DNA of 53,317 nt. It comes from Clostridiaceae bacterium (GTDB lineage: Bacteria > Bacillota > Clostridia > TANB77 > CAG-508). The DNA lies in contig JAAZCX010000040.1 of assembly GCA_012513065.1 (NCBI GenBank), positions 1-53,317 on the forward strand, written 5' to 3'. The notes beneath the pieces were generated by a model. That model was not told the origin of the DNA. It saw only the letters and a program-made list of their open reading frames with translations, and did no database searches. Every line of letters starts with the position of its first letter. Position 1 is the stretch's first letter. Below, in pieces: positions 1 to 53,317 of the stretch. Both the position numbers and the translations under genes were made by a program.

Positions 1-19
1 AAATTGTTCTACCTTTTAT

Positions 20-202
20 TTATTTTTCTTCAACCTTTTTTGTTATCATTTTTAATGCTTTAGGGCGTTCTAATATTATGATATGTCCACATCCTAAACA
101 TTTTAGTTTAAAATCTACACCTACTCTTGTAATTTCCCATAATTTGTTTCCACAAGGATGTTGTTTTTTTGTTCTTACTATATCTCCTATATTATATTCC
201 AT
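20..202 (-). CDS. DUF951-family small protein
   Basis: A 60-residue protein whose pattern is typical of DUF951: a start like NIGDIVRTKKQHPCG, then WEITRVGVDFKLKCLGCGH. The HPCG and CLGC cysteines and histidine could bind a metal, but the family has no established function. It lies 43 bases downstream of gltX on the same strand with no terminator between them, so it is probably co-transcribed from the gltX promoter. An AAAGGAT ribosome-binding site precedes the ATG. The family assignment rests on the sequence pattern; function is unknown. Confidence 0.85.
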   Translation of the reverse strand: MEYNIGDIVRTKKQHPCGNKLWEITRVGVDFKLKCLGCGHIIILERPKALKMITKKVEEK

Positions 203-245
203 TATTATTATCCTTTACTTATATTATAAAGTTCAATTTATATTT

Positions 246-1907
246 TTATTTATTTAATACTTCCATTGCTTTTTCTAATCTTTTGAATACTTTTTCTTTT
301 CCTAATATTTGCATTATTTCATACATGTCTGGAGTATTGCTCTTTGAAGTTAGTGCAACTCTTAATACCGTGCTTATATCTCCTACATGTCCTGGCCATT
401 TTTCAGGTTCTTGTTTCCACTCTTTTACTTCTCTTGCAAATCCTACTTCTTCAGCTAAATCCTTTATTTTATCAAACCACATTTGTTTATCATCATTTTC
501 ATTATAGTATTTTTCAATATATAATTTTAATATTTTTTTAATCAAATCTTTATCTATTATTTTTTGATAATCATATTCTAATTCTTTTTCATAAAATTTA
601 TTATCATACATGTATTCAATGTTTTCTTTAACATCAGACCATTTTGCTATATCTTTTCTTGGTTTTGCATTTCCTCTTTCTATTCCAAAAACTTTCAATG
701 CATATTCTTTATTTTCTAATAATTCTAAAAGCTCTTTATCGTAATTTTCAGCCCAGTTAATTGTTTCTTCATAAATTTTTTCTGCACTATATTTTGATAT
801 TACAGTTTTTGCAATATCTAATATTTTTACTATATCAAATAAAGCTCCACTAACACTCATTTTATTTAATTGTAATTCAAATTCATTTATTGATGTATTT
901 GGATTTTGTTTTCTCCACAATTCAAAACTTGAATTTGCAATATTAAGCAAATATTCAATTACAGCTTCTTTTGGTACTCCTATTTCTGTATAATAACTTA
1001 CTGCAGCTTCTGGATCTTTACGTTTGCTTAATTTTCTTTTTCCACCTTCATCTTCTTTCATTATTGGAGCAATATGTGCATACTTTGGTGCCTTAAATCC
1101 TAACATTTGAAATAATTGCAAATGAAGTGGTACTGATGATAGCCATTCATCTCCACGTATAACATGTGTAGTTTGCATTAAATGATCATCTATTGCATGT
1201 GCAAAATGATATGTTGGAAGTCCATCTGCTTTTATAATAACTATATCTTGATCATTTTCTGGGAAATCAACATTTCCTTTAATTACGTCATGATGCTTTA
1301 TTTTTCTATCTTCTTTACCTTCTGATCTTAATCTAATTATATATGAATCTCCATTTTTAATTTTTTCTGCAGCTTCTTCTACAGATAAATTTCTGTATTT
1401 TGCCCAAACCCCATAATATCCAGGTCTGATTTTTGCAGCTTCTTGTTTTTGTCTCATTTCTTCAAGTTCTTCCGGAGTTGCAAAACATGGATATGCTTTT
1501 CCTTGTTCTAATAAGTATTTTGCATATGATTCATATATTTCTTTTCTCAAAGATTGTTTATATGGTCCATAATTTCCTATTTCATTTATTTCGTCTTTCA
1601 TTCCTTCATCTGGAGTTAATCCAAAATCTTTCAAAGACTCTATAATTCCAGTTACACCATTTTCAATTTCTCTTTTTTGATCTGTATCTTCAACTCTTAA
1701 AAAGAATACTCCATTTGTTTGTTTTGCTACTTTTCTAGCAACAACTACTTGATATAGAGAACCTAAATGTACAAATCCTGTAGGACTTGGTGCAAATCTT
1801 GTTACAATTGCTCCTTCATCTAAATTTCTGTTTTTATATTTTTCTTCATAATAAGATATATCCTTTGAATTTGGAAATATCAAATTTGCTAAATCTTTAT
1901 AATCCAT
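246..1907 (-). CDS. gltX: Glutamate--tRNA ligase
   Basis: Class I aminoacyl-tRNA synthetase that charges tRNA-Glu with glutamate in the cytosol, and in clostridia often also tRNA-Gln for later amidation. The 553-residue protein has the Rossmann start FAPSPTGFVHLGS with the HIGH-type motif HLGS at residues 47-50, the KMSKS-type motif KLSKR at 292-296, and a helical anticodon-binding C-terminal region. The roughly 33-residue N-terminal extension before the catalytic core is of the kind seen in the longer clostridial enzymes. It is the first gene of a two-gene unit with the DUF951 gene and has its own recognisable promoter. Function is secure; whether it is discriminating for tRNA-Glu cannot be read from the sequence. 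Confidence 0.96.
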   Translation of the reverse strand: MDYKDLANLIFPNSKDISYYEEKYKNRNLDEGAIVTRFAPSPTGFVHLGSLYQVVVARKVAKQTNGVFFLRVEDTDQKREIENGVTGIIESLKDFGLTPDEGMKDEINEIGNYGPYKQSLRKEIYESYAKYLLEQGKAYPCFATPEELEEMRQKQEAAKIRPGYYGVWAKYRNLSVEEAAEKIKNGDSYIIRLRSEGKEDRKIKHHDVIKGNVDFPENDQDIVIIKADGLPTYHFAHAIDDHLMQTTHVIRGDEWLSSVPLHLQLFQMLGFKAPKYAHIAPIMKEDEGGKRKLSKRKDPEAAVSYYTEIGVPKEAVIEYLLNIANSSFELWRKQNPNTSINEFELQLNKMSVSGALFDIVKILDIAKTVISKYSAEKIYEETINWAENYDKELLELLENKEYALKVFGIERGNAKPRKDIAKWSDVKENIEYMYDNKFYEKELEYDYQKIIDKDLIKKILKLYIEKYYNENDDKQMWFDKIKDLAEEVGFAREVKEWKQEPEKWPGHVGDISTVLRVALTSKSNTPDMYEIMQILGKEKVFKRLEKAMEVLNK

Positions 1908-1940
1908 TAATTTTATCTCTCCTTTATAATTTATTCCTAA

Positions 1941-1969
1941 ATTATACCAAAATTCATAATGTTTTACAA
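1941..1969 (-). promoter_or_regulatory. SigA-type promoter of gltX
   Basis: On the minus strand a -35 box TTGTAA and a -10 box TATAAT (preceded by GG) are separated by exactly 17 bases and lie about 35 bases before the gltX start. Good match to the vegetative consensus. Confidence 0.7.
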
Positions 1970-1981
1970 TAGATAAAATAG

Positions 1982-2021
1982 AAAAAAGAAGTACGAAATT
2001 TAAGATTTGTACTTCTTTTTA
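1982..2021 (-). terminator. Intrinsic terminator of rnjA
   Basis: Inverted repeat AAAAAGAAGTAC / GTACTTCTTTTT with a 14-base loop followed by a T-rich run on the minus strand. It lies just after the rnjA stop and separates it from gltX. Confidence 0.8.
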
Positions 2022-2026
2022 CTTTT

Positions 2027-3922
2027 TTATAATGACATTATTATTGGTAATATCATTGGATTTCTTTTTGTTTTTTGGAATATATAATCTCTTATATGAT
2101 CTTTTAATGTAGATTTAATAGTTGGCCATTCTTTAATTCCTTTATTTTCTAATAATTGAACTTCTTCTCTAATGACTTTTTTCACATCATCCATTAAATT
2201 TTCTGATTCTTTTACATATACAAATCCTCTTGATATAACGTCTGGTCCTGATACTATTTCTCCTGTTTGATTATTCATAGTCATAACAATAACGATTAAC
2301 CCATCTTGTGATAAATGTTGTCTATCACGAAGTACGACATTTCCTACATCTCCTACTCCTAAACCATCGACTAATATTTTTCCTGATGGTACTGATCCAG
2401 TCAATTTTGCTTCTTTTTCATTTAGTTCTAACACTCTACCGTTTGTACTCATAAATATATTTTGTGGTTCTATACCCATTTTCTTTGCTGTTTCTGTATG
2501 TGCCATTAATTGTCTATATTCACCATGAACAGGTATAAAATATTTTGGCTTTGTTAAAGCTAGAATTAATTTTTGTTCTTCTTGGCAAGCATGTCCTGAT
2601 ACATGTATGTCTTCTAATGCACTATATACAACTTCTGCTCCAATTTGTAATAAATCATCTATTACTCTTGATACAGATTTTTCATTTCCTGGAATTGGAC
2701 TTGCTGATATTATAATCAAATCATTTGGAGTTATTGATATTTTTTTATGTTCTCCTGCAGCCATTCTTGTTAACGCTGACATTGTTTCTCCTTGACTTCC
2801 AGTTGTAATTATAACTAGTTTATCATCTGTATAATTTTTAATCATATCTATATCTATAAATACATTATCTGGAACATTCATATATCCAAGTTGTCTTGAT
2901 GTTTCTATCATATTGATCATACTTCTACCACATACTGCAATTTTTCTTCCATTAGCTACTGCTGAATTTACAATTTGTTGTACACGGTGTACATTTGATG
3001 CAAATGTTGCAACTACAATTCTCTTTGTACAGTTTAGAAATAATTTATCAAATACTTCTCCTACTGTGCTTTCTGACATAGTATATCCTTTTCTTTCAGA
3101 ATTTGTACTATCAGATAATAGAGCTAATATTCCTTTGTTTCCTATTTCTGCAATACGATTCAAATCAGTTGCTTCGCTATTAATTGGTGTATAATCTATT
3201 TTAAAGTCTCCTGTATGCATTATTGTTCCAATTGGAGTATATATAGCAAGCATAACTGCATCTGGTATACTATGGCAACTTCTTATAAATTCAACTTTCA
3301 TTTTTCCAAAATTTATAGTTTGTCCTTGTTCTATAATATGAAATTTTGTACTTTTTAATAATTTATGTTCTTGTAATTTATTTTTTATTAATCCTACTGT
3401 TAATTTGGTTGCATATATTGGTATATTTATTTGTTTTAAAATATAAGGTATTGCTCCAATATGATCTTCATGACCATGAGTTACAACTATTGCCTTAATT
3501 TTTTCTTTATTTCTTTCTAGATAAGTAACATCTGGAATTACTAAATCAATACCTAACATATCATCTGTAGGAAATTCTAATCCACAGTCTACAATTATAA
3601 TCTCATCTTCATATTCAAAGATTGTCATATTGTTTCCTATTTCTTCTAATCCTCCTAATGGAATAATTTTTAAGTTTGATTTTTTAAATTCAAATTTTGA
3701 TTGATTTTTACTATGTGCTTTTTTGTTGTTTGCATTTAATTCTTGTTTGTTTACATCTTTTACTTCAATCTTTGAATTACCTTCATTTGTTTTAATTTCT
3801 TTTGATTTATCTTGTTCAGGTTTTCTCGCATTACGATTATATGGTCTTCTTCCCTTTGAGTAATTTGCATCTTTTGCTTTTACACCAGATAAATCTTCAT
3901 TTTCTTTTCTCATTTCTGTCAT
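2027..3922 (-). CDS. rnjA: Ribonuclease J
   Basis: Metallo-beta-lactamase-fold ribonuclease with 5'-to-3' exonuclease and endonuclease activity in mRNA decay and rRNA maturation. The catalytic zinc motif HGHEDH is at about residues 149-154, followed by the beta-CASP domain and a C-terminal domain. The start chosen is the ATG at 3922, because GAGGAGAG lies eight bases upstream; a TTG at 3976 would place that SD inside the gene. The product is 631 residues and carries an unusual basic, Lys/Asn-rich extension of about 80 residues before the catalytic domain starts at NLKIIPLGGL. The gene is monocistronic, with its own promoter, a 340-base structured leader and a terminator. RNase J1 versus J2 cannot be decided here. 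Confidence 0.95.
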   Translation of the reverse strand: MTEMRKENEDLSGVKAKDANYSKGRRPYNRNARKPEQDKSKEIKTNEGNSKIEVKDVNKQELNANNKKAHSKNQSKFEFKKSNLKIIPLGGLEEIGNNMTIFEYEDEIIIVDCGLEFPTDDMLGIDLVIPDVTYLERNKEKIKAIVVTHGHEDHIGAIPYILKQINIPIYATKLTVGLIKNKLQEHKLLKSTKFHIIEQGQTINFGKMKVEFIRSCHSIPDAVMLAIYTPIGTIMHTGDFKIDYTPINSEATDLNRIAEIGNKGILALLSDSTNSERKGYTMSESTVGEVFDKLFLNCTKRIVVATFASNVHRVQQIVNSAVANGRKIAVCGRSMINMIETSRQLGYMNVPDNVFIDIDMIKNYTDDKLVIITTGSQGETMSALTRMAAGEHKKISITPNDLIIISASPIPGNEKSVSRVIDDLLQIGAEVVYSALEDIHVSGHACQEEQKLILALTKPKYFIPVHGEYRQLMAHTETAKKMGIEPQNIFMSTNGRVLELNEKEAKLTGSVPSGKILVDGLGVGDVGNVVLRDRQHLSQDGLIVIVMTMNNQTGEIVSGPDVISRGFVYVKESENLMDDVKKVIREEVQLLENKGIKEWPTIKSTLKDHIRDYIFQKTKRNPMILPIIMSL

Positions 3923-3974
3923 ATGTTTTCTCTCCTCATAATATTTTTTGTATTTAAATTTACTTATTACACGC

Positions 3975-4009
3975 AAAAAAATAGTTTTACTTTTTGTAAA
4001 AACTATTTT
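3975..4009 (-). terminator. Terminator-like hairpin in the rnjA leader
   Basis: On the minus strand AAAATAGTTTTTAC, a five-base loop, then GTAAAACTATTTT and a run of Ts, only about 55 bases before the rnjA start. Since it lies between the rnjA promoter and its coding region, it can act as an attenuator. One unpaired base interrupts the stem. Confidence 0.65.
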
Positions 4010-4055
4010 GATTCTTCACTATATAAAATATATTTACCATAATAAAATCTCTCAT
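3987..4055 (-). CDS. Possible leader peptide of rnjA
   Basis: A 22-codon ORF (MRDFIMVNIF at the start, NQNSFYKK at the end) inside the rnjA leader. Its last codons form the 5' arm of the terminator-like hairpin and its TAA lies in the 3' arm. Two starts are possible: ATG at 4055, preceded by a weak TGAG, or ATG at 4040, preceded by GAGAG eight bases upstream. Short ORFs arise by chance in AT-rich DNA, so the call rests on position, not on coding statistics. Confidence 0.3.
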   Translation of the reverse strand: MRDFIMVNIFYIVKNQNSFYKK

Positions 4056-4124
4056 TTTTTCTCAAATTTATTGCAGGAAATATAAATTTTCCTACACTTT
4101 TTTGTTATTTCTCATTTTTTCTCA
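4050..4124 (-). repeat. Direct repeat flanking a hairpin in the rnjA leader
   Basis: The 15-mer TGAGAAAAAATGAGA (minus strand) occurs at 4110-4124 and again at 4050-4064, 60 bases apart. Between the copies is a hairpin GTAGGAAA / TTTCCTGC (4073-4095). A third partial copy (AAAATGAGA) lies further upstream near 4160. No known riboswitch class is recognised; the leader appears structured and could be involved in control of rnjA. Confidence 0.5.
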
Positions 4125-4269
4125 TTGTTTTATATATTATATTTTATTTATATTTAGAATCTCATTTTACTTTTTTACACTTTAAAGATTGTATTTATTA
4201 TACTCTTTACAATCTATTTTATAAATTTAAATCTCTTCTTTACCATATTTTTGGTAATCACTATCTTGT

Positions 4270-4298
4270 ATTTTAGCATATTTTTCCTATTTTGTCAA
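4270..4298 (-). promoter_or_regulatory. SigA-type promoter of rnjA
   Basis: Minus strand: consensus TTGACA, a 17-base spacer ending in ATATGC, and TAAAAT. It predicts a start near 4263 and thus a leader of about 340 bases before the rnjA ATG. The non-coding interval 3923-4383 is accounted for by this promoter, the leader with its repeats and hairpins, and the terminator of the gene upstream. Confidence 0.75.
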
Positions 4299-4332
4299 AC
4301 ATATAATTTTTCTATCTTTTCTTTATTAAATC

Positions 4333-4370
4333 AAAAAAACAATCTATAATATTATATTATAAATTGGTTT
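4333..4370 (-). terminator. Intrinsic terminator after the wecA/tagO-type gene
   Basis: Minus strand inverted repeat CAATTTATAAT / ATTATAGATTG (one G-U pair) with a five-base loop followed by TTTTTTT. It ends the era-yqzL-recO-tagO transcription unit. Confidence 0.75.
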
Positions 4371-4383
4371 TTCTATTAATTAT

Positions 4384-5478
4384 TTAATTATCTTTTTTCT
4401 CTTCTTCTTTTAATTTAAAAAATTCTTTATATCCTATACAAACTACTGCTATAACCATTAATGCAAAAGACATTGCTTTCCATATATCACTTTCAAATAG
4501 TATTACAGCAAACATTCCACATGCTACACTAATTCCGTACAATAATAACACCGCTTCTTTTTGTGTAAATCCTTTTTCTATTAGTTTATGATGTAAATGT
4601 CCTTTATCTGCTTGAAACACTGCTTTTAATGATTTTCCTTTTATTAATCTTCTTATAATTGCTGAAACTGTATCAAATATAGGAAGTCCTAATACAATTA
4701 TTGGTAATACAACTACAAATGCTGTTGCTGTTTTTGCAATTCCAAGAATTGATACTATTGATAAAGTAAATCCTATAAAATTCGATCCTATATCACCTAT
4801 AAATGTTCTTGCTGGATTAAAGTTAAATGGTAAAAATCCAGATAAAGCTCCTACTAAAGTAGTTATCATTATTATAGCTATAAGTGGTGATCCATTTAAT
4901 GCGAAAATTATTAATAAACACACACATGAAATAATAGATATTCCTGTTGATAATCCATCTAATCCATCTATTAGGTTAATTGCATTTGTAATTCCAACGA
5001 TCCATATAATTGTTACAATAATGGAAAATAAATTACTTAACATGAAATTTCCTTCTAAAAATGGTAAATCAAAATAATCTATTCTAATTCCACATAATAC
5101 TACTATAACAGCCCCTATTGTTTGTCCTAGTAATTTTATAAGTGGATGAATTCCTTTTATATCATCAAAGAAACAAAAAATACTTAATACACATACTCCA
5201 CCTAAGAATCCCAACAATTTTAACCAATAATCTTCTACTCCAAAAATATCTAAATTGCCATCTATAGAAGACATAAATATTAAATAAATTGTAGACACTA
5301 AAAATCCAATAACAATTGCTGGTCCTCCAAATTTTGGTATAGGTTTATTATGCATTCTTCTTTCATCTTTTGGTATATCTACAGCACCTATTTTTTTTGC
5401 TATTTTTATTGTATATGGTGTTAATACAAAAGATGTAATAAAAGCTAGTAAAAAAGCTATTGCAATATCTCCCCACAT
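4384..5478 (-). CDS. tagO: Undecaprenyl-phosphate GlcNAc-1-phosphate transferase (WecA/TagO family)
   Basis: Polytopic membrane enzyme that transfers a sugar-1-phosphate from UDP-sugar to undecaprenyl phosphate, the first step of teichoic-acid or other surface polysaccharide synthesis. Visible family motifs are the FFDD acidic pair, NLIDGLDGLSTG, FIGDIGSNFIGF and the cytosolic HLHHK loop near the C-terminus; about ten hydrophobic segments are seen. The start at 5478 is chosen because GGAGG lies six bases upstream; a further upstream ATG would overlap recO. Length 364 residues. It is last in the era-yqzL-recO transcription unit. Family is clear; distinguishing TagO from WecA needs knowledge of the organism's polymer. 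Confidence 0.88.
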   Translation of the reverse strand: MWGDIAIAFLLAFITSFVLTPYTIKIAKKIGAVDIPKDERRMHNKPIPKFGGPAIVIGFLVSTIYLIFMSSIDGNLDIFGVEDYWLKLLGFLGGVCVLSIFCFFDDIKGIHPLIKLLGQTIGAVIVVLCGIRIDYFDLPFLEGNFMLSNLFSIIVTIIWIVGITNAINLIDGLDGLSTGISIISCVCLLIIFALNGSPLIAIIMITTLVGALSGFLPFNFNPARTFIGDIGSNFIGFTLSIVSILGIAKTATAFVVVLPIIVLGLPIFDTVSAIIRRLIKGKSLKAVFQADKGHLHHKLIEKGFTQKEAVLLLYGISVACGMFAVILFESDIWKAMSFALMVIAVVCIGYKEFFKLKEEEKKDN

Positions 5479-5533
5479 AGTCTGTCCTCCTATTTGTATA
5501 AAATATATCACAAAAAATAAAAGAATACAATAG

Positions 5534-6247
5534 TTATACATTGTATTCTTTTTCTAGTTTGATATTCATATATAATTTACTTATTATTGACAATTGTTTC
5601 TTACTTTCTGAAGAAATTTGGAAAGAATATATTTTTTTTGCCGGAGCCATAACTATGTATTTAATTGCTTTTATTGTGGATTCTGATACTTGAATTGAAC
5701 CTGTATCTTGTTTTGCACAACACGCACATTTAAATCCATTATCTTTTAAACTAAAATATTGTAATTCTTCTTTATTTTTACACTGTACACATTCATCTAT
5801 TATTGGTTTAAATCCCAGAATACATAATAAACGTATTTTAAATACAGAAAGTATAAACTCTAAATCCATATCTGTTTCTGAAATCACATATAATGTATTT
5901 AAATATAGTTGTAAAATCTTATATGTATTTTGACTTTCATATGTAACATCTTGAATTATCTTTGTAATATGAGATGCATATTCTAGTTTATCTAAGTCTG
6001 TTCTAATATTGTAAAATAGTTCTATTGTTTCGCATGAATTTAAAGTATATGTATTTGTTCCTTTAAACATCATATACTCTCCAAAACACAAAAATTGAGT
6101 GCCTGCCATAAGTTGACTTTTTGGTCTTCTTGAACCTTTGGCAGAGCATGCAATTTTACCATTTGGTGTTAATATGGTTACCATTTTATCAAAATCGCCC
6201 ATATTATTTTCTGAAATTATAATACCTTTAATTTTAAGTGTTGCCAT
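5534..6247 (-). CDS. recO: DNA repair protein RecO
   Basis: 237-residue recombination mediator that helps load RecA on SSB-coated single-stranded DNA. The N-terminal OB-fold starts MATLKIKGIIISENNMGDFDK, with the family's GSRRPKS basic segment near residue 40. The C-terminal half carries a four-cysteine zinc site, CVQC and CACC about 20 residues apart. It follows yqzL and era on the same strand, the conserved Firmicutes order. Confidence 0.93.
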   Translation of the reverse strand: MATLKIKGIIISENNMGDFDKMVTILTPNGKIACSAKGSRRPKSQLMAGTQFLCFGEYMMFKGTNTYTLNSCETIELFYNIRTDLDKLEYASHITKIIQDVTYESQNTYKILQLYLNTLYVISETDMDLEFILSVFKIRLLCILGFKPIIDECVQCKNKEELQYFSLKDNGFKCACCAKQDTGSIQVSESTIKAIKYIVMAPAKKIYSFQISSESKKQLSIISKLYMNIKLEKEYNV

Positions 6248-6268
6248 ACTTTTTTATTATTTACTCCA

Positions 6269-6433
6269 TTAATTATTATTTATATTGTCACCTAAATTAT
6301 TTTTTATTTTTCCCTCTGATATTAATAAATTATTTTCCATTTGTTTTTCTATATTTTCTGCTTCTACTAATTCTAAATATGTGTTTATATCTCCTGTATT
6401 TTTGAAAGTATTCCATGCTAATTTTTTTATCAT
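6269..6433 (-). CDS. yqzL: YqzL-family small protein
   Basis: 54-residue ORF starting MIKKLAWNTFKNTGDINTYL, matching the YqzL pattern of an aromatic, T-G-[DN]-I and Y-L spacing near the N-terminus. In Bacillus and many clostridia yqzL lies exactly here, between era and recO, which supports both the reading frame and the identity. GGAG precedes the ATG by about ten bases. The C-terminal half is Asn/Glu-rich and longer than in Bacillus. No function is established for the family. Confidence 0.8.
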   Translation of the reverse strand: MIKKLAWNTFKNTGDINTYLELVEAENIEKQMENNLLISEGKIKNNLGDNINNN

Positions 6434-6542
6434 AAGCTTTCATCTCCTTTATGCTAGAAAAATATTTTTCTTCTGCCTTTATCATTTGTTGTTTTTTCTT
6501 ATTTTATACTTGGAAAGTTATGGTTATAATTTATTTCATTTT

Positions 6543-7451
6543 TTACTTTAATTTGAATTTTTTAACAATATTATCATTATTTAGCCAATCTTCCTTTACT
6601 TTTACCCAAATTTTTAAATTAACTTTTGTATCTAACATTTTTTCTAGATCTTCTCTTGCATATGTTCCTATTTTTTTAAGCATATTTCCACCTTTGCCTA
6701 TAATTATCCCCTTATGTGATTCTCTTATTGCATATATTATCGCTTCAATATCACAAATTTGCTCATTTTCTTTTGTTTTTCTAAATTTTACTTTTTCAGT
6801 TTCAATATAAATTCCATGTGGTACTTCATCATCTAATAATTTTAATGCTTTTTCTCTTATTATCTCTTCTACTAACTGTCTAGTTGTCTGATCTGTGTAT
6901 TCTTCCATGTCATAATAAGCAGGACCTTCTTTTAAATTTTTCTCTATTTCTTGTAATAATACTTCTAAATTATCTTTTTTTGTTGCTGATATTGGTATTA
7001 TCGCTACATAATTGTATTCGTTTTTATATAAATCAATTAATTTTAACAAATCCTCTTTATTTTTGACCATGTCTACTTTATTAATTGCTAAAATTGTTTT
7101 CTTTTTTGATTCTTTAATTTTTTCTAATATTTTGCTATCTCCTCTTCCTATTTCTTTAGAGGTTCCATCTATTACAAATACAACAACGTCTACATCTCCT
7201 ATAAAAGTAAATGCTGTATCTACCATAACTTCACTTAATTTTGATTTTGGTTTATGAATTCCTGGTGTATCTATAAATATAATTTGTGAATTTTTTTTAT
7301 TTACAATTGCTTTAATAGCTGTTCTTGTAGTTTGTGTTTTATTTGCTACTGCTGCTACTTTTTCTCCTACTAATGCATTTATTATTGTCGATTTTCCTAC
7401 ATTTGTTCTTCCTATCATTGATACAAATCCAGATTTAAATTTTTCTTCCAT
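6543..7451 (-). CDS. era: GTPase Era
   Basis: 302-residue essential GTPase that binds the 3' end of 16S rRNA and assists 30S subunit maturation. The G1 loop reads GRTNVGKST (residues 14-22), with DTPG, NKVD and an SATKKDN-like G5 following. The C-terminal KH domain has the GIIIGKGG loop. It leads the era-yqzL-recO-tagO unit, with its own promoter and separated by a hairpin from DUF3048. ybeY and dgkA, usual neighbours of era, are nearby upstream. Confidence 0.96.
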   Translation of the reverse strand: MEEKFKSGFVSMIGRTNVGKSTIINALVGEKVAAVANKTQTTRTAIKAIVNKKNSQIIFIDTPGIHKPKSKLSEVMVDTAFTFIGDVDVVVFVIDGTSKEIGRGDSKILEKIKESKKKTILAINKVDMVKNKEDLLKLIDLYKNEYNYVAIIPISATKKDNLEVLLQEIEKNLKEGPAYYDMEEYTDQTTRQLVEEIIREKALKLLDDEVPHGIYIETEKVKFRKTKENEQICDIEAIIYAIRESHKGIIIGKGGNMLKKIGTYAREDLEKMLDTKVNLKIWVKVKEDWLNNDNIVKKFKLK

Positions 7452-7538
7452 TCTTATCTCCTATTTATTCTATTTTAACATATCTAAAGTGCTAATTTTG
7501 TAAAATTTAGTAATCTATTTAATTTTTTTATCTTTTTT

Positions 7539-7567
7539 ATTATATCATTGAAAGTCTTTATTTTCAA
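7539..7567 (-). promoter_or_regulatory. SigA-type promoter of era
   Basis: Minus strand TTGAAA, a 17-base spacer and TATAAT, about 88 bases upstream of the era ATG. Confidence 0.65.
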
Positions 7568-7602
7568 TTACTTTTATATATATTTAATTTCTTAATTATA
7601 TA

Positions 7603-7651
7603 TAAAAATCCTAATACAAACTTTTAACCATAGTTCATATTAGGATTTTTG
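7603..7651 (-). terminator. Hairpin after the DUF3048 gene
   Basis: Inverted repeat AAAAATCCTAATA / TATTAGGATTTTT with a 21-base loop, just downstream of the DUF3048 stop and upstream of the era promoter. The T run on the minus strand is short and interrupted, so termination may be partial. Confidence 0.6.
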
Positions 7652-7661
7652 TTTTTTTATT

Positions 7662-8750
7662 TTATTGTACAGTATTTGTTTTTTCTGTTTTCTCTGGTAC
7701 ACCTGGTTTAATTTCTACTTTGCTATCTAATGGACATATTTGAACGAATGTATTTCCATCATTTACATTAATTTCTTTTCCACTTAAGTCTTTATATACA
7801 GTTTGACTTGCTCTTGTTGATTTTTCAGCAGTAATTTTTATTGCTTTTCCATTTGTAATATAATATCCTTCTAAAGCTTTTACATTATCTAAAGTTTGTC
7901 TTCCTTTATTTTCTCCATCATTTAGAGTAGTATTTTTACATTTTACTATAATAATATTTTTTGTTGTTACTGTTTCTTTTGTTGTCCAATCTACTTGTTT
8001 TGTATTTCTAGAATAACGTATATATTCTTTCTTTTCTTTATCATATTCATATTTAACTGTATTGCTTGTTGAATATGGGATAGTTACTGTTGTAGCTTCC
8101 ATATCACTATCTAATTCTATTTCATCCGCAACATAATTTAATACGCTTTCTTTTGTTGATGTTGTAGCATATCCTTTACGTTTTGCCATTTCTAATATTT
8201 TTGTAGTACTTGTTACAGCATTATGTGGTGCATATTTATCTTTTACTCTCCAGAATGAAGTTGAACTTTCATAAATTCCATTTATATTATTAACACCTAA
8301 TTTACTAATATCTGATTGTGCTTGTGGACTCCATCCAAAATGAACATATATTGCATCATTTTCTAATGCATAATCTAAGAAATAATGTCTAGAGCTTCTT
8401 ATTGGTCCTATTTTATCTAAATTTACTCCTTTAAATAAGGCCATTAATCTAGTTTCTCCACCTTCTACTATCATTTCATAAACCATATAAGCATCATTTA
8501 ATCCCGCTTGTGGCATTGCACTTTTATGGTTGTCAATCATTACTGCAATTGGTCTATCTGTACCTTTAAATGTTGTTGGCTCTTTAATTTCTACTACTTT
8601 TGTTCCATTATTTTGTTCTTCATTATCACCTGTTTGTATTTTTCCTTGTAAGTTTTTATCTTCCATAAATTTCATTACAAATAATATTCCTGATACTATA
8701 ACTAATAATATTAATATTATGATTAAAATTTTAATTCCTACATTCTTCAT
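7662..8750 (-). CDS. DUF3048 domain-containing membrane-anchored protein
   Basis: 362 residues. A hydrophobic segment at about residues 6-27 with no lipobox cysteine suggests an uncleaved N-terminal anchor with the rest outside the cell. The DUF3048 N-terminal domain is recognised by RPIAVMIDNHKSAMPQAGL and IGPIRSSRHYFLDYA, and the conserved C-terminal domain ends near GNTFVQICP. The family includes Bacillus YerB and has no settled biochemical role. It lies between dgkA and era on the same strand. Confidence 0.88.
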   Translation of the reverse strand: MKNVGIKILIIILILLVIVSGILFVMKFMEDKNLQGKIQTGDNEEQNNGTKVVEIKEPTTFKGTDRPIAVMIDNHKSAMPQAGLNDAYMVYEMIVEGGETRLMALFKGVNLDKIGPIRSSRHYFLDYALENDAIYVHFGWSPQAQSDISKLGVNNINGIYESSTSFWRVKDKYAPHNAVTSTTKILEMAKRKGYATTSTKESVLNYVADEIELDSDMEATTVTIPYSTSNTVKYEYDKEKKEYIRYSRNTKQVDWTTKETVTTKNIIIVKCKNTTLNDGENKGRQTLDNVKALEGYYITNGKAIKITAEKSTRASQTVYKDLSGKEINVNDGNTFVQICPLDSKVEIKPGVPEKTEKTNTVQ

Positions 8751-8798
8751 TTTTTTATCACCTTTATTTTCTAAAATTTTTACTTATATATATTACTA

Positions 8799-9167
8799 TT
8801 AAAAAATGTTTTTTATTACTATAAATATAGCAATTATAACTGCATTTAAAGATGCAAGGACTACTGCTCCTGCTGCTACATCTTTTGCAATCTTTGCAGT
8901 TGGATGAAATTTATCTGTAGTTAAATTCACTGCTTCTTCTACTGCTGTATTCATTACTTCTGTTATTATAACTAACATCGTAGCAAAACTTAAAAACATA
9001 CATTCTATTATATCTAATTTAAAATATATTGCACATATTATTACTACTAATGCTATTACTAATTGCACTTTTAAATTTCTTTGTGTTTTTATTGAATACC
9101 ATATTCCACTAAATGCTTTTTTCCATGAATCAATAAAATTCTTGTTTTTTAGCCTTTCGTCTTGCAT
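8799..9167 (-). CDS. dgkA: Diacylglycerol kinase / undecaprenol kinase
   Basis: 122-residue integral membrane kinase. In Gram-positive bacteria this family mainly phosphorylates undecaprenol. Three hydrophobic helices are visible; the active-site region EVMNTAVEEAVNL and the KDVAAGAV segment carry the conserved acidic residues. It lies between ybeY and the DUF3048 gene, matching the usual ybeY-dgkA order. Confidence 0.92.
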   Translation of the reverse strand: MQDERLKNKNFIDSWKKAFSGIWYSIKTQRNLKVQLVIALVVIICAIYFKLDIIECMFLSFATMLVIITEVMNTAVEEAVNLTTDKFHPTAKIAKDVAAGAVVLASLNAVIIAIFIVIKNIF

Positions 9168-9182
9168 TATATACTCCTTTTA

Positions 9183-9665
9183 TTATCTTGTTTGTTTTAG
9201 TTTTATTAATATTTTTTCTTCTTTAGGTCTCATTACTAATTTGTCTTTTTCTTCTATATGATCATATCCCATTATATGATAAAATCCGTGCACTAACATA
9301 TATGATAATTCTCTCTCGAAACTGTGTCCATATTCTTTCGCTTGTTCCTCGACTTTTTCTACTGATATAATAATATCTCCTAATACTTCTGGAATTATAT
9401 TTTTTACTTGTTCTTTTACTATTTTATCTATTTCATGTTTTTCAAACATTGGAAATGAAAGTACGTCTGTTGGCTTATCAACCTGTCTAAATTCTTTATT
9501 TAATTCATGAATTTTTTCTGGTGTTGTTAATGTAACACTCATATAAAAATTTAATTTTTCTATATTCTCTTCTTTAAAACATTCTGCTATTACATTTTCT
9601 ACAAATTTTAATAATTCTTTTTTTTCATCTAAATCTAAAAAGCAAACTTCAACTACTTTCTGCAT
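9183..9665 (-). CDS. ybeY: Endoribonuclease YbeY (rRNA maturation factor)
   Basis: 160-residue zinc-dependent RNase involved in 16S rRNA 3'-end maturation and ribosome quality control. The metal motif is HGFYHIMGYDH, with histidines at residues 126, 130 and 136, preceded by the LGDIIIS strand. Its start overlaps the last 13 bases of the upstream 402-aa gene, which suggests translational coupling. Confidence 0.93.
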   Translation of the reverse strand: MQKVVEVCFLDLDEKKELLKFVENVIAECFKEENIEKLNFYMSVTLTTPEKIHELNKEFRQVDKPTDVLSFPMFEKHEIDKIVKEQVKNIIPEVLGDIIISVEKVEEQAKEYGHSFERELSYMLVHGFYHIMGYDHIEEKDKLVMRPKEEKILIKLKQTR

Positions 9666-10861
9666 AATGCTTTCCTTCCTACATATGTTCCAATTGATTT
9701 ATAAGCATTTTTTAATTCTTTCATAGCTCCTAATAAAACTAATTTATTTTTGTAAAATTTTATAACTTTATAATATTTATTTTGATTTTTATAAATTTCT
9801 TTTAGATCTCCACTAATAAATAATATCTCTTTTTGTCTTGTATATTCTATATAATCTTTTATTTTTAATTTTTGGATTTCTTGGTATTTTTTCCAAAATG
9901 CTTTATATTCATCTCTCTTAGCAGGCTTGTCCCAATATATCTTTGTTGATAAAAGTTTAACATTATAATCTTCTATTAAATGATTTAATAAAGAATATGC
10001 TTTTTCTTGTTTTTTAATCACTCTTGTATCAACTATTAAACTTCTTACATCTTTTAATAATTTTATATAACATTGTTCTGCTACTATTAATGGTAAACTA
10101 TGTGTAAATAATTTTCTACTAATAGATAATAATACCATTCTTTTTTCAATTCCCTCATTTTGGTCTAATTTTCCTACAGTATAATTTTCAAATTTATTAT
10201 ATTCATCTATTATTTGTTTATATATTTCAGATTCTTCATTTTCCATTTTTAATGGAAGAATAGTTGTAATATATTCTTCTAATGCTTGGAATATTTTTTC
10301 ATAAATTTCTTCTTTATTTTGTGAAGTTAAAGTATCTGCTAACTTAATAGAAAAATGTTTTAATAATCCTTTATATAAGCTATCCATCTTTTCAACATAA
10401 AATGGTTTATATTTTTCTAATACTTTAGATTTATCCATTTCTTTTATTGTTTCATAATCTAACTCTAATAAATATTTTTGTTTTCTATATTTATATTCTA
10501 AATATTCAGATTCTTTAATTTTTATTACTTCATAGTATTTTGATAATGCATTTTTTTCAAAAATAGAAGCTGTATCATTTTTTACTTTTTTATATATTGA
10601 ATCCATGATATGTTTATCAATAGATTCTAAATATAAGCTAAATGTGTCTTCATATTTTTTTTGTGCAATTTCTTTTTTAGATATATCTTCTTGTACCTCA
10701 TTTTTACATATTTCATATGCCTTTAAAACATTATTTCTTTTTATTGAAATAAGCATACTATTAATTCCTATTCTTGTTGGAATTAACATTTTTGTTATAG
10801 TACTTGTTATTTTTGTGAAAAACGTTTTATCAGTATATACTCTTAAACTTCTTTCTTCCAT
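9653..10861 (-). CDS. Unrecognised 402-aa protein in the phoH/pgpH position
   Basis: Not recognised. The start at 10861 (MEERSLRVYTDK) is preferred because GGAAG lies about eight bases upstream and it leaves a 14-base gap to yqfD; a longer frame starts at 10903. The protein is Lys/Glu/Tyr-rich, predicted mostly helical, with no signal peptide, clear membrane segment or nucleotide-binding motif that I can see. It lies tightly between yqfD and ybeY, where phoH and pgpH normally stand, so it is probably co-expressed with the sporulation and rRNA-maturation genes around it. No PhoH P-loop or HD motif is present, so it is not a diverged copy of either in any obvious way. Confidence 0.75.
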   Translation of the reverse strand: MEERSLRVYTDKTFFTKITSTITKMLIPTRIGINSMLISIKRNNVLKAYEICKNEVQEDISKKEIAQKKYEDTFSLYLESIDKHIMDSIYKKVKNDTASIFEKNALSKYYEVIKIKESEYLEYKYRKQKYLLELDYETIKEMDKSKVLEKYKPFYVEKMDSLYKGLLKHFSIKLADTLTSQNKEEIYEKIFQALEEYITTILPLKMENEESEIYKQIIDEYNKFENYTVGKLDQNEGIEKRMVLLSISRKLFTHSLPLIVAEQCYIKLLKDVRSLIVDTRVIKKQEKAYSLLNHLIEDYNVKLLSTKIYWDKPAKRDEYKAFWKKYQEIQKLKIKDYIEYTRQKEILFISGDLKEIYKNQNKYYKVIKFYKNKLVLLGAMKELKNAYKSIGTYVGRKALCRK

Positions 10862-10875
10862 TATAATTCTTCCTT

Positions 10876-12060
10876 TCAAAATACTATTTTTTCTTTTGTC
10901 CATATTTCTTCTAGTACCTCATATATTACTTGTGCCTGTACATATTGTTCTGTTTCTTCATAATTAATATAAGTATTTACCAATTTTTCTTTATTTTTAA
11001 CTTGTTCATCTAATATTTTTTTTGCTTCTTGCACTGCTTTTTCTTTTGCTTCTTCTATTGTATTTTCTATTGTATTTTCTACTAATTCTATATTAGTTTT
11101 TTCAGTTATTTCAATTGGTAAATAGAAATCAGAAAATATTTTTACCTTTTTAGTTTTCTCTATTGTATCATATTTTTTAAATTTTGAAAGAGTTTTATAA
11201 AAATTTATTTGAAAATTATTTATCTTTACGGAATATTTATTTTCCGAGTTTTCTGTTTGCATTGATATTACTTGTTTTAAGTCTATTTTTTGAGTTTCTG
11301 TATACCAAACTTTTGCCTGAACTTCGCCATTTGCATGTACATATCTAATTCCTGTATATTTTCCTTCTAACCATCCACCTATTAGTAAGCTTCCTTCTTT
11401 TATTACATCTCCTTCTTTTACTAGGGGCGTACCATTTAATGCATTTACTTTTAATATAATACCTGGTTTTGTTGCAACAATATTACAATACTCTTCTTCT
11501 TTGATTATTTCTGGCTTTTTATCAGCTTCTACTACTTTCACAATTGCATTTGTTCCTTTTATTTCTATTCCTATCCATGCCAAATCATTTCTTTGCAATC
11601 TCATTTTATTTACAATTTCTTTCGTATTTAATGTGTTTTTTATCTTTCCTACTGATAATCCATGTTCTTTTAATTCTTCTATTATTTCTTGTTTATTAAT
11701 ATTATTATTTCCTTCAATTTCTATATTCCATATAAAATTAGATAAAGATAATATTCCTATTGTTATTAAGAGTAAGAATATAAAGAAAATCTTTCTCTTC
11801 TTATATTTATTAAAAATAAAAGGAATACCTTTTTTTTCTTTTATTTTTACTTTGCACTTTGTTTGCTTTGCAATTTTAGTAATTTCTTTAAAATCTTTTA
11901 TACTTATATTAGTATATAATAGTGTAGTTTTTTTCCTTTTACTACTCCATAGTAATATTTTTTTACTAACGCATAAATTAATTAGTCTTTCAATAAAGTA
12001 GCCTTCTATCTCTACTCTTATATATCCTAATATGTAATTTTGTAATATCTTTAGTTTCAA
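10876..12060 (-). CDS. yqfD: Sporulation protein YqfD
   Basis: 394 residues. The N-terminal cytosolic region has GYIRVEIEGYFIERLINLC, typical of YqfD. One membrane helix lies at about residue 90-110 and is followed by a large extracytoplasmic part with WNIEIEGNNNI and LAWIGIEIKG. It belongs to the family of mother-cell sporulation membrane proteins partnered with YqfC. It lies 13 bases downstream of yqfC. The C-terminal half is rich in charged coil-like residues. Confidence 0.92.
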   Translation of the reverse strand: MKLKILQNYILGYIRVEIEGYFIERLINLCVSKKILLWSSKRKKTTLLYTNISIKDFKEITKIAKQTKCKVKIKEKKGIPFIFNKYKKRKIFFIFLLLITIGILSLSNFIWNIEIEGNNNINKQEIIEELKEHGLSVGKIKNTLNTKEIVNKMRLQRNDLAWIGIEIKGTNAIVKVVEADKKPEIIKEEEYCNIVATKPGIILKVNALNGTPLVKEGDVIKEGSLLIGGWLEGKYTGIRYVHANGEVQAKVWYTETQKIDLKQVISMQTENSENKYSVKINNFQINFYKTLSKFKKYDTIEKTKKVKIFSDFYLPIEITEKTNIELVENTIENTIEEAKEKAVQEAKKILDEQVKNKEKLVNTYINYEETEQYVQAQVIYEVLEEIWTKEKIVF

Positions 12061-12073
12061 ATTTTTTCACCTC

Positions 12074-12364
12074 TTAATCAATTGTTTTTTCTAAATCTAT
12101 TGTTTCTATTTTACCTGTAACCAATATATCATCTGTTGTCATTTCATTTAAATCCAATTCATATCCATTTATATTTATTATTCCAATATGAGTACTTATT
12201 CTAATATAGAAATCTTGATATTCTAATATTCCTTTATAATTTTCTATTATTAATTCACTAAATCCTGTCAATATTATCTTTGGTTCTTCTGATGATATCT
12301 CTTTTGGAATTTCTAAAAATTTATCTATTCTACTTTGTTTTTTCTGTTTTTTTGTTTTTCTCAT
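12074..12364 (-). CDS. yqfC: Sporulation protein YqfC
   Basis: 96-residue protein with the YqfC-type core PKIILTGFSELIIENYKGIL and a repeated beta-strand pattern, preceded by a basic N-terminus. The start at 12364 is chosen because AAAGGAGG lies a few bases upstream; a seven-residue longer frame is possible. The yqfC-yqfD pair is a hallmark of endospore formers. It directly follows the broken pdaA gene. Confidence 0.88.
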   Translation of the reverse strand: MRKTKKQKKQSRIDKFLEIPKEISSEEPKIILTGFSELIIENYKGILEYQDFYIRISTHIGIININGYELDLNEMTTDDILVTGKIETIDLEKTID

Positions 12365-12381
12365 TTTTCCTCCTTTTGTTC

Positions 12382-13195
12382 TCACCTCTCAAATTGATCT
12401 AAATTTGAAAATTCATATCCATTTGCTTTTATTTCTTTTATACATTTATCTAGTATATTTGTATTATCTTTTGAATTTCCATGTAATAAAATTACTGCTC
12501 CATTATGAATATTATCCATTATTTTCTTTTTTGCATATTCTTCTCTTCCTTGATTATCTTCATTCCAGTCATCATATGCAAATGACCACATTACAGTTTT
12601 ATATCCGAAGAGTATTACAATACGCCACACTTTTTTGACTATATTCACCTTTTGGTGGTCTTATATATTTCATTTCATATCCAAATTTCTCATATACTGC
12701 CGTATGTAAATCCATTACTTCTTTTTTTATTTGTTCTTCATTAAGTGATGGCATGCTTTTATGATTTACAGTGTGATTTCCTATTATATGGCCTTCTTCG
12801 ATCATTTTCTTCACTAATTCTGGTTTACTATTTATATAATGTCCTGTAATAAAAAACGTAGCTTTTACTTCATTTTGCTTTAATACTTCTAATATTTTTT
12901 CTGTATAACCTGCTTCATATCCTTCATCAAAAGTCAAATATACTTTTTTGGATTCAGAATTTCCTATTGCTATTCCTTCTTGTTCATCAATTATTTTTTT
13001 GTTTAAACTTCCTAAATCTGGTTGTTTATGATTATCATTTCTTTTTATTCCCCACTCTATTTTTTTTGAATCTAAACTTTCTAAAAAGCTACTAGTCTGT
13101 ATTGTATCTTCTTTATCAAAGCTATTTATTACGCTAACTGTAAATATTGTAAATATTAAAATACAAAATAAATAATAATACTTTTTGTTTTTCAC
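12382..13195 (-). pseudogene. pdaA: Frame-shifted PdaA-type polysaccharide deacetylase
   Basis: NodB-fold deacetylase of the delta-lactam (PdaA) type, which acts on spore-cortex peptidoglycan. The first frame (from a GTG at 13195, AAAGGAG upstream) has an N-terminal membrane segment, the LTFDEGYE motif, GNHTVNH and RPPKGEYS, then runs to a stop after AYCNTL. The next frame continues the protein seamlessly with GYKTVMWSFAYDDWN and the VILLHGNSKDN motif to a stop at 12382. Removing one base near 12607 (C on the coding strand) joins CTT to GGA and restores the full domain. It could be a true mutation or a sequence error; the second part has no plausible start of its own. Confidence 0.85.
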
Positions 13196-13277
13196 TATTT
13201 TTTACTCCTTTACATATCTTTTTTTAATTTTATGAATTTTAAAGAAGATTATTACTTTTATTTATAATTTTTAAAAA

Positions 13278-13310
13278 CAAAAAAAGAACATATTATATGT
13301 TCTTTTTTCT
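13278..13310 (-). terminator. Intrinsic terminator of the helicase gene
   Basis: Near-perfect palindrome AAAAAGAACATAT / ATATGTTCTTTTT with T-rich flanks on both strands, directly after the helicase stop codon and upstream of pdaA. Confidence 0.8.
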
Positions 13311-13320
13311 TATTTTTATA

Positions 13321-14958
13321 TTATGCTTTTGCAATTTCTATATTAAATTCTTTTCCTTTAATTTTTTTATCATTCATTGTTTCCATTATATCTTCTTGGA
13401 ATTGTTCTGGTATTTCTACAAAAGAAAAATTGTCTAATACTTTGATTTTACCAATTTCTTCTCCACTTACTTCTGTATTTGCTGTAAAGCTTCCTACTAT
13501 ATCTTTTGCTTGTATACCATCTTTCTTTCCTACACTTAAAAACAATTTAATATAACCTGATTCTTGTGATTTTATTGACTTTCCACTCTTAGATTGTCTT
13601 GTTTTTCTATCTTCCCTATCTTCTCTTTCTATTTTTGATCTTTCACTTATTTTTATAACTTTTTTACTATTAATTGTTTCTAATAAAGCTTTAGCTATTG
13701 TTTCAATACTGTTTGCTTCTAAAAGTTTTTCTAATATTTCATTATTTAATTCATTGTTTGTTTCTTTTTCATTATCTATGATTTTTTGAATTTTATTTAC
13801 TATTTTTATTGCTTTAGCTTCATCCATTTCTCTTGCTGTAGGTATTTTACCATATAATATTTTAGTATTTGCATATTTTTCTATTCTTAGTATTTTACCT
13901 TTTTCTTTTCCTCCTATAAAAGTATATGCTTTTCCTGAATTTCCGTTTCTTCCTGTTCTTCCAATTCTATGCACATAGTATTCTTCTTCTTGAGGTATAT
14001 CATAATTTATAACTAATTCTAGATTATCTACGTCAATTCCTCTTGCTACTACATCTGTTGCAACTAAGATTTGTATATCTCCTCTTTTTAGCTTTTCCAT
14101 TATATATTGTCTTTGTATTTGTTTAATATCTCCATGTAATGATTCTGCTTTATATCCATTTTTCTTTAAAATTTCTATTAATTCATCTACTTTTCTTTTT
14201 GTATTACAAAAAATTACTGCTTTATTTGGATTATTAACTTCTATTAATCTCATTACAGTTTCATCTTTCATTGATTGTTTTACTTCAATTCCTATTTGTT
14301 CTATTTTATCTACTGTTAATTGTTTTGCTTCTATTTTTACACTTACTGGTTTTGTTAAATATTTTTTAGCTATATCTAAAATTCTTTTATTCATTGTAGC
14401 TGAAAATAATACTGTTTGTCTTTCTTCTGGAACTTCTGATAATATAGTTTGAATATCTTCTTCAAATCCCATATTAAGCATTTCATCTGCTTCATCTAAT
14501 ACTACCATTCTTATATCATCTAATTTTAATGTTTTTCTTCTCATATGATCCATTATTCTTCCTGGTGTACCAACTACTATTTTTATTCCTGATTTTAAAG
14601 ATTTTATTTGTCTTTCAATTGATTCTCCTCCATATATTGATAGACATTTCACTCCATCTTCATATTTTGTGAATTTTCTTAATTCTCCTGTTATTTGAAT
14701 TGCTAATTCTCTTGTAGGTGCTAAAATTATAGTTTGTATAGATTTTAAGTTTTTATCGATCTTTTCTATCGCTGGTAAACCATATGCTGCAGTTTTTCCT
14801 GTTCCTGTCTGTGACTGTCCTATAATATCTTTTCCTTCTAATATTACTGGTATTGTTTGCTCTTGAATTGGTGTTGTTTCAATGTACCCCGCTTCCTCTA
14901 ATGCTCTTTTCAAATTATTAGATATCTCTAATTCCTCAAATTTTAATTTTTTTTCCAT
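13321..14958 (-). CDS. DEAD-box RNA helicase with DbpA-type RNA-binding domain
   Basis: 545-residue ATP-dependent RNA helicase. Motifs in order: the Q-motif region TTPIQEQTIP, motif I QTGTGKT (about residues 50-56), PTRELA, TPGR, DEAD, SAT, and HRIGRTGR. After a charged linker with a KIEREDREDRKTRQ stretch comes a C-terminal DbpA/CsdA RNA-recognition domain (IQAKDIVGSFTANTEVSGEE through IGKIKVLDNFSFVEIP). This domain in YxiN/DbpA binds 23S rRNA, so a role in 50S assembly or cold adaptation is likely. The gene is monocistronic and has a leader with a short ORF and an attenuator-like terminator. DeaD versus DbpA subtype is not settled. Confidence 0.92.
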   Translation of the reverse strand: MEKKLKFEELEISNNLKRALEEAGYIETTPIQEQTIPVILEGKDIIGQSQTGTGKTAAYGLPAIEKIDKNLKSIQTIILAPTRELAIQITGELRKFTKYEDGVKCLSIYGGESIERQIKSLKSGIKIVVGTPGRIMDHMRRKTLKLDDIRMVVLDEADEMLNMGFEEDIQTILSEVPEERQTVLFSATMNKRILDIAKKYLTKPVSVKIEAKQLTVDKIEQIGIEVKQSMKDETVMRLIEVNNPNKAVIFCNTKRKVDELIEILKKNGYKAESLHGDIKQIQRQYIMEKLKRGDIQILVATDVVARGIDVDNLELVINYDIPQEEEYYVHRIGRTGRNGNSGKAYTFIGGKEKGKILRIEKYANTKILYGKIPTAREMDEAKAIKIVNKIQKIIDNEKETNNELNNEILEKLLEANSIETIAKALLETINSKKVIKISERSKIEREDREDRKTRQSKSGKSIKSQESGYIKLFLSVGKKDGIQAKDIVGSFTANTEVSGEEIGKIKVLDNFSFVEIPEQFQEDIMETMNDKKIKGKEFNIEIAKA

Positions 14959-14983
14959 TTATTTTCTCCTTTTATATTTTTTT

Positions 14984-15029
14984 GCATAAAAATAGCCTAA
15001 AAACAAATATATCAATCTGTTTTTAGACT
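14984..15029 (-). terminator. Attenuator-like terminator in the helicase leader
   Basis: Minus strand AGTCTAAAAACA (15029-15018) pairs over 12 bp, with one G-U, with TGTTTTTAGGCT (15005-14994), followed by ATTTTTATG. It lies between the helicase promoter and its ATG, about 25 bases before the SD region. The 5' arm is also the end of a 24-codon leader ORF. Confidence 0.75.
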
Positions 15030-15086
15030 ACATGGCGGCGACACTTTATAATTTCTACTTTTAAACAAATTTAATACACTATTCAT
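15012..15086 (-). CDS. Candidate leader peptide of the helicase gene (24 aa)
   Basis: ATG at 15086, stop TGA at 15014-15012. The peptide starts MNSVLNLFK and ends KVSPPCSLKTD. A SigA promoter predicts a transcript start near 15101, so this ATG is the first in the message, only about 15 bases in, with GGTAG eight bases before it. The codons for Ser-Leu-Lys-Thr make the 5' arm of the terminator and the stop lies in its loop, so a ribosome finishing the ORF would cover that arm. Pro-Pro near the end is a sequence at which ribosomes can slow. Not a family I recognise. Confidence 0.5.
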   Translation of the reverse strand: MNSVLNLFKSRNYKVSPPCSLKTD

Positions 15087-15107
15087 GGTTATTTCTACCA
15101 GATATGT

Positions 15108-15136
15108 ATTATATCACATTTTTTTTAATTTAGCAA
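15108..15136 (-). promoter_or_regulatory. SigA-type promoter of the helicase gene
   Basis: Minus strand TTGCTA, a 17-base spacer and TATAAT, predicting a leader of about 140 bases. The interval 14959-15405 holds this leader and, on the other strand, the promoter and 5' UTR of the response regulator; nothing else is seen in it. Confidence 0.6.
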
Positions 15137-15301
15137 ATTTATTTTTATTAATATTGAATATTTTTCCAATTTCATTTTTTATTTTAATTTTTATATATAC
15201 TTATAGATTAATTTTGTTGTATGGGTTTTATTTAGTTTTTGCTTATTTTAATAGGGTTTCAAAGGTTCGACATTTTTTTGTTTTTTATCTTCTTTTTTCT
15301 A

Positions 15302-15330
15302 TTGACAATGGTCTTTTTTTGAATTATTAT
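15302..15330 (+). promoter_or_regulatory. SigA-type promoter of the agr regulator genes
   Basis: TTGACA, a 17-base spacer and TATTAT. A short GC-containing hairpin (TCCC / GGGA) followed by ATTTTTT lies right after the predicted start, at about 15338-15360, and may affect message stability. Confidence 0.7.
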
Positions 15331-15405
15331 GTAGTTAAATCCCTAAAAAAGGGAATTTTTTCCAATATACAAAAGAATAAATATATGTTCATGGAGGAAA
15401 ATTAT

Positions 15406-16161
15406 ATGTTGAATTTTGTTTTATGTGATGATAACAAAATTATTTTAGATAGACTTTCAAAAGTGTTAGAATCTCTTTTCATAAAGCATAATCTTGATGC
15501 AGAAGTTTCTTTTACTTCTATTGATCCTTTGAGTACTTTAGAATATGTAAAAAGCAATACTGTAACCGCAATCTTTCTTGATATTGATTTGAAATCAAAT
15601 ATTTCAGGTTTAGATTTAGCAAGTAAAATCAGGGAAATAGATAATAAAGTTTATATAATTTTTACAAGTGCTCATTTAGAATATATTTTAATTGCTTATA
15701 AATATAAAACTTTTGATTTTATTCCAAAGCCAATAACTTCAGAAAGATTAGAAGAAACAATTATTAGAATTATTAATGATATAAAAGATTATAAGATTAA
15801 AACCAAATTTATTAGGTTAAGTAATAGAAATACAATTATAAATCAAGATAGCGTTAAGTATATTAAAAAAGATGGTATGAAATTAGTTTTCTATACAGAT
15901 ACAAGGAAATATGAAACTTATAGTTCATTTGCGAAAATTTCAAATGAACTGCCACCAAACTTTATAAGATGTCATAAATCTTATATTGCTAATGTAGATA
16001 AAATAACTGATATAGACACTAATAATAATTTAGTGTTTTTTGATAGCAAAAATAATTCTAGTTGCTATATCGGTCCAAAATATAAAAATAAATTAATGGA
16101 GGTTTTTAATTACGATGGAAATAATACAAACAATTTGGACAGCATTGACCACACAAAATGA
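15406..16161 (+). CDS. AgrA-like LytTR response regulator
   Basis: 251 residues. The receiver domain has the acidic pair D8-D9, the phospho-acceptor D59 (in IFLDIDL), a TS near residue 87 and the PKP lysine. The C-terminal LytTR DNA-binding domain runs from about residue 140, with IRLSNRNTI, a YIKKDGMKL strand and FIRCHKSYIANVDKI. The start at 15406 is chosen because GGAGG lies eight bases upstream and the receiver fold begins at once (MLNFVLCDDN); the frame is open about 320 bases further upstream but this part is AT-rich and contains the promoter. The gene overlaps the kinase by 47 bases. With AgrB, AgrD and the AgrC-like kinase it forms a peptide quorum-sensing circuit. Confidence 0.9.
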   Translation: MLNFVLCDDNKIILDRLSKVLESLFIKHNLDAEVSFTSIDPLSTLEYVKSNTVTAIFLDIDLKSNISGLDLASKIREIDNKVYIIFTSAHLEYILIAYKYKTFDFIPKPITSERLEETIIRIINDIKDYKIKTKFIRLSNRNTIINQDSVKYIKKDGMKLVFYTDTRKYETYSSFAKISNELPPNFIRCHKSYIANVDKITDIDTNNNLVFFDSKNNSSCYIGPKYKNKLMEVFNYDGNNTNNLDSIDHTK

Positions 16162-17461
16162 AGCATTAACAACTGCACTATGTATACCCTTAACCTTTTT
16201 AGAAGGTATTGTATCTATGCTTTTATTTACAACAATCTTAAATATAAAAAGTGATAAAAGACAAAAATTTTTTTATGTGATTTTTGTTAGTGTTATTGGA
16301 TTAATAGGTAGATTTGCTATTCCAGCACCTTATAATGCTTTTTTTAATATTATTGCTATGATACTTTCTGTAAAATTTATATTTAATACAACTGTATTGA
16401 AATCTGTTTTAGGAATATTAATACCTTTTTTATTAGTAGCAATATTGGAATCTATAATTTCAAAAGTATATTATTCAATATTTAAAATAGATTATATAAT
16501 TGGAATGAATATTCCCTTTAATCGATTATGTGTAACTCTCATTATATATTTTATAGTTTTAAATATTTATTTAATAGTAAAATATTTAAAACTAAGTTTT
16601 CCTAATATTGAAGTATTAAATAAAAAACAAAGGATTTCTTTAATCCTTACAATTATATTTGGTATTATATTAATAGCTACACAATTATATACAGTTTTCT
16701 TTTATGCTGATGTACTTCCATTTTTTATAATACTTTTAAATATTTTTAGTTTAGTAGCATACTTTTTTATAAGTATGTATACAATTTTTACTGTAGCAAA
16801 ACTACAATCTACTTCAATAAATTTAGAAGAAGCAAAATTATATAATAAAACTTTACAAATACTTCATGATAATATTAGAGCATTTAAACATGACTTCTGG
16901 AATATTGTTCAAGGTATTGGTGGATATATTGGAAAAGGTGATATTGAAGGTTTAAAAAAATATTATGAGAAGCTTGTTGAAGATTGCCAACAAGTAAATA
17001 ATTTAACAGCATTAAGTCCAGAAGTTGTAAATAATCCAGCTATATATAATATTTTAGCAGATAAATATCATAATGCTGATGAACTTGGAATAAAAATAAA
17101 TTTAGAAGTATTTACTGATTTAAATGATTTTAATATTAATTATTATCAACTTATAAGAATTCTTGGAATACTTATGAATAATGCAGTAGAAGCTGCAAAA
17201 GAATGTGATGAGAAAATTATTAATGTTTGTTTTAGAAAAGATAAAAATAGACATATGCATATTATATATATTGAAAATACATACAAAGATAAAAATATTA
17301 ATACTGAAACTATTTTTGAAAAAGGCTTTTCTACAAAAGAAGGAAATACTGGTATTGGCTTATGGGAAGTAAGACAAATATTAAAGAAAAATAATAATTT
17401 AAATTTATATACTACTAAAAATAATCAATACTTCTGCCAACAATTTGAAATATATTATTAA
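16115..17461 (+). CDS. AgrC-like sensor histidine kinase
   Basis: 448-residue membrane kinase of the HPK10/AgrC type. The first roughly 225 residues hold six or seven hydrophobic segments, the expected peptide-sensing region. The phospho-acceptor is H259 in FKHDFWNIVQGIGGYI. The GHKL ATPase domain shows the N-box NNAVEAA and the G-box NTGIGLWEV. GGAGG lies 12 bases before the ATG, inside the response regulator gene. The likely signal is the AgrD-derived cyclic peptide from the convergent agrBD genes. Confidence 0.9.
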   Translation: MEIIQTIWTALTTQNEALTTALCIPLTFLEGIVSMLLFTTILNIKSDKRQKFFYVIFVSVIGLIGRFAIPAPYNAFFNIIAMILSVKFIFNTTVLKSVLGILIPFLLVAILESIISKVYYSIFKIDYIIGMNIPFNRLCVTLIIYFIVLNIYLIVKYLKLSFPNIEVLNKKQRISLILTIIFGIILIATQLYTVFFYADVLPFFIILLNIFSLVAYFFISMYTIFTVAKLQSTSINLEEAKLYNKTLQILHDNIRAFKHDFWNIVQGIGGYIGKGDIEGLKKYYEKLVEDCQQVNNLTALSPEVVNNPAIYNILADKYHNADELGIKINLEVFTDLNDFNINYYQLIRILGILMNNAVEAAKECDEKIINVCFRKDKNRHMHIIYIENTYKDKNINTETIFEKGFSTKEGNTGIGLWEVRQILKKNNNLNLYTTKNNQYFCQQFEIYY

Positions 17462-17467
17462 ATATCA

Positions 17468-17504
17468 TAAAAAACAAGATAGAAATTAATCTATCTTGTT
17501 TTTC
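17468..17504. terminator. Bidirectional terminator between the two agr halves
   Basis: Inverted repeat AAAAACAAGATAG / CTATCTTGTTTTT with an eight-base loop and T-rich tails on both strands. It serves the kinase gene on plus and agrD on minus. Confidence 0.85.
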
Positions 17505-17529
17505 TTTATATATAAAATTGTGGAATTTT

Positions 17530-17649
17530 TTAGTCTTTCTTTACAAGAGAAGCTGGCATTTTAGGTTGGTGATATATTCCAAATAAAATACATGCTGTAT
17601 TTGTAGTTTTTGCATATTTTTCTGCGATTTTTGATAATAATTTTAACAT
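17530..17649 (-). CDS. agrD: AgrD-like cyclic lactone autoinducer pro-peptide
   Basis: 39-residue ORF, shorter than most ORF cut-offs. It has an amphipathic, Lys-rich leader (MLKLLSKIAEKYAKTTN), then a core with the single cysteine C20 in ACILFGIY, and a tail HQPKMPASLVKKD. The Cys followed by a short hydrophobic stretch and QPK-x-P-x-SL is the signature of clostridial cyclic-peptide signals. AgrB would cut after the core and join C20 to the new C-terminus as a thiolactone, giving a ring such as CILFGIY; the exact end is not certain. A GGGGGG ribosome-binding site lies eight bases upstream. It is 68 bases downstream of agrB, the usual B-D order. Confidence 0.9.
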   Translation of the reverse strand: MLKLLSKIAEKYAKTTNTACILFGIYHQPKMPASLVKKD

Positions 17650-17717
17650 AATTAATTCCCCCCATATTATTTTATTTATATAATAAAGTATATTGCCGGC
17701 CAAATACTTTTATTATC

Positions 17718-18344
17718 TTAAATTGTTTGGTTTGCTTTTATATATTCTTCATACCCGTACTTATTATTGGTTAATTTATATGCTATTTTTGTAATGCTTA
17801 TTGTTTGAATAAATGTTCCTATTATCATTATATTTGAAATTATTTGATTATTTATAAAAATTGCTATTATCATATTTATAATTAACACAATATATGATAA
17901 TACTTTTTTTCTATCTCTCTCTTTTTTAGTTAAGATAGGTAAATTCTCGGTATCTGCTGGTGCATATAAGCTTATCATTATTATTCCAAATATTAATACT
18001 ACAAATATACTTATATATTTAAAAATATCATTTGGAAAATTATATACTGTACTTATGAATGCATTTCCACAATAGTTAAGAGTTGTACCAATAAAACATC
18101 CAATATGTGTTTTTAAGTGAAATCCTCCGGAACAAATTCTATATGGTAGAATTAAGAAAAATGCTAATAATGTTTGCCACCATATTCCTAATATAATTCC
18201 TATTCCAAACATAAGAAACATTTTAGGGATTTCTCCTATTATTAATTGAAGTCCATACATTATAATTTCTGCTCTTTCATCGTCAACCTCTGGCATTTTT
18301 TTTCTAATTTTATATGTCAGATATTTGCAAAATTTATCTATCAT
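17718..18344 (-). CDS. agrB: AgrB-type accessory gene regulator peptidase/transporter
   Basis: 208-residue membrane cysteine endopeptidase that trims and cyclises AgrD. The catalytic pair is visible as H76 in RICSGGFHLKTH and C83 in IGCF, matching H77/C84 of the staphylococcal protein. About five to six hydrophobic segments follow. GAGGTGA lies four bases before the ATG. It is the first gene of the minus-strand agrBD unit, downstream of a terminator and a repeat region that looks like a regulator-binding site. Confidence 0.93.
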   Translation of the reverse strand: MIDKFCKYLTYKIRKKMPEVDDERAEIIMYGLQLIIGEIPKMFLMFGIGIILGIWWQTLLAFFLILPYRICSGGFHLKTHIGCFIGTTLNYCGNAFISTVYNFPNDIFKYISIFVVLIFGIIMISLYAPADTENLPILTKKERDRKKVLSYIVLIINMIIAIFINNQIISNIMIIGTFIQTISITKIAYKLTNNKYGYEEYIKANQTI

Positions 18345-18377
18345 GTTGTCACCTCTTTATTTCTATCTTCTGTTTAA

Positions 18378-18442
18378 ATAATATAGTTTTTTCGACAACA
18401 TTTTTTATTTCTTATATGAAACGCAAAAAATCTTATATGAAA
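18378..18442 (-). promoter_or_regulatory. agrBD promoter with 21-bp-spaced direct repeats
   Basis: On the minus strand TTTCATATAAGA occurs at 18442-18431 and again at 18421-18410, start-to-start 21 bp. A -10-like TATATT or TATTAT lies at 18385-18378. At a 17-base spacing the -35 position (18408-18403) reads ATAAAA, a poor match, and it directly abuts the proximal repeat. Two tandem half-sites two helical turns apart next to a weak -35 is the arrangement of promoters activated by LytTR regulators such as AgrA. The half-site does not match the staphylococcal AgrA box, so the binding is inferred from geometry and context. Confidence 0.55.
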
Positions 18443-18472
18443 GATATTTTTTTTGCTTTCATATAAGATTTT
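18427..18472 (-). terminator. Intrinsic terminator after the pseudouridine synthase gene
   Basis: A 17-bp stem, AAAATCTTATATGAAAG / CTTTCATATAAGATTTT, with a 12-base loop, followed by TTTTTT-like sequence on the minus strand. Its downstream arm contains the distal TTTCATATAAGA copy of the agrBD repeat. Confidence 0.85.
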
Positions 18473-18507
18473 GCCTTGTTTGTAAAATTAACATAAAGAA
18501 ATTTAAT

Positions 18508-19194
18508 TTAAATATTAATACTTTCTAATATTTTCCAAGTTCCATTAATTTCTGGTAATACTTTAAAAGTCATTTCTTGTTTTGTTACTGGATGAATTAT
18601 GGTTAATTCATATGCCCATAATGCAATTTGTTTTCCATGTCCTCTACCACCATATTTCTGATCTCCATATATACTATGATTTCTACTTGATAATTGAACT
18701 CTTATCTGATGATGTCTTCCTGTATGTAAATTTACTTTTAATACAGATAAATCTATTTCTTCATCATATTTTAATACTTCGTAATCCAATATTGCAAGTT
18801 TTGAATTTTTTGTTCCTTCTTTTACAACTTTACTCATATTTGCTTTTTCATTTTTTAAAAGGTAATCTTCTAATGTTGCTGTTAATTTATCCATTTTTCC
18901 ATTTGCTACAACTAAATATTTTTTCTTAAATTCTTTTACTCTAACTTGTTCACTTAATCTCGATGCAGCTTTTGAAGTTTTAGCAAATACCATTACTCCA
19001 CCTACTGGTCTATCTAATCTATGAACTAATCCTAAATATACATCTCCTGGTTTATTATATTTTTCCTTAAGATATTGTTTAATAATAGTAAGCATGTCTA
19101 TATCTCCAGTTTTATCTCCTTGAGATGGGATATTTACTATTTTTTCAACTACTATTATATGGTTATCTTCATAAATTACATTTAATTTTTGCAT
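18508..19194 (-). CDS. RluA-family RNA pseudouridine synthase
   Basis: 228-residue enzyme that isomerises uridine in rRNA or tRNA. The catalytic motif HRLDRPVGG carries the active-site Asp; the later segment HTGRHHQIRVQLSS is also typical. There is no N-terminal S4 domain, as in the shorter RluA/TruC-like members. It lies 22 bases after the methyltransferase gene on the same strand, suggesting an RNA-modification pair. The exact target is not known. Confidence 0.9.
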   Translation of the reverse strand: MQKLNVIYEDNHIIVVEKIVNIPSQGDKTGDIDMLTIIKQYLKEKYNKPGDVYLGLVHRLDRPVGGVMVFAKTSKAASRLSEQVRVKEFKKKYLVVANGKMDKLTATLEDYLLKNEKANMSKVVKEGTKNSKLAILDYEVLKYDEEIDLSVLKVNLHTGRHHQIRVQLSSRNHSIYGDQKYGGRGHGKQIALWAYELTIIHPVTKQEMTFKVLPEINGTWKILESINI

Positions 19195-19216
19195 TTTTTC
19201 CCCTTACTAATTATTT

Positions 19217-20080
19217 TTAGCTTTCCCATCTTCCATAAATTCCACATGGTAATACTAATTTTGAATCTTTCATTGGAAGACCAATTTCTCCACTTGATAA
19301 TTTTCCATCATATGTTTTTACTATATTTAAGTTTAATATATTTTCTAATACCGTACTTGAAATTCCTGTTGTATATGAATTTATTAAGAAAAATAATGGT
19401 TTGTCAGATAAAACTTTGGTACATAATTCTACTAAATCAGATATATTATCTTCAAATTTCCAAACTTCTCCGTTTGCTCCTCTTCCGTATGATGGTGGAT
19501 CCATTATTATAGCATCATATTTATTACCTCTTCTTATTTCTCTATTTACAAATTTAACAACATCATCAACTATATATCTTACAGGTTTATCTTGAAGTCC
19601 AGAAGATATTACATTTTCTTTTGCCCATGCTACCATTCCTTTTGAGCTATCAACATGGCATACAGATGCTCCTGCTGATAAACAAGCTACAGTTGCACCA
19701 CCAGTATATGCAAATAAATTTAATACCTTTATTTCTTTATTTTCTTTTTTTATTTTATCTATCATCCAATCCCAATTTGCTGCTTGTTCAGGAAATAATC
19801 CTGTATGTTTAAATCCCATTGGTTTAATATTAAATGTAAGATTTTTATATTTAATTTGCCAGTTAGCTGGTATTTTATTTATATATTCCCAACTACCTCC
19901 TCCTAAATTGCTTCTATTATATATAGCATCAGTATTTTTCCATTTACTTGGAAATGATTTACTTTTCCAGATTATCTGTGGATCTGGACGAACTAATGTA
20001 ATATTATTCCATCTTTCTAATTTTTCCCCATTTGCCATATCTAATATTTCATAATCTTTCCAATTATTTGCAATTATCAT
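19217..20080 (-). CDS. Class I SAM-dependent methyltransferase (RlmI-like)
   Basis: 287 residues. The SAM-binding motif I is LNLFAYTGGATVACL, followed by an acidic HVDSSKGMV, and the catalytic-type loop is MDPPSYGRG (DPPSY). The set resembles the RlmI/RlmK group of 23S rRNA methyltransferases without the N-terminal PUA domain. The N-terminal 90 residues hold a distinct GGGSWEY region. Probably a nucleic-acid methyltransferase; target unknown. It starts a two-gene unit with the pseudouridine synthase. Confidence 0.85.
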   Translation of the reverse strand: MIIANNWKDYEILDMANGEKLERWNNITLVRPDPQIIWKSKSFPSKWKNTDAIYNRSNLGGGSWEYINKIPANWQIKYKNLTFNIKPMGFKHTGLFPEQAANWDWMIDKIKKENKEIKVLNLFAYTGGATVACLSAGASVCHVDSSKGMVAWAKENVISSGLQDKPVRYIVDDVVKFVNREIRRGNKYDAIIMDPPSYGRGANGEVWKFEDNISDLVELCTKVLSDKPLFFLINSYTTGISSTVLENILNLNIVKTYDGKLSSGEIGLPMKDSKLVLPCGIYGRWES

Positions 20081-20175
20081 TTTTCTTCCAACTTTCTTTT
20101 TTATTTTACTTTTCTATTATAGCAAATTTTATATTATTTATCAAATTATTTTTATTATTAATTATATTAATTTTA

Positions 20176-20204
20176 TTGATTTTATTGTTTTAATTTGATA
20201 CAAT
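20176..20204 (+). promoter_or_regulatory. SigA-type promoter of the aminopeptidase gene
   Basis: TTGATT, a 17-base spacer and TACAAT, about 55 bases before the ATG. Confidence 0.6.
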
Positions 20205-20259
20205 AGTATACATAATTATAACAGTAAACCTTTATTAAAATTTTAAGGAGGAAAAATTT

Positions 20260-21381
20260 ATGGATTCACGGATTGAAAAGTTAGCAGATTTACTTCTAAC
20301 TCATTCTATATCATTACACTATGGTGAAAAAGTGTATATTGAAGTTAAAGGTTCTGGTGCAGATGATTTAGTATTATCTCTTATACGTAAGATTTATGAC
20401 AGAGGTGGTATCCCTTTTGTACACAATTTTGATTTAAATTTTCAGCGTGAAATATTAATGCATTGTAATGAATCTCAGCTTGAATTAATGCAAGATCTTG
20501 CATTATCTGAAATGAAACAAATGGACTGTTACATTGGAATTAGCTCATATCAAAATTATTCTATATTTTCAGATGTACCTTCATATAATTTATCATTATT
20601 TTCTAAATTATATGAAAAACCTGTTCATTTCGAAGAAAGAGTAAATAACACAAAATGGGTTATTTTGCATTATCCTACAGAAGCATTTGCACAATCAGCA
20701 GGAATGAGTACTGTGGCATTTCAAGATTTTTTCTTTAATTCATGTATTATGAATTATTCTAAATTAAGAAGTTATATGTCACCTCTTATTTCTTATATGA
20801 ACAATACAGATAATGTTCATATAACTGGCCCAGGAACTGATCTTAATTTTTCAATTAAAGATATTCCTACTGTTCCATGTTTTGGAAAGCGAAACATTCC
20901 AGATGGTGAAGTTTATACTGCACCTGTAAAAGATTCTGTTGAAGGATATATCACATTTAATACTCCAAGTGTATATGATGGATATATTTTTGAAAACATA
21001 TATTTTGAGTTTTCAAAAGGCAAAATTGTTAAAGCTAATTCAAATAATTCAAATCTTTTGAATAAAATTTTGGATACAGATGAAGGTGCTAGATACATAG
21101 GAGAATTTTCTTTTGGTTTAAATCCATTAATAACATTTCCTATGAAAAATACTTTATTTGATGAAAAGATTTCAGGATCATTTCACTTAACTCCTGGACA
21201 TTGTTACAGTAGTGCTTTTAACGGAAATGATAATTCTTCTATTCATTGGGACTTAGTTTGTATTCAAACATCCAAATATGGTGGTGGAAAAATTTACTTT
21301 GATGATACTTTAATAAGAAAAAATGGCTTATTTGTTCATCCTTTATTACTTAATTTAAATCCAGATAATCTAATGTACTAA
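20260..21381 (+). CDS. M29-family aminopeptidase
   Basis: 373-residue cytosolic metalloaminopeptidase (thermophilic-aminopeptidase/AmpS family) that removes N-terminal amino acids from peptides. Expected metal-binding elements are present: NIPDGEVYTAP, IGEFSFGLNP, SFHLTPG and SIHWDLV, giving Glu, Glu, His, His and Asp. The start has AAGGAGG about eight bases upstream. It stands alone, with its own promoter and a perfect terminator. Confidence 0.9.
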   Translation: MDSRIEKLADLLLTHSISLHYGEKVYIEVKGSGADDLVLSLIRKIYDRGGIPFVHNFDLNFQREILMHCNESQLELMQDLALSEMKQMDCYIGISSYQNYSIFSDVPSYNLSLFSKLYEKPVHFEERVNNTKWVILHYPTEAFAQSAGMSTVAFQDFFFNSCIMNYSKLRSYMSPLISYMNNTDNVHITGPGTDLNFSIKDIPTVPCFGKRNIPDGEVYTAPVKDSVEGYITFNTPSVYDGYIFENIYFEFSKGKIVKANSNNSNLLNKILDTDEGARYIGEFSFGLNPLITFPMKNTLFDEKISGSFHLTPGHCYSSAFNGNDNSSIHWDLVCIQTSKYGGGKIYFDDTLIRKNGLFVHPLLLNLNPDNLMY

Positions 21382-21383
21382 CA

Positions 21384-21420
21384 TAAAAAGGATAGTGTAT
21401 AAAATACACTATCCTTTTTA
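21384..21420. terminator. Terminator between the aminopeptidase and a small membrane protein gene
   Basis: A 16-bp perfect stem AAAAAGGATAGTGTAT / ATACACTATCCTTTTT with a three-base loop and T-rich flanks, between convergent genes. Confidence 0.88.
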
Positions 21421-21429
21421 TTATTGATA

Positions 21430-21639
21430 TTAATATAATCTTGAAAACAAACTTATAAAATTATTTATTAATACAAAGTCTATTATCATTAAGCCCAATA
21501 ATAAAGTAATAACTAAAATTACCATTTTATTATTAACTATTATTCCTTTTAAAGTATTTGATGCTTTTTGCATTTTCAATTTCATTCCATTTAATTTTTT
21601 AACTCTAATATTTAGAATTATATCTTTAGTATATTCCAT
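21430..21639 (-). CDS. Small single-span membrane protein, unknown
   Basis: 69 residues: a basic, amphipathic N-terminal 35 residues, then one hydrophobic helix (MVILVITLLLGLMIIDFVLI) and a short tail. GGGGG lies five to six bases upstream of the ATG, a good start signal. The gene lies between the aminopeptidase terminator and the T-box promoter on the opposite strand. No family is recognised. Confidence 0.6.
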   Translation of the reverse strand: MEYTKDIILNIRVKKLNGMKLKMQKASNTLKGIIVNNKMVILVITLLLGLMIIDFVLINNFISLFSRLY

Positions 21640-21773
21640 AAAAACCCCCTATTTTTATTTCTACTATAATATATATGCTATCTAAAAATATTTATTACTA
21701 AAATCGTAAGTGCTTTTTCTACATATTTTTTATATATTTCTTTTACTATTTTATTGTTTTTTTAGTATAACTC

Positions 21774-21802
21774 TTGACATTTTCTTCCATACTATGTAAA
21801 AT
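21774..21802 (+). promoter_or_regulatory. SigA-type promoter of the aspS T-box leader
   Basis: TTGACA, a 17-base spacer and TAAAAT, ending 22 bases before the first base of Stem I. Confidence 0.8.
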
Positions 21803-21824
21803 AGAATATACAAAATAGTTAAAT

Positions 21825-22028
21825 ATTGCGTTGAAGATGACGACTTGCTAAAAGTTACTAACAGAGATAAAGGTATTGGCTGAGAACCTTTTTAGAAAAA
21901 CATAGCAAACTAACACATTGGAGCAATTTATATATTTTAAGAAAGTGGGAGTTTTAAAACTCCAAGTTAGGGTGGCACCGCGGAAATTATTTCGTCCCTG
22001 CATTTTTATGCAGCTGGGCGATTTTTTG
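21825..22028 (+). ncRNA. T-box riboswitch controlling aspS, specifier probably AAC (Asn)
   Basis: Stem I is closed by ATTGC (21825-21829) and GCAAT (21923-21927), with the GA motif GATGA and TTGGAG. The conserved T-box AGGGTGGCACCGCGG is at 21969-21983. A terminator, CGTCCC-TGCAT / ATGCA-GCT-GGGCG then TTTTTT, runs over 21993-22027. My fold of the specifier loop has helices ATG/CAT (21837-21839 with 21916-21918) and TTGCT/AGCAA (21845-21849 with 21904-21908), leaving ACTAACA on the 3' side with AAC at 21912-21914 followed by A. No GAC is present on that strand. The antiterminator bulge TGGC fits a tRNA with discriminator G, true of both tRNA-Asn and tRNA-Asp. Confidence 0.93.
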
Positions 22029-22091
22029 TTTTATTATAGTAAAATAAATTATTCGCATAAACAGTTTGCAAAGAGAGGAGTGTTAAATTAA

Positions 22092-23843
22092 ATGAGTATT
22101 TATAGAACTCATACTTGTAATGAAATTAGTTTAGAAGATGTTGGAAAAAAGGTTAAGATTGCAGGATTTGTAGAAACAATCCGTGATTTAGGTGGATTAG
22201 TTTTCTTAGATGTACGTGATATGTACGGAATAACACAAGTTGTTACATCTAGTAAAGATTCTGACGTTGACTTTGCATCACATATTCCTGTTGAATCTTC
22301 AATATCAGTTGAGGGTACAGTTCGTAAAAGAGATCCTGAAACTGTAAATGAAAAACTTAAAACAGGTCTTGTTGAAATCGTTATTGAAAAAATTGAAATA
22401 TTAGGTAAACGTACTAAAAATTTACCTTTTGAAATTAATGGAAATACTGAAGTTAGAGAAGATTTAAGATTACAATATCGTTTTTTAGATTTAAGAAATA
22501 CAAAATTAAAAGATAATTTAGTTTTAAGAGCAAATGTAATTCAATTTTTACGTTCTCAAATGATAGAACAAGGTTTTTTAGAAGTTCAAACTCCTATACT
22601 TACTAGTTCTTCACCAGAAGGAGCAAGAGATTATTTAGTGCCTAGCAGATTACATGCTGGTAAATTTTATGCATTACCACAAGCACCACAACAATTTAAA
22701 CAATTACTTATGGTTTCTGGTATAGATAAATATTTCCAAATTGCACCTTGCTTTAGAGATGAAGATGCAAGAGCAGATAGAGCTCCTGGAGAATTTTATC
22801 AATTAGATCTTGAAATGTCTTACAGTTCTCAAGAAGATGTTTTTGCAGCAATTGAACCTGTTGTATATAATACATTCACTAAATTTTCTAACAAAAAAGT
22901 GGCACAATATCCATTCCCTAGAATTCCTTATAGAGAATCTATGGTAAAATACGGAACTGATAAACCAGATTTAAGAAATCCTCTTATAATAGTTGATGTT
23001 ACTGAATTTTTCCAAAGATGTACTTTCAAACCATTTCATGGTCAAACTGTACGTAGTATCAAAGTTTCAGGACATATGTCAAAAGGATTCCATGAAAAAA
23101 TGTTAGAATTTGCAAAATCTATTGGTATGGGAGGATTAGGTTACTTAGAAGTTCAAGAAGATTTAACTTTTAAAGGACCTATTGATAAATTCATACCAGA
23201 TGATATGAAAGAAGAATTATTAAAACTTGCTGATTTGAAAGCTGAAGATACTATATTCTTTATAGCAGATAATGAAGCTAAAGCTGCAAACTTAGCAGGT
23301 CAACTAAGATGTGAACTTGCAAAACGTTTAGATCTTATAGATGAAAGTATGTATCAATTCTGTTGGATAGTAGATTTTCCAATGTATGAATTAGATGATA
23401 ATGGTGCTGTAGCATTTAACCATAATCCTTTCTCAATGCCACAAGGTGGTATGGAAGCATTAAAAACAATGAATCCATTGGATATAATTGCTTATCAATA
23501 TGATATTATATGCAATGGTATTGAATTATCTTCTGGAGCTGTCAGAAATCATGACCCTGAAATTATGATTAAAGCTTTCGAACTTGCTGGATATAATAAA
23601 GAACATATTGAAGAAAAATTTCCTGCATTATTTAATGCATTCCAATTTGGTGCTCCTCCACATGCAGGTATAGCACCTGGTGTAGATAGAATGATTATGC
23701 TTTTAACAGATAGTGAAACTATCCGTGAAGTTATTGCATTCCCTATGAATAGTAAAGCACAAGATTTAATGATGGGAGCTCCTGGTACTGTTACAAAAGA
23801 ACAATTAAAGGATGTTCATATTAAATTAGATATTAAAGATTAA
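22092..23843 (+). CDS. aspS: Aspartate--tRNA ligase
   Basis: 583-residue class II synthetase of the bacterial type. An N-terminal OB anticodon-binding domain carries FVETIRDLGGLVFLDVRD. The catalytic core has motif 2 around FRDEDARADRAPGEFYQLDLE and motif 3 near HAGIAPGVDRMIMLL; the bacterial insertion (GAD) domain lies between them. GAGGAG precedes the ATG by about 11 bases. It is preceded by a T-box and followed by a terminator, with no gatCAB genes attached. It could be discriminating or non-discriminating; the leucine in RDLGG resembles discriminating enzymes, but the T-box points to tRNA-Asn. Confidence 0.96.
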   Translation: MSIYRTHTCNEISLEDVGKKVKIAGFVETIRDLGGLVFLDVRDMYGITQVVTSSKDSDVDFASHIPVESSISVEGTVRKRDPETVNEKLKTGLVEIVIEKIEILGKRTKNLPFEINGNTEVREDLRLQYRFLDLRNTKLKDNLVLRANVIQFLRSQMIEQGFLEVQTPILTSSSPEGARDYLVPSRLHAGKFYALPQAPQQFKQLLMVSGIDKYFQIAPCFRDEDARADRAPGEFYQLDLEMSYSSQEDVFAAIEPVVYNTFTKFSNKKVAQYPFPRIPYRESMVKYGTDKPDLRNPLIIVDVTEFFQRCTFKPFHGQTVRSIKVSGHMSKGFHEKMLEFAKSIGMGGLGYLEVQEDLTFKGPIDKFIPDDMKEELLKLADLKAEDTIFFIADNEAKAANLAGQLRCELAKRLDLIDESMYQFCWIVDFPMYELDDNGAVAFNHNPFSMPQGGMEALKTMNPLDIIAYQYDIICNGIELSSGAVRNHDPEIMIKAFELAGYNKEHIEEKFPALFNAFQFGAPPHAGIAPGVDRMIMLLTDSETIREVIAFPMNSKAQDLMMGAPGTVTKEQLKDVHIKLDIKD

Positions 23844-23856
23844 AATAAAATTAAAT

Positions 23857-23893
23857 AAAAAAAGTCAAACAGCTACGGCTATTTGACTTTTTT
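23857..23893 (+). terminator. Intrinsic terminator of aspS
   Basis: Stem AAAAAGTCAAA-AGC / GGCT-TTTGACTTTTT with a three-base loop and one bulge per arm, followed by a T run. Confidence 0.85.
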
Positions 23894-23902
23894 ATGTTTT
23901 TG

Positions 23903-23930
23903 TAATATAATACTGTTCTCGTAATATACT
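23903..23930 (+). promoter_or_regulatory. SigE-like sporulation promoter of spoIIID
   Basis: TAATATA (23903-23909), a 13-base spacer and AATATACT (23923-23930). These match the Bacillus SigE consensus (KMATATW and CATAYAMT) at 7/7 and 7/8 positions with near-usual spacing. spoIIID is a SigE-dependent mother-cell gene in Bacillus, so position and class agree. AT-rich DNA makes chance matches easier. Confidence 0.55.
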
Positions 23931-23963
23931 ATTACTAATACTAATTTTCAAGGAGGGTTACTT

Positions 23964-24224
23964 ATGCATCAAAACATTAGTAAGAGAGTTTTAGAAGTAT
24001 CAAATTATTTCATTAGCAACAATTCTACTGTTCGGGCAACTGCCAAAGCATTGGGTCTCTCAAAAACCACTGTTCACATTGATTTAACTGAACGGCTTAG
24101 GTATGTATCACCTACTTTAGTTGAACCTGTAAGAAAAATTTTAAAAACGAATATTGATGAAAGACATAATCGTGGAGGCGAATCTACTCGTTTAAAATTT
24201 ATGAAATTAAAAGAACATAAGTGA
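23964..24224 (+). CDS. spoIIID: Sporulation transcriptional regulator SpoIIID
   Basis: 86-residue helix-turn-helix DNA-binding protein that modulates mother-cell gene expression during engulfment and coat formation. The family-specific helix-turn-helix TVRATAKALGLSKTTVHIDL (about residues 22-41) and LVEPVRKIL are present, with a basic C-terminus. AAGGAGGG precedes the ATG. It is monocistronic, with a SigE-like promoter and a terminator, and is strong evidence that the organism makes endospores. Confidence 0.95.
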   Translation: MHQNISKRVLEVSNYFISNNSTVRATAKALGLSKTTVHIDLTERLRYVSPTLVEPVRKILKTNIDERHNRGGESTRLKFMKLKEHK

Positions 24225-24243
24225 AGGTGATATTATTATAGTT

Positions 24244-24287
24244 AAAAAAGACACAGATTATTAAAAAATAATCTGTGTTTTTTTTAA
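24244..24287. terminator. Terminator between spoIIID and the coat genes
   Basis: Stem GACACAGATTATT / AATAATCTGTGTT with a five-base loop and long A and T flanks, usable from both strands. Confidence 0.85.
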
Positions 24288-24532
24288 CCTAATGTTTGAA
24301 ATTTTTGCTTTGTACTATCTATTTTTGTTTGTTCTACTGTTTGTGTACTATACCATCCTTTTTCTGCCATTAAATTGTATATTTTATTTTGTATATTTAA
24401 CGATTCATTTAAAGCATCTTTAAATGCACAATGTACTTCTGCTGTTGTTGATTCTATTGTTCCATGAAGATATAAATCACAAACACCTTTAATAATTAGT
24501 AATTCTTTTTCCATTAAATCTCTGTCTTCCAT
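24284..24532 (-). CDS. CotF-family spore coat protein
   Basis: 82 residues with the CotF-family pattern: ELLIIKGVCDLYLHGTIEST, then KDALNESLNIQNKIYNLMAEKGWY. The conserved GWY is near residue 60. GGAGAG lies just before the ATG. It follows a 57-aa gene on the same strand by 12 bases, as small coat genes often pair. Convergent with spoIIID. Confidence 0.85.
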   Translation of the reverse strand: MEDRDLMEKELLIIKGVCDLYLHGTIESTTAEVHCAFKDALNESLNIQNKIYNLMAEKGWYSTQTVEQTKIDSTKQKFQTLG

Positions 24533-24544
24533 TAACTTCTCTCC

Positions 24545-24718
24545 TTATAATAAATTTAAAAATTTGCTATATAATTCTGTATGCTTTTGTTCTAATTCTG
24601 TTAAATAATTAGAAAGATTAACATCTTGCATTTTACTTGCTGCTTTTTTGCTACATGATTTCATAAATTTTTCATGTCCTAAAGCATCTTCAATATATAA
24701 AAGTTCTTTACCTGTCAT
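24545..24718 (-). CDS. Small CotF-partner-like protein
   Basis: 57 residues, start MTGKELLYIEDALGHEKFMK, end KHTELYSKFLNLL. Helical, ferritin-like spacing of His, Glu and Lys, and tight linkage to the CotF-family gene suggest a spore-coat partner. GGTGATAATAA precedes the ATG. Not firmly assigned to a named family. Confidence 0.65.
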   Translation of the reverse strand: MTGKELLYIEDALGHEKFMKSCSKKAASKMQDVNLSNYLTELEQKHTELYSKFLNLL

Positions 24719-24794
24719 TTATTATCACCACCTATATTTATAATATTTCCTAATTTGATTATAAATATACAAAATGCAATGAATTTTAATACAT

Positions 24795-24846
24795 AAAAAT
24801 AAGATATATTTTTATATTTAATTAAAATATATCTTATTTATTTTTT
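24795..24846 (-). terminator. Intrinsic terminator of adhE
   Basis: Stem AAATAAGATATATTTT / AAAATATATCTTATTT with about a ten-base loop, followed by T-rich sequence. Lies just after the adhE stop. Confidence 0.75.
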
Positions 24847-24860
24847 ATTATTTATATTTT

Positions 24861-27464
24861 TTAGAAATTTCCATAGTAACTATCTAATAATATTTGTTTT
24901 AATTCTTCTACAAGTGGAACTCTTGGATTAGCACCTGTACATTGATCTTCAAATGCTCTATCTGCTAACATATCCACTTTTGATAAAAATTCTTGTTCAT
25001 TTATTCCTTGTTCTTTAAAAGATTGTGGTATTGATAAATCCGAATTTAATTTTTTTATTTCTTCTATTAAAGAATATACACCTTCTTCATTTGTATATGC
25101 TGGGAAGTTCATTCTTCTTGATAAATCTGCATATTTTTGGTCTGCAATAAAATACTCATATTTAGGGAATGATACAAATTTTGTAGGTTTTTGAGCATTA
25201 TATTTTATAACATATGGAAGCAATATTGCATTGATTCTTCCATGTGGTAAGTGAAATTCTGCTCCTATTTTATGAGCAAGTGAATGATTTATTCCTAAAA
25301 ATGCATTTGTAAATGCCATTCCTGCAATAGTACTTGCATTATGCATTTTTTCCCTTGCTAATTTGCTATCTCCGTTATTATATGCTTCTCTTAAGTTTTT
25401 AAATACTAATTCAACTGCTTTTTCTGCAAGTCCATCTGTATAATCTGATGCCATATTTGAAACATATGCTTCTATTGCATGTGTTAATACATCCATTCCA
25501 GTATCTGCTGTTATTTTTTGTGGCAGACTCATTACTAAATCTGGATCTATAATTGCAACATTTGGTGTTAATTCATAATCGGCTAATGGATATTTTTTAT
25601 TAATAGTTTTATCTGATATAACTGCAAATGATGTTACTTCTGATCCTGTTCCAGATGTTGTAGGTATTGCTACCATTTGACACTTTTTACCTAGTGTTGG
25701 AAATTTATAGGTACGTTTTCTTATATCCATAAATTTAAGTTTTAATCCTTCTACATCAGCATCTGGATGTTCATAAAACAACCACATTCCTTTTGCTGCA
25801 TCAATTGGGCTTCCTCCACCAAGAGCAATAATAACATCTGGTTTAAACTCCTCCATCATTTCTACTCCTTTTTTTATTGTTTCGAAAGATGGATCTGATT
25901 CTACATCTGAGAAAATTTCTGAATGTACATATTCACTTCTTTTTCTTAAATGATATAATATTTTATCTACATAACCAAATTTTACCATAGATTCATCTGT
26001 TACTATAAATGCTCTTGTTATATTTGGCATTTTTTCTAAATAACCAATTGACCCTGCTTCAAAATATATTTTATTTGGTACTTTAAACCATTGCATATTA
26101 ACTCTCCTTTTCGCTACTTTTTTAATATTTATTAAATTAGCACTTGATACATTTGCTGTTGTTGAATTTCCTCCAAATGTACCACATCCAAGTGTTAATG
26201 ATGGCATGTTTGTATTATATATGTCACCTATTGCTCCATGAGTTGATGGAGAATTTACAATAATTCTTCCTACCTTTACTTTTTGTGAAAATTTTAAAAT
26301 TGTTTCTTCATCCTCTGAGTGAATAACTGCAGAATGTCCAAGCCCACCAAATTCAATTAATTTCTCAGCTAACTCAATTCCCTCATCAGCATCTTCTACA
26401 ATATAATATGCTAAAACTGGACTTAATTTTTCTTTTGAAAATGGATATTCAATTCCTACTCCATTTTCGTGTAATACTATTACTTTAGTATCTTCTGGTA
26501 TATCTATTCCTGCTCTTTTAGCTATATTATAAGGACTTTTGCCAACTATATCTGCATTTAAAGCACATCCTTTTTCTTCTATAAACATACTATTTCTTAA
26601 TGTTTTTGTTTGTTCATCACTAAAGAAATAACATCCCGCTTCTTTCATTAATTTTTCAAATTCTTCATGAATTTCTTTATCCACAATTACAGATTGCTCT
26701 GATGCACAAATCATTCCGTTATCAAAAGATTTTGACATTACTAAATCATTAACTGATGTTTTTAATTTTGCAGTCTTATCTATATAACAAGGAACATTTC
26801 CAGGTCCTACTCCTAATGCTGGCTTTCCGCAAGAATATGCTGCCTTTACCATTCCTGTACCACCTGTTGCTAATATTAAATTGACTTTTGGATGATTCAT
26901 AAGTGTTGATGTTGCTAATATTGAAGGTTCTTCTATCCATAAAATACAATTTTCTGGTGCACCTGCTTTTATAGCTGAATCTCTTAGAACTTTTGCTGCT
27001 TCTACACTACACTTTTGTGCAGATGGATGAAATCCAAAAATTATAACATTTCTAGTTTTTGCTGATATTATCGATTTGAACATTGTTGTTGAAGTTGGAT
27101 TAGTAACAGGCGTTACTCCTGCTATTATTCCAATCGGTTCTGCAATTTCTACATATCCTTCTTCATCATTTTCATTAATAATTCCAACTGTTTTATCATA
27201 TTTTATACTATGATAAATATATTCTGTTGAAAACATATTCTTTGTTATTTTATCTTCATATATACCACGTCCTGTTTCCTCTACTGCAAGTTTTGCAAGT
27301 TCCATATGATGTTCTAATCCTGCCATAGACATGGCTTTTACTATATTATCTATTTGTTCTTGATTTAATTTCATATATTCTTTAGAAGCTATTTCTGCTT
27401 TTTCTACTAATTCATCTATCATTGATTTTACTTTAGCTTGTTCTTCCTCTGTTTTTTCTGACAT
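24861..27464 (-). CDS. adhE: Bifunctional acetaldehyde/alcohol dehydrogenase
   Basis: 867-residue fermentative enzyme converting acetyl-CoA to acetaldehyde and then ethanol while re-oxidising two NADH; it assembles into spirosomes. The N-terminal aldehyde dehydrogenase half has the catalytic cysteine in [11 protein letters not shown] and the [15 protein letters not shown] region. The C-terminal iron-dependent alcohol dehydrogenase half starts near residue 455 and has [27 protein letters not shown], and the iron ligands in [17 protein letters not shown]. Monocistronic, with a SigA-type promoter. It points to anaerobic mixed-product or ethanol fermentation. Confidence 0.96.
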
Positions 27465-27512
27465 TTTATATCTCCTCTCTTTTGTTTAACATCTTACTTA
27501 AGATTCTATTAT

Positions 27513-27540
27513 ATTATATATTAACAGTGAAAAAAGTCAA
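27513..27540 (-). promoter_or_regulatory. SigA-type promoter of adhE
   Basis: Minus strand TTGACT, a 16-base spacer and TATAAT, about 50 bases before the ATG. Confidence 0.6.
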
Positions 27541-27578
27541 CTATATTTTATAGTCATTTTTCTTAATTTTTCTTTATT

Positions 27579-28172
27579 CTACAACATTTTTTCCAAATTC
27601 ATTTTTAAATTTTCTAATGCAATTTTTCTACTACTTATTTTATTTTTTTCCTCGTCAGTTAACTCTGCTAATGTTCTTCCATCTTTCAATTCAAAAATTT
27701 CATCAAATCCAAATCCATTTGTTCCTCTTTTTTCTTTTGAAATATATCCTTCTAATGTTCCTCTTGATGTTATTATATTTCCCATTCTTTCATCAAAATA
27801 TGTAATAACAGTAATAAATAATGCTTTTCTATTTGTTTTTCCTTTTAATCTTTTAATTAAGTCATTATTTCTATCCTCTTGAGTTGCATTTTCTCCTAAA
27901 AATCTAGCTGTATTTACTCCAGGAAATCCTTTTAATTGTTCTATACATAAACCACTATCGTCTGCTATACAAGGCATTTGCAATATTTTTGATATTTCTT
28001 TTGCTTTTTTCAAACTGTTTTCTTCAAATGTTTTTCCATCTTCATTTATTTCTACATTACAATTTAAATCTTTTAATGTGAAAAATTCATAATCTTTTAA
28101 TATTTCCTTAATTTCTTTTAACTTTCCAATATTATTTGTTGCTATAACAATTTTATTTTTTTGTTTTCCCAT
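27579..28172 (-). CDS. rdgB: XTP/dITP pyrophosphatase (RdgB/HAM1 family)
   Basis: 197-residue house-cleaning enzyme that hydrolyses deaminated purine triphosphates (XTP, dITP) to monophosphates. The family starts with IATNNIGKLKEI; ADDSGLCIEQLKGFPGV holds the metal-binding Asp pair, and GFGFDEIF is present. It stands alone, divergent from leuS. Confidence 0.93.
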   Translation of the reverse strand: MGKQKNKIVIATNNIGKLKEIKEILKDYEFFTLKDLNCNVEINEDGKTFEENSLKKAKEISKILQMPCIADDSGLCIEQLKGFPGVNTARFLGENATQEDRNNDLIKRLKGKTNRKALFITVITYFDERMGNIITSRGTLEGYISKEKRGTNGFGFDEIFELKDGRTLAELTDEEKNKISSRKIALENLKMNLEKML

Positions 28173-28333
28173 CTTATTTATTTTGCTCCTATTTTTTATT
28201 TTTATTATACCATATTATTTTATTGTTTTAATTAATTATTTTTTGTAGTTTATACTTTATTTTCTTTGAAATATATAGTATAATAACTTCATTATTATAT
28301 TATAAAAAATGACATGAGAAAGGATGATAAGAA

Positions 28334-30760
<2,427 letters not shown>

Positions 30761-30800
30761 TATATATATAAATTAAATTTAAAATTATATATAAATGCAA

Positions 30801-30840
30801 TAAAAAATACAATTTAATTTTTATTAAATTGTATTTTTTA
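30801..30840. terminator. Terminator between leuS and the coiled-coil gene
   Basis: A 17-bp perfect stem AAAAAATACAATTTAAT / ATTAAATTGTATTTTTT with a four-base loop, T-rich on both strands. Confidence 0.88.
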
Positions 30841-30868
30841 TTAATTTTATTTTATAGTTATTTATACT

Positions 30869-31894
30869 TTATTGATATATGTAATTTAAAATTTGAGTTG
30901 TATAAATTGGTTCTTCTTCCTGTACGTTCTCTTTCTTAAATATAAATCCTAATAAGCTTGTTTTTTGTCTTTTTTCAATTTCTTTTTCTAGCTTTTCTTC
31001 ATAATCGTATATCTTGTAATTTAATTCTCTAATTTCTCTATCTTTTTCTTGTAATTCTTTCAAATAATTATTTCTTTCTTCTAATAGTGTATTTATAGAA
31101 TGTCTATTTTCTTTTTCATACATATGTACCATTTCTTCTTTTATTTCCATTAGTTTTTGTTCATTTTGTTGTTGCATATATTTTATTTTTTCTTCTAAGC
31201 TATTTTGTGCTTTCATTATTTTTTGCTCTGATTCTTTTTGTCCTATTAAAATATTATGTTCTACACTTGCACTAGAATTTAATAATGTTTCTTGTACATT
31301 TCTTTGTTCTTTAATTATTTCTGTTTTTATTTCAGATTGAGTTTTTTCTATTACACCTTGCGAATCTTGATTTGATTCATAAATTTTTTCGATTACTTTT
31401 GCTTGAGAATCTAATAATTTATTTTTAGCTTCCATTTGTGCATCTAACATTCTTTTTTCAGCTTCTAATTGAGCTTGTAAAAAGTTTGTTTTTAACACTT
31501 CATGTGATTCTTTTATATTTTTTTCTATATTTTCTTCTTGTTTTTTGTTTATATCTTTTATTAAAGTGGCTTGTTTTTTATTATTTTCTGCAACATTATC
31601 AAATATAAAATCTAGATTTTTAGAATTGATTTCTAATTTTTCTTGCATTTCTCCAAATTTTATAACCATCTTGCTTTCCATTTCATTATGTTCTTGTTTC
31701 TTCTTATTTACTATTCTATTTAAATTATAAATTTGTTTTGCTTTTTGTTTATTTACCGCATAATCATATGGGCATTCTTTTTGATCCACTAAAGTTTTCT
31801 TAGCAGATTCCAATAATTCTTTTACCTTTTCAGTTTGATTATTATACGCATCATTGATACTATAATTAATTTTTTCTTTATCAATATTTTTCAT
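30869..31894 (-). CDS. Long coiled-coil protein, unknown
   Basis: 341 residues, dominated by Lys/Glu/Gln-rich heptad-like sequence from about residue 40 to 310, including two near-repeats around AEKRMLDAQMEAKNKLLDSQ. No signal peptide or membrane helix is seen; a short hydrophobic patch SLLGFIF lies near the C-terminus. The start at 31894 is chosen for a GGTGG 6-8 bases upstream; a 16-residue longer frame lacks one. It is divergent from the putative metallopeptidase with only 171 bases between their starts. Not recognised; structural or scaffold role is a guess. Confidence 0.7.
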   Translation of the reverse strand: MKNIDKEKINYSINDAYNNQTEKVKELLESAKKTLVDQKECPYDYAVNKQKAKQIYNLNRIVNKKKQEHNEMESKMVIKFGEMQEKLEINSKNLDFIFDNVAENNKKQATLIKDINKKQEENIEKNIKESHEVLKTNFLQAQLEAEKRMLDAQMEAKNKLLDSQAKVIEKIYESNQDSQGVIEKTQSEIKTEIIKEQRNVQETLLNSSASVEHNILIGQKESEQKIMKAQNSLEEKIKYMQQQNEQKLMEIKEEMVHMYEKENRHSINTLLEERNNYLKELQEKDREIRELNYKIYDYEEKLEKEIEKRQKTSLLGFIFKKENVQEEEPIYTTQILNYIYQ

Positions 31895-32065
31895 AATAAC
31901 ACCACCTATTCTTATTTTAGCACATTTCTTTGTTTTTTGCAACCATTTATGTAAATCTTTGTAACTAAAATGTAATATAAGTTTAATACATCTGTTATTC
32001 CATCTTGTTTTTATTTACATTATAATATTATATATATTAACAATATTAAGGAGATATTCTTTTAC

Positions 32066-33157
32066 ATGAGTATAGAAAATGATTTAAAAAAGGACGGAAT
32101 TACAATTATTGAACCTTTAGATACACTTAGCATTACTTTAATTGCTAAGTTTGTTGCCGAGAAATTTATATCTTTCTTTCCTTTTTATCGTATGCAATAT
32201 GATAATCTATTTGTAAAAGTATCTAGATTAAATATGTATATTGCAAATATGCCTGAAGGAATGTCTGAAGCTAATTACTTTTATAAAAATGAATCAATTT
32301 ATTTTAAAAGTGGATTAAGTATGGATGAGATGAAAGAACTTACAATTCATGAGTTCATTCACCATTTTCAAGAAATGAAGGATGAAAAAGGTGTATTATA
32401 TAGATTAGGATTATGTGATTTTACAAAATTAAAAGTACATGGTATGGCATTAAACGAAGCATCTGTACAACTTATCTCTTCTAAAATATTGAAAAAGGAA
32501 GAAGATACTGTAAAATATTATGGAATTGAATTTTCTACTATCAGCCCATATTATTATCCTTTACTATGTAATTTAATAAATCAAATGGCATATATTGCAG
32601 GCTATAATATATTGTTTGATAGTACATTATACAGTAATGATAAATTTAAAAATTGTTTCAAAAAATTATGTGGAGAAAAGACTCTTTCAGAAATAGAAAA
32701 GAATTTTGATAAAATTTTAAAGGCAGAAGAACAAATTATAATATGTACTTCTAATTTAAAAGAAAATGAATTAAATGAGAATGAAATTGCAAAAGCATCA
32801 TTTAAAATTGGTAATTGTAAAAAAATAATTCAAGATACTTTTATAAAAACACAAAATATGATTTTAACTTCATATTTTAACTCTACATTAAATAATTTAT
32901 ATTCTGTTCAAGATATTGAAGATTATAGAAGAAAATTATATTGTTATAAAGATTTGTTAGGTACTACTGATAATTATACATATTTTAATGATTATTATAT
33001 AAATCTTATGTCAAAATTAGATAATATTTATGAATCTATTAATGGTGATGGAGTTACTTCTCTTGTTATTTATAAAAGAAGTATTTGGCAAATATTTACT
33101 TCAAAATTAATTAAATTATTTGGAAAAAACGTAGAAGTAGAAAATATTCTACAATAA
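32066..33157 (+). CDS. Putative zinc metallopeptidase (HExxH), unknown family
   Basis: 363 residues with no signal peptide. A HEFIH motif at residues 95-99, in ELTIHEFIHHFQE, matches the HExxH zinc site, and an NEA motif at 130-132 (ALNEASVQL) is a plausible third ligand, E131, as in gluzincins. Only a weak hydrophobic stretch is present near residues 23-40. The C-terminal 200 residues are helical and charged. AAGGAG precedes the ATG. I do not recognise the family; the peptidase call rests on the motif. Confidence 0.65.
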   Translation: MSIENDLKKDGITIIEPLDTLSITLIAKFVAEKFISFFPFYRMQYDNLFVKVSRLNMYIANMPEGMSEANYFYKNESIYFKSGLSMDEMKELTIHEFIHHFQEMKDEKGVLYRLGLCDFTKLKVHGMALNEASVQLISSKILKKEEDTVKYYGIEFSTISPYYYPLLCNLINQMAYIAGYNILFDSTLYSNDKFKNCFKKLCGEKTLSEIEKNFDKILKAEEQIIICTSNLKENELNENEIAKASFKIGNCKKIIQDTFIKTQNMILTSYFNSTLNNLYSVQDIEDYRRKLYCYKDLLGTTDNYTYFNDYYINLMSKLDNIYESINGDGVTSLVIYKRSIWQIFTSKLIKLFGKNVEVENILQ

Positions 33158-33164
33158 AATATAA

Positions 33165-33210
33165 TAAAAAAAGAGAAATTTTAAATTAATAATAAATTTT
33201 CTCTTTTTCT
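33165..33210. terminator. Terminator after the metallopeptidase gene
   Basis: Stem AAAAGAGAAATTT / AAATTTTCTCTTTT (one bulge), loop of about 12 bases, T-rich flanks on both strands, between convergent genes. Confidence 0.78.
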
Positions 33211-33221
33211 TTTTTATTATA

Positions 33222-34487
33222 TTATCTTTTTTCTACATAATTTCTTATTGCATCTGCTGCAAGTTTTCCTGCTCTTGCTGCCCATGCTAAAGTTGCTTTT
33301 GTTCCAATAATATCTCCTCCTGCAAAAATTCCATGTTCTGATGTCATATAATTTTTATCAACTTTTATATAACCTTTTTCAGTATATTCTAAATTTAATT
33401 TATTTATTAATTCTTTATCCGGTATAGATCCTATTGCCATTACTACATAGTCCACATCCATTTCATAATTACTTCCTTCTACATTTATAGGACTTAATCT
33501 TAATTCATTCTCTTTTTGAATCAATTCTGTTTTTATACATTCAATTGATTTAACTTTTTTCAAATCTTTACTTTCTATTATTTTTAATATATTAGTTTTA
33601 AATAAAAATTTTATTCCATCCTTTTTTGCATCTTCAATTTCTTTTTTCTCTGCTGGCATTTCTTCTTCTGATCTACGATATATTATAAAAACATCTTTGG
33701 CACCTAATTTTTTTATAGTTCTTGAAGCATCTATTGCTACATTTCCACCACCGACAACTGCTACTTTCTTGTTTTTATAATCAGGATGTATATTATTTTC
33801 TAATAATTGATTCGCACCATATACTCCTTTTAGATTTTCTCCGTCTACATGCATTTTCATTGGAACATTACTTCCTATTGCTAAATATATAGCATCATAT
33901 TTCTCTTTTAATTGTTCCAAGGTAAAGTGTATTCCTAATTTTTTATTATATTTTACTTCTATTCCTAAATTTATTATTTTTTGTATAGTTTTATCTAAAA
34001 TTAAACTATCTAATCTAAATTCTGGTATTCCATGTGATAATATTCCACCTAATTTATCATATTTTTCATATATTGTAACATTATAACCTTTTCTTGCTAA
34101 AAATGCTGCACACGTTAATCCAGAAGGTCCACCTCCTACAATTGCTATTTTATACTTGTTTTTAGAATATTTTTCTTCATCATATTCATAACCGTTCTCT
34201 AATGCTAATCTCCCAACATATGCTTCTATTTCTCCAATAGATGTAGGTTTTCCTTTATATCTTTTTATGCAATTACCTTCACACTGAGTTGTATGTGGGC
34301 AAATTAATCCACATATAGGCTGTAATACTGTAGTTTTACTTAAAATATGATATGCTTCTTCATATTTTTGTTCTTTTACATATTTTATAAAACTTGGTAT
34401 ATCATTTTCTAAAGGACATCCTTTTTGACATGGCTTTGTATTACAATTCAAACAATATTCTGCTTTTTCTAATATTTCTTTATTCAT
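33222..34487 (-). CDS. GltD-like NAD(P)-dependent oxidoreductase
   Basis: 421-residue flavoprotein related to the small subunit of glutamate synthase. The N-terminal cysteine-rich region (CLNCNTKPCQKGC, and CGLICPHTTQCEGNC) would hold [4Fe-4S] clusters. FAD-binding VGGGPSGLTCA and NAD(P)-binding VGGGNVAIDASRT follow, with the C-terminal GGDIIG FAD motif. It normally feeds electrons to a partner, but no gltB or nfnA is nearby. It overlaps the membrane protein gene before it by eight bases, so the two are likely co-translated. Confidence 0.85.
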   Translation of the reverse strand: MNKEILEKAEYCLNCNTKPCQKGCPLENDIPSFIKYVKEQKYEEAYHILSKTTVLQPICGLICPHTTQCEGNCIKRYKGKPTSIGEIEAYVGRLALENGYEYDEEKYSKNKYKIAIVGGGPSGLTCAAFLARKGYNVTIYEKYDKLGGILSHGIPEFRLDSLILDKTIQKIINLGIEVKYNKKLGIHFTLEQLKEKYDAIYLAIGSNVPMKMHVDGENLKGVYGANQLLENNIHPDYKNKKVAVVGGGNVAIDASRTIKKLGAKDVFIIYRRSEEEMPAEKKEIEDAKKDGIKFLFKTNILKIIESKDLKKVKSIECIKTELIQKENELRLSPINVEGSNYEMDVDYVVMAIGSIPDKELINKLNLEYTEKGYIKVDKNYMTSEHGIFAGGDIIGTKATLAWAARAGKLAADAIRNYVEKR

Positions 34488-35511
34488 TTTTACCTCTTAT
34501 TTTATTTATTATATTATATAGAAGTTTAATTATTATTAAAATAATTGTAACAATTAATGCGGGTATAATTTTTTCTATAGCAAAATTTGCTATGATTGAA
34601 AGAGTATTTGATACAAACATTTTTATTGCAACAAGTATAAAAAATGCAATTATAAAAAGTATTAATGTTATTATATTAATTTTATTGTCTATTTTTTTAT
34701 TTTTATAAAGTCTTCCTAAAATTCCAAATATAAATCCTATAAATACATATGCAAATAAAGTTGTAAAAAATGAGATTGTATCTGATATATTCCTAATTGA
34801 AAATATATTATTAAAAATATCTAATCTTGCATTTCCCAAATAAGTATTGCTATAATTAAACAATGTTCCTATATAAAATGGTATGATTTCAATTAAACTA
34901 AATGTAAATAATGTTTTTCTTTTATATCCCCAAATAAAATTACAGAAGAATAATATTGCTATTATCATATATAAATAATTTTTTTCTCCATAATTTGCTG
35001 ATATCATTGGTATCATAATGAAAGCTATACAATATGCTATAATTGAAAATATTATAAAAATTACATTTTTCAATTTTTTATTAATTTTTTCGTATTTACC
35101 AATTAATACATATAATGTTGATGTAAATAGTATTACAAAACTAATTAGTATTATTAAGTTACATACTTTTTTTAAGTCTATCTTTGTATTATCAAATTTT
35201 ATATGAAAATACTCGTTTAAATATTTGTTTTCATTAACTGATTTTGTTAAATAGTTTCCTTCTTCAACATAATGTATAATATATCTAGAATTTTTTTCTT
35301 TTTCAGTATCTTTTATAATAAATTTTATAGAATAATCATTTTGTTTTGGCATATCATTATTTATTAAATATTCCTTAAAATCTATACTATTATTAGGAGA
35401 TATTATTGCAAGTTCTTTATTTTTAGTTAGATTATATATTGTTACAAATTCTACAATAAATATAACTATCATAACTATTGGTATTATTATGTATTTTATT
35501 TTATTTTTCAT
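34480..35511 (-). CDS. Polytopic membrane protein, unknown
   Basis: 343 residues. One N-terminal helix (about 7-29) is followed by a hydrophilic segment of about 85 residues likely outside the cell, then some seven more hydrophobic segments from about residue 114 onward. The C-terminus is short and basic. Not recognised. The end overlaps the GltD-like gene by eight bases and it lies 21 bases after the uracil-DNA glycosylase gene. Confidence 0.7.
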   Translation of the reverse strand: MKNKIKYIIIPIVMIVIFIVEFVTIYNLTKNKELAIISPNNSIDFKEYLINNDMPKQNDYSIKFIIKDTEKEKNSRYIIHYVEEGNYLTKSVNENKYLNEYFHIKFDNTKIDLKKVCNLIILISFVILFTSTLYVLIGKYEKINKKLKNVIFIIFSIIAYCIAFIMIPMISANYGEKNYLYMIIAILFFCNFIWGYKRKTLFTFSLIEIIPFYIGTLFNYSNTYLGNARLDIFNNIFSIRNISDTISFFTTLFAYVFIGFIFGILGRLYKNKKIDNKINIITLILFIIAFFILVAIKMFVSNTLSIIANFAIEKIIPALIVTIILIIIKLLYNIINKIRGKNE

Positions 35512-35532
35512 AATTATTCCTTCTTATATTAC

Positions 35533-36087
35533 TTAGATTTCTTCAAGTCTTCTTTTTACTTCTTTTAAGTCTTTCCAAAACTGTATTTTTTTATTTTCGT
35601 CTCTTAATAATGCTGCTGGATGCCATGTTGGCATATAATATATTTGTTTTTTTTCTACCCACTTACCTCTACATGCTGTAATTGAATATTTACTTCCTAA
35701 TATATTCTTAAGCGCAGTACTTCCTAATAAAACAATTATTTTGGGCTTTACTAACATTACTTGATTACGTAAATAATTAATACATACTTCAGATTCATCT
35801 TGCTCTGGAACTCTATTAGATAGTGGTCTACATTTTACAACATTAGCAATATAAAGCTCTTCTCTTTTTATTCCTAATCCTTCTAATGCTTTATTCATTA
35901 ATTGTCCTGCTTTTCCTACAAATGGAGTTCCTTCCTTATCTTCATCCGCTCCAGGTCCTTCACCAATAAACATTATTTTAGCTTGTTTATTTCCTACTCC
36001 AAATACAATATTATTTCTATTTTGATATAATTTGCATTTGTTACAATTAATAATTGATTTTTCTAAATCTTCCCAATTATCGTACAT
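35533..36087 (-). CDS. Family 4 uracil-DNA glycosylase (Fe-S)
   Basis: 184-residue repair enzyme that removes uracil from DNA. Motif A is GEGPGADEDKEGTPFVG and motif B is HPAALLR. The Fe-S cluster ligands are CNKC near the N-terminus plus CRPLSNRVP and a further cysteine. It shares a unit with the 8-oxoguanine glycosylase upstream. Confidence 0.9.
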   Translation of the reverse strand: MYDNWEDLEKSIINCNKCKLYQNRNNIVFGVGNKQAKIMFIGEGPGADEDKEGTPFVGKAGQLMNKALEGLGIKREELYIANVVKCRPLSNRVPEQDESEVCINYLRNQVMLVKPKIIVLLGSTALKNILGSKYSITACRGKWVEKKQIYYMPTWHPAALLRDENKKIQFWKDLKEVKRRLEEI

Positions 36088-36104
36088 CTTTTCTCCTTAT
36101 TCTA

Positions 36105-37019
36105 CTACTCTATATAATCTTCTACTACTTCAATCATATTTTCTTTACTTGTATCTATTTTAGCTTTTGTGCCTATTGGTATTATTTGTTTTTTTTCTGT
36201 ATGTCCAAAATTATTTGATTTTATTATTGGAAAATCATATTCTCCATCCAATGTATCTAGTAATATTTTTTCTAAAGCAATACTACCCTCATAATTTCCT
36301 ACCCAAATTCCCTTTATTACATCAAATACATTGTTTTGTTTCATATTATACAGATGATTACTAACTAATTCTGGATAACTCTCTAAACTTAATTCTTCTA
36401 TGAATAATATTTTATTATCAAAATTTAATGAATATTTCTTTCCTGAGCACATCTCAGAAATCAAACTTAAGTTTCCTCCAATCAACTTACCTTCCGCAAT
36501 TCCTGGTTTTATAACCTTAAATTCATCACCTTGTTCTTTAAGTTTCATATCTTTTTGAACAAATTTTTTAATAACTTGGTCATATCCATATGGTGTCTCC
36601 CAAGATGTTAGCGATTTAAAAGTTGGTCCACTAAATGTAATCAATCCTGTTTTCTCTGTTATAATATTTGTTAATGATGTTGAATCGCTAAATCCACATA
36701 TTATTTTTGGATTACTTTTTATTAATTCATAATCTAAATATTCAAATGTAGAATTAGAATTTGCTCCACCACAAACACAAAATATTGCCTTTATCTCTGG
36801 GTCTTTAAACATTTCATTAATATCTTCAGCTTTTTGTTTTGCTGTTGCACCATAACCTAATGTATTTTCAAATACATATTTACCAAATTTTATTTCAAAT
36901 CCTGAACTTTCCATCAATAATATTGAATTATTTACAGTCTCCAAACTTTCTTCTGTAATTGGACTGGATGGAGCTATAATTCCTATTTTGTCACCTTTTT
37001 CTAATTTTTTTGGTATCAT
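36105..37019 (-). CDS. S66-family LD-carboxypeptidase-like protein
   Basis: 304 residues, cytosolic serine peptidase family including LD-carboxypeptidase A and MccF. The start KLEKGDKIGIIAPSSPI is diagnostic and the nucleophile serine lies in GFSDSTSL. It may trim murein tetrapeptides during recycling or act on other peptidyl substrates. Lies 14 bases after the zinc-ribbon gene in the same unit. Confidence 0.88.
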   Translation of the reverse strand: MIPKKLEKGDKIGIIAPSSPITEESLETVNNSILLMESSGFEIKFGKYVFENTLGYGATAKQKAEDINEMFKDPEIKAIFCVCGGANSNSTFEYLDYELIKSNPKIICGFSDSTSLTNIITEKTGLITFSGPTFKSLTSWETPYGYDQVIKKFVQKDMKLKEQGDEFKVIKPGIAEGKLIGGNLSLISEMCSGKKYSLNFDNKILFIEELSLESYPELVSNHLYNMKQNNVFDVIKGIWVGNYEGSIALEKILLDTLDGEYDFPIIKSNNFGHTEKKQIIPIGTKAKIDTSKENMIEVVEDYIE

Positions 37020-37033
37020 TTATATTTTCCCTT

Positions 37034-37237
37034 CTATCTTGTTAAAAAATCTAATATATTCATTTCTGCTGTTGTATTAGACTTATATAATTCAGTATAA
37101 CCACATTTTCTACAACTTACTGTTATAAATTTTTTATTTTGGATATCTAATATTTTTGAAAAACTTCCACCTGTTGCTTGAAATTGATCAGTTTCATATT
37201 CTTCACATCCACATTTTATACATTTATAGTTTGACAT
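37034..37237 (-). CDS. Zinc-ribbon protein
   Basis: 67 residues with paired cysteines CIKCGCE and CRKCGYTELYK, plus GGSFSKILDIQNKKF. The pattern fits the small zinc-ribbon nucleic-acid-binding-protein family (zinc_ribbon_13 type). Function unknown. It lies between the glycosylase and S66 genes. Confidence 0.8.
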   Translation of the reverse strand: MSNYKCIKCGCEEYETDQFQATGGSFSKILDIQNKKFITVSCRKCGYTELYKSNTTAEMNILDFLTR

Positions 37238-37253
37238 TTAATTTTCTCCTTTT

Positions 37254-38120
37254 TTATGCTTCTCTTTTCCAATAAAATAAATATTGTTGTGCTATTCCTG
37301 CTAGTTCACCAAATTTTTCATAAGCAATTTTTTCTATTTCTTCTTTTTTTACTTTTGCTTCTTCTGGATTATGAATATATAATTCATTCATTACTCTTCT
37401 TACCCATACATCAATTGGAAAGGCTTCCCATCTTTTTAATGTAGAAAATAGTAATATACAATCTGCAACTTTTGGTCCTACTCCTGGCAAAGTCAATAAT
37501 ATATTTCTTACTTTATTAAAGTCTTTTTCTTTTTTTAATTCTTGTAAATCGACCTTTTTTTCTTTTATTAATTTAGTAGTTTCATAAACTCTTACATCTC
37601 TAAATCCAAGTCCTAATTCTCTTAAATCTTTTACACTTGCCCTACTTAATTCGTCTACACTTGGAAAAGTATAATAACTTTTATTCTGAAATATAATTTC
37701 GTTTCCATACTTTTTACTTAATTTCTCTATAATTCCTTTTATTCTTGGAATATTGTTATTAGCTGATATGATAAATGAAATAATTGTCTCCCATAATTCT
37801 TGATTCAATATTCTTATTCCTTTTCCATATTTAATACTCATTTTCATATTATCATCAATTTTTGATAATTGGCTTTTAATTTTTTTATAATCTCTATTTA
37901 AATCAAAATATTGTTTTACTACATCTTCTATATTTTTTATGCATATTCCATTTATTATTATTTTATTATCTTCTTTTTTCACCTTTAATACATTGTTTCC
38001 AAATATTCCTATATAACTTCCATCTTCTTGTTTGTTCCACCTAAAGCACTGTCCGCACTCAAATATATCTTTTGGTTCAAATGTATCACAGTTTTCTATA
38101 ATATATGTTTGTTCTTTCAC
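37254..38120 (-). CDS. 8-oxoguanine DNA glycosylase
   Basis: 288-residue HhH-GPD glycosylase/lyase. The N-terminal domain has ECGQCFRW; the hairpin-helix-hairpin LPGVGPKVADC has the catalytic lysine and FPIDVWVRRV the catalytic Asp, as in OGG1. A GTG start at 38120 with GGTGAT upstream is preferred to the TTG at 38171, which has no SD and coincides with a likely -35 box (TTGAAA). First gene of the unit running to the GltD-like gene. Confidence 0.88.
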   Translation of the reverse strand: MKEQTYIIENCDTFEPKDIFECGQCFRWNKQEDGSYIGIFGNNVLKVKKEDNKIIINGICIKNIEDVVKQYFDLNRDYKKIKSQLSKIDDNMKMSIKYGKGIRILNQELWETIISFIISANNNIPRIKGIIEKLSKKYGNEIIFQNKSYYTFPSVDELSRASVKDLRELGLGFRDVRVYETTKLIKEKKVDLQELKKEKDFNKVRNILLTLPGVGPKVADCILLFSTLKRWEAFPIDVWVRRVMNELYIHNPEEAKVKKEEIEKIAYEKFGELAGIAQQYLFYWKREA

Positions 38121-38181
38121 TTTTTCATCACCACTTTTATCTATATTATCATATATATTTAGCTTTTTCAAGAATAATTAA

Positions 38182-38230
38182 AAGTAGGATAGTTTTTCCA
38201 TATTAATAAATATATGTTTCTATCCTACTC
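38182..38230 (-). terminator. Hairpin after pgeF
   Basis: Inverted repeat AGTAGGATAG / CTATCCTACT around an AT-rich loop, followed by TTTTAATTATT. It separates addB-pgeF from the glycosylase unit. T run is imperfect. Confidence 0.65.
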
Positions 38231-38238
38231 TTATTCTA

Positions 38239-39027
38239 TTATATTAATCCTATAATTGCTGTATTTCTTCCTGATTTTTCTTTTTCTGCCCTATAAGAAT
38301 GTATCTGTTCTTTATTACATACAGTACAAATATTACTAATTATTATATTTTCTGGATTTATTCCTATTTGCTCTAGTAATTTCTTGTTTATAATTGTAGT
38401 ATCTATAAAATATTTTTTTTCATTTTCTTTTATTATAGGCTTACTAATAAATAGTTCTTCATCTACGCTATTTGAAAATGTTTTTTTAAATATCTCTTTT
38501 ACATCTTCTCCTACTTCAAAATGACATTTTTCAATACATGGACCTATACAACAAATTATATCTTCTTTATTGCATCCATACTCTTCTATCATTTTTATTA
38601 ATCCTTTTTGCCCAATTTTTTGTATTGTTCCTCTCCATCCAGAATGTATATTTCCAATTACATTTTTAATAGGATCATAAAATAAAATTGGAGTGCAATC
38701 TGCAAATCTCAATGATAGAGAAATTCCTTTTTTATCTGTAATAAGTCCATCTATATTAGTGAATCTTTCTTTATTATTATTTACTTTTTCTATAATATCA
38801 CTATGTGCTTGATAATCAATTTTTGTAAATTTTTCATAATTAAGATTTAATGATTTATATAAAGAACTATAATTGTCACTTTGTACTTCTTTATAATCTT
38901 GATTATTACCTTTTAATGTATAGCAATGATTTATTTTATCTTTATATTCTAATAATCTTTTGAACTGTAGGTATTCAATATTTCCATCTTTTATATGTAT
39001 CATTTGTTCATTAGATAAATCCTTCAT
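38239..39027 (-). CDS. pgeF: Multicopper polyphenol oxidase family protein PgeF (YfiH)
   Basis: 262 residues. Family metal-site elements are ADCTPILFYD, HSGWRGT and CIGPCIEKCHFEVG. The family has been linked to peptidoglycan editing by removing mis-inserted L-Ser, and to purine nucleoside activities. It starts one base after the addB stop, so the two are probably translationally coupled. Confidence 0.88.
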   Translation of the reverse strand: MKDLSNEQMIHIKDGNIEYLQFKRLLEYKDKINHCYTLKGNNQDYKEVQSDNYSSLYKSLNLNYEKFTKIDYQAHSDIIEKVNNNKERFTNIDGLITDKKGISLSLRFADCTPILFYDPIKNVIGNIHSGWRGTIQKIGQKGLIKMIEEYGCNKEDIICCIGPCIEKCHFEVGEDVKEIFKKTFSNSVDEELFISKPIIKENEKKYFIDTTIINKKLLEQIGINPENIIISNICTVCNKEQIHSYRAEKEKSGRNTAIIGLI

Positions 39028-39028
39028 T

Positions 39029-42000
39029 TTATTGTTTGTCCTCTCTTATTTTATTTAAGATTACATCCTTACTGTCATTTTCAATATAATTGAATTTTTC
39101 GCAATTTTCTTTAAAATTACATACTCCATTATAATTGCAATAATCACATGCCGTCTTTTTGTTTTTCCTTTGATAATATGGTTTTATTGAAATATTTCCA
39201 TTTAATATTTCTTTTGAAATATCTTTAATAATTTTATTAGTATATTTCATCAAATCTTTAAACTGTTCATCACTTACAGTATTAGATTTTGAAGCACTTA
39301 TATTTCCTTCTTTATCTAAATATGCTGGAATGATACTTGAAGCTCCTGAATTTAAACTTTTATCCATCATTTTTATTATTTGAACATCACCTAATATCAA
39401 CCCATTCATTTTAAACTTTTTCTTCATTTCTTCTTCTATTTCTTCTTTTGTCATTGGTTTATTAGATTTTAATATTGGATCAATTAAATTATAATACAAA
39501 ACTCCTGCTGGCATTACTTCTTCTATTTTACATGTTGCATCTAAATATGTTAATAATTGAATTTGTAATCCTGCAACAAATTCATTTAAATCTATGTTTT
39601 TTACTGATGATTTATAATCTATAATTCTAATATATTTTCCGTTTGTAGTTTTAGCGATATCTATTCTATCTATTTTTTCTGTTATTTCAACTTTTTTTCC
39701 ATTCTCCAAATCTAAAATAATTGGTTTGTATTCTTTTCCAGACTTAAATTCTAATTCGTTTGCCATTACTCTAAAATCGCTATTTTTAAGTCCTTCAATC
39801 AGATATTTCATTGATTGTAGTACTACTCTTTTTAATTTTATAGTTAATGCTTTAAATTTATCACTACTTGTGAAAATATAATATTTAGAAATGCCTAATT
39901 TATTATTTATTATTTCTTCAATTATTTCTTTAATCTGTTTCTCTTCTAATTGTTTTACTTCTAGTTGTCTTTGTCTTATGATATGAAAGAACTCATCAAT
40001 AGTTTCATGCATGAATGTTCCTGTATCTATCGATTTTATTTTATATTCTTCTTGTTCTTTTAATTTTAATCCATATTTTAAATAATAAGAAAATGGACAA
40101 TTTTTATATTGTTCTAACTTTGAAATACTAGTTTGTAATACATTTCCATATAATCTTTGAATATTATTTATATTAATTTTTTCAGGTTGATTATTATATC
40201 CTAATGCTTTTTTAGCTTGAAATAACTTAGATTTCCACTCTTCGTTTTCTTCATAATATTTTTCGATTGTATCCCAAATATTATCAACTTTTTCTCCGTC
40301 TTTTTTTCTTCTCATGTTGTTAATTAGTTCATTAAAAGTATCTATTGGAGTTATTATCTCAAAATCTTGATTTTGTAGTATATCACTTTTTTCTTTTAAG
40401 TTAGGAAATATCTTCTTTAATTTTGTTATATATATAGATGGTCTTAATGTTTTTGATTCACTATCTGAAGAACAATATGAAATATATAATCTTTCTTCTG
40501 CTGTTGTAAATGCTTTGTAAATTGAAAAATTTTCTTCATATAAATTTTCTAATGTTCCTTTTGCAAGTTCTATATTATTGTTTTTTAATTCTTCTCTATC
40601 TTTATCATTTAAAAATCCTTCTTGTTTTCTTATTCCAGGAAATACTCCGTCATTTACTCCTAATATAAAAACTGCTTTTACTTTATGACTTCTTGTTCTA
40701 TCAACATCTCCTACTATTATTTGATCTTGTTGAAGTGGTATTTCTCCCAATCCACTTTCGCCAAGCCCCACTTTTAACAATTCTCTATATGTTGAGAAAG
40801 TAGTTTTTTTATCTTCAAATAATGTATTCATTTCATCTAATACTTCAATTACCGTATCCCATGCTAATTTTTGTTCTTTTGAAAGTTCTAATTTACCTTG
40901 TTCTTCTAATTTGTTCTGTTTAATTTTAATTTCTTCTTGAATATTATTTTCTATTAAAAATTCATATAATGCTTTATTCATTCCTCTTATTGTTTTTATT
41001 TCACTAAATTTTTCTTTAAGATTTATTAATGGCATTATATTTATCTTTCTAATTTCATTCATTCTCTCTAATTTTTCTTTATAACTCTTATCATTTTCTA
41101 TGAAGTTCCAATCTTGTTTATACCATTTTGATCCTTTTATTCCCCATTTTCTTGTAAAGTTTTCAAATTCATATATTTCTTTTTCATCTATATTAATAAA
41201 TCCTGATTTTATATATTGTATTACCGCTTCATATGACCAATTACTTGTATAAATTTCTAATAATGAAAGTATGTATTTTGCAAATACATTTTGATTTAAT
41301 TGTTTCTTTTCATCAATAAATGCAGGTATTTGATATGAATTAAATATTGCTTTGCATAAACTTCCATATGTATCTAATTGTTTCGAAATGATAACTATAT
41401 CTTTATATCTATAATTGTTGTTTTTTACTAATTTTACTATTTCTCTTGCAGTATTTTCTACTTCAGCATATGGATTATTTGCTAAAAATATTGATATATT
41501 ATTTTCATTATAATTTTCTTCTTTATACTCTTTATATGGGATTTCTTCTATATTTTTTTCTAGATGTCTTAATTGTTCATTTTTAAACCTATATGATTTA
41601 TTTAAGAATATAGTTTTATCACAATCTATTTTTTCTTTTTTTGCTATATATAAAAGTTTATCTGCTGTTTGTTTATTAGAATAAAATAAATCTTTGCACA
41701 TATCAAATTTCGTGTCTAAATTATCCGTTGTAATAGTAATATTTACTTTGTATGCGATTTTTAATAATTTCTCAATTATCTTATATTCTTGTTTAGTAAA
41801 TCCTGTAAATTCATCTATATAAAATATCGCATCTTGATACATATTTGTTTGATCTAATTGATTTGCAAGAATTTCTAATCTATCATTTTCTTCAATATAT
41901 TTTCCTGATAATATTTCTTCATATTTTTGGTATATATTTGTAATATCTTTAAGTTTTCTTTCTAAATATGGATTTCCTATTTTATCTGTAATACTATTTA

Positions 42001-42400
42001 AATTTTCTAATGTAACTTGATGTTTTTTTAGTTCAGTTAATATAGTATCTACTAATTCTACATTTTGTTTAGATTTTCCTAAGAAATTAAGGTTTTCTTT
42101 TTGATTTTCAAGTATATCGTAAATTACCATTGCTTTTCCAGGCTTTGAAAGAGTAGGTTTTGTTATTCCTCCTACTTCATTTAATACACGATAAGACATA
42201 CGTGCAAATGTTAATACTTCTGCTTGTAAAACACTTCCTCTATCTATTTTGTTTAATAATTTTTGTTCTGCTGTGAAAGAATATTGTTCAGGTGTTATAA
42301 TATAAATTTTTCTTTTACCTTGTAATTCTTTTTTTATTTCTTCTAAACAAAAATCACTTTTACCTGTTCCTGCTCTACCACAAATTAACCTTAAACTCAT
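39029..42400 (-). CDS. addB: ATP-dependent helicase-nuclease subunit AddB
   Basis: 1123 residues. With AddA it processes double-strand breaks for RecA loading. Walker A GRAGTGKS is at residues 8-15. The C-terminal nuclease domain has IDYKSS, and the iron-sulphur cluster is given by YKNCPFSYY plus CDYCNYNGVC near the C-terminus. Normal length for the family. The usual neighbour addA is absent: the next gene downstream is pgeF, upstream is a divergent GGDEF gene. Confidence 0.95.
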   Translation of the reverse strand: MSLRLICGRAGTGKSDFCLEEIKKELQGKRKIYIITPEQYSFTAEQKLLNKIDRGSVLQAEVLTFARMSYRVLNEVGGITKPTLSKPGKAMVIYDILENQKENLNFLGKSKQNVELVDTILTELKKHQVTLENLNSITDKIGNPYLERKLKDITNIYQKYEEILSGKYIEENDRLEILANQLDQTNMYQDAIFYIDEFTGFTKQEYKIIEKLLKIAYKVNITITTDNLDTKFDMCKDLFYSNKQTADKLLYIAKKEKIDCDKTIFLNKSYRFKNEQLRHLEKNIEEIPYKEYKEENYNENNISIFLANNPYAEVENTAREIVKLVKNNNYRYKDIVIISKQLDTYGSLCKAIFNSYQIPAFIDEKKQLNQNVFAKYILSLLEIYTSNWSYEAVIQYIKSGFINIDEKEIYEFENFTRKWGIKGSKWYKQDWNFIENDKSYKEKLERMNEIRKINIMPLINLKEKFSEIKTIRGMNKALYEFLIENNIQEEIKIKQNKLEEQGKLELSKEQKLAWDTVIEVLDEMNTLFEDKKTTFSTYRELLKVGLGESGLGEIPLQQDQIIVGDVDRTRSHKVKAVFILGVNDGVFPGIRKQEGFLNDKDREELKNNNIELAKGTLENLYEENFSIYKAFTTAEERLYISYCSSDSESKTLRPSIYITKLKKIFPNLKEKSDILQNQDFEIITPIDTFNELINNMRRKKDGEKVDNIWDTIEKYYEENEEWKSKLFQAKKALGYNNQPEKININNIQRLYGNVLQTSISKLEQYKNCPFSYYLKYGLKLKEQEEYKIKSIDTGTFMHETIDEFFHIIRQRQLEVKQLEEKQIKEIIEEIINNKLGISKYYIFTSSDKFKALTIKLKRVVLQSMKYLIEGLKNSDFRVMANELEFKSGKEYKPIILDLENGKKVEITEKIDRIDIAKTTNGKYIRIIDYKSSVKNIDLNEFVAGLQIQLLTYLDATCKIEEVMPAGVLYYNLIDPILKSNKPMTKEEIEEEMKKKFKMNGLILGDVQIIKMMDKSLNSGASSIIPAYLDKEGNISASKSNTVSDEQFKDLMKYTNKIIKDISKEILNGNISIKPYYQRKNKKTACDYCNYNGVCNFKENCEKFNYIENDSKDVILNKIREDKQ

Positions 42401-42542
42401 TTTTTTCTCCTTATATTCTTATGCTTATTCTAACATATATTATTATTGCTTTCAAGTATGAAATAAGTTAAAAACAGTCATAAATATAGCTTTTCTTAAT
42501 ATTATATGATATAATATTTATATGATAAGGAGGTAAAATACT

Positions 42543-44069
42543 ATGACTTCAAAACAATCTTTATTTAATTTAATAAAAGAATTTATTTATTCACCTAAAT
42601 TAAAAGACTTAAATGTATTTTCAAAGCAATATTTAAATTCTATTATACTTCCTCATTTTTCAAACATTAAAAATGAGGATAATTTTTCCTGTATCTGTAT
42701 TGATTTTAATAAATTAAATGATATTAATAATCTATACGATTATAAAACAGGTGATAAAATAATACATTATTCTTTATCTCTTATTAAGTCTGTATTACCT
42801 TCAAATACAATTTGTGCAAGACTTGGAGGAGATGAATTTGTTTTTATAATAGATAATTGTTCTCCAAATAATATTGAAACTATTATAGAAAAAATGCATT
42901 CTGTTTTAGATAAACATGACAAAGAATTATTGTTTTCTACTATTAGTGCATATGGAGTTCACTGCAGTGAAAAAAATAGTATTTCAGAAATGATAGATAA
43001 AGCAGATTTTAAAATAACAGAACAAAAAAATAATTTTGTTAAAAGATCTTCTCATTCAGAATGGGGAATTTTAAAAAACAAATTAACACAAAATTTAACT
43101 TCATTTTTTAAAAGTTTACGCTTATATAAAGAACCTATTACAATTGACTTTTTAAAGAGTTTATATGTGCATGCAATTTCTTCTACTCATGATTTTTTAG
43201 AAAATGATTTTAAGCCAGTTACCTCTGAACTAAATGATTCTAACATTATTAATAATTTTTCAGAAGATGATTTAAATAAAATATATTCAATTTTCTCTAA
43301 AGATGATATTTCCTATAAAGATATAAATTCTGTTTCTGAAAATACTTATTCTTTATTATTATCAGACTTGACTCATGATAAAATAACAAATACTTTCTCT
43401 AGAAACTATTTTGTTAATTACCTTATAGATAATTTTAAAGATAAATATAAAATAAAATATTTTTCAACATCTTTCTTTAAATTATATAATAATATATTTT
43501 CACATAATGCAACAGATGTTAAAAATGCAACCATGATAAATGATCTTGTTTCTTATTTAGAAAATGATCTTAATATTCAATTTACAAAAGACATATTTTC
43601 TAAAAAAGAAGACATAAATTATTTTATATCATTAGGAGCAGGAGATTATATTCTTGCTTTACCAAGTGATTTTAATGTTGACAACAAAAAAATAAATAAT
43701 TATATTGCATCTTCTAGACAAGATTCTTCAGAATTAGAAGATATGTTAAAATTAACTTGTAGCCAAGACTTTCATTCTGTAAATAATGAAAATTATGAGG
43801 ATTTATTAGTTGATTTATCAAATGAATGTAAATATATTAAAGACAATTATAAACTTTCTATAATAGATAAACCAATTATCAAAAATTCATTATTTAATAT
43901 AATTTATGACTCTATAGATTACTATAATAATAATATTGCTAATAGTAATACAATTAAGCAAAAATCCAAATTTATAAATTTATTGTCTGAAGTAATGATA
44001 GAAGTTTCTTCTGATTTAAATAAAAACTTGATTCAAAATAAGAAGAAAGAAAACGATTTTAATAAATAA
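42543..44069 (+). CDS. Tandem GGDEF-domain protein
   Basis: 508 residues, no membrane segment. The first GGDEF domain (about 20-165) begins LKDLNVFSKQYL and has an intact LGGDEF at 94-99, so it could make cyclic-di-GMP; no RxxD I-site is seen just before it. A helical region (about 170-270) follows, then a second, degenerate GGDEF-like domain (about 275-405): DKITNTFSRNYF, FFKLYNN, and GAGDYILALP where GGDEF should be. AAGGAGGT precedes the ATG. Monocistronic and divergent from addB. Confidence 0.8.
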   Translation: MTSKQSLFNLIKEFIYSPKLKDLNVFSKQYLNSIILPHFSNIKNEDNFSCICIDFNKLNDINNLYDYKTGDKIIHYSLSLIKSVLPSNTICARLGGDEFVFIIDNCSPNNIETIIEKMHSVLDKHDKELLFSTISAYGVHCSEKNSISEMIDKADFKITEQKNNFVKRSSHSEWGILKNKLTQNLTSFFKSLRLYKEPITIDFLKSLYVHAISSTHDFLENDFKPVTSELNDSNIINNFSEDDLNKIYSIFSKDDISYKDINSVSENTYSLLLSDLTHDKITNTFSRNYFVNYLIDNFKDKYKIKYFSTSFFKLYNNIFSHNATDVKNATMINDLVSYLENDLNIQFTKDIFSKKEDINYFISLGAGDYILALPSDFNVDNKKINNYIASSRQDSSELEDMLKLTCSQDFHSVNNENYEDLLVDLSNECKYIKDNYKLSIIDKPIIKNSLFNIIYDSIDYYNNNIANSNTIKQKSKFINLLSEVMIEVSSDLNKNLIQNKKKENDFNK

Positions 44070-44070
44070 A

Positions 44071-44114
44071 ATAATAATGAATAGTATTAAAAAATACTAT
44101 TCATTATTATTTTT
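44071..44114. terminator. Bidirectional terminator overlapping the yitT-family stop codon
   Basis: An 18-bp perfect stem ATAATAATGAATAGTATT / AATACTATTCATTATTAT with loop AAAA. The last codons and TAG stop (44097-44099) of the minus-strand gene lie in one arm. Confidence 0.85.
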
Positions 44115-44972
44115 AAATCCTTTTCCCCACGTTTCTCGTGCATTAGAAACAATTATAAATGCTTTATGATCTATTGACAATGCTATTTGTTTTATCTTTG
44201 CTATATCATTTCTTGAACCTACACATAATAACATCATTTTCTCTTGATTTGTATACATACCTTTTGCATAAATCCCTGTACTTCCTCTATCTATCTTATC
44301 TTCAATTTCTTTTGATATTTTCTCATATTTTTCAGAAATAATGAACATTATCTTCGTAAAGTTGACTCCTTCAAATATTATATCGATCATTTTTCCCATT
44401 AAATAAATAATAATTGCAGAATATAATCCTATCTCAATGTTTTTAAAGAATATAACATTTAGTGTAACTATAAGGATATCTATTATAATAATTAAACTAC
44501 TAGTTTGATAATGTGGTTTATACGCTTTTATTAAGTATGTCAGTAAATCTGTGCCACCTGTTGATGACTCTGATTTTAAAACCATAGACATACCTATTCC
44601 CATGATTATTCCACCATAAATACTTGCTAAGAATCTATCCTCTATAAATATAGGCACTCGCTCTAGACAATTTATAAATATTGATAAAAAACCAGTACCT
44701 AATATTGATTTTACAAAAAACTTTTTTCCTAATTTAAAATAACTTAATATAAATAATGGTATATTTAATGTAAATATTACAGTTCCTAAAGGTATCTTTA
44801 ATAGATAATAGGTTATTGTAGCTATTCCTGTAAATCCACCTGAAGATAATTGATTTGGAAGTAATAAAAAAGAAGTTCCACATGCCATAATAAAACAACC
44901 TATAATTAATATTATTAATTCATAAATATATTTTTTTATTGCTAACTTCTTTTTTGTTTTTATATAATCCAT
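44097..44972 (-). CDS. YitT-family membrane protein (DUF161/DUF2179)
   Basis: 291 residues. Five hydrophobic segments with the family pattern FLLLPNQLSSGGFTGIA and SESSTGGTDLLTYL, then the C-terminal cytosolic DUF2179 domain from about residue 215 (GSTGIYAKGMYT). The family is widespread in Firmicutes and of uncertain transport function. Monocistronic. Confidence 0.9.
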   Translation of the reverse strand: MDYIKTKKKLAIKKYIYELIILIIGCFIMACGTSFLLLPNQLSSGGFTGIATITYYLLKIPLGTVIFTLNIPLFILSYFKLGKKFFVKSILGTGFLSIFINCLERVPIFIEDRFLASIYGGIIMGIGMSMVLKSESSTGGTDLLTYLIKAYKPHYQTSSLIIIIDILIVTLNVIFFKNIEIGLYSAIIIYLMGKMIDIIFEGVNFTKIMFIISEKYEKISKEIEDKIDRGSTGIYAKGMYTNQEKMMLLCVGSRNDIAKIKQIALSIDHKAFIIVSNARETWGKGFKNNNE

Positions 44973-45026
44973 ACAACATTTCTCCTTTGTATGAATTATT
45001 TACTATTTTCATTTTTCTATTCAGTC

Positions 45027-46106
45027 TTATTTTATTTGAAGACTCTTCCTTTTTTCTTCCAAAATATCATCATAAGTTTTTTCAATAGTAACTTCAAATT
45101 TACCATTTTTCATTCCATCAGTTGCTTTGACAATTATATCTACATCATAAAGATCTTTTAATTTTTTAACATTTTCCTTTTTATGTCCAATAATATTATT
45201 TATATCTTCAGAATTTGCTTTTATTTCAACTGTCTTTACTTTAGTATTAATTTTCTTTATTTCAGATACAATAGCACTATACCAAAGTCTTCCTTCGACT
45301 AATTGCCTGAATGCTGGATGATATGGCCCTGCTATTACTTGACTATTTTCACTTTTTGGATCACATATTTCATCTGTGCTTTGAAGTCCTATTCTAATAA
45401 TCTTTACTTTACTTTTATTAAATAAATCAGCTACTTCTTTACATCTTTCTACTGCTTGTGTTACTGTTAATGGTTCATATTCTCCATTATTGTAATCTTC
45501 TTCTAATTGAGTACCTTTTATTACTAATACTGGATAAATTCTAACTATTTTAGGCTTTAATCTTATTAAATCTCTTGCTGTATTAATTTCATCAATTGCT
45601 GTACTTTCAGGAAGTCCTACCATCATTTGATGTCCTAATGTAAATCCATAAAATCTAATTAACTTAGAAGCTTTTTTTACATCTTGGAAAGTATGTCCTC
45701 TTTTTGCTTTTTCTAAGATATAATTATTAGTTGATTGTACTCCTAATTCTATTGTTTTTACTTTATATTTTTTTAGCATTTTTAGAATATTTCTGTCAAT
45801 ATAATCAGGTCTTGTAGAAATTCTAATACTGTCAACTTTTCCTTGCTTTACATATTCATATGCTGCACTTAATAATTCTTCTTGTTTTTCTACTTCTATT
45901 CCTGTAAAACTACCACCAAAAAATGCAACTTCTACAATACATTCTTTATCCTTAAAATTATTTAAATATTCCTCTATAGTTTCTTTTACTTCTTTCCCAG
46001 TTACTTGTTTTTGTTTTCCTGTTATTTTTGTTTGATTACAAAAAACGCATGCATTTGGGCATCCTAAGTGTGGTACAAAAATAGGTATTATATATTCCTT
46101 TTTCAT
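45027..46106 (-). CDS. Elp3-like radical SAM protein
   Basis: 359 residues. The SAM [4Fe-4S] motif is CPNACVFC (Cx3Cx2C) near residue 16-23. HVGHQMMVGLP-like residues (FTLGHQMMVGLPE) and GGSFTG are conserved in bacterial relatives of Elp3/Hcp. The C-terminal domain lacks an acetyltransferase signature. It starts right at the end of rnc (adjacent bases), so the two are co-expressed; the same pair occurs in many clostridia. Substrate unknown. Confidence 0.88.
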   Translation of the reverse strand: MKKEYIIPIFVPHLGCPNACVFCNQTKITGKQKQVTGKEVKETIEEYLNNFKDKECIVEVAFFGGSFTGIEVEKQEELLSAAYEYVKQGKVDSIRISTRPDYIDRNILKMLKKYKVKTIELGVQSTNNYILEKAKRGHTFQDVKKASKLIRFYGFTLGHQMMVGLPESTAIDEINTARDLIRLKPKIVRIYPVLVIKGTQLEEDYNNGEYEPLTVTQAVERCKEVADLFNKSKVKIIRIGLQSTDEICDPKSENSQVIAGPYHPAFRQLVEGRLWYSAIVSEIKKINTKVKTVEIKANSEDINNIIGHKKENVKKLKDLYDVDIIVKATDGMKNGKFEVTIEKTYDDILEEKRKSLQIK

Positions 46107-46802
46107 CTATTTTTTCTCTCCTTTAATCATTTCTATTGTTTTTCTTGCTGCTTCCATTTCTGCAGCTTTTTTTGTTTTTCCTTCTCCTATAGCTAAAAAC
46201 TTATTATCACACTTTACTTCTGCTGTAAATTTTTTATCATGATCAGGTCCTTCTTCTTTAATTATATTATATTGAATTTTTACATCTCCATTTTCTTGTA
46301 ATATTTCTTGTAATACTGTTTTGTAATCTTTTTGACCCACATTCTTACTAGCTATTTCAGCTGCTTCTTTTAAATTATTTATTATAAATTTTTCTGCTTC
46401 TTCTAATCCACTGTCAAAATAGATTGCTGCAATTAATGCTTCGACGCTATCTGCCATAATTGCAGGTCTTGCTTCTTTATTACTTGATAATTCGCTTTTC
46501 CCTAAATATAAGAAATCACTAAAATTATGCATTTGTGCTACTTTATATAAACTTTTTTCACACACAATGTCTGCTCTAACTTTAGTCATTTCTCCTTCTG
46601 CCAAATTTGGAAAATTATTGTATAAATATTTACTAGAAATAAATTCTAAAATGCTATCTCCTAGAAATTCTAACTTTTCATTACTATTTATATGATTTTC
46701 AAATGCATATGAAGTATGTGTTAACGCATTTTTTAATAAAGATTTATTTTTAAATGTATAACCAATATTTTTTTCAAACTTTTCTATTTCCACTTTTTTC
46801 AC
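46107..46802 (-). CDS. rnc: Ribonuclease III
   Basis: 231 residues. Double-strand-specific endonuclease for rRNA and mRNA processing. The catalytic signature is NEKLEFLGDSILEFI and the second acidic site DSVEALIAAIYFD. The C-terminal dsRNA-binding domain runs from about residue 158 and ends KTKKAAEMEAARK. Confidence 0.96.
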   Translation of the reverse strand: MKKVEIEKFEKNIGYTFKNKSLLKNALTHTSYAFENHINSNEKLEFLGDSILEFISSKYLYNNFPNLAEGEMTKVRADIVCEKSLYKVAQMHNFSDFLYLGKSELSSNKEARPAIMADSVEALIAAIYFDSGLEEAEKFIINNLKEAAEIASKNVGQKDYKTVLQEILQENGDVKIQYNIIKEEGPDHDKKFTAEVKCDNKFLAIGEGKTKKAAEMEAARKTIEMIKGEKK

Positions 46803-46843
46803 CTCTTTTGTGATTAATTATGTTCTTATTATACACTATAACT

Positions 46844-46870
46844 TAAAAAAAAGAAAGGTCTTAACCTTTC
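46844..46870 (-). terminator. Intrinsic terminator of acpP
   Basis: Minus strand stem GAAAGGT / ACCTTTC with a four-base loop and TTTTTTTT. Separates acpP from rnc. Confidence 0.85.
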
Positions 46871-46888
46871 ATTTTTATTAATTTATAA

Positions 46889-47131
46889 CTATGCCACATG
46901 TTCCTTTATGTAGTCAACTACATCTCCTACTGTAACTACCTTCTCAGCATCAGCGTCTGGTATTTCTATATCAAACTCTTCTTCTAATGCCATTACTAAT
47001 TCAACTATATCTAGTGAATCTGCTCCTAAATCATCAATAAAAGATGCTTCCATAGTAACTGCTGTTTCTGCAACACCTAATTGTTCTACTATAATTCCTT
47101 TTACTTTTTCAAAAACTTCTTCTCCTGTCAT
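46889..47131 (-). CDS. acpP: Acyl carrier protein
   Basis: 80-residue acidic carrier of fatty-acid synthesis. The phosphopantetheine serine lies in [17 protein letters not shown]. It follows plsX in the same direction, 72 bases downstream, so acyl transfer and carrier are expressed together. Confidence 0.97.
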
Positions 47132-47203
47132 TATTAATTACACCTCCTCTCAAGCATTTGTTGTTTTCTTAACAATAATACAAGATTGTATAATTGTCAA
47201 GCA

Positions 47204-48220
47204 TTATTTTTCAAATTCCTCTATCATTTTTTCTACAGCCTTATTTTTTACAAATTGCTCTGCTTGTTTAATTGTAAACTCGAATACTCTTGCATCGCTA
47301 CTTCCATGTGCTTTTACCACAGGTTTTTTTACTCCTAAAAATAAAGCTCCACCATATTCTTTATAATCCATTGCTTTTGATAATGCATTTATAGATGGCA
47401 TTGCTGGAACAGCACCTAACATTGTAAATACATTTTTCTTTATACTTTCAGTTAAGGTTCTTTTTACTAATTTTCCTATACCTTCTACTGTTTTTAGGAA
47501 TACATTTCCTGTATATCCATCTGCAACAAGTATATCTAATTTACCTGAAAAAGCATCTCTTCCTTCTACATTTCCTACGAAATTAATATTTAATTCCTCT
47601 GCTTTTTCTTTTAATAATTGATATGATTCTTTTACCAATTCGTTTCCTTTTGTTTCTTCTGTACCAATATTTAATAAACCTACAGTTGGATGTTCCATTC
47701 CAAATGTATTTTTATTATAAATAGTAGCCATTTGAGCAAATTGAAGTAAATTTATAGGTTTACAATTTGTATTTGATCCACAATCAATTAGCATAAGTCT
47801 GCTTTTATATGATGGTAATATCCCTGCTAACGCTGGTCTATCTATCCCTTTAATTCTCCCTACAAGTAATGTTGCTCCTGTTAAAAGTGCTCCTGAATTT
47901 CCAGCAGATATAAATACATCTCCTTTTCCTTCATTTAATAAATTAAATCCTACTACCATTGAAGAATCTTTTTTACGTCTAATTGCTTGAGTTGGTATTT
48001 CGCACATTTCAATTGACTCTGCTGCATGATATATACTTAATTTTGGTGATATATCAGATATATTATCTTTACCATATATTTCTTTTATTCTTTTGTTAAT
48101 TATATCTTTATTACCTATTAAACATACTTCTGCCTCTATTTGATTTATTGCTTTTACTGCACCTTTTATATTTGCATCTGGAGCATTATCTCCTCCCATT
48201 GCATCTAATAGTATTACCAT
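47204..48220 (-). CDS. plsX: Phosphate acyltransferase PlsX
   Basis: 338-residue enzyme that makes acyl-phosphate from acyl-ACP for phospholipid synthesis. Start MVILLDAMGGDNAP and SAGNSGALL are diagnostic, with GADG-like region VADGYTGNVFLK. The start at 48220 is chosen for GAGAGG upstream and the family's normal start. Own promoter; rplL upstream ends at a strong terminator. Confidence 0.95.
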   Translation of the reverse strand: MVILLDAMGGDNAPDANIKGAVKAINQIEAEVCLIGNKDIINKRIKEIYGKDNISDISPKLSIYHAAESIEMCEIPTQAIRRKKDSSMVVGFNLLNEGKGDVFISAGNSGALLTGATLLVGRIKGIDRPALAGILPSYKSRLMLIDCGSNTNCKPINLLQFAQMATIYNKNTFGMEHPTVGLLNIGTEETKGNELVKESYQLLKEKAEELNINFVGNVEGRDAFSGKLDILVADGYTGNVFLKTVEGIGKLVKRTLTESIKKNVFTMLGAVPAMPSINALSKAMDYKEYGGALFLGVKKPVVKAHGSSDARVFEFTIKQAEQFVKNKAVEKMIEEFEK

Positions 48221-48264
48221 TTTTATAGTCCTCTCTTTATTCATATATATATTTCTATTTTTAC

Positions 48265-48293
48265 ATTTTATAACTTATATTTATTAAAGTCAA
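48265..48293 (-). promoter_or_regulatory. SigA-type promoter of plsX
   Basis: Minus strand TTGACT, a 17-base spacer and TAAAAT, about 45 bases before the plsX ATG. Confidence 0.7.
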
Positions 48294-48375
48294 TTAAACA
48301 CTATTATTTTATATGTTATTTTTAAAAATTGCAATTTTTTTGACCAATTAGTCTATATTTATTGTTTATTTTGAT

Positions 48376-48418
48376 ATAAAAATATCACTAAAATATTGAT
48401 ATTTTAGTGATATTTTAT
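48376..48418 (-). terminator. Intrinsic terminator of rplL
   Basis: An 18-bp perfect stem AAAATATCACTAAAATAT / ATATTTTAGTGATATTTT with a two-base loop and a T-rich tail. It stops transcripts before plsX. Confidence 0.88.
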
Positions 48419-48439
48419 TTTTCATATATTTAACGAAAA

Positions 48440-48799
48440 CTAAGCTAATTCTACAATAGCTCCTGCTTCTGAGAATTTTGCTTTTAATTCTTCAGCTTCT
48501 TCTTTAGAAGCTCCTTCTTTAATTGTTTTTGGTGCTCCGTCTACTAATTCTTTAGCTTCTTTTAATCCTAATCCTGTAGCGTCTCTAACTACTTTGATTA
48601 CTTGGATTTTATTTGATCCAGCATCTTTTAATATAACATCAAAAGATGTTTTTTCTTCAGCAGCTGCTGCTGCTCCTCCAGCTGCTGGTGCAGCTACTGC
48701 TACTGCAGAAACTCCGTATTTTTCTTCAATTGCTTTTACTAATTCAGCAAGTTCAGCTACTTTTAAGCTGTCAATTTTTTCAAATAATTCTTCTATCAT
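48440..48799 (-). CDS. rplL: 50S ribosomal protein L7/L12
   Basis: 119 residues. N-terminal dimerisation helix, Ala-rich hinge ([16 protein letters not shown]) and C-terminal factor-binding domain [17 protein letters not shown] and [10 protein letters not shown]. Forms the L10-L12 stalk. Directly after rplJ; no rpoB follows. Confidence 0.98.
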
Positions 48800-48851
48800 T
48801 TTTATTTCCTCCTAATTTCTTTGTGATATAAGTTCACTACTCTAATTTTTT

Positions 48852-49355
48852 TTAAGCGTTTGCTTCTTTTTGAATTCTTACTTGATCAAGTCCAACTGCT
48901 AATTTTGAAATATTTCCAAGTAAAGCACCTGCAAGCATACCAAGTAATTCTTGTCTTGATGGTAATTTTGCTAAAGTAATTAAATCTTCAGCTGACATTA
49001 ATTTGCCTTCTATAATACCACCTTTAATTTTGTAATATTCATTCTTTTTAGAGAATTGATATATTGCTTTTAATGGATCCAAATAATCTTCTTCTGATAT
49101 AATCATTGCTGTAGGGCCTTCTAATACAGAGTCTAACCCATTTTCTCCATTTTTGTCTAATGCTCTTTTTATAATGTTATTTTTAATAACTTTATATTCT
49201 GATTTTGTATCTCTTAATGTATTTCTTAATCCTGTAACATCTTCTACAGAAATTCCTCTATAGTCTGTTAAAAGTACTAATTTAGCTCCTTTTACTTTTT
49301 CAGCTAAAACTTTTACTTCTTCTTCTTTTTGTTTTAATATGTTTTCACTTGCCAT
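48852..49355 (-). CDS. rplJ: 50S ribosomal protein L10
   Basis: 167 residues. Stalk base protein; LTDYRGISVEDVTGLRNTLR and GPTAMIISEEDYLDPLKAI are typical. Preceded by an L10 leader, so expression should be autoregulated by L10(L12)4 binding. Confidence 0.97.
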   Translation of the reverse strand: MASENILKQKEEEVKVLAEKVKGAKLVLLTDYRGISVEDVTGLRNTLRDTKSEYKVIKNNIIKRALDKNGENGLDSVLEGPTAMIISEEDYLDPLKAIYQFSKKNEYYKIKGGIIEGKLMSAEDLITLAKLPSRQELLGMLAGALLGNISKLAVGLDQVRIQKEANA

Positions 49356-49361
49356 TTTCTT

Positions 49362-49522
49362 TTTTTCACCTCCTAGAATATTTAATCTTCGTCTATATTA
49401 CTATTAAAAAATAGTTTCTAGTAACTTAAAAGTCCAATCCTATAGCCTAAGGCATATAAAGATTGGACTTTTATCTCTTCTTTATTTGCCTAGGTAGGTC
49501 TTATTTTATGCCTACTTTCTTT
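49362..49522 (-). ncRNA. Ribosomal protein L10 leader
   Basis: On the minus strand the leader starts with GCCAAAGAAAGTAGGCAT and CCTACCTAGGCA, the 5' signature of the Firmicutes L10 leader. A second hairpin, AAAAGTCCAATC / GATTGGACTTTT, follows with TTTAAG and may act as the attenuator. The rplJ start with AGGAGGTG is downstream. Confidence 0.8.
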
Positions 49523-49533
49523 GGCTACTATAA

Positions 49534-50217
49534 TTATTTTTGATCAATATACATTCCAGGTCCCATTGTTGTAGAAATAGCAACACTTTTAATGTATTGT
49601 CCTTTTGCTGCTGCTGGTTTTGCTTTAATAATTGCATTCATAATTACATCATAATTTTCAATTAATTTTTCTGTTCCAAATGATACCTTTCCAAAACCTA
49701 AATGGATAATATTTGTTTTATCTAATCTGTATTCTACTTTACCAGATTTAATTTCGTTGATTGCTTTTGTAACATCCATTGTTACTGTTCCAGATTTAGG
49801 ATTTGGCATTAATCCTTTTGGACCTAATACTTTACCTAATCTACCTACAACACCCATCATATCTGGAGTTGCTACGATTACATCATAGTCAAACCAATTC
49901 TCTTTTTCTATTTTTGGTATTAATTCTTCTGCTCCAACAAAGTCAGCTCCTGCTTTTTCAGCTTCTTCTGCTTTTGGTCCTTTAGCAAATACTAAAACTT
50001 TTAGTGTTTTACCTGTTCCATGAGGAAGTACTGTTGTACCTCTTACTTGTTGGTCAGCATGTTTTGAATCTACACCTAATTTAACATGTAATTCAACAGT
50101 TTCGTCGAATTTTGCTTTAGGCATTTTTTCAATAATGTCAAATGCTTCTTTTACTTCATAAAGTTTATTTTTTTCAACTAACTTATTGCATTCTGCTATT
50201 CTTTTTCCTTTACTCAT
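49534..50217 (-). CDS. rplA: 50S ribosomal protein L1
   Basis: 227 residues. Motifs [20 protein letters not shown] and [15 protein letters not shown] are diagnostic. It binds 23S rRNA at the L1 stalk. Between rplK and rplJ, the standard order. Confidence 0.98.
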
Positions 50218-50272
50218 TTTTTCCTCCTTTGGTATTAACGAAACAACTTGTTTCTCCCATTATTTAATTTTT

Positions 50273-50701
50273 TTAGTCAACAACTACTACGCCCATGCTT
50301 CTTGCAGTTCCTGCTACCATACTCATTGCAGATTCTAATGATGCTGCATTTAAGTCTGGCATTTTTTCTTTAGCAATTTCTTCTACTTGAGTCTTTGTAA
50401 TAGTTCCAACTTTATCTCTATTAGGTTTTCCTGAACCTTTTTCAATTTTAATTGATTTTCTAATTAAAACTGCTACTGGTGGTACTTTTGTTATGAAATC
50501 AAAAGATTTATCTTTATATACTGTAATTACAACTGGGATTATCATTCCAGGTTGATTTGCAGTTCTATCGTTAAACTCTTTTACGAATTGCATAATATTT
50601 ACACCACTTGATCCTAATGCTGGTCCTACTGGTGGAGCTGGAGTAGCTTTTCCTGCTTCTATTTGTAATTTTATTAAATTACTAATTTCCTTTTCTGCCA
50701 T
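50273..50701 (-). CDS. rplK: 50S ribosomal protein L11
   Basis: 142 residues. The proline-rich [16 protein letters not shown] and C-terminal [10 protein letters not shown] match L11. It lies 97 bases after nusG. Confidence 0.98.
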
Positions 50702-50798
50702 TTTATGTTTGCACCTCCTTTAGTTTTGATGTATATAACATCTAATAATTATAGATTTATTAATTTGGATTCAAAATATATTTTATTTTGTTTCCATT

Positions 50799-51335
50799 TT
50801 AAACAATTTTAGTTACTTGAGAAAAATCAACTTCTATTGGTGTTTCTCTACCAAACATAGAAACTAATACTTTAACTTTATGTTTGTCTTTGTTAATTTC
50901 TTGTACAGTTCCTATGAATCCATCAAAAGATCCTCCTGTAATTGATACAGAATCTCCTGTAGAATAATCTACATTAATATTTTGTATTTCAAATCCCATT
51001 TGTCTGATTTCTTCTTCAGTAAGTGCTATAGGATCAGTTCCTGAACCAACAAATCCAGTAACTCCCCTTGTATTTCTTACAATATACCATGTTGCTTCTG
51101 TTACAATCATTTTAACTAAAACATATCCAGGAAAAACTTTTTTTAGATTTGTTTTCTTCTTACCATCTTTAATTTCAATTTGTTCTTCCATTGGAACAAC
51201 AATCTCAAAGAAATAATCTTCTAACTCTCTATTTTTTACTGTTTTTTCTAAATCAGTTTTTACTTTATTTTCATATCCAGAATAAGTATGTACTACATAC
51301 CAACTAGGTTCTAAATTTTCATTTTCTTGAGACAT
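50799..51335 (-). CDS. nusG: Transcription termination/antitermination protein NusG
   Basis: 178 residues. NGN domain SWYVVHTYSGYENKVK and VFPGYVLVKM, then the KOW domain with DSVSITGGSFDGFIGTV. Couples RNA polymerase to Rho or ribosome. Follows secE by 21 bases. Confidence 0.97.
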   Translation of the reverse strand: MSQENENLEPSWYVVHTYSGYENKVKTDLEKTVKNRELEDYFFEIVVPMEEQIEIKDGKKKTNLKKVFPGYVLVKMIVTEATWYIVRNTRGVTGFVGSGTDPIALTEEEIRQMGFEIQNINVDYSTGDSVSITGGSFDGFIGTVQEINKDKHKVKVLVSMFGRETPIEVDFSQVTKIV

Positions 51336-51356
51336 GTAATAAGCCTCCTTTAATTA

Positions 51357-51656
51357 TTAATTTACATTTTCTGAAGCTTGTACGTTTTCAGTTCTTACTT
51401 CATTTTCTGATTGTGTTGATATTTCATTTTTAGACTCTACTATTTCTTTTAATTTATCGATTCCATATGTATTCATTTTTTCAAATGCTACATCTAATAC
51501 AAAAACGATAATAGCAGTGATCAACATTATTGTAATGACAGCAACTGTATTATTTACTAATTGCTTTGGTGTTGGCCAAATAACTTTTTTAAGTTCTGCT
51601 TTAAAATCTTTAAAAAAGTGTTTGTTTTCTTTTTTATTTTTTACTTCTTTTGGCAT
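51357..51656 (-). CDS. secE: Preprotein translocase subunit SecE
   Basis: 99 residues. FKDFKAELKKVIWPTPKQLV and one membrane helix (NTVAVITIMLITAIIVFVLD) are typical. The start at 51656 follows GAGGGGG; a longer frame overlaps rpmG. After the helix there is an unusually long, Glu/Ser/Asn-rich tail of about 35 residues. Confidence 0.93.
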   Translation of the reverse strand: MPKEVKNKKENKHFFKDFKAELKKVIWPTPKQLVNNTVAVITIMLITAIIVFVLDVAFEKMNTYGIDKLKEIVESKNEISTQSENEVRTENVQASENVN

Positions 51657-51678
51657 TTCTAATTCCCCCTCAAAAAGG

Positions 51679-51843
51679 TTATTTTGTTTCTTTATGTGTT
51701 GTACGTTTTTCGCAGTATTTGCAATATTTAACAATTTCTAATCTGTCTGTGTTGTTCTTTTTGTTTTTTTCTGTCATATAATTTCTTCTCTTACATTCTG
51801 TACATTCTAATGTAATTGGTTCTCTTGCTCCTTTTCCAGCCAT
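51679..51843 (-). CDS. rpmG: 50S ribosomal protein L33 (zinc-type)
   Basis: 54-residue ORF starting [20 protein letters not shown] and ending [14 protein letters not shown], the zinc-binding L33 form with two CxxC pairs. GGAGGTG precedes the ATG. Leads the rpmG-secE-nusG-rplK-rplA unit, the standard order. Confidence 0.95.
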
Positions 51844-51899
51844 TTTAAACACCTCCACTGTCTATTTTTTTATTTATTATAATGTTTAACTATATTTTA

Positions 51900-51927
51900 A
51901 AAAGCATATGCAATCCACATATGCTTT
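51900..51927 (-). terminator. Hairpin downstream of the flavin reductase gene
   Basis: Minus strand AAAGCATATG / CATATGCTTT with a seven-base loop and TTTTTAAAA. It can terminate the upstream unit; it also lies at the predicted 5' end of the rpmG transcript. Confidence 0.7.
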
Positions 51928-51930
51928 ACT

Positions 51931-51959
51931 ATTCTACCATACAGTTACACAAAAGTCAA
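51931..51959 (-). promoter_or_regulatory. SigA-type promoter of the rpmG-secE-nusG unit
   Basis: Minus strand TTGACT, a 17-base spacer and TAGAAT. The predicted start near 51924 falls at the edge of the hairpin at 51900-51927. A second -10-like TATAAT is nearer to rpmG (about 51877-51882). Confidence 0.5.
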
Positions 51960-51979
51960 TATTTATAATGCATTTTTTA

Positions 51980-52549
51980 CTATTTTTTATTCTTTTTTTC
52001 TACTGAAAAACCAAATTTTCCAATTTTTTTATCTAAGCTATAATATCCGCCATTTGCGTAAGCAATTAGATCACATTTACTAATATCAAATGCACCATTT
52101 TCATCAATATATTTTTCATCTGCATCAATTGATAAAACTTCTGCAATAAACATATGATGACTTCCAAGTTCTCTTATTTCTTTTACTTTACATTCAATAG
52201 ATACTGGACTTTCCTTTATTAGTGGACATTTCACATGATTTGCTTGTTCTTTTGTTAATTTCATTTCACTAAATTTATCATAATCTTTTCCACTTCTTAC
52301 TCCACACCAATCTGTCTGATACGTTAGTTTTTCATTAGTTAAGTTAATTACAAATTCCTTTGTGTTTTTGATTATTTCATATGAATATCTTTCTGGTCTA
52401 ACAGATATATAACACATAGCAGGATTTGTATTTAAAATTCCTGTCCATGCAACTGTCATTATGTTTGATTTTTCCATATTACCACAAGATACCATTACAG
52501 CTGGTATCGGATATATAAAATTTCCTGACTTCCATTCTACTTTTGACAT
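51980..52549 (-). CDS. Flavin reductase-like FMN-binding protein
   Basis: 189-residue split-barrel flavoprotein. Start pattern YPIPAVMVSCG, then NIMTVAWTGILNTNPAMCYISVRPERYSY, matches the flavin reductase-like domain family. Cytosolic NAD(P)H:flavin oxidoreductase is the likely role; the substrate is not known. Confidence 0.88.
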   Translation of the reverse strand: MSKVEWKSGNFIYPIPAVMVSCGNMEKSNIMTVAWTGILNTNPAMCYISVRPERYSYEIIKNTKEFVINLTNEKLTYQTDWCGVRSGKDYDKFSEMKLTKEQANHVKCPLIKESPVSIECKVKEIRELGSHHMFIAEVLSIDADEKYIDENGAFDISKCDLIAYANGGYYSLDKKIGKFGFSVEKKNKK

Positions 52550-52615
52550 TTTATTTATCTCCTTTGATATTTTATATTACTATATTCATATTAATATAAA
52601 ATATTCTTTATTAAA

Positions 52616-53044
52616 TTATCTTTCTTGTTCTTCATCTAATAATTTTATTGCTTCTTCATATGTTTCTTCTGTTGTTCTACCATTTTTAAAATCTCTAATA
52701 ATAAAATTTCTTATTTTATCTTTTGATGCATAATTACACATTGTCTTTACTGCTTTTACATATTCATTTTTTTTAGTTTTATCTTTTTTGTTTATAAGAT
52801 TAATATTTTTGTTTTCTATTTCTACTTTTTTATCGCTTTTTGATAAATTTACATCTACTTTTATTCTATCTTTTAATGTTTTTACTTCTTGTTCAGTATC
52901 TACACTTTGCATAGCTTCATTATATAATTCTTGTGTTATTTTTTTATTTTCATAATCAATTTTGATTAATACTTTTAAATCTTCAATTTTTAAATCTTTT
53001 TTAAGTATTTTCATAGCTTTTAAATATTTCTCTCGATTTTCCAT
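52616..53044 (-). CDS. Unknown protein with an internal duplication
   Basis: 142 residues, Lys/Glu/Asp-rich, no membrane segment. Residues 5-52 (YLKAMKILKK through SVDTEQE) and 94-141 (YVKAVKTMCN through LLDEEQE) are two related copies: Y-x-KA-x-K, an ID/RD-x-[EK]-N turn, T-x-E-x-Y-x-EA, and D-x-EQE align without gaps. A charged, Lys-rich linker joins them. The start at 53044 (MENREKY) has GAGAG about six bases upstream. Not recognised; lies between the 5S rRNA terminator and the flavin reductase gene. Confidence 0.7.
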   Translation of the reverse strand: MENREKYLKAMKILKKDLKIEDLKVLIKIDYENKKITQELYNEAMQSVDTEQEVKTLKDRIKVDVNLSKSDKKVEIENKNINLINKKDKTKKNEYVKAVKTMCNYASKDKIRNFIIRDFKNGRTTEETYEEAIKLLDEEQER

Positions 53045-53111
53045 TTCTATCTCTCTTTCTTTTTTTATATTATAACACATTGAATATCAATAAACAATAA
53101 TATTTTTTTAA

Positions 53112-53167
53112 TATAAAAAGCTATAAATTAAAAATATATACTGTATATTCTTAATTTATAGCTTTAT
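53112..53167 (-). terminator. rRNA operon terminator
   Basis: A 15-bp stem AAAGCTATAAATTAA / TTAATTTATAGCTTT with about a 19-base loop, then a T run on the minus strand, just beyond the 5S gene. Confidence 0.88.
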
Positions 53168-53180
53168 AAAAAATAAAAAA

Positions 53181-53297
53181 TCTGGCGACAACCTATTTTC
53201 TCAGCAGGGTAACCCGCAAATATCTTCGGCATCTAAAGGCTTGACTTCTGTGTTCGGAATGGGAACAGGTATTACCCTTTAAATCATAATCACCAGA
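53181..53297 (-). rRNA. rrf: 5S ribosomal RNA
   Basis: 117 bases, complete: the minus strand begins TCTGGTGATTATGA and ends GGTTGTCGCCAGA, so the 5' TCTGG pairs with the 3' CCAGA. The conserved interior CCTGTTCCCATTCCGAACAC and GAAGTCAAGCC are present. The final 20 bases of the window are the spacer toward the 23S gene, which lies beyond the window. Confidence 0.96.
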
Positions 53298-53317
53298 AAA
53301 GTATAATGTACTTTTCA

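Follow-up and report, generated by a model that had tools for sequence, protein, structure and literature searches.

A convergent agr-type locus from a family of Clostridia, with a signal precursor that predicts a seven-residue ring

The window, by which we mean the whole 53,317-nucleotide stretch of DNA analysed here, carries at one locus what looks like a complete agr-type peptide quorum-sensing circuit (Table 1). A LytTR regulator and an AgrC-like kinase on the plus strand face agrB and agrD on the minus strand, just as the original prediction had placed them, and all four genes are supported by Pfam or NCBIfam models. The regulator, whose start codon is the ATG at 15406, joins a receiver (Response_reg, 52.6 bits) to a LytTR domain (65.6 bits, cut-off 22.6), the combination that characterises AgrA-type LytTR regulators, and a sequence search matched it to the solved AgrA chains 3bs1, 4xqq and 4xqj. 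The kinase gene overlaps the regulator gene by 47 nt, and its product shows both marks of an AgrC kinase, a HATPase_c_5 domain (56.9 bits, Pfam cut-off 22) and a nearly full-length match to the AgrC profile NF046015 (residues 31-443, 121.8 bits, E 4e-35). Because this score and that of the regulator against the staphylococcal AgrA equivalog NF046049 (80.1 bits) lie far below the cut-offs of 500 for Staphylococcus and 400 as curated, respectively, we regard both proteins as homologous to the narrow staphylococcal groups and as standing outside them.

Table 1. Coordinates of genes and putative regulatory features at the locus (positions in the window).
Feature	Position	Strand	Basis
Sigma-70-type promoter of the regulator-kinase operon, TTGACA-17-TATTAT	15302-15330	+	11/12 consensus match
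AgrA-like response regulator, receiver and LytTR DNA-binding domain, 251 aa	15406-16161	+	Pfam
AgrC-like sensor histidine kinase, 448 aa	16115-17461	+	HATPase_c_5, NF046015
Shared hairpin terminator, 36 bases, between the two convergent stop codons	17469-17504	both	Terminator scan
agrD, signal precursor, 39 aa	17530-17649	-	TIGR04223
Predicted macrocycle C20-ILFGI-Y26, seven residues, followed by H27-Q28-P29	17572-17592	-	Conserved boundaries; predicted closure and cut site
agrB, membrane cysteine endopeptidase and cyclase, 208 aa	17718-18344	-	PF04647
Candidate -10 of agrBD (TATATT), no good -35 seen	18380-18385	-	By eye, inferred
agrB promoter array, four half-sites in two inverted pairs, ~21-bp period	18398-18499	-	Model R1, repeat search

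On the minus strand, AgrB opens at 18344 and belongs to its family by score (PF04647, 142.5 bits, cut-off 23) and by its catalytic pair; H76 and C83, to which the original prediction had drawn attention, are each kept in 76 of 78 aligned AgrBs. A sequence search found no solved structure of any AgrB relative. The comparison of AgrD with TIGR04223 that had been proposed gave 29.8 bits, above the curated NCBIfam cut-off of 19, which places it in that family. The proposed search for further agrD copies covered the draft assembly (1.27 Mb, 93% complete, 77 contigs), where profiles detected neither a second AgrD nor a second AgrB above cut-off; another AgrB-like match, in a 395-aa frame, was rejected as agrB at 20.1 bits against the cut-off of 23. 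The hairpin between the two operons scores as terminator-like on each strand, in agreement with the claim of one bidirectional terminator common to both halves, in a scan that returned five terminator-like sites in 5.5 kb where 0.7 were expected.

Beyond the helicase gene adjoining the regulator lies a polysaccharide deacetylase gene (12382-13195, minus strand; PF01522, 125 bits) that appears split across two frames, and a number of relatives show, by eye, deacetylase-like N-termini next to the regulator. An Rfam scan located a 5S rRNA gene at the end of the window (53180-53297, minus strand).

A contig scan identified 20 AgrB relatives, all by title from Clostridia, Clostridium or Clostridiales metagenome-assembled genomes, two of them from rumen samples. 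A profile built from 20 AgrDs had matches in 178 of the 292 family genomes, spread over 31 of 39 genera, one of the 178 matches (G032) being a frame that contains stops; the remaining 114 genomes gave no match to this profile. Among the genomes listed nearly all had one match, and three had a weak second. We inspected 83 loci (the window, the 20 scan loci and 62 further regions), which after removal of four duplicates and two loci from a sister family left 77 distinct family loci.

The predicted sequence of AgrD, with its sole cysteine at position 20, the core ACILFGIY and the tail QPKMPASL, could be read as originally described. The feature that the earlier account lacked, and the main novelty of the locus, is the length of the core, which exceeds the usual by two residues and places six between C20 and H27. 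Comparison of 78 AgrDs (76 from the family and two from the sister family) showed the precursor to be nearly invariant save for the six residues between Cys20 and His27-Gln28-Pro29, and the 78 loci have 78 different cores. In the 69 AgrDs with the motif at position 27, the entropy of positions 21-26 is 2.1-2.9 bits and H27, Q28 and P29 never change, so that the predicted macrocycle is bounded by a conserved C/S20 on one side and an invariant HQP on the other. The spacing from nucleophile to motif is C/S-X6 in 74 of 78 loci; a script counted 73, and L162 (CFCWGIV), which has two cysteines and was scored by the script as X4, reads as X6 by eye and brings the total to 74. Spacing X5 was found in four AgrDs (L140, L163 and the sister-family L181 and L182). 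The nucleophile is Cys in 73 and Ser in five, and across all 78 the six residues before the motif include no Asp, Glu, Lys or Arg and a single His.

Elsewhere in the class the core is shorter. Among 59 class loci, C/S-X4 was found in 54 of 55 parsed AgrDs, with [HY][EQ]P four residues after a nucleophile that is Cys in 37 and, where Cys was lacking, Ser in 17 of the 54. The remaining parsed one, an AgrD-like ORF near position 3563 of L255 (minus strand), has Thr at the usual Cys/Ser place (STATFFTSYQP), four others of the 59 gave no parse, and ambiguous ones include L242 (Cys at 6 and 4) and L280 (Cys at 3, Ser at 4). A previous set of 30 class loci, scored by eye, held 28 with X4, one with X5 (L116) and one that could not be parsed. 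These two sets overlap by six loci, and both were drawn with TIGR04223 matches, which may favour C-X4.

Aligned by motif, H27-Q28-P29 occupies the place of D33-E34-P35 in S. aureus AgrD. Since S. aureus AgrB is reported to cleave AgrD between M32 and D33, with D33-E34 essential (PMC10196373), H27-Q28 in the same place predicts a ring from C20 to Y26. The window AgrD is thus predicted to yield a seven-residue (thio)lactone, and most of the class relatives examined one of five residues. Ring sizes described for autoinducing peptides are 5, 6 and 9 in the accounts we consulted (PMC12312760; PMC4916163), and a search of titles and the beginnings of abstracts in the open-licence literature found, among the matches listed, neither a seven-residue autoinducing peptide nor a convergent agr locus in such bacteria.

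It is also conceivable, though we judge it unlikely, that the circuit is real and the ring already closes at G24, which would make it the common five-residue kind (C20-G24), Ile25-Tyr26 going with the tail or being trimmed later. Five-residue rings dominate among the described peptides (PMC12312760; PMC4916163), and Gly occupies position 24 in 42 of the 73 X6 cores parsed by script. However, the residues at positions 25 and 26 are hydrophobic and vary (2.9 and 2.8 bits) as much as those at 21-23 do, no change occurs at 27-29, and the conserved motif that stands four residues after the nucleophile in the rest of the class stands six after it here. The window AgrD indeed departs from the usual spacing for a five-residue ring (nucleophile four before [HYD][EQ]P), which is not part of the definition of TIGR04223. 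The size of the ring depends on where AgrB cuts. The spacing forms a series, from C-X4 in most of the class through C-X5 in three sister-family AgrDs to C-X6 in the family of the window, and we lean towards the view that the family has a class of seven-residue (thio)lactone agr signals of its own, with a different hydrophobic hexapeptide in every species and a kinase that co-varies with the peptide it reads, and that this ring size was reached stepwise.

The promoters of agrB carry repeats spaced by 21 bp. In the window these include a perfect repeat, TTTCATATAAG-N10-TTTCATATAAG, at 18411-18442, and the array scores 87.8 bits against model R1, of whose 28 sequences the window is itself one. 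Across the relatives, the best direct-repeat spacing 5' of agrB is exactly 21 bp in 30 of 76 loci (4.0 in shuffles), the commonest value, and the mean match of agrB promoters to themselves at a lag of 21 is 0.446, compared with 0.375 from one locus to another. Of the 76 agrB promoters, 38 have a near-perfect dyad between -140 and -100 (2/380 shuffles), and the other 38 lack a clear one. Within the 38 dyad loci, none of 5000 permutations reached the observed resemblance between each inner half-site and the outer half-site of its own locus, some 21 bp away. Setting aside ten promoters judged irregular by eye before alignment left 28, in which the arms of the dyad change together (43 double-change cells, a number reached in 0 of 500 shuffles). 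Model R1, drawn mostly from the genus of the window, finds arrays in 30 of 56 relatives' genomes but in 4 of 20 genera, and gives one weak match 5' of agrB in a sister-family genome (G543). LytTR-binding repeats are mostly of the form 9-12-9, that is, 9 bp separated by a 12-bp gap, according to PMC6193735, and we propose that the 21-bp-spaced repeats are of this kind and are putative sites for the regulator. A link between half-site and LytTR domain is only suggestive, the similarity being weak after controlling for the other domains (r 0.17, 28/500 permutations, 35 loci).

The palindrome might instead be merely the intrinsic terminator of the preceding gene and no regulator site, which we think distinctly improbable. 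T runs follow the dyad, the ORF upstream of agrB is co-oriented in 69 of 77 loci by mechanical ORF calling (in the window it is a pseudouridine synthase gene), and most other R1 matches that were examined resemble ordinary terminators. Yet the 21-bp repeats flank the hairpin on both sides, which a terminator does not need, and the letters of the repeats agree within each locus, which a terminator does not require. The dyad may double as the terminator of the upstream gene and still form part of the putative regulator array.

Searches for further targets returned little beyond agrB itself. Allowing up to 3 mismatches, the agrB repeat pattern occurs genome-wide at agrB and at one other place, with 3 mismatches, within 180 bases of the end of a 5.9-kb contig belonging to the same genome (C74, L028), with none for the reversed control. 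Model R1 reaches this site weakly (E 0.03). The genome is so AT-rich that we take it to be probably chance, and genes on that side would fall off the contig. The same contig bears, at 24-3375, what by eye are two tandem large serine-recombinase-like genes. When the promoter DNA was compared with the genome, the array was the only confident match and the next best of 31 matches had an E of 0.1. Twelve secondary R1 matches in 12 relatives, inspected for a downstream gene in common, mostly resemble ordinary terminators at gene ends; those in L222 and L225 also sit directly upstream of a gene. One secondary site recurs in the same neighbourhood of two genomes (L221 3011-3114 and L223 3006-3110). 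It is mainly a terminator, its right end is almost identical to the outer half-site of the agrB array in the same genome, G186 (CTTTTTnTAGAAGAAAT), and the left half-sites are not shared; the gene that follows weakly resembles DUF6782, a putative family of metallopeptidases (25.6 bits, cut-off 27). This site is a possible second target of the regulator, judged from sequence. As to RNAIII, which is an Rfam family, the scan of the window reported the 5S rRNA only, and neither RNAIII nor a divergent RNAIII-like transcript from the outward-facing repeats.

Upstream of the regulator the picture is different. A promoter scan of the window found 45 sites overall, no excess over the 48.4 in shuffles, so the weight for the regulator promoter rests on the relatives, where 59 of 67 loci have TTGACW-N15-19-TANNWT at the regulator promoter and 83 of 1340 shuffles do (6%); the test with this sigma-70 consensus covered regulator promoters alone. 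Repeat spacing of 21 bp shows no excess 5' of the regulator (4/65 loci, and 7/65 further up), and in the nearer region the commonest spacing is 22 (10/65). The original prediction that the signal and sensor genes have separate promoters is supported by the contrast between 21-bp repeats 5' of agrB and a sigma-70 consensus 5' of the regulator, which most likely reflects a steadily made sensor and a feedback-controlled signal.

Many relatives also have, after the regulator promoter, an element close to TTGGAAAAWTTAGGTAATTT, located in the regulator 5' leaders of L013, L122, L126-L128 and others. Its strict form occurs in 21 of 67 loci and 0 of 1340 shuffles, and has no match in the window leader (15331-15405). 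Searching eight genomes with up to 2 mismatches placed a site at the regulator promoter in five, one of which has a second, and the reversed pattern gave 2 matches. An alignment of 59 leaders gave no common fold, and a hairpin in the leader was rejected.

The four genes also keep company across the family. A kinase match was present in 70 of the 77 distinct family loci, and in 70 of 70 the kinase is convergent with agrBD. The region beyond agrD gave no kinase match in the other seven, of which four (L003, L022, L124 and L173) have less than 0.9 kb or nothing past agrD and are too short, and three (L141, L148 and L176) have 2.8-3.2 kb past agrD yet no match. The convergent order also holds in three loci from the sister family (L181, L182 and L290). 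Among the 59 class loci, which we picked from the matches listed and searched with kinase and regulator HMMs built from the family of the window, agrBD is co-directional with the nearest kinase or regulator match in 36, divergent in three and convergent in two, with no match in the region in 18.

The peptide core, moreover, co-varies specifically with the sensor domain of the kinase, as judged from the sequences of 59 loci with full kinase and regulator, the X5 and sister-family loci being left out. Across these loci the sensor region of the kinase averages 0.34 identity, the kinase domain 0.57, AgrB 0.51 and both regulator domains 0.56. The similarity of cores follows sensor-domain similarity with a partial r of 0.25 after the kinase domain and receiver are taken into account (0/300 permutations), controls meant to absorb the shared ancestry of which the permutation leaves some. 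It shows no correlation with the kinase domain, AgrB or LytTR (266, 290 and 151 of 300 permutations). That agrBD and the two-component pair are mere neighbours, the kinase sensing something else, is very unlikely: some clostridia are described as having no agrC and agrA, or agrBD and agrCA in separate operons (PMC12312760), and the three loci above have room but no kinase match near agrBD, against which stand the specific co-variation of core and sensor and the fact that in every family locus with a kinase match, 70 in all, the two halves converge.

Taken together, the genes and their order, the conserved blocks and the repeats are read directly from the DNA, and the convergent pairing, the core-sensor co-variation, and the agrB repeats and regulator promoters make it very probable that the four genes work as one autoinducing circuit, a variant of agr rather than a wholly new type of system. 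That they form one circuit had been proposed originally, and the 70 convergent loci and the co-variation strengthen it. We consider it likely that this is an agr-type circuit of four genes with a seven-residue ring and feedback on agrBD. The cut site, ring size, binding and sign of control we infer as follows. AgrB would cut AgrD before His27 and join residue 26 to Cys20 in a (thio)lactone, the product being the very hydrophobic ring Cys-Ile-Leu-Phe-Gly-Ile-Tyr, and another protease would take off the N-terminal leader. The AgrC-like kinase, made steadily with the regulator from their own sigma-70-type promoter, would read the exported peptide and phosphorylate the LytTR regulator, which would bind the 21-bp-spaced repeats 5' of agrB and raise agrBD in a positive feedback. 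One Rce1-like protease is encoded elsewhere in the genome, as in 11 of 14 control genomes; MroQ belongs to the same Pfam family, and any role of the protease in this circuit is a guess. MroQ is described as the leader protease in S. aureus (PMC12312760).

Compared with S. aureus agr (agrBDCA and RNAIII), the locus has an AgrB with catalytic His and Cys, an AgrD built of leader, Cys core and conserved tail, a kinase resembling AgrC over nearly its full length, a LytTR regulator and repeats 5' of agrB; S. aureus AgrA binds direct repeats at P2. It differs in having two convergent operons with the regulator gene ahead of the kinase gene, a ring predicted at seven residues rather than five, and no RNAIII in the Rfam scan of the window. 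With the agr-like systems of Clostridium acetobutylicum and C. perfringens it shares the AgrB and AgrD families, hydrophobic cores and the class Clostridia, whereas their rings are given as six (CVLVTL) and five residues (CLWFT), respectively (PMC12312760). Like Fsr of Enterococcus faecalis (GBAP) it would combine agr-like processing with a ring of more than five residues, but GBAP is described as a lactone of nine residues that is formed from Ser and has two further residues outside the ring (PMC12312760), and the family of the window has mostly Cys.

The size of the ring is a fundamental limit on agr signals, and altered ring size is reported not to be tolerated in S. aureus (PMC12312760). 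A family that apparently uses seven residues throughout would demonstrate that a shift to another ring is open to AgrB and AgrC. If this is true, the family offers a large natural set of matched peptide-receptor pairs, dozens of natural combinations of core and sensor (59 were compared here) from which to learn how a kinase reads a cyclic peptide. For uncultured Clostridia, bacteria whose functions are little known, this would also be a widespread signalling system.
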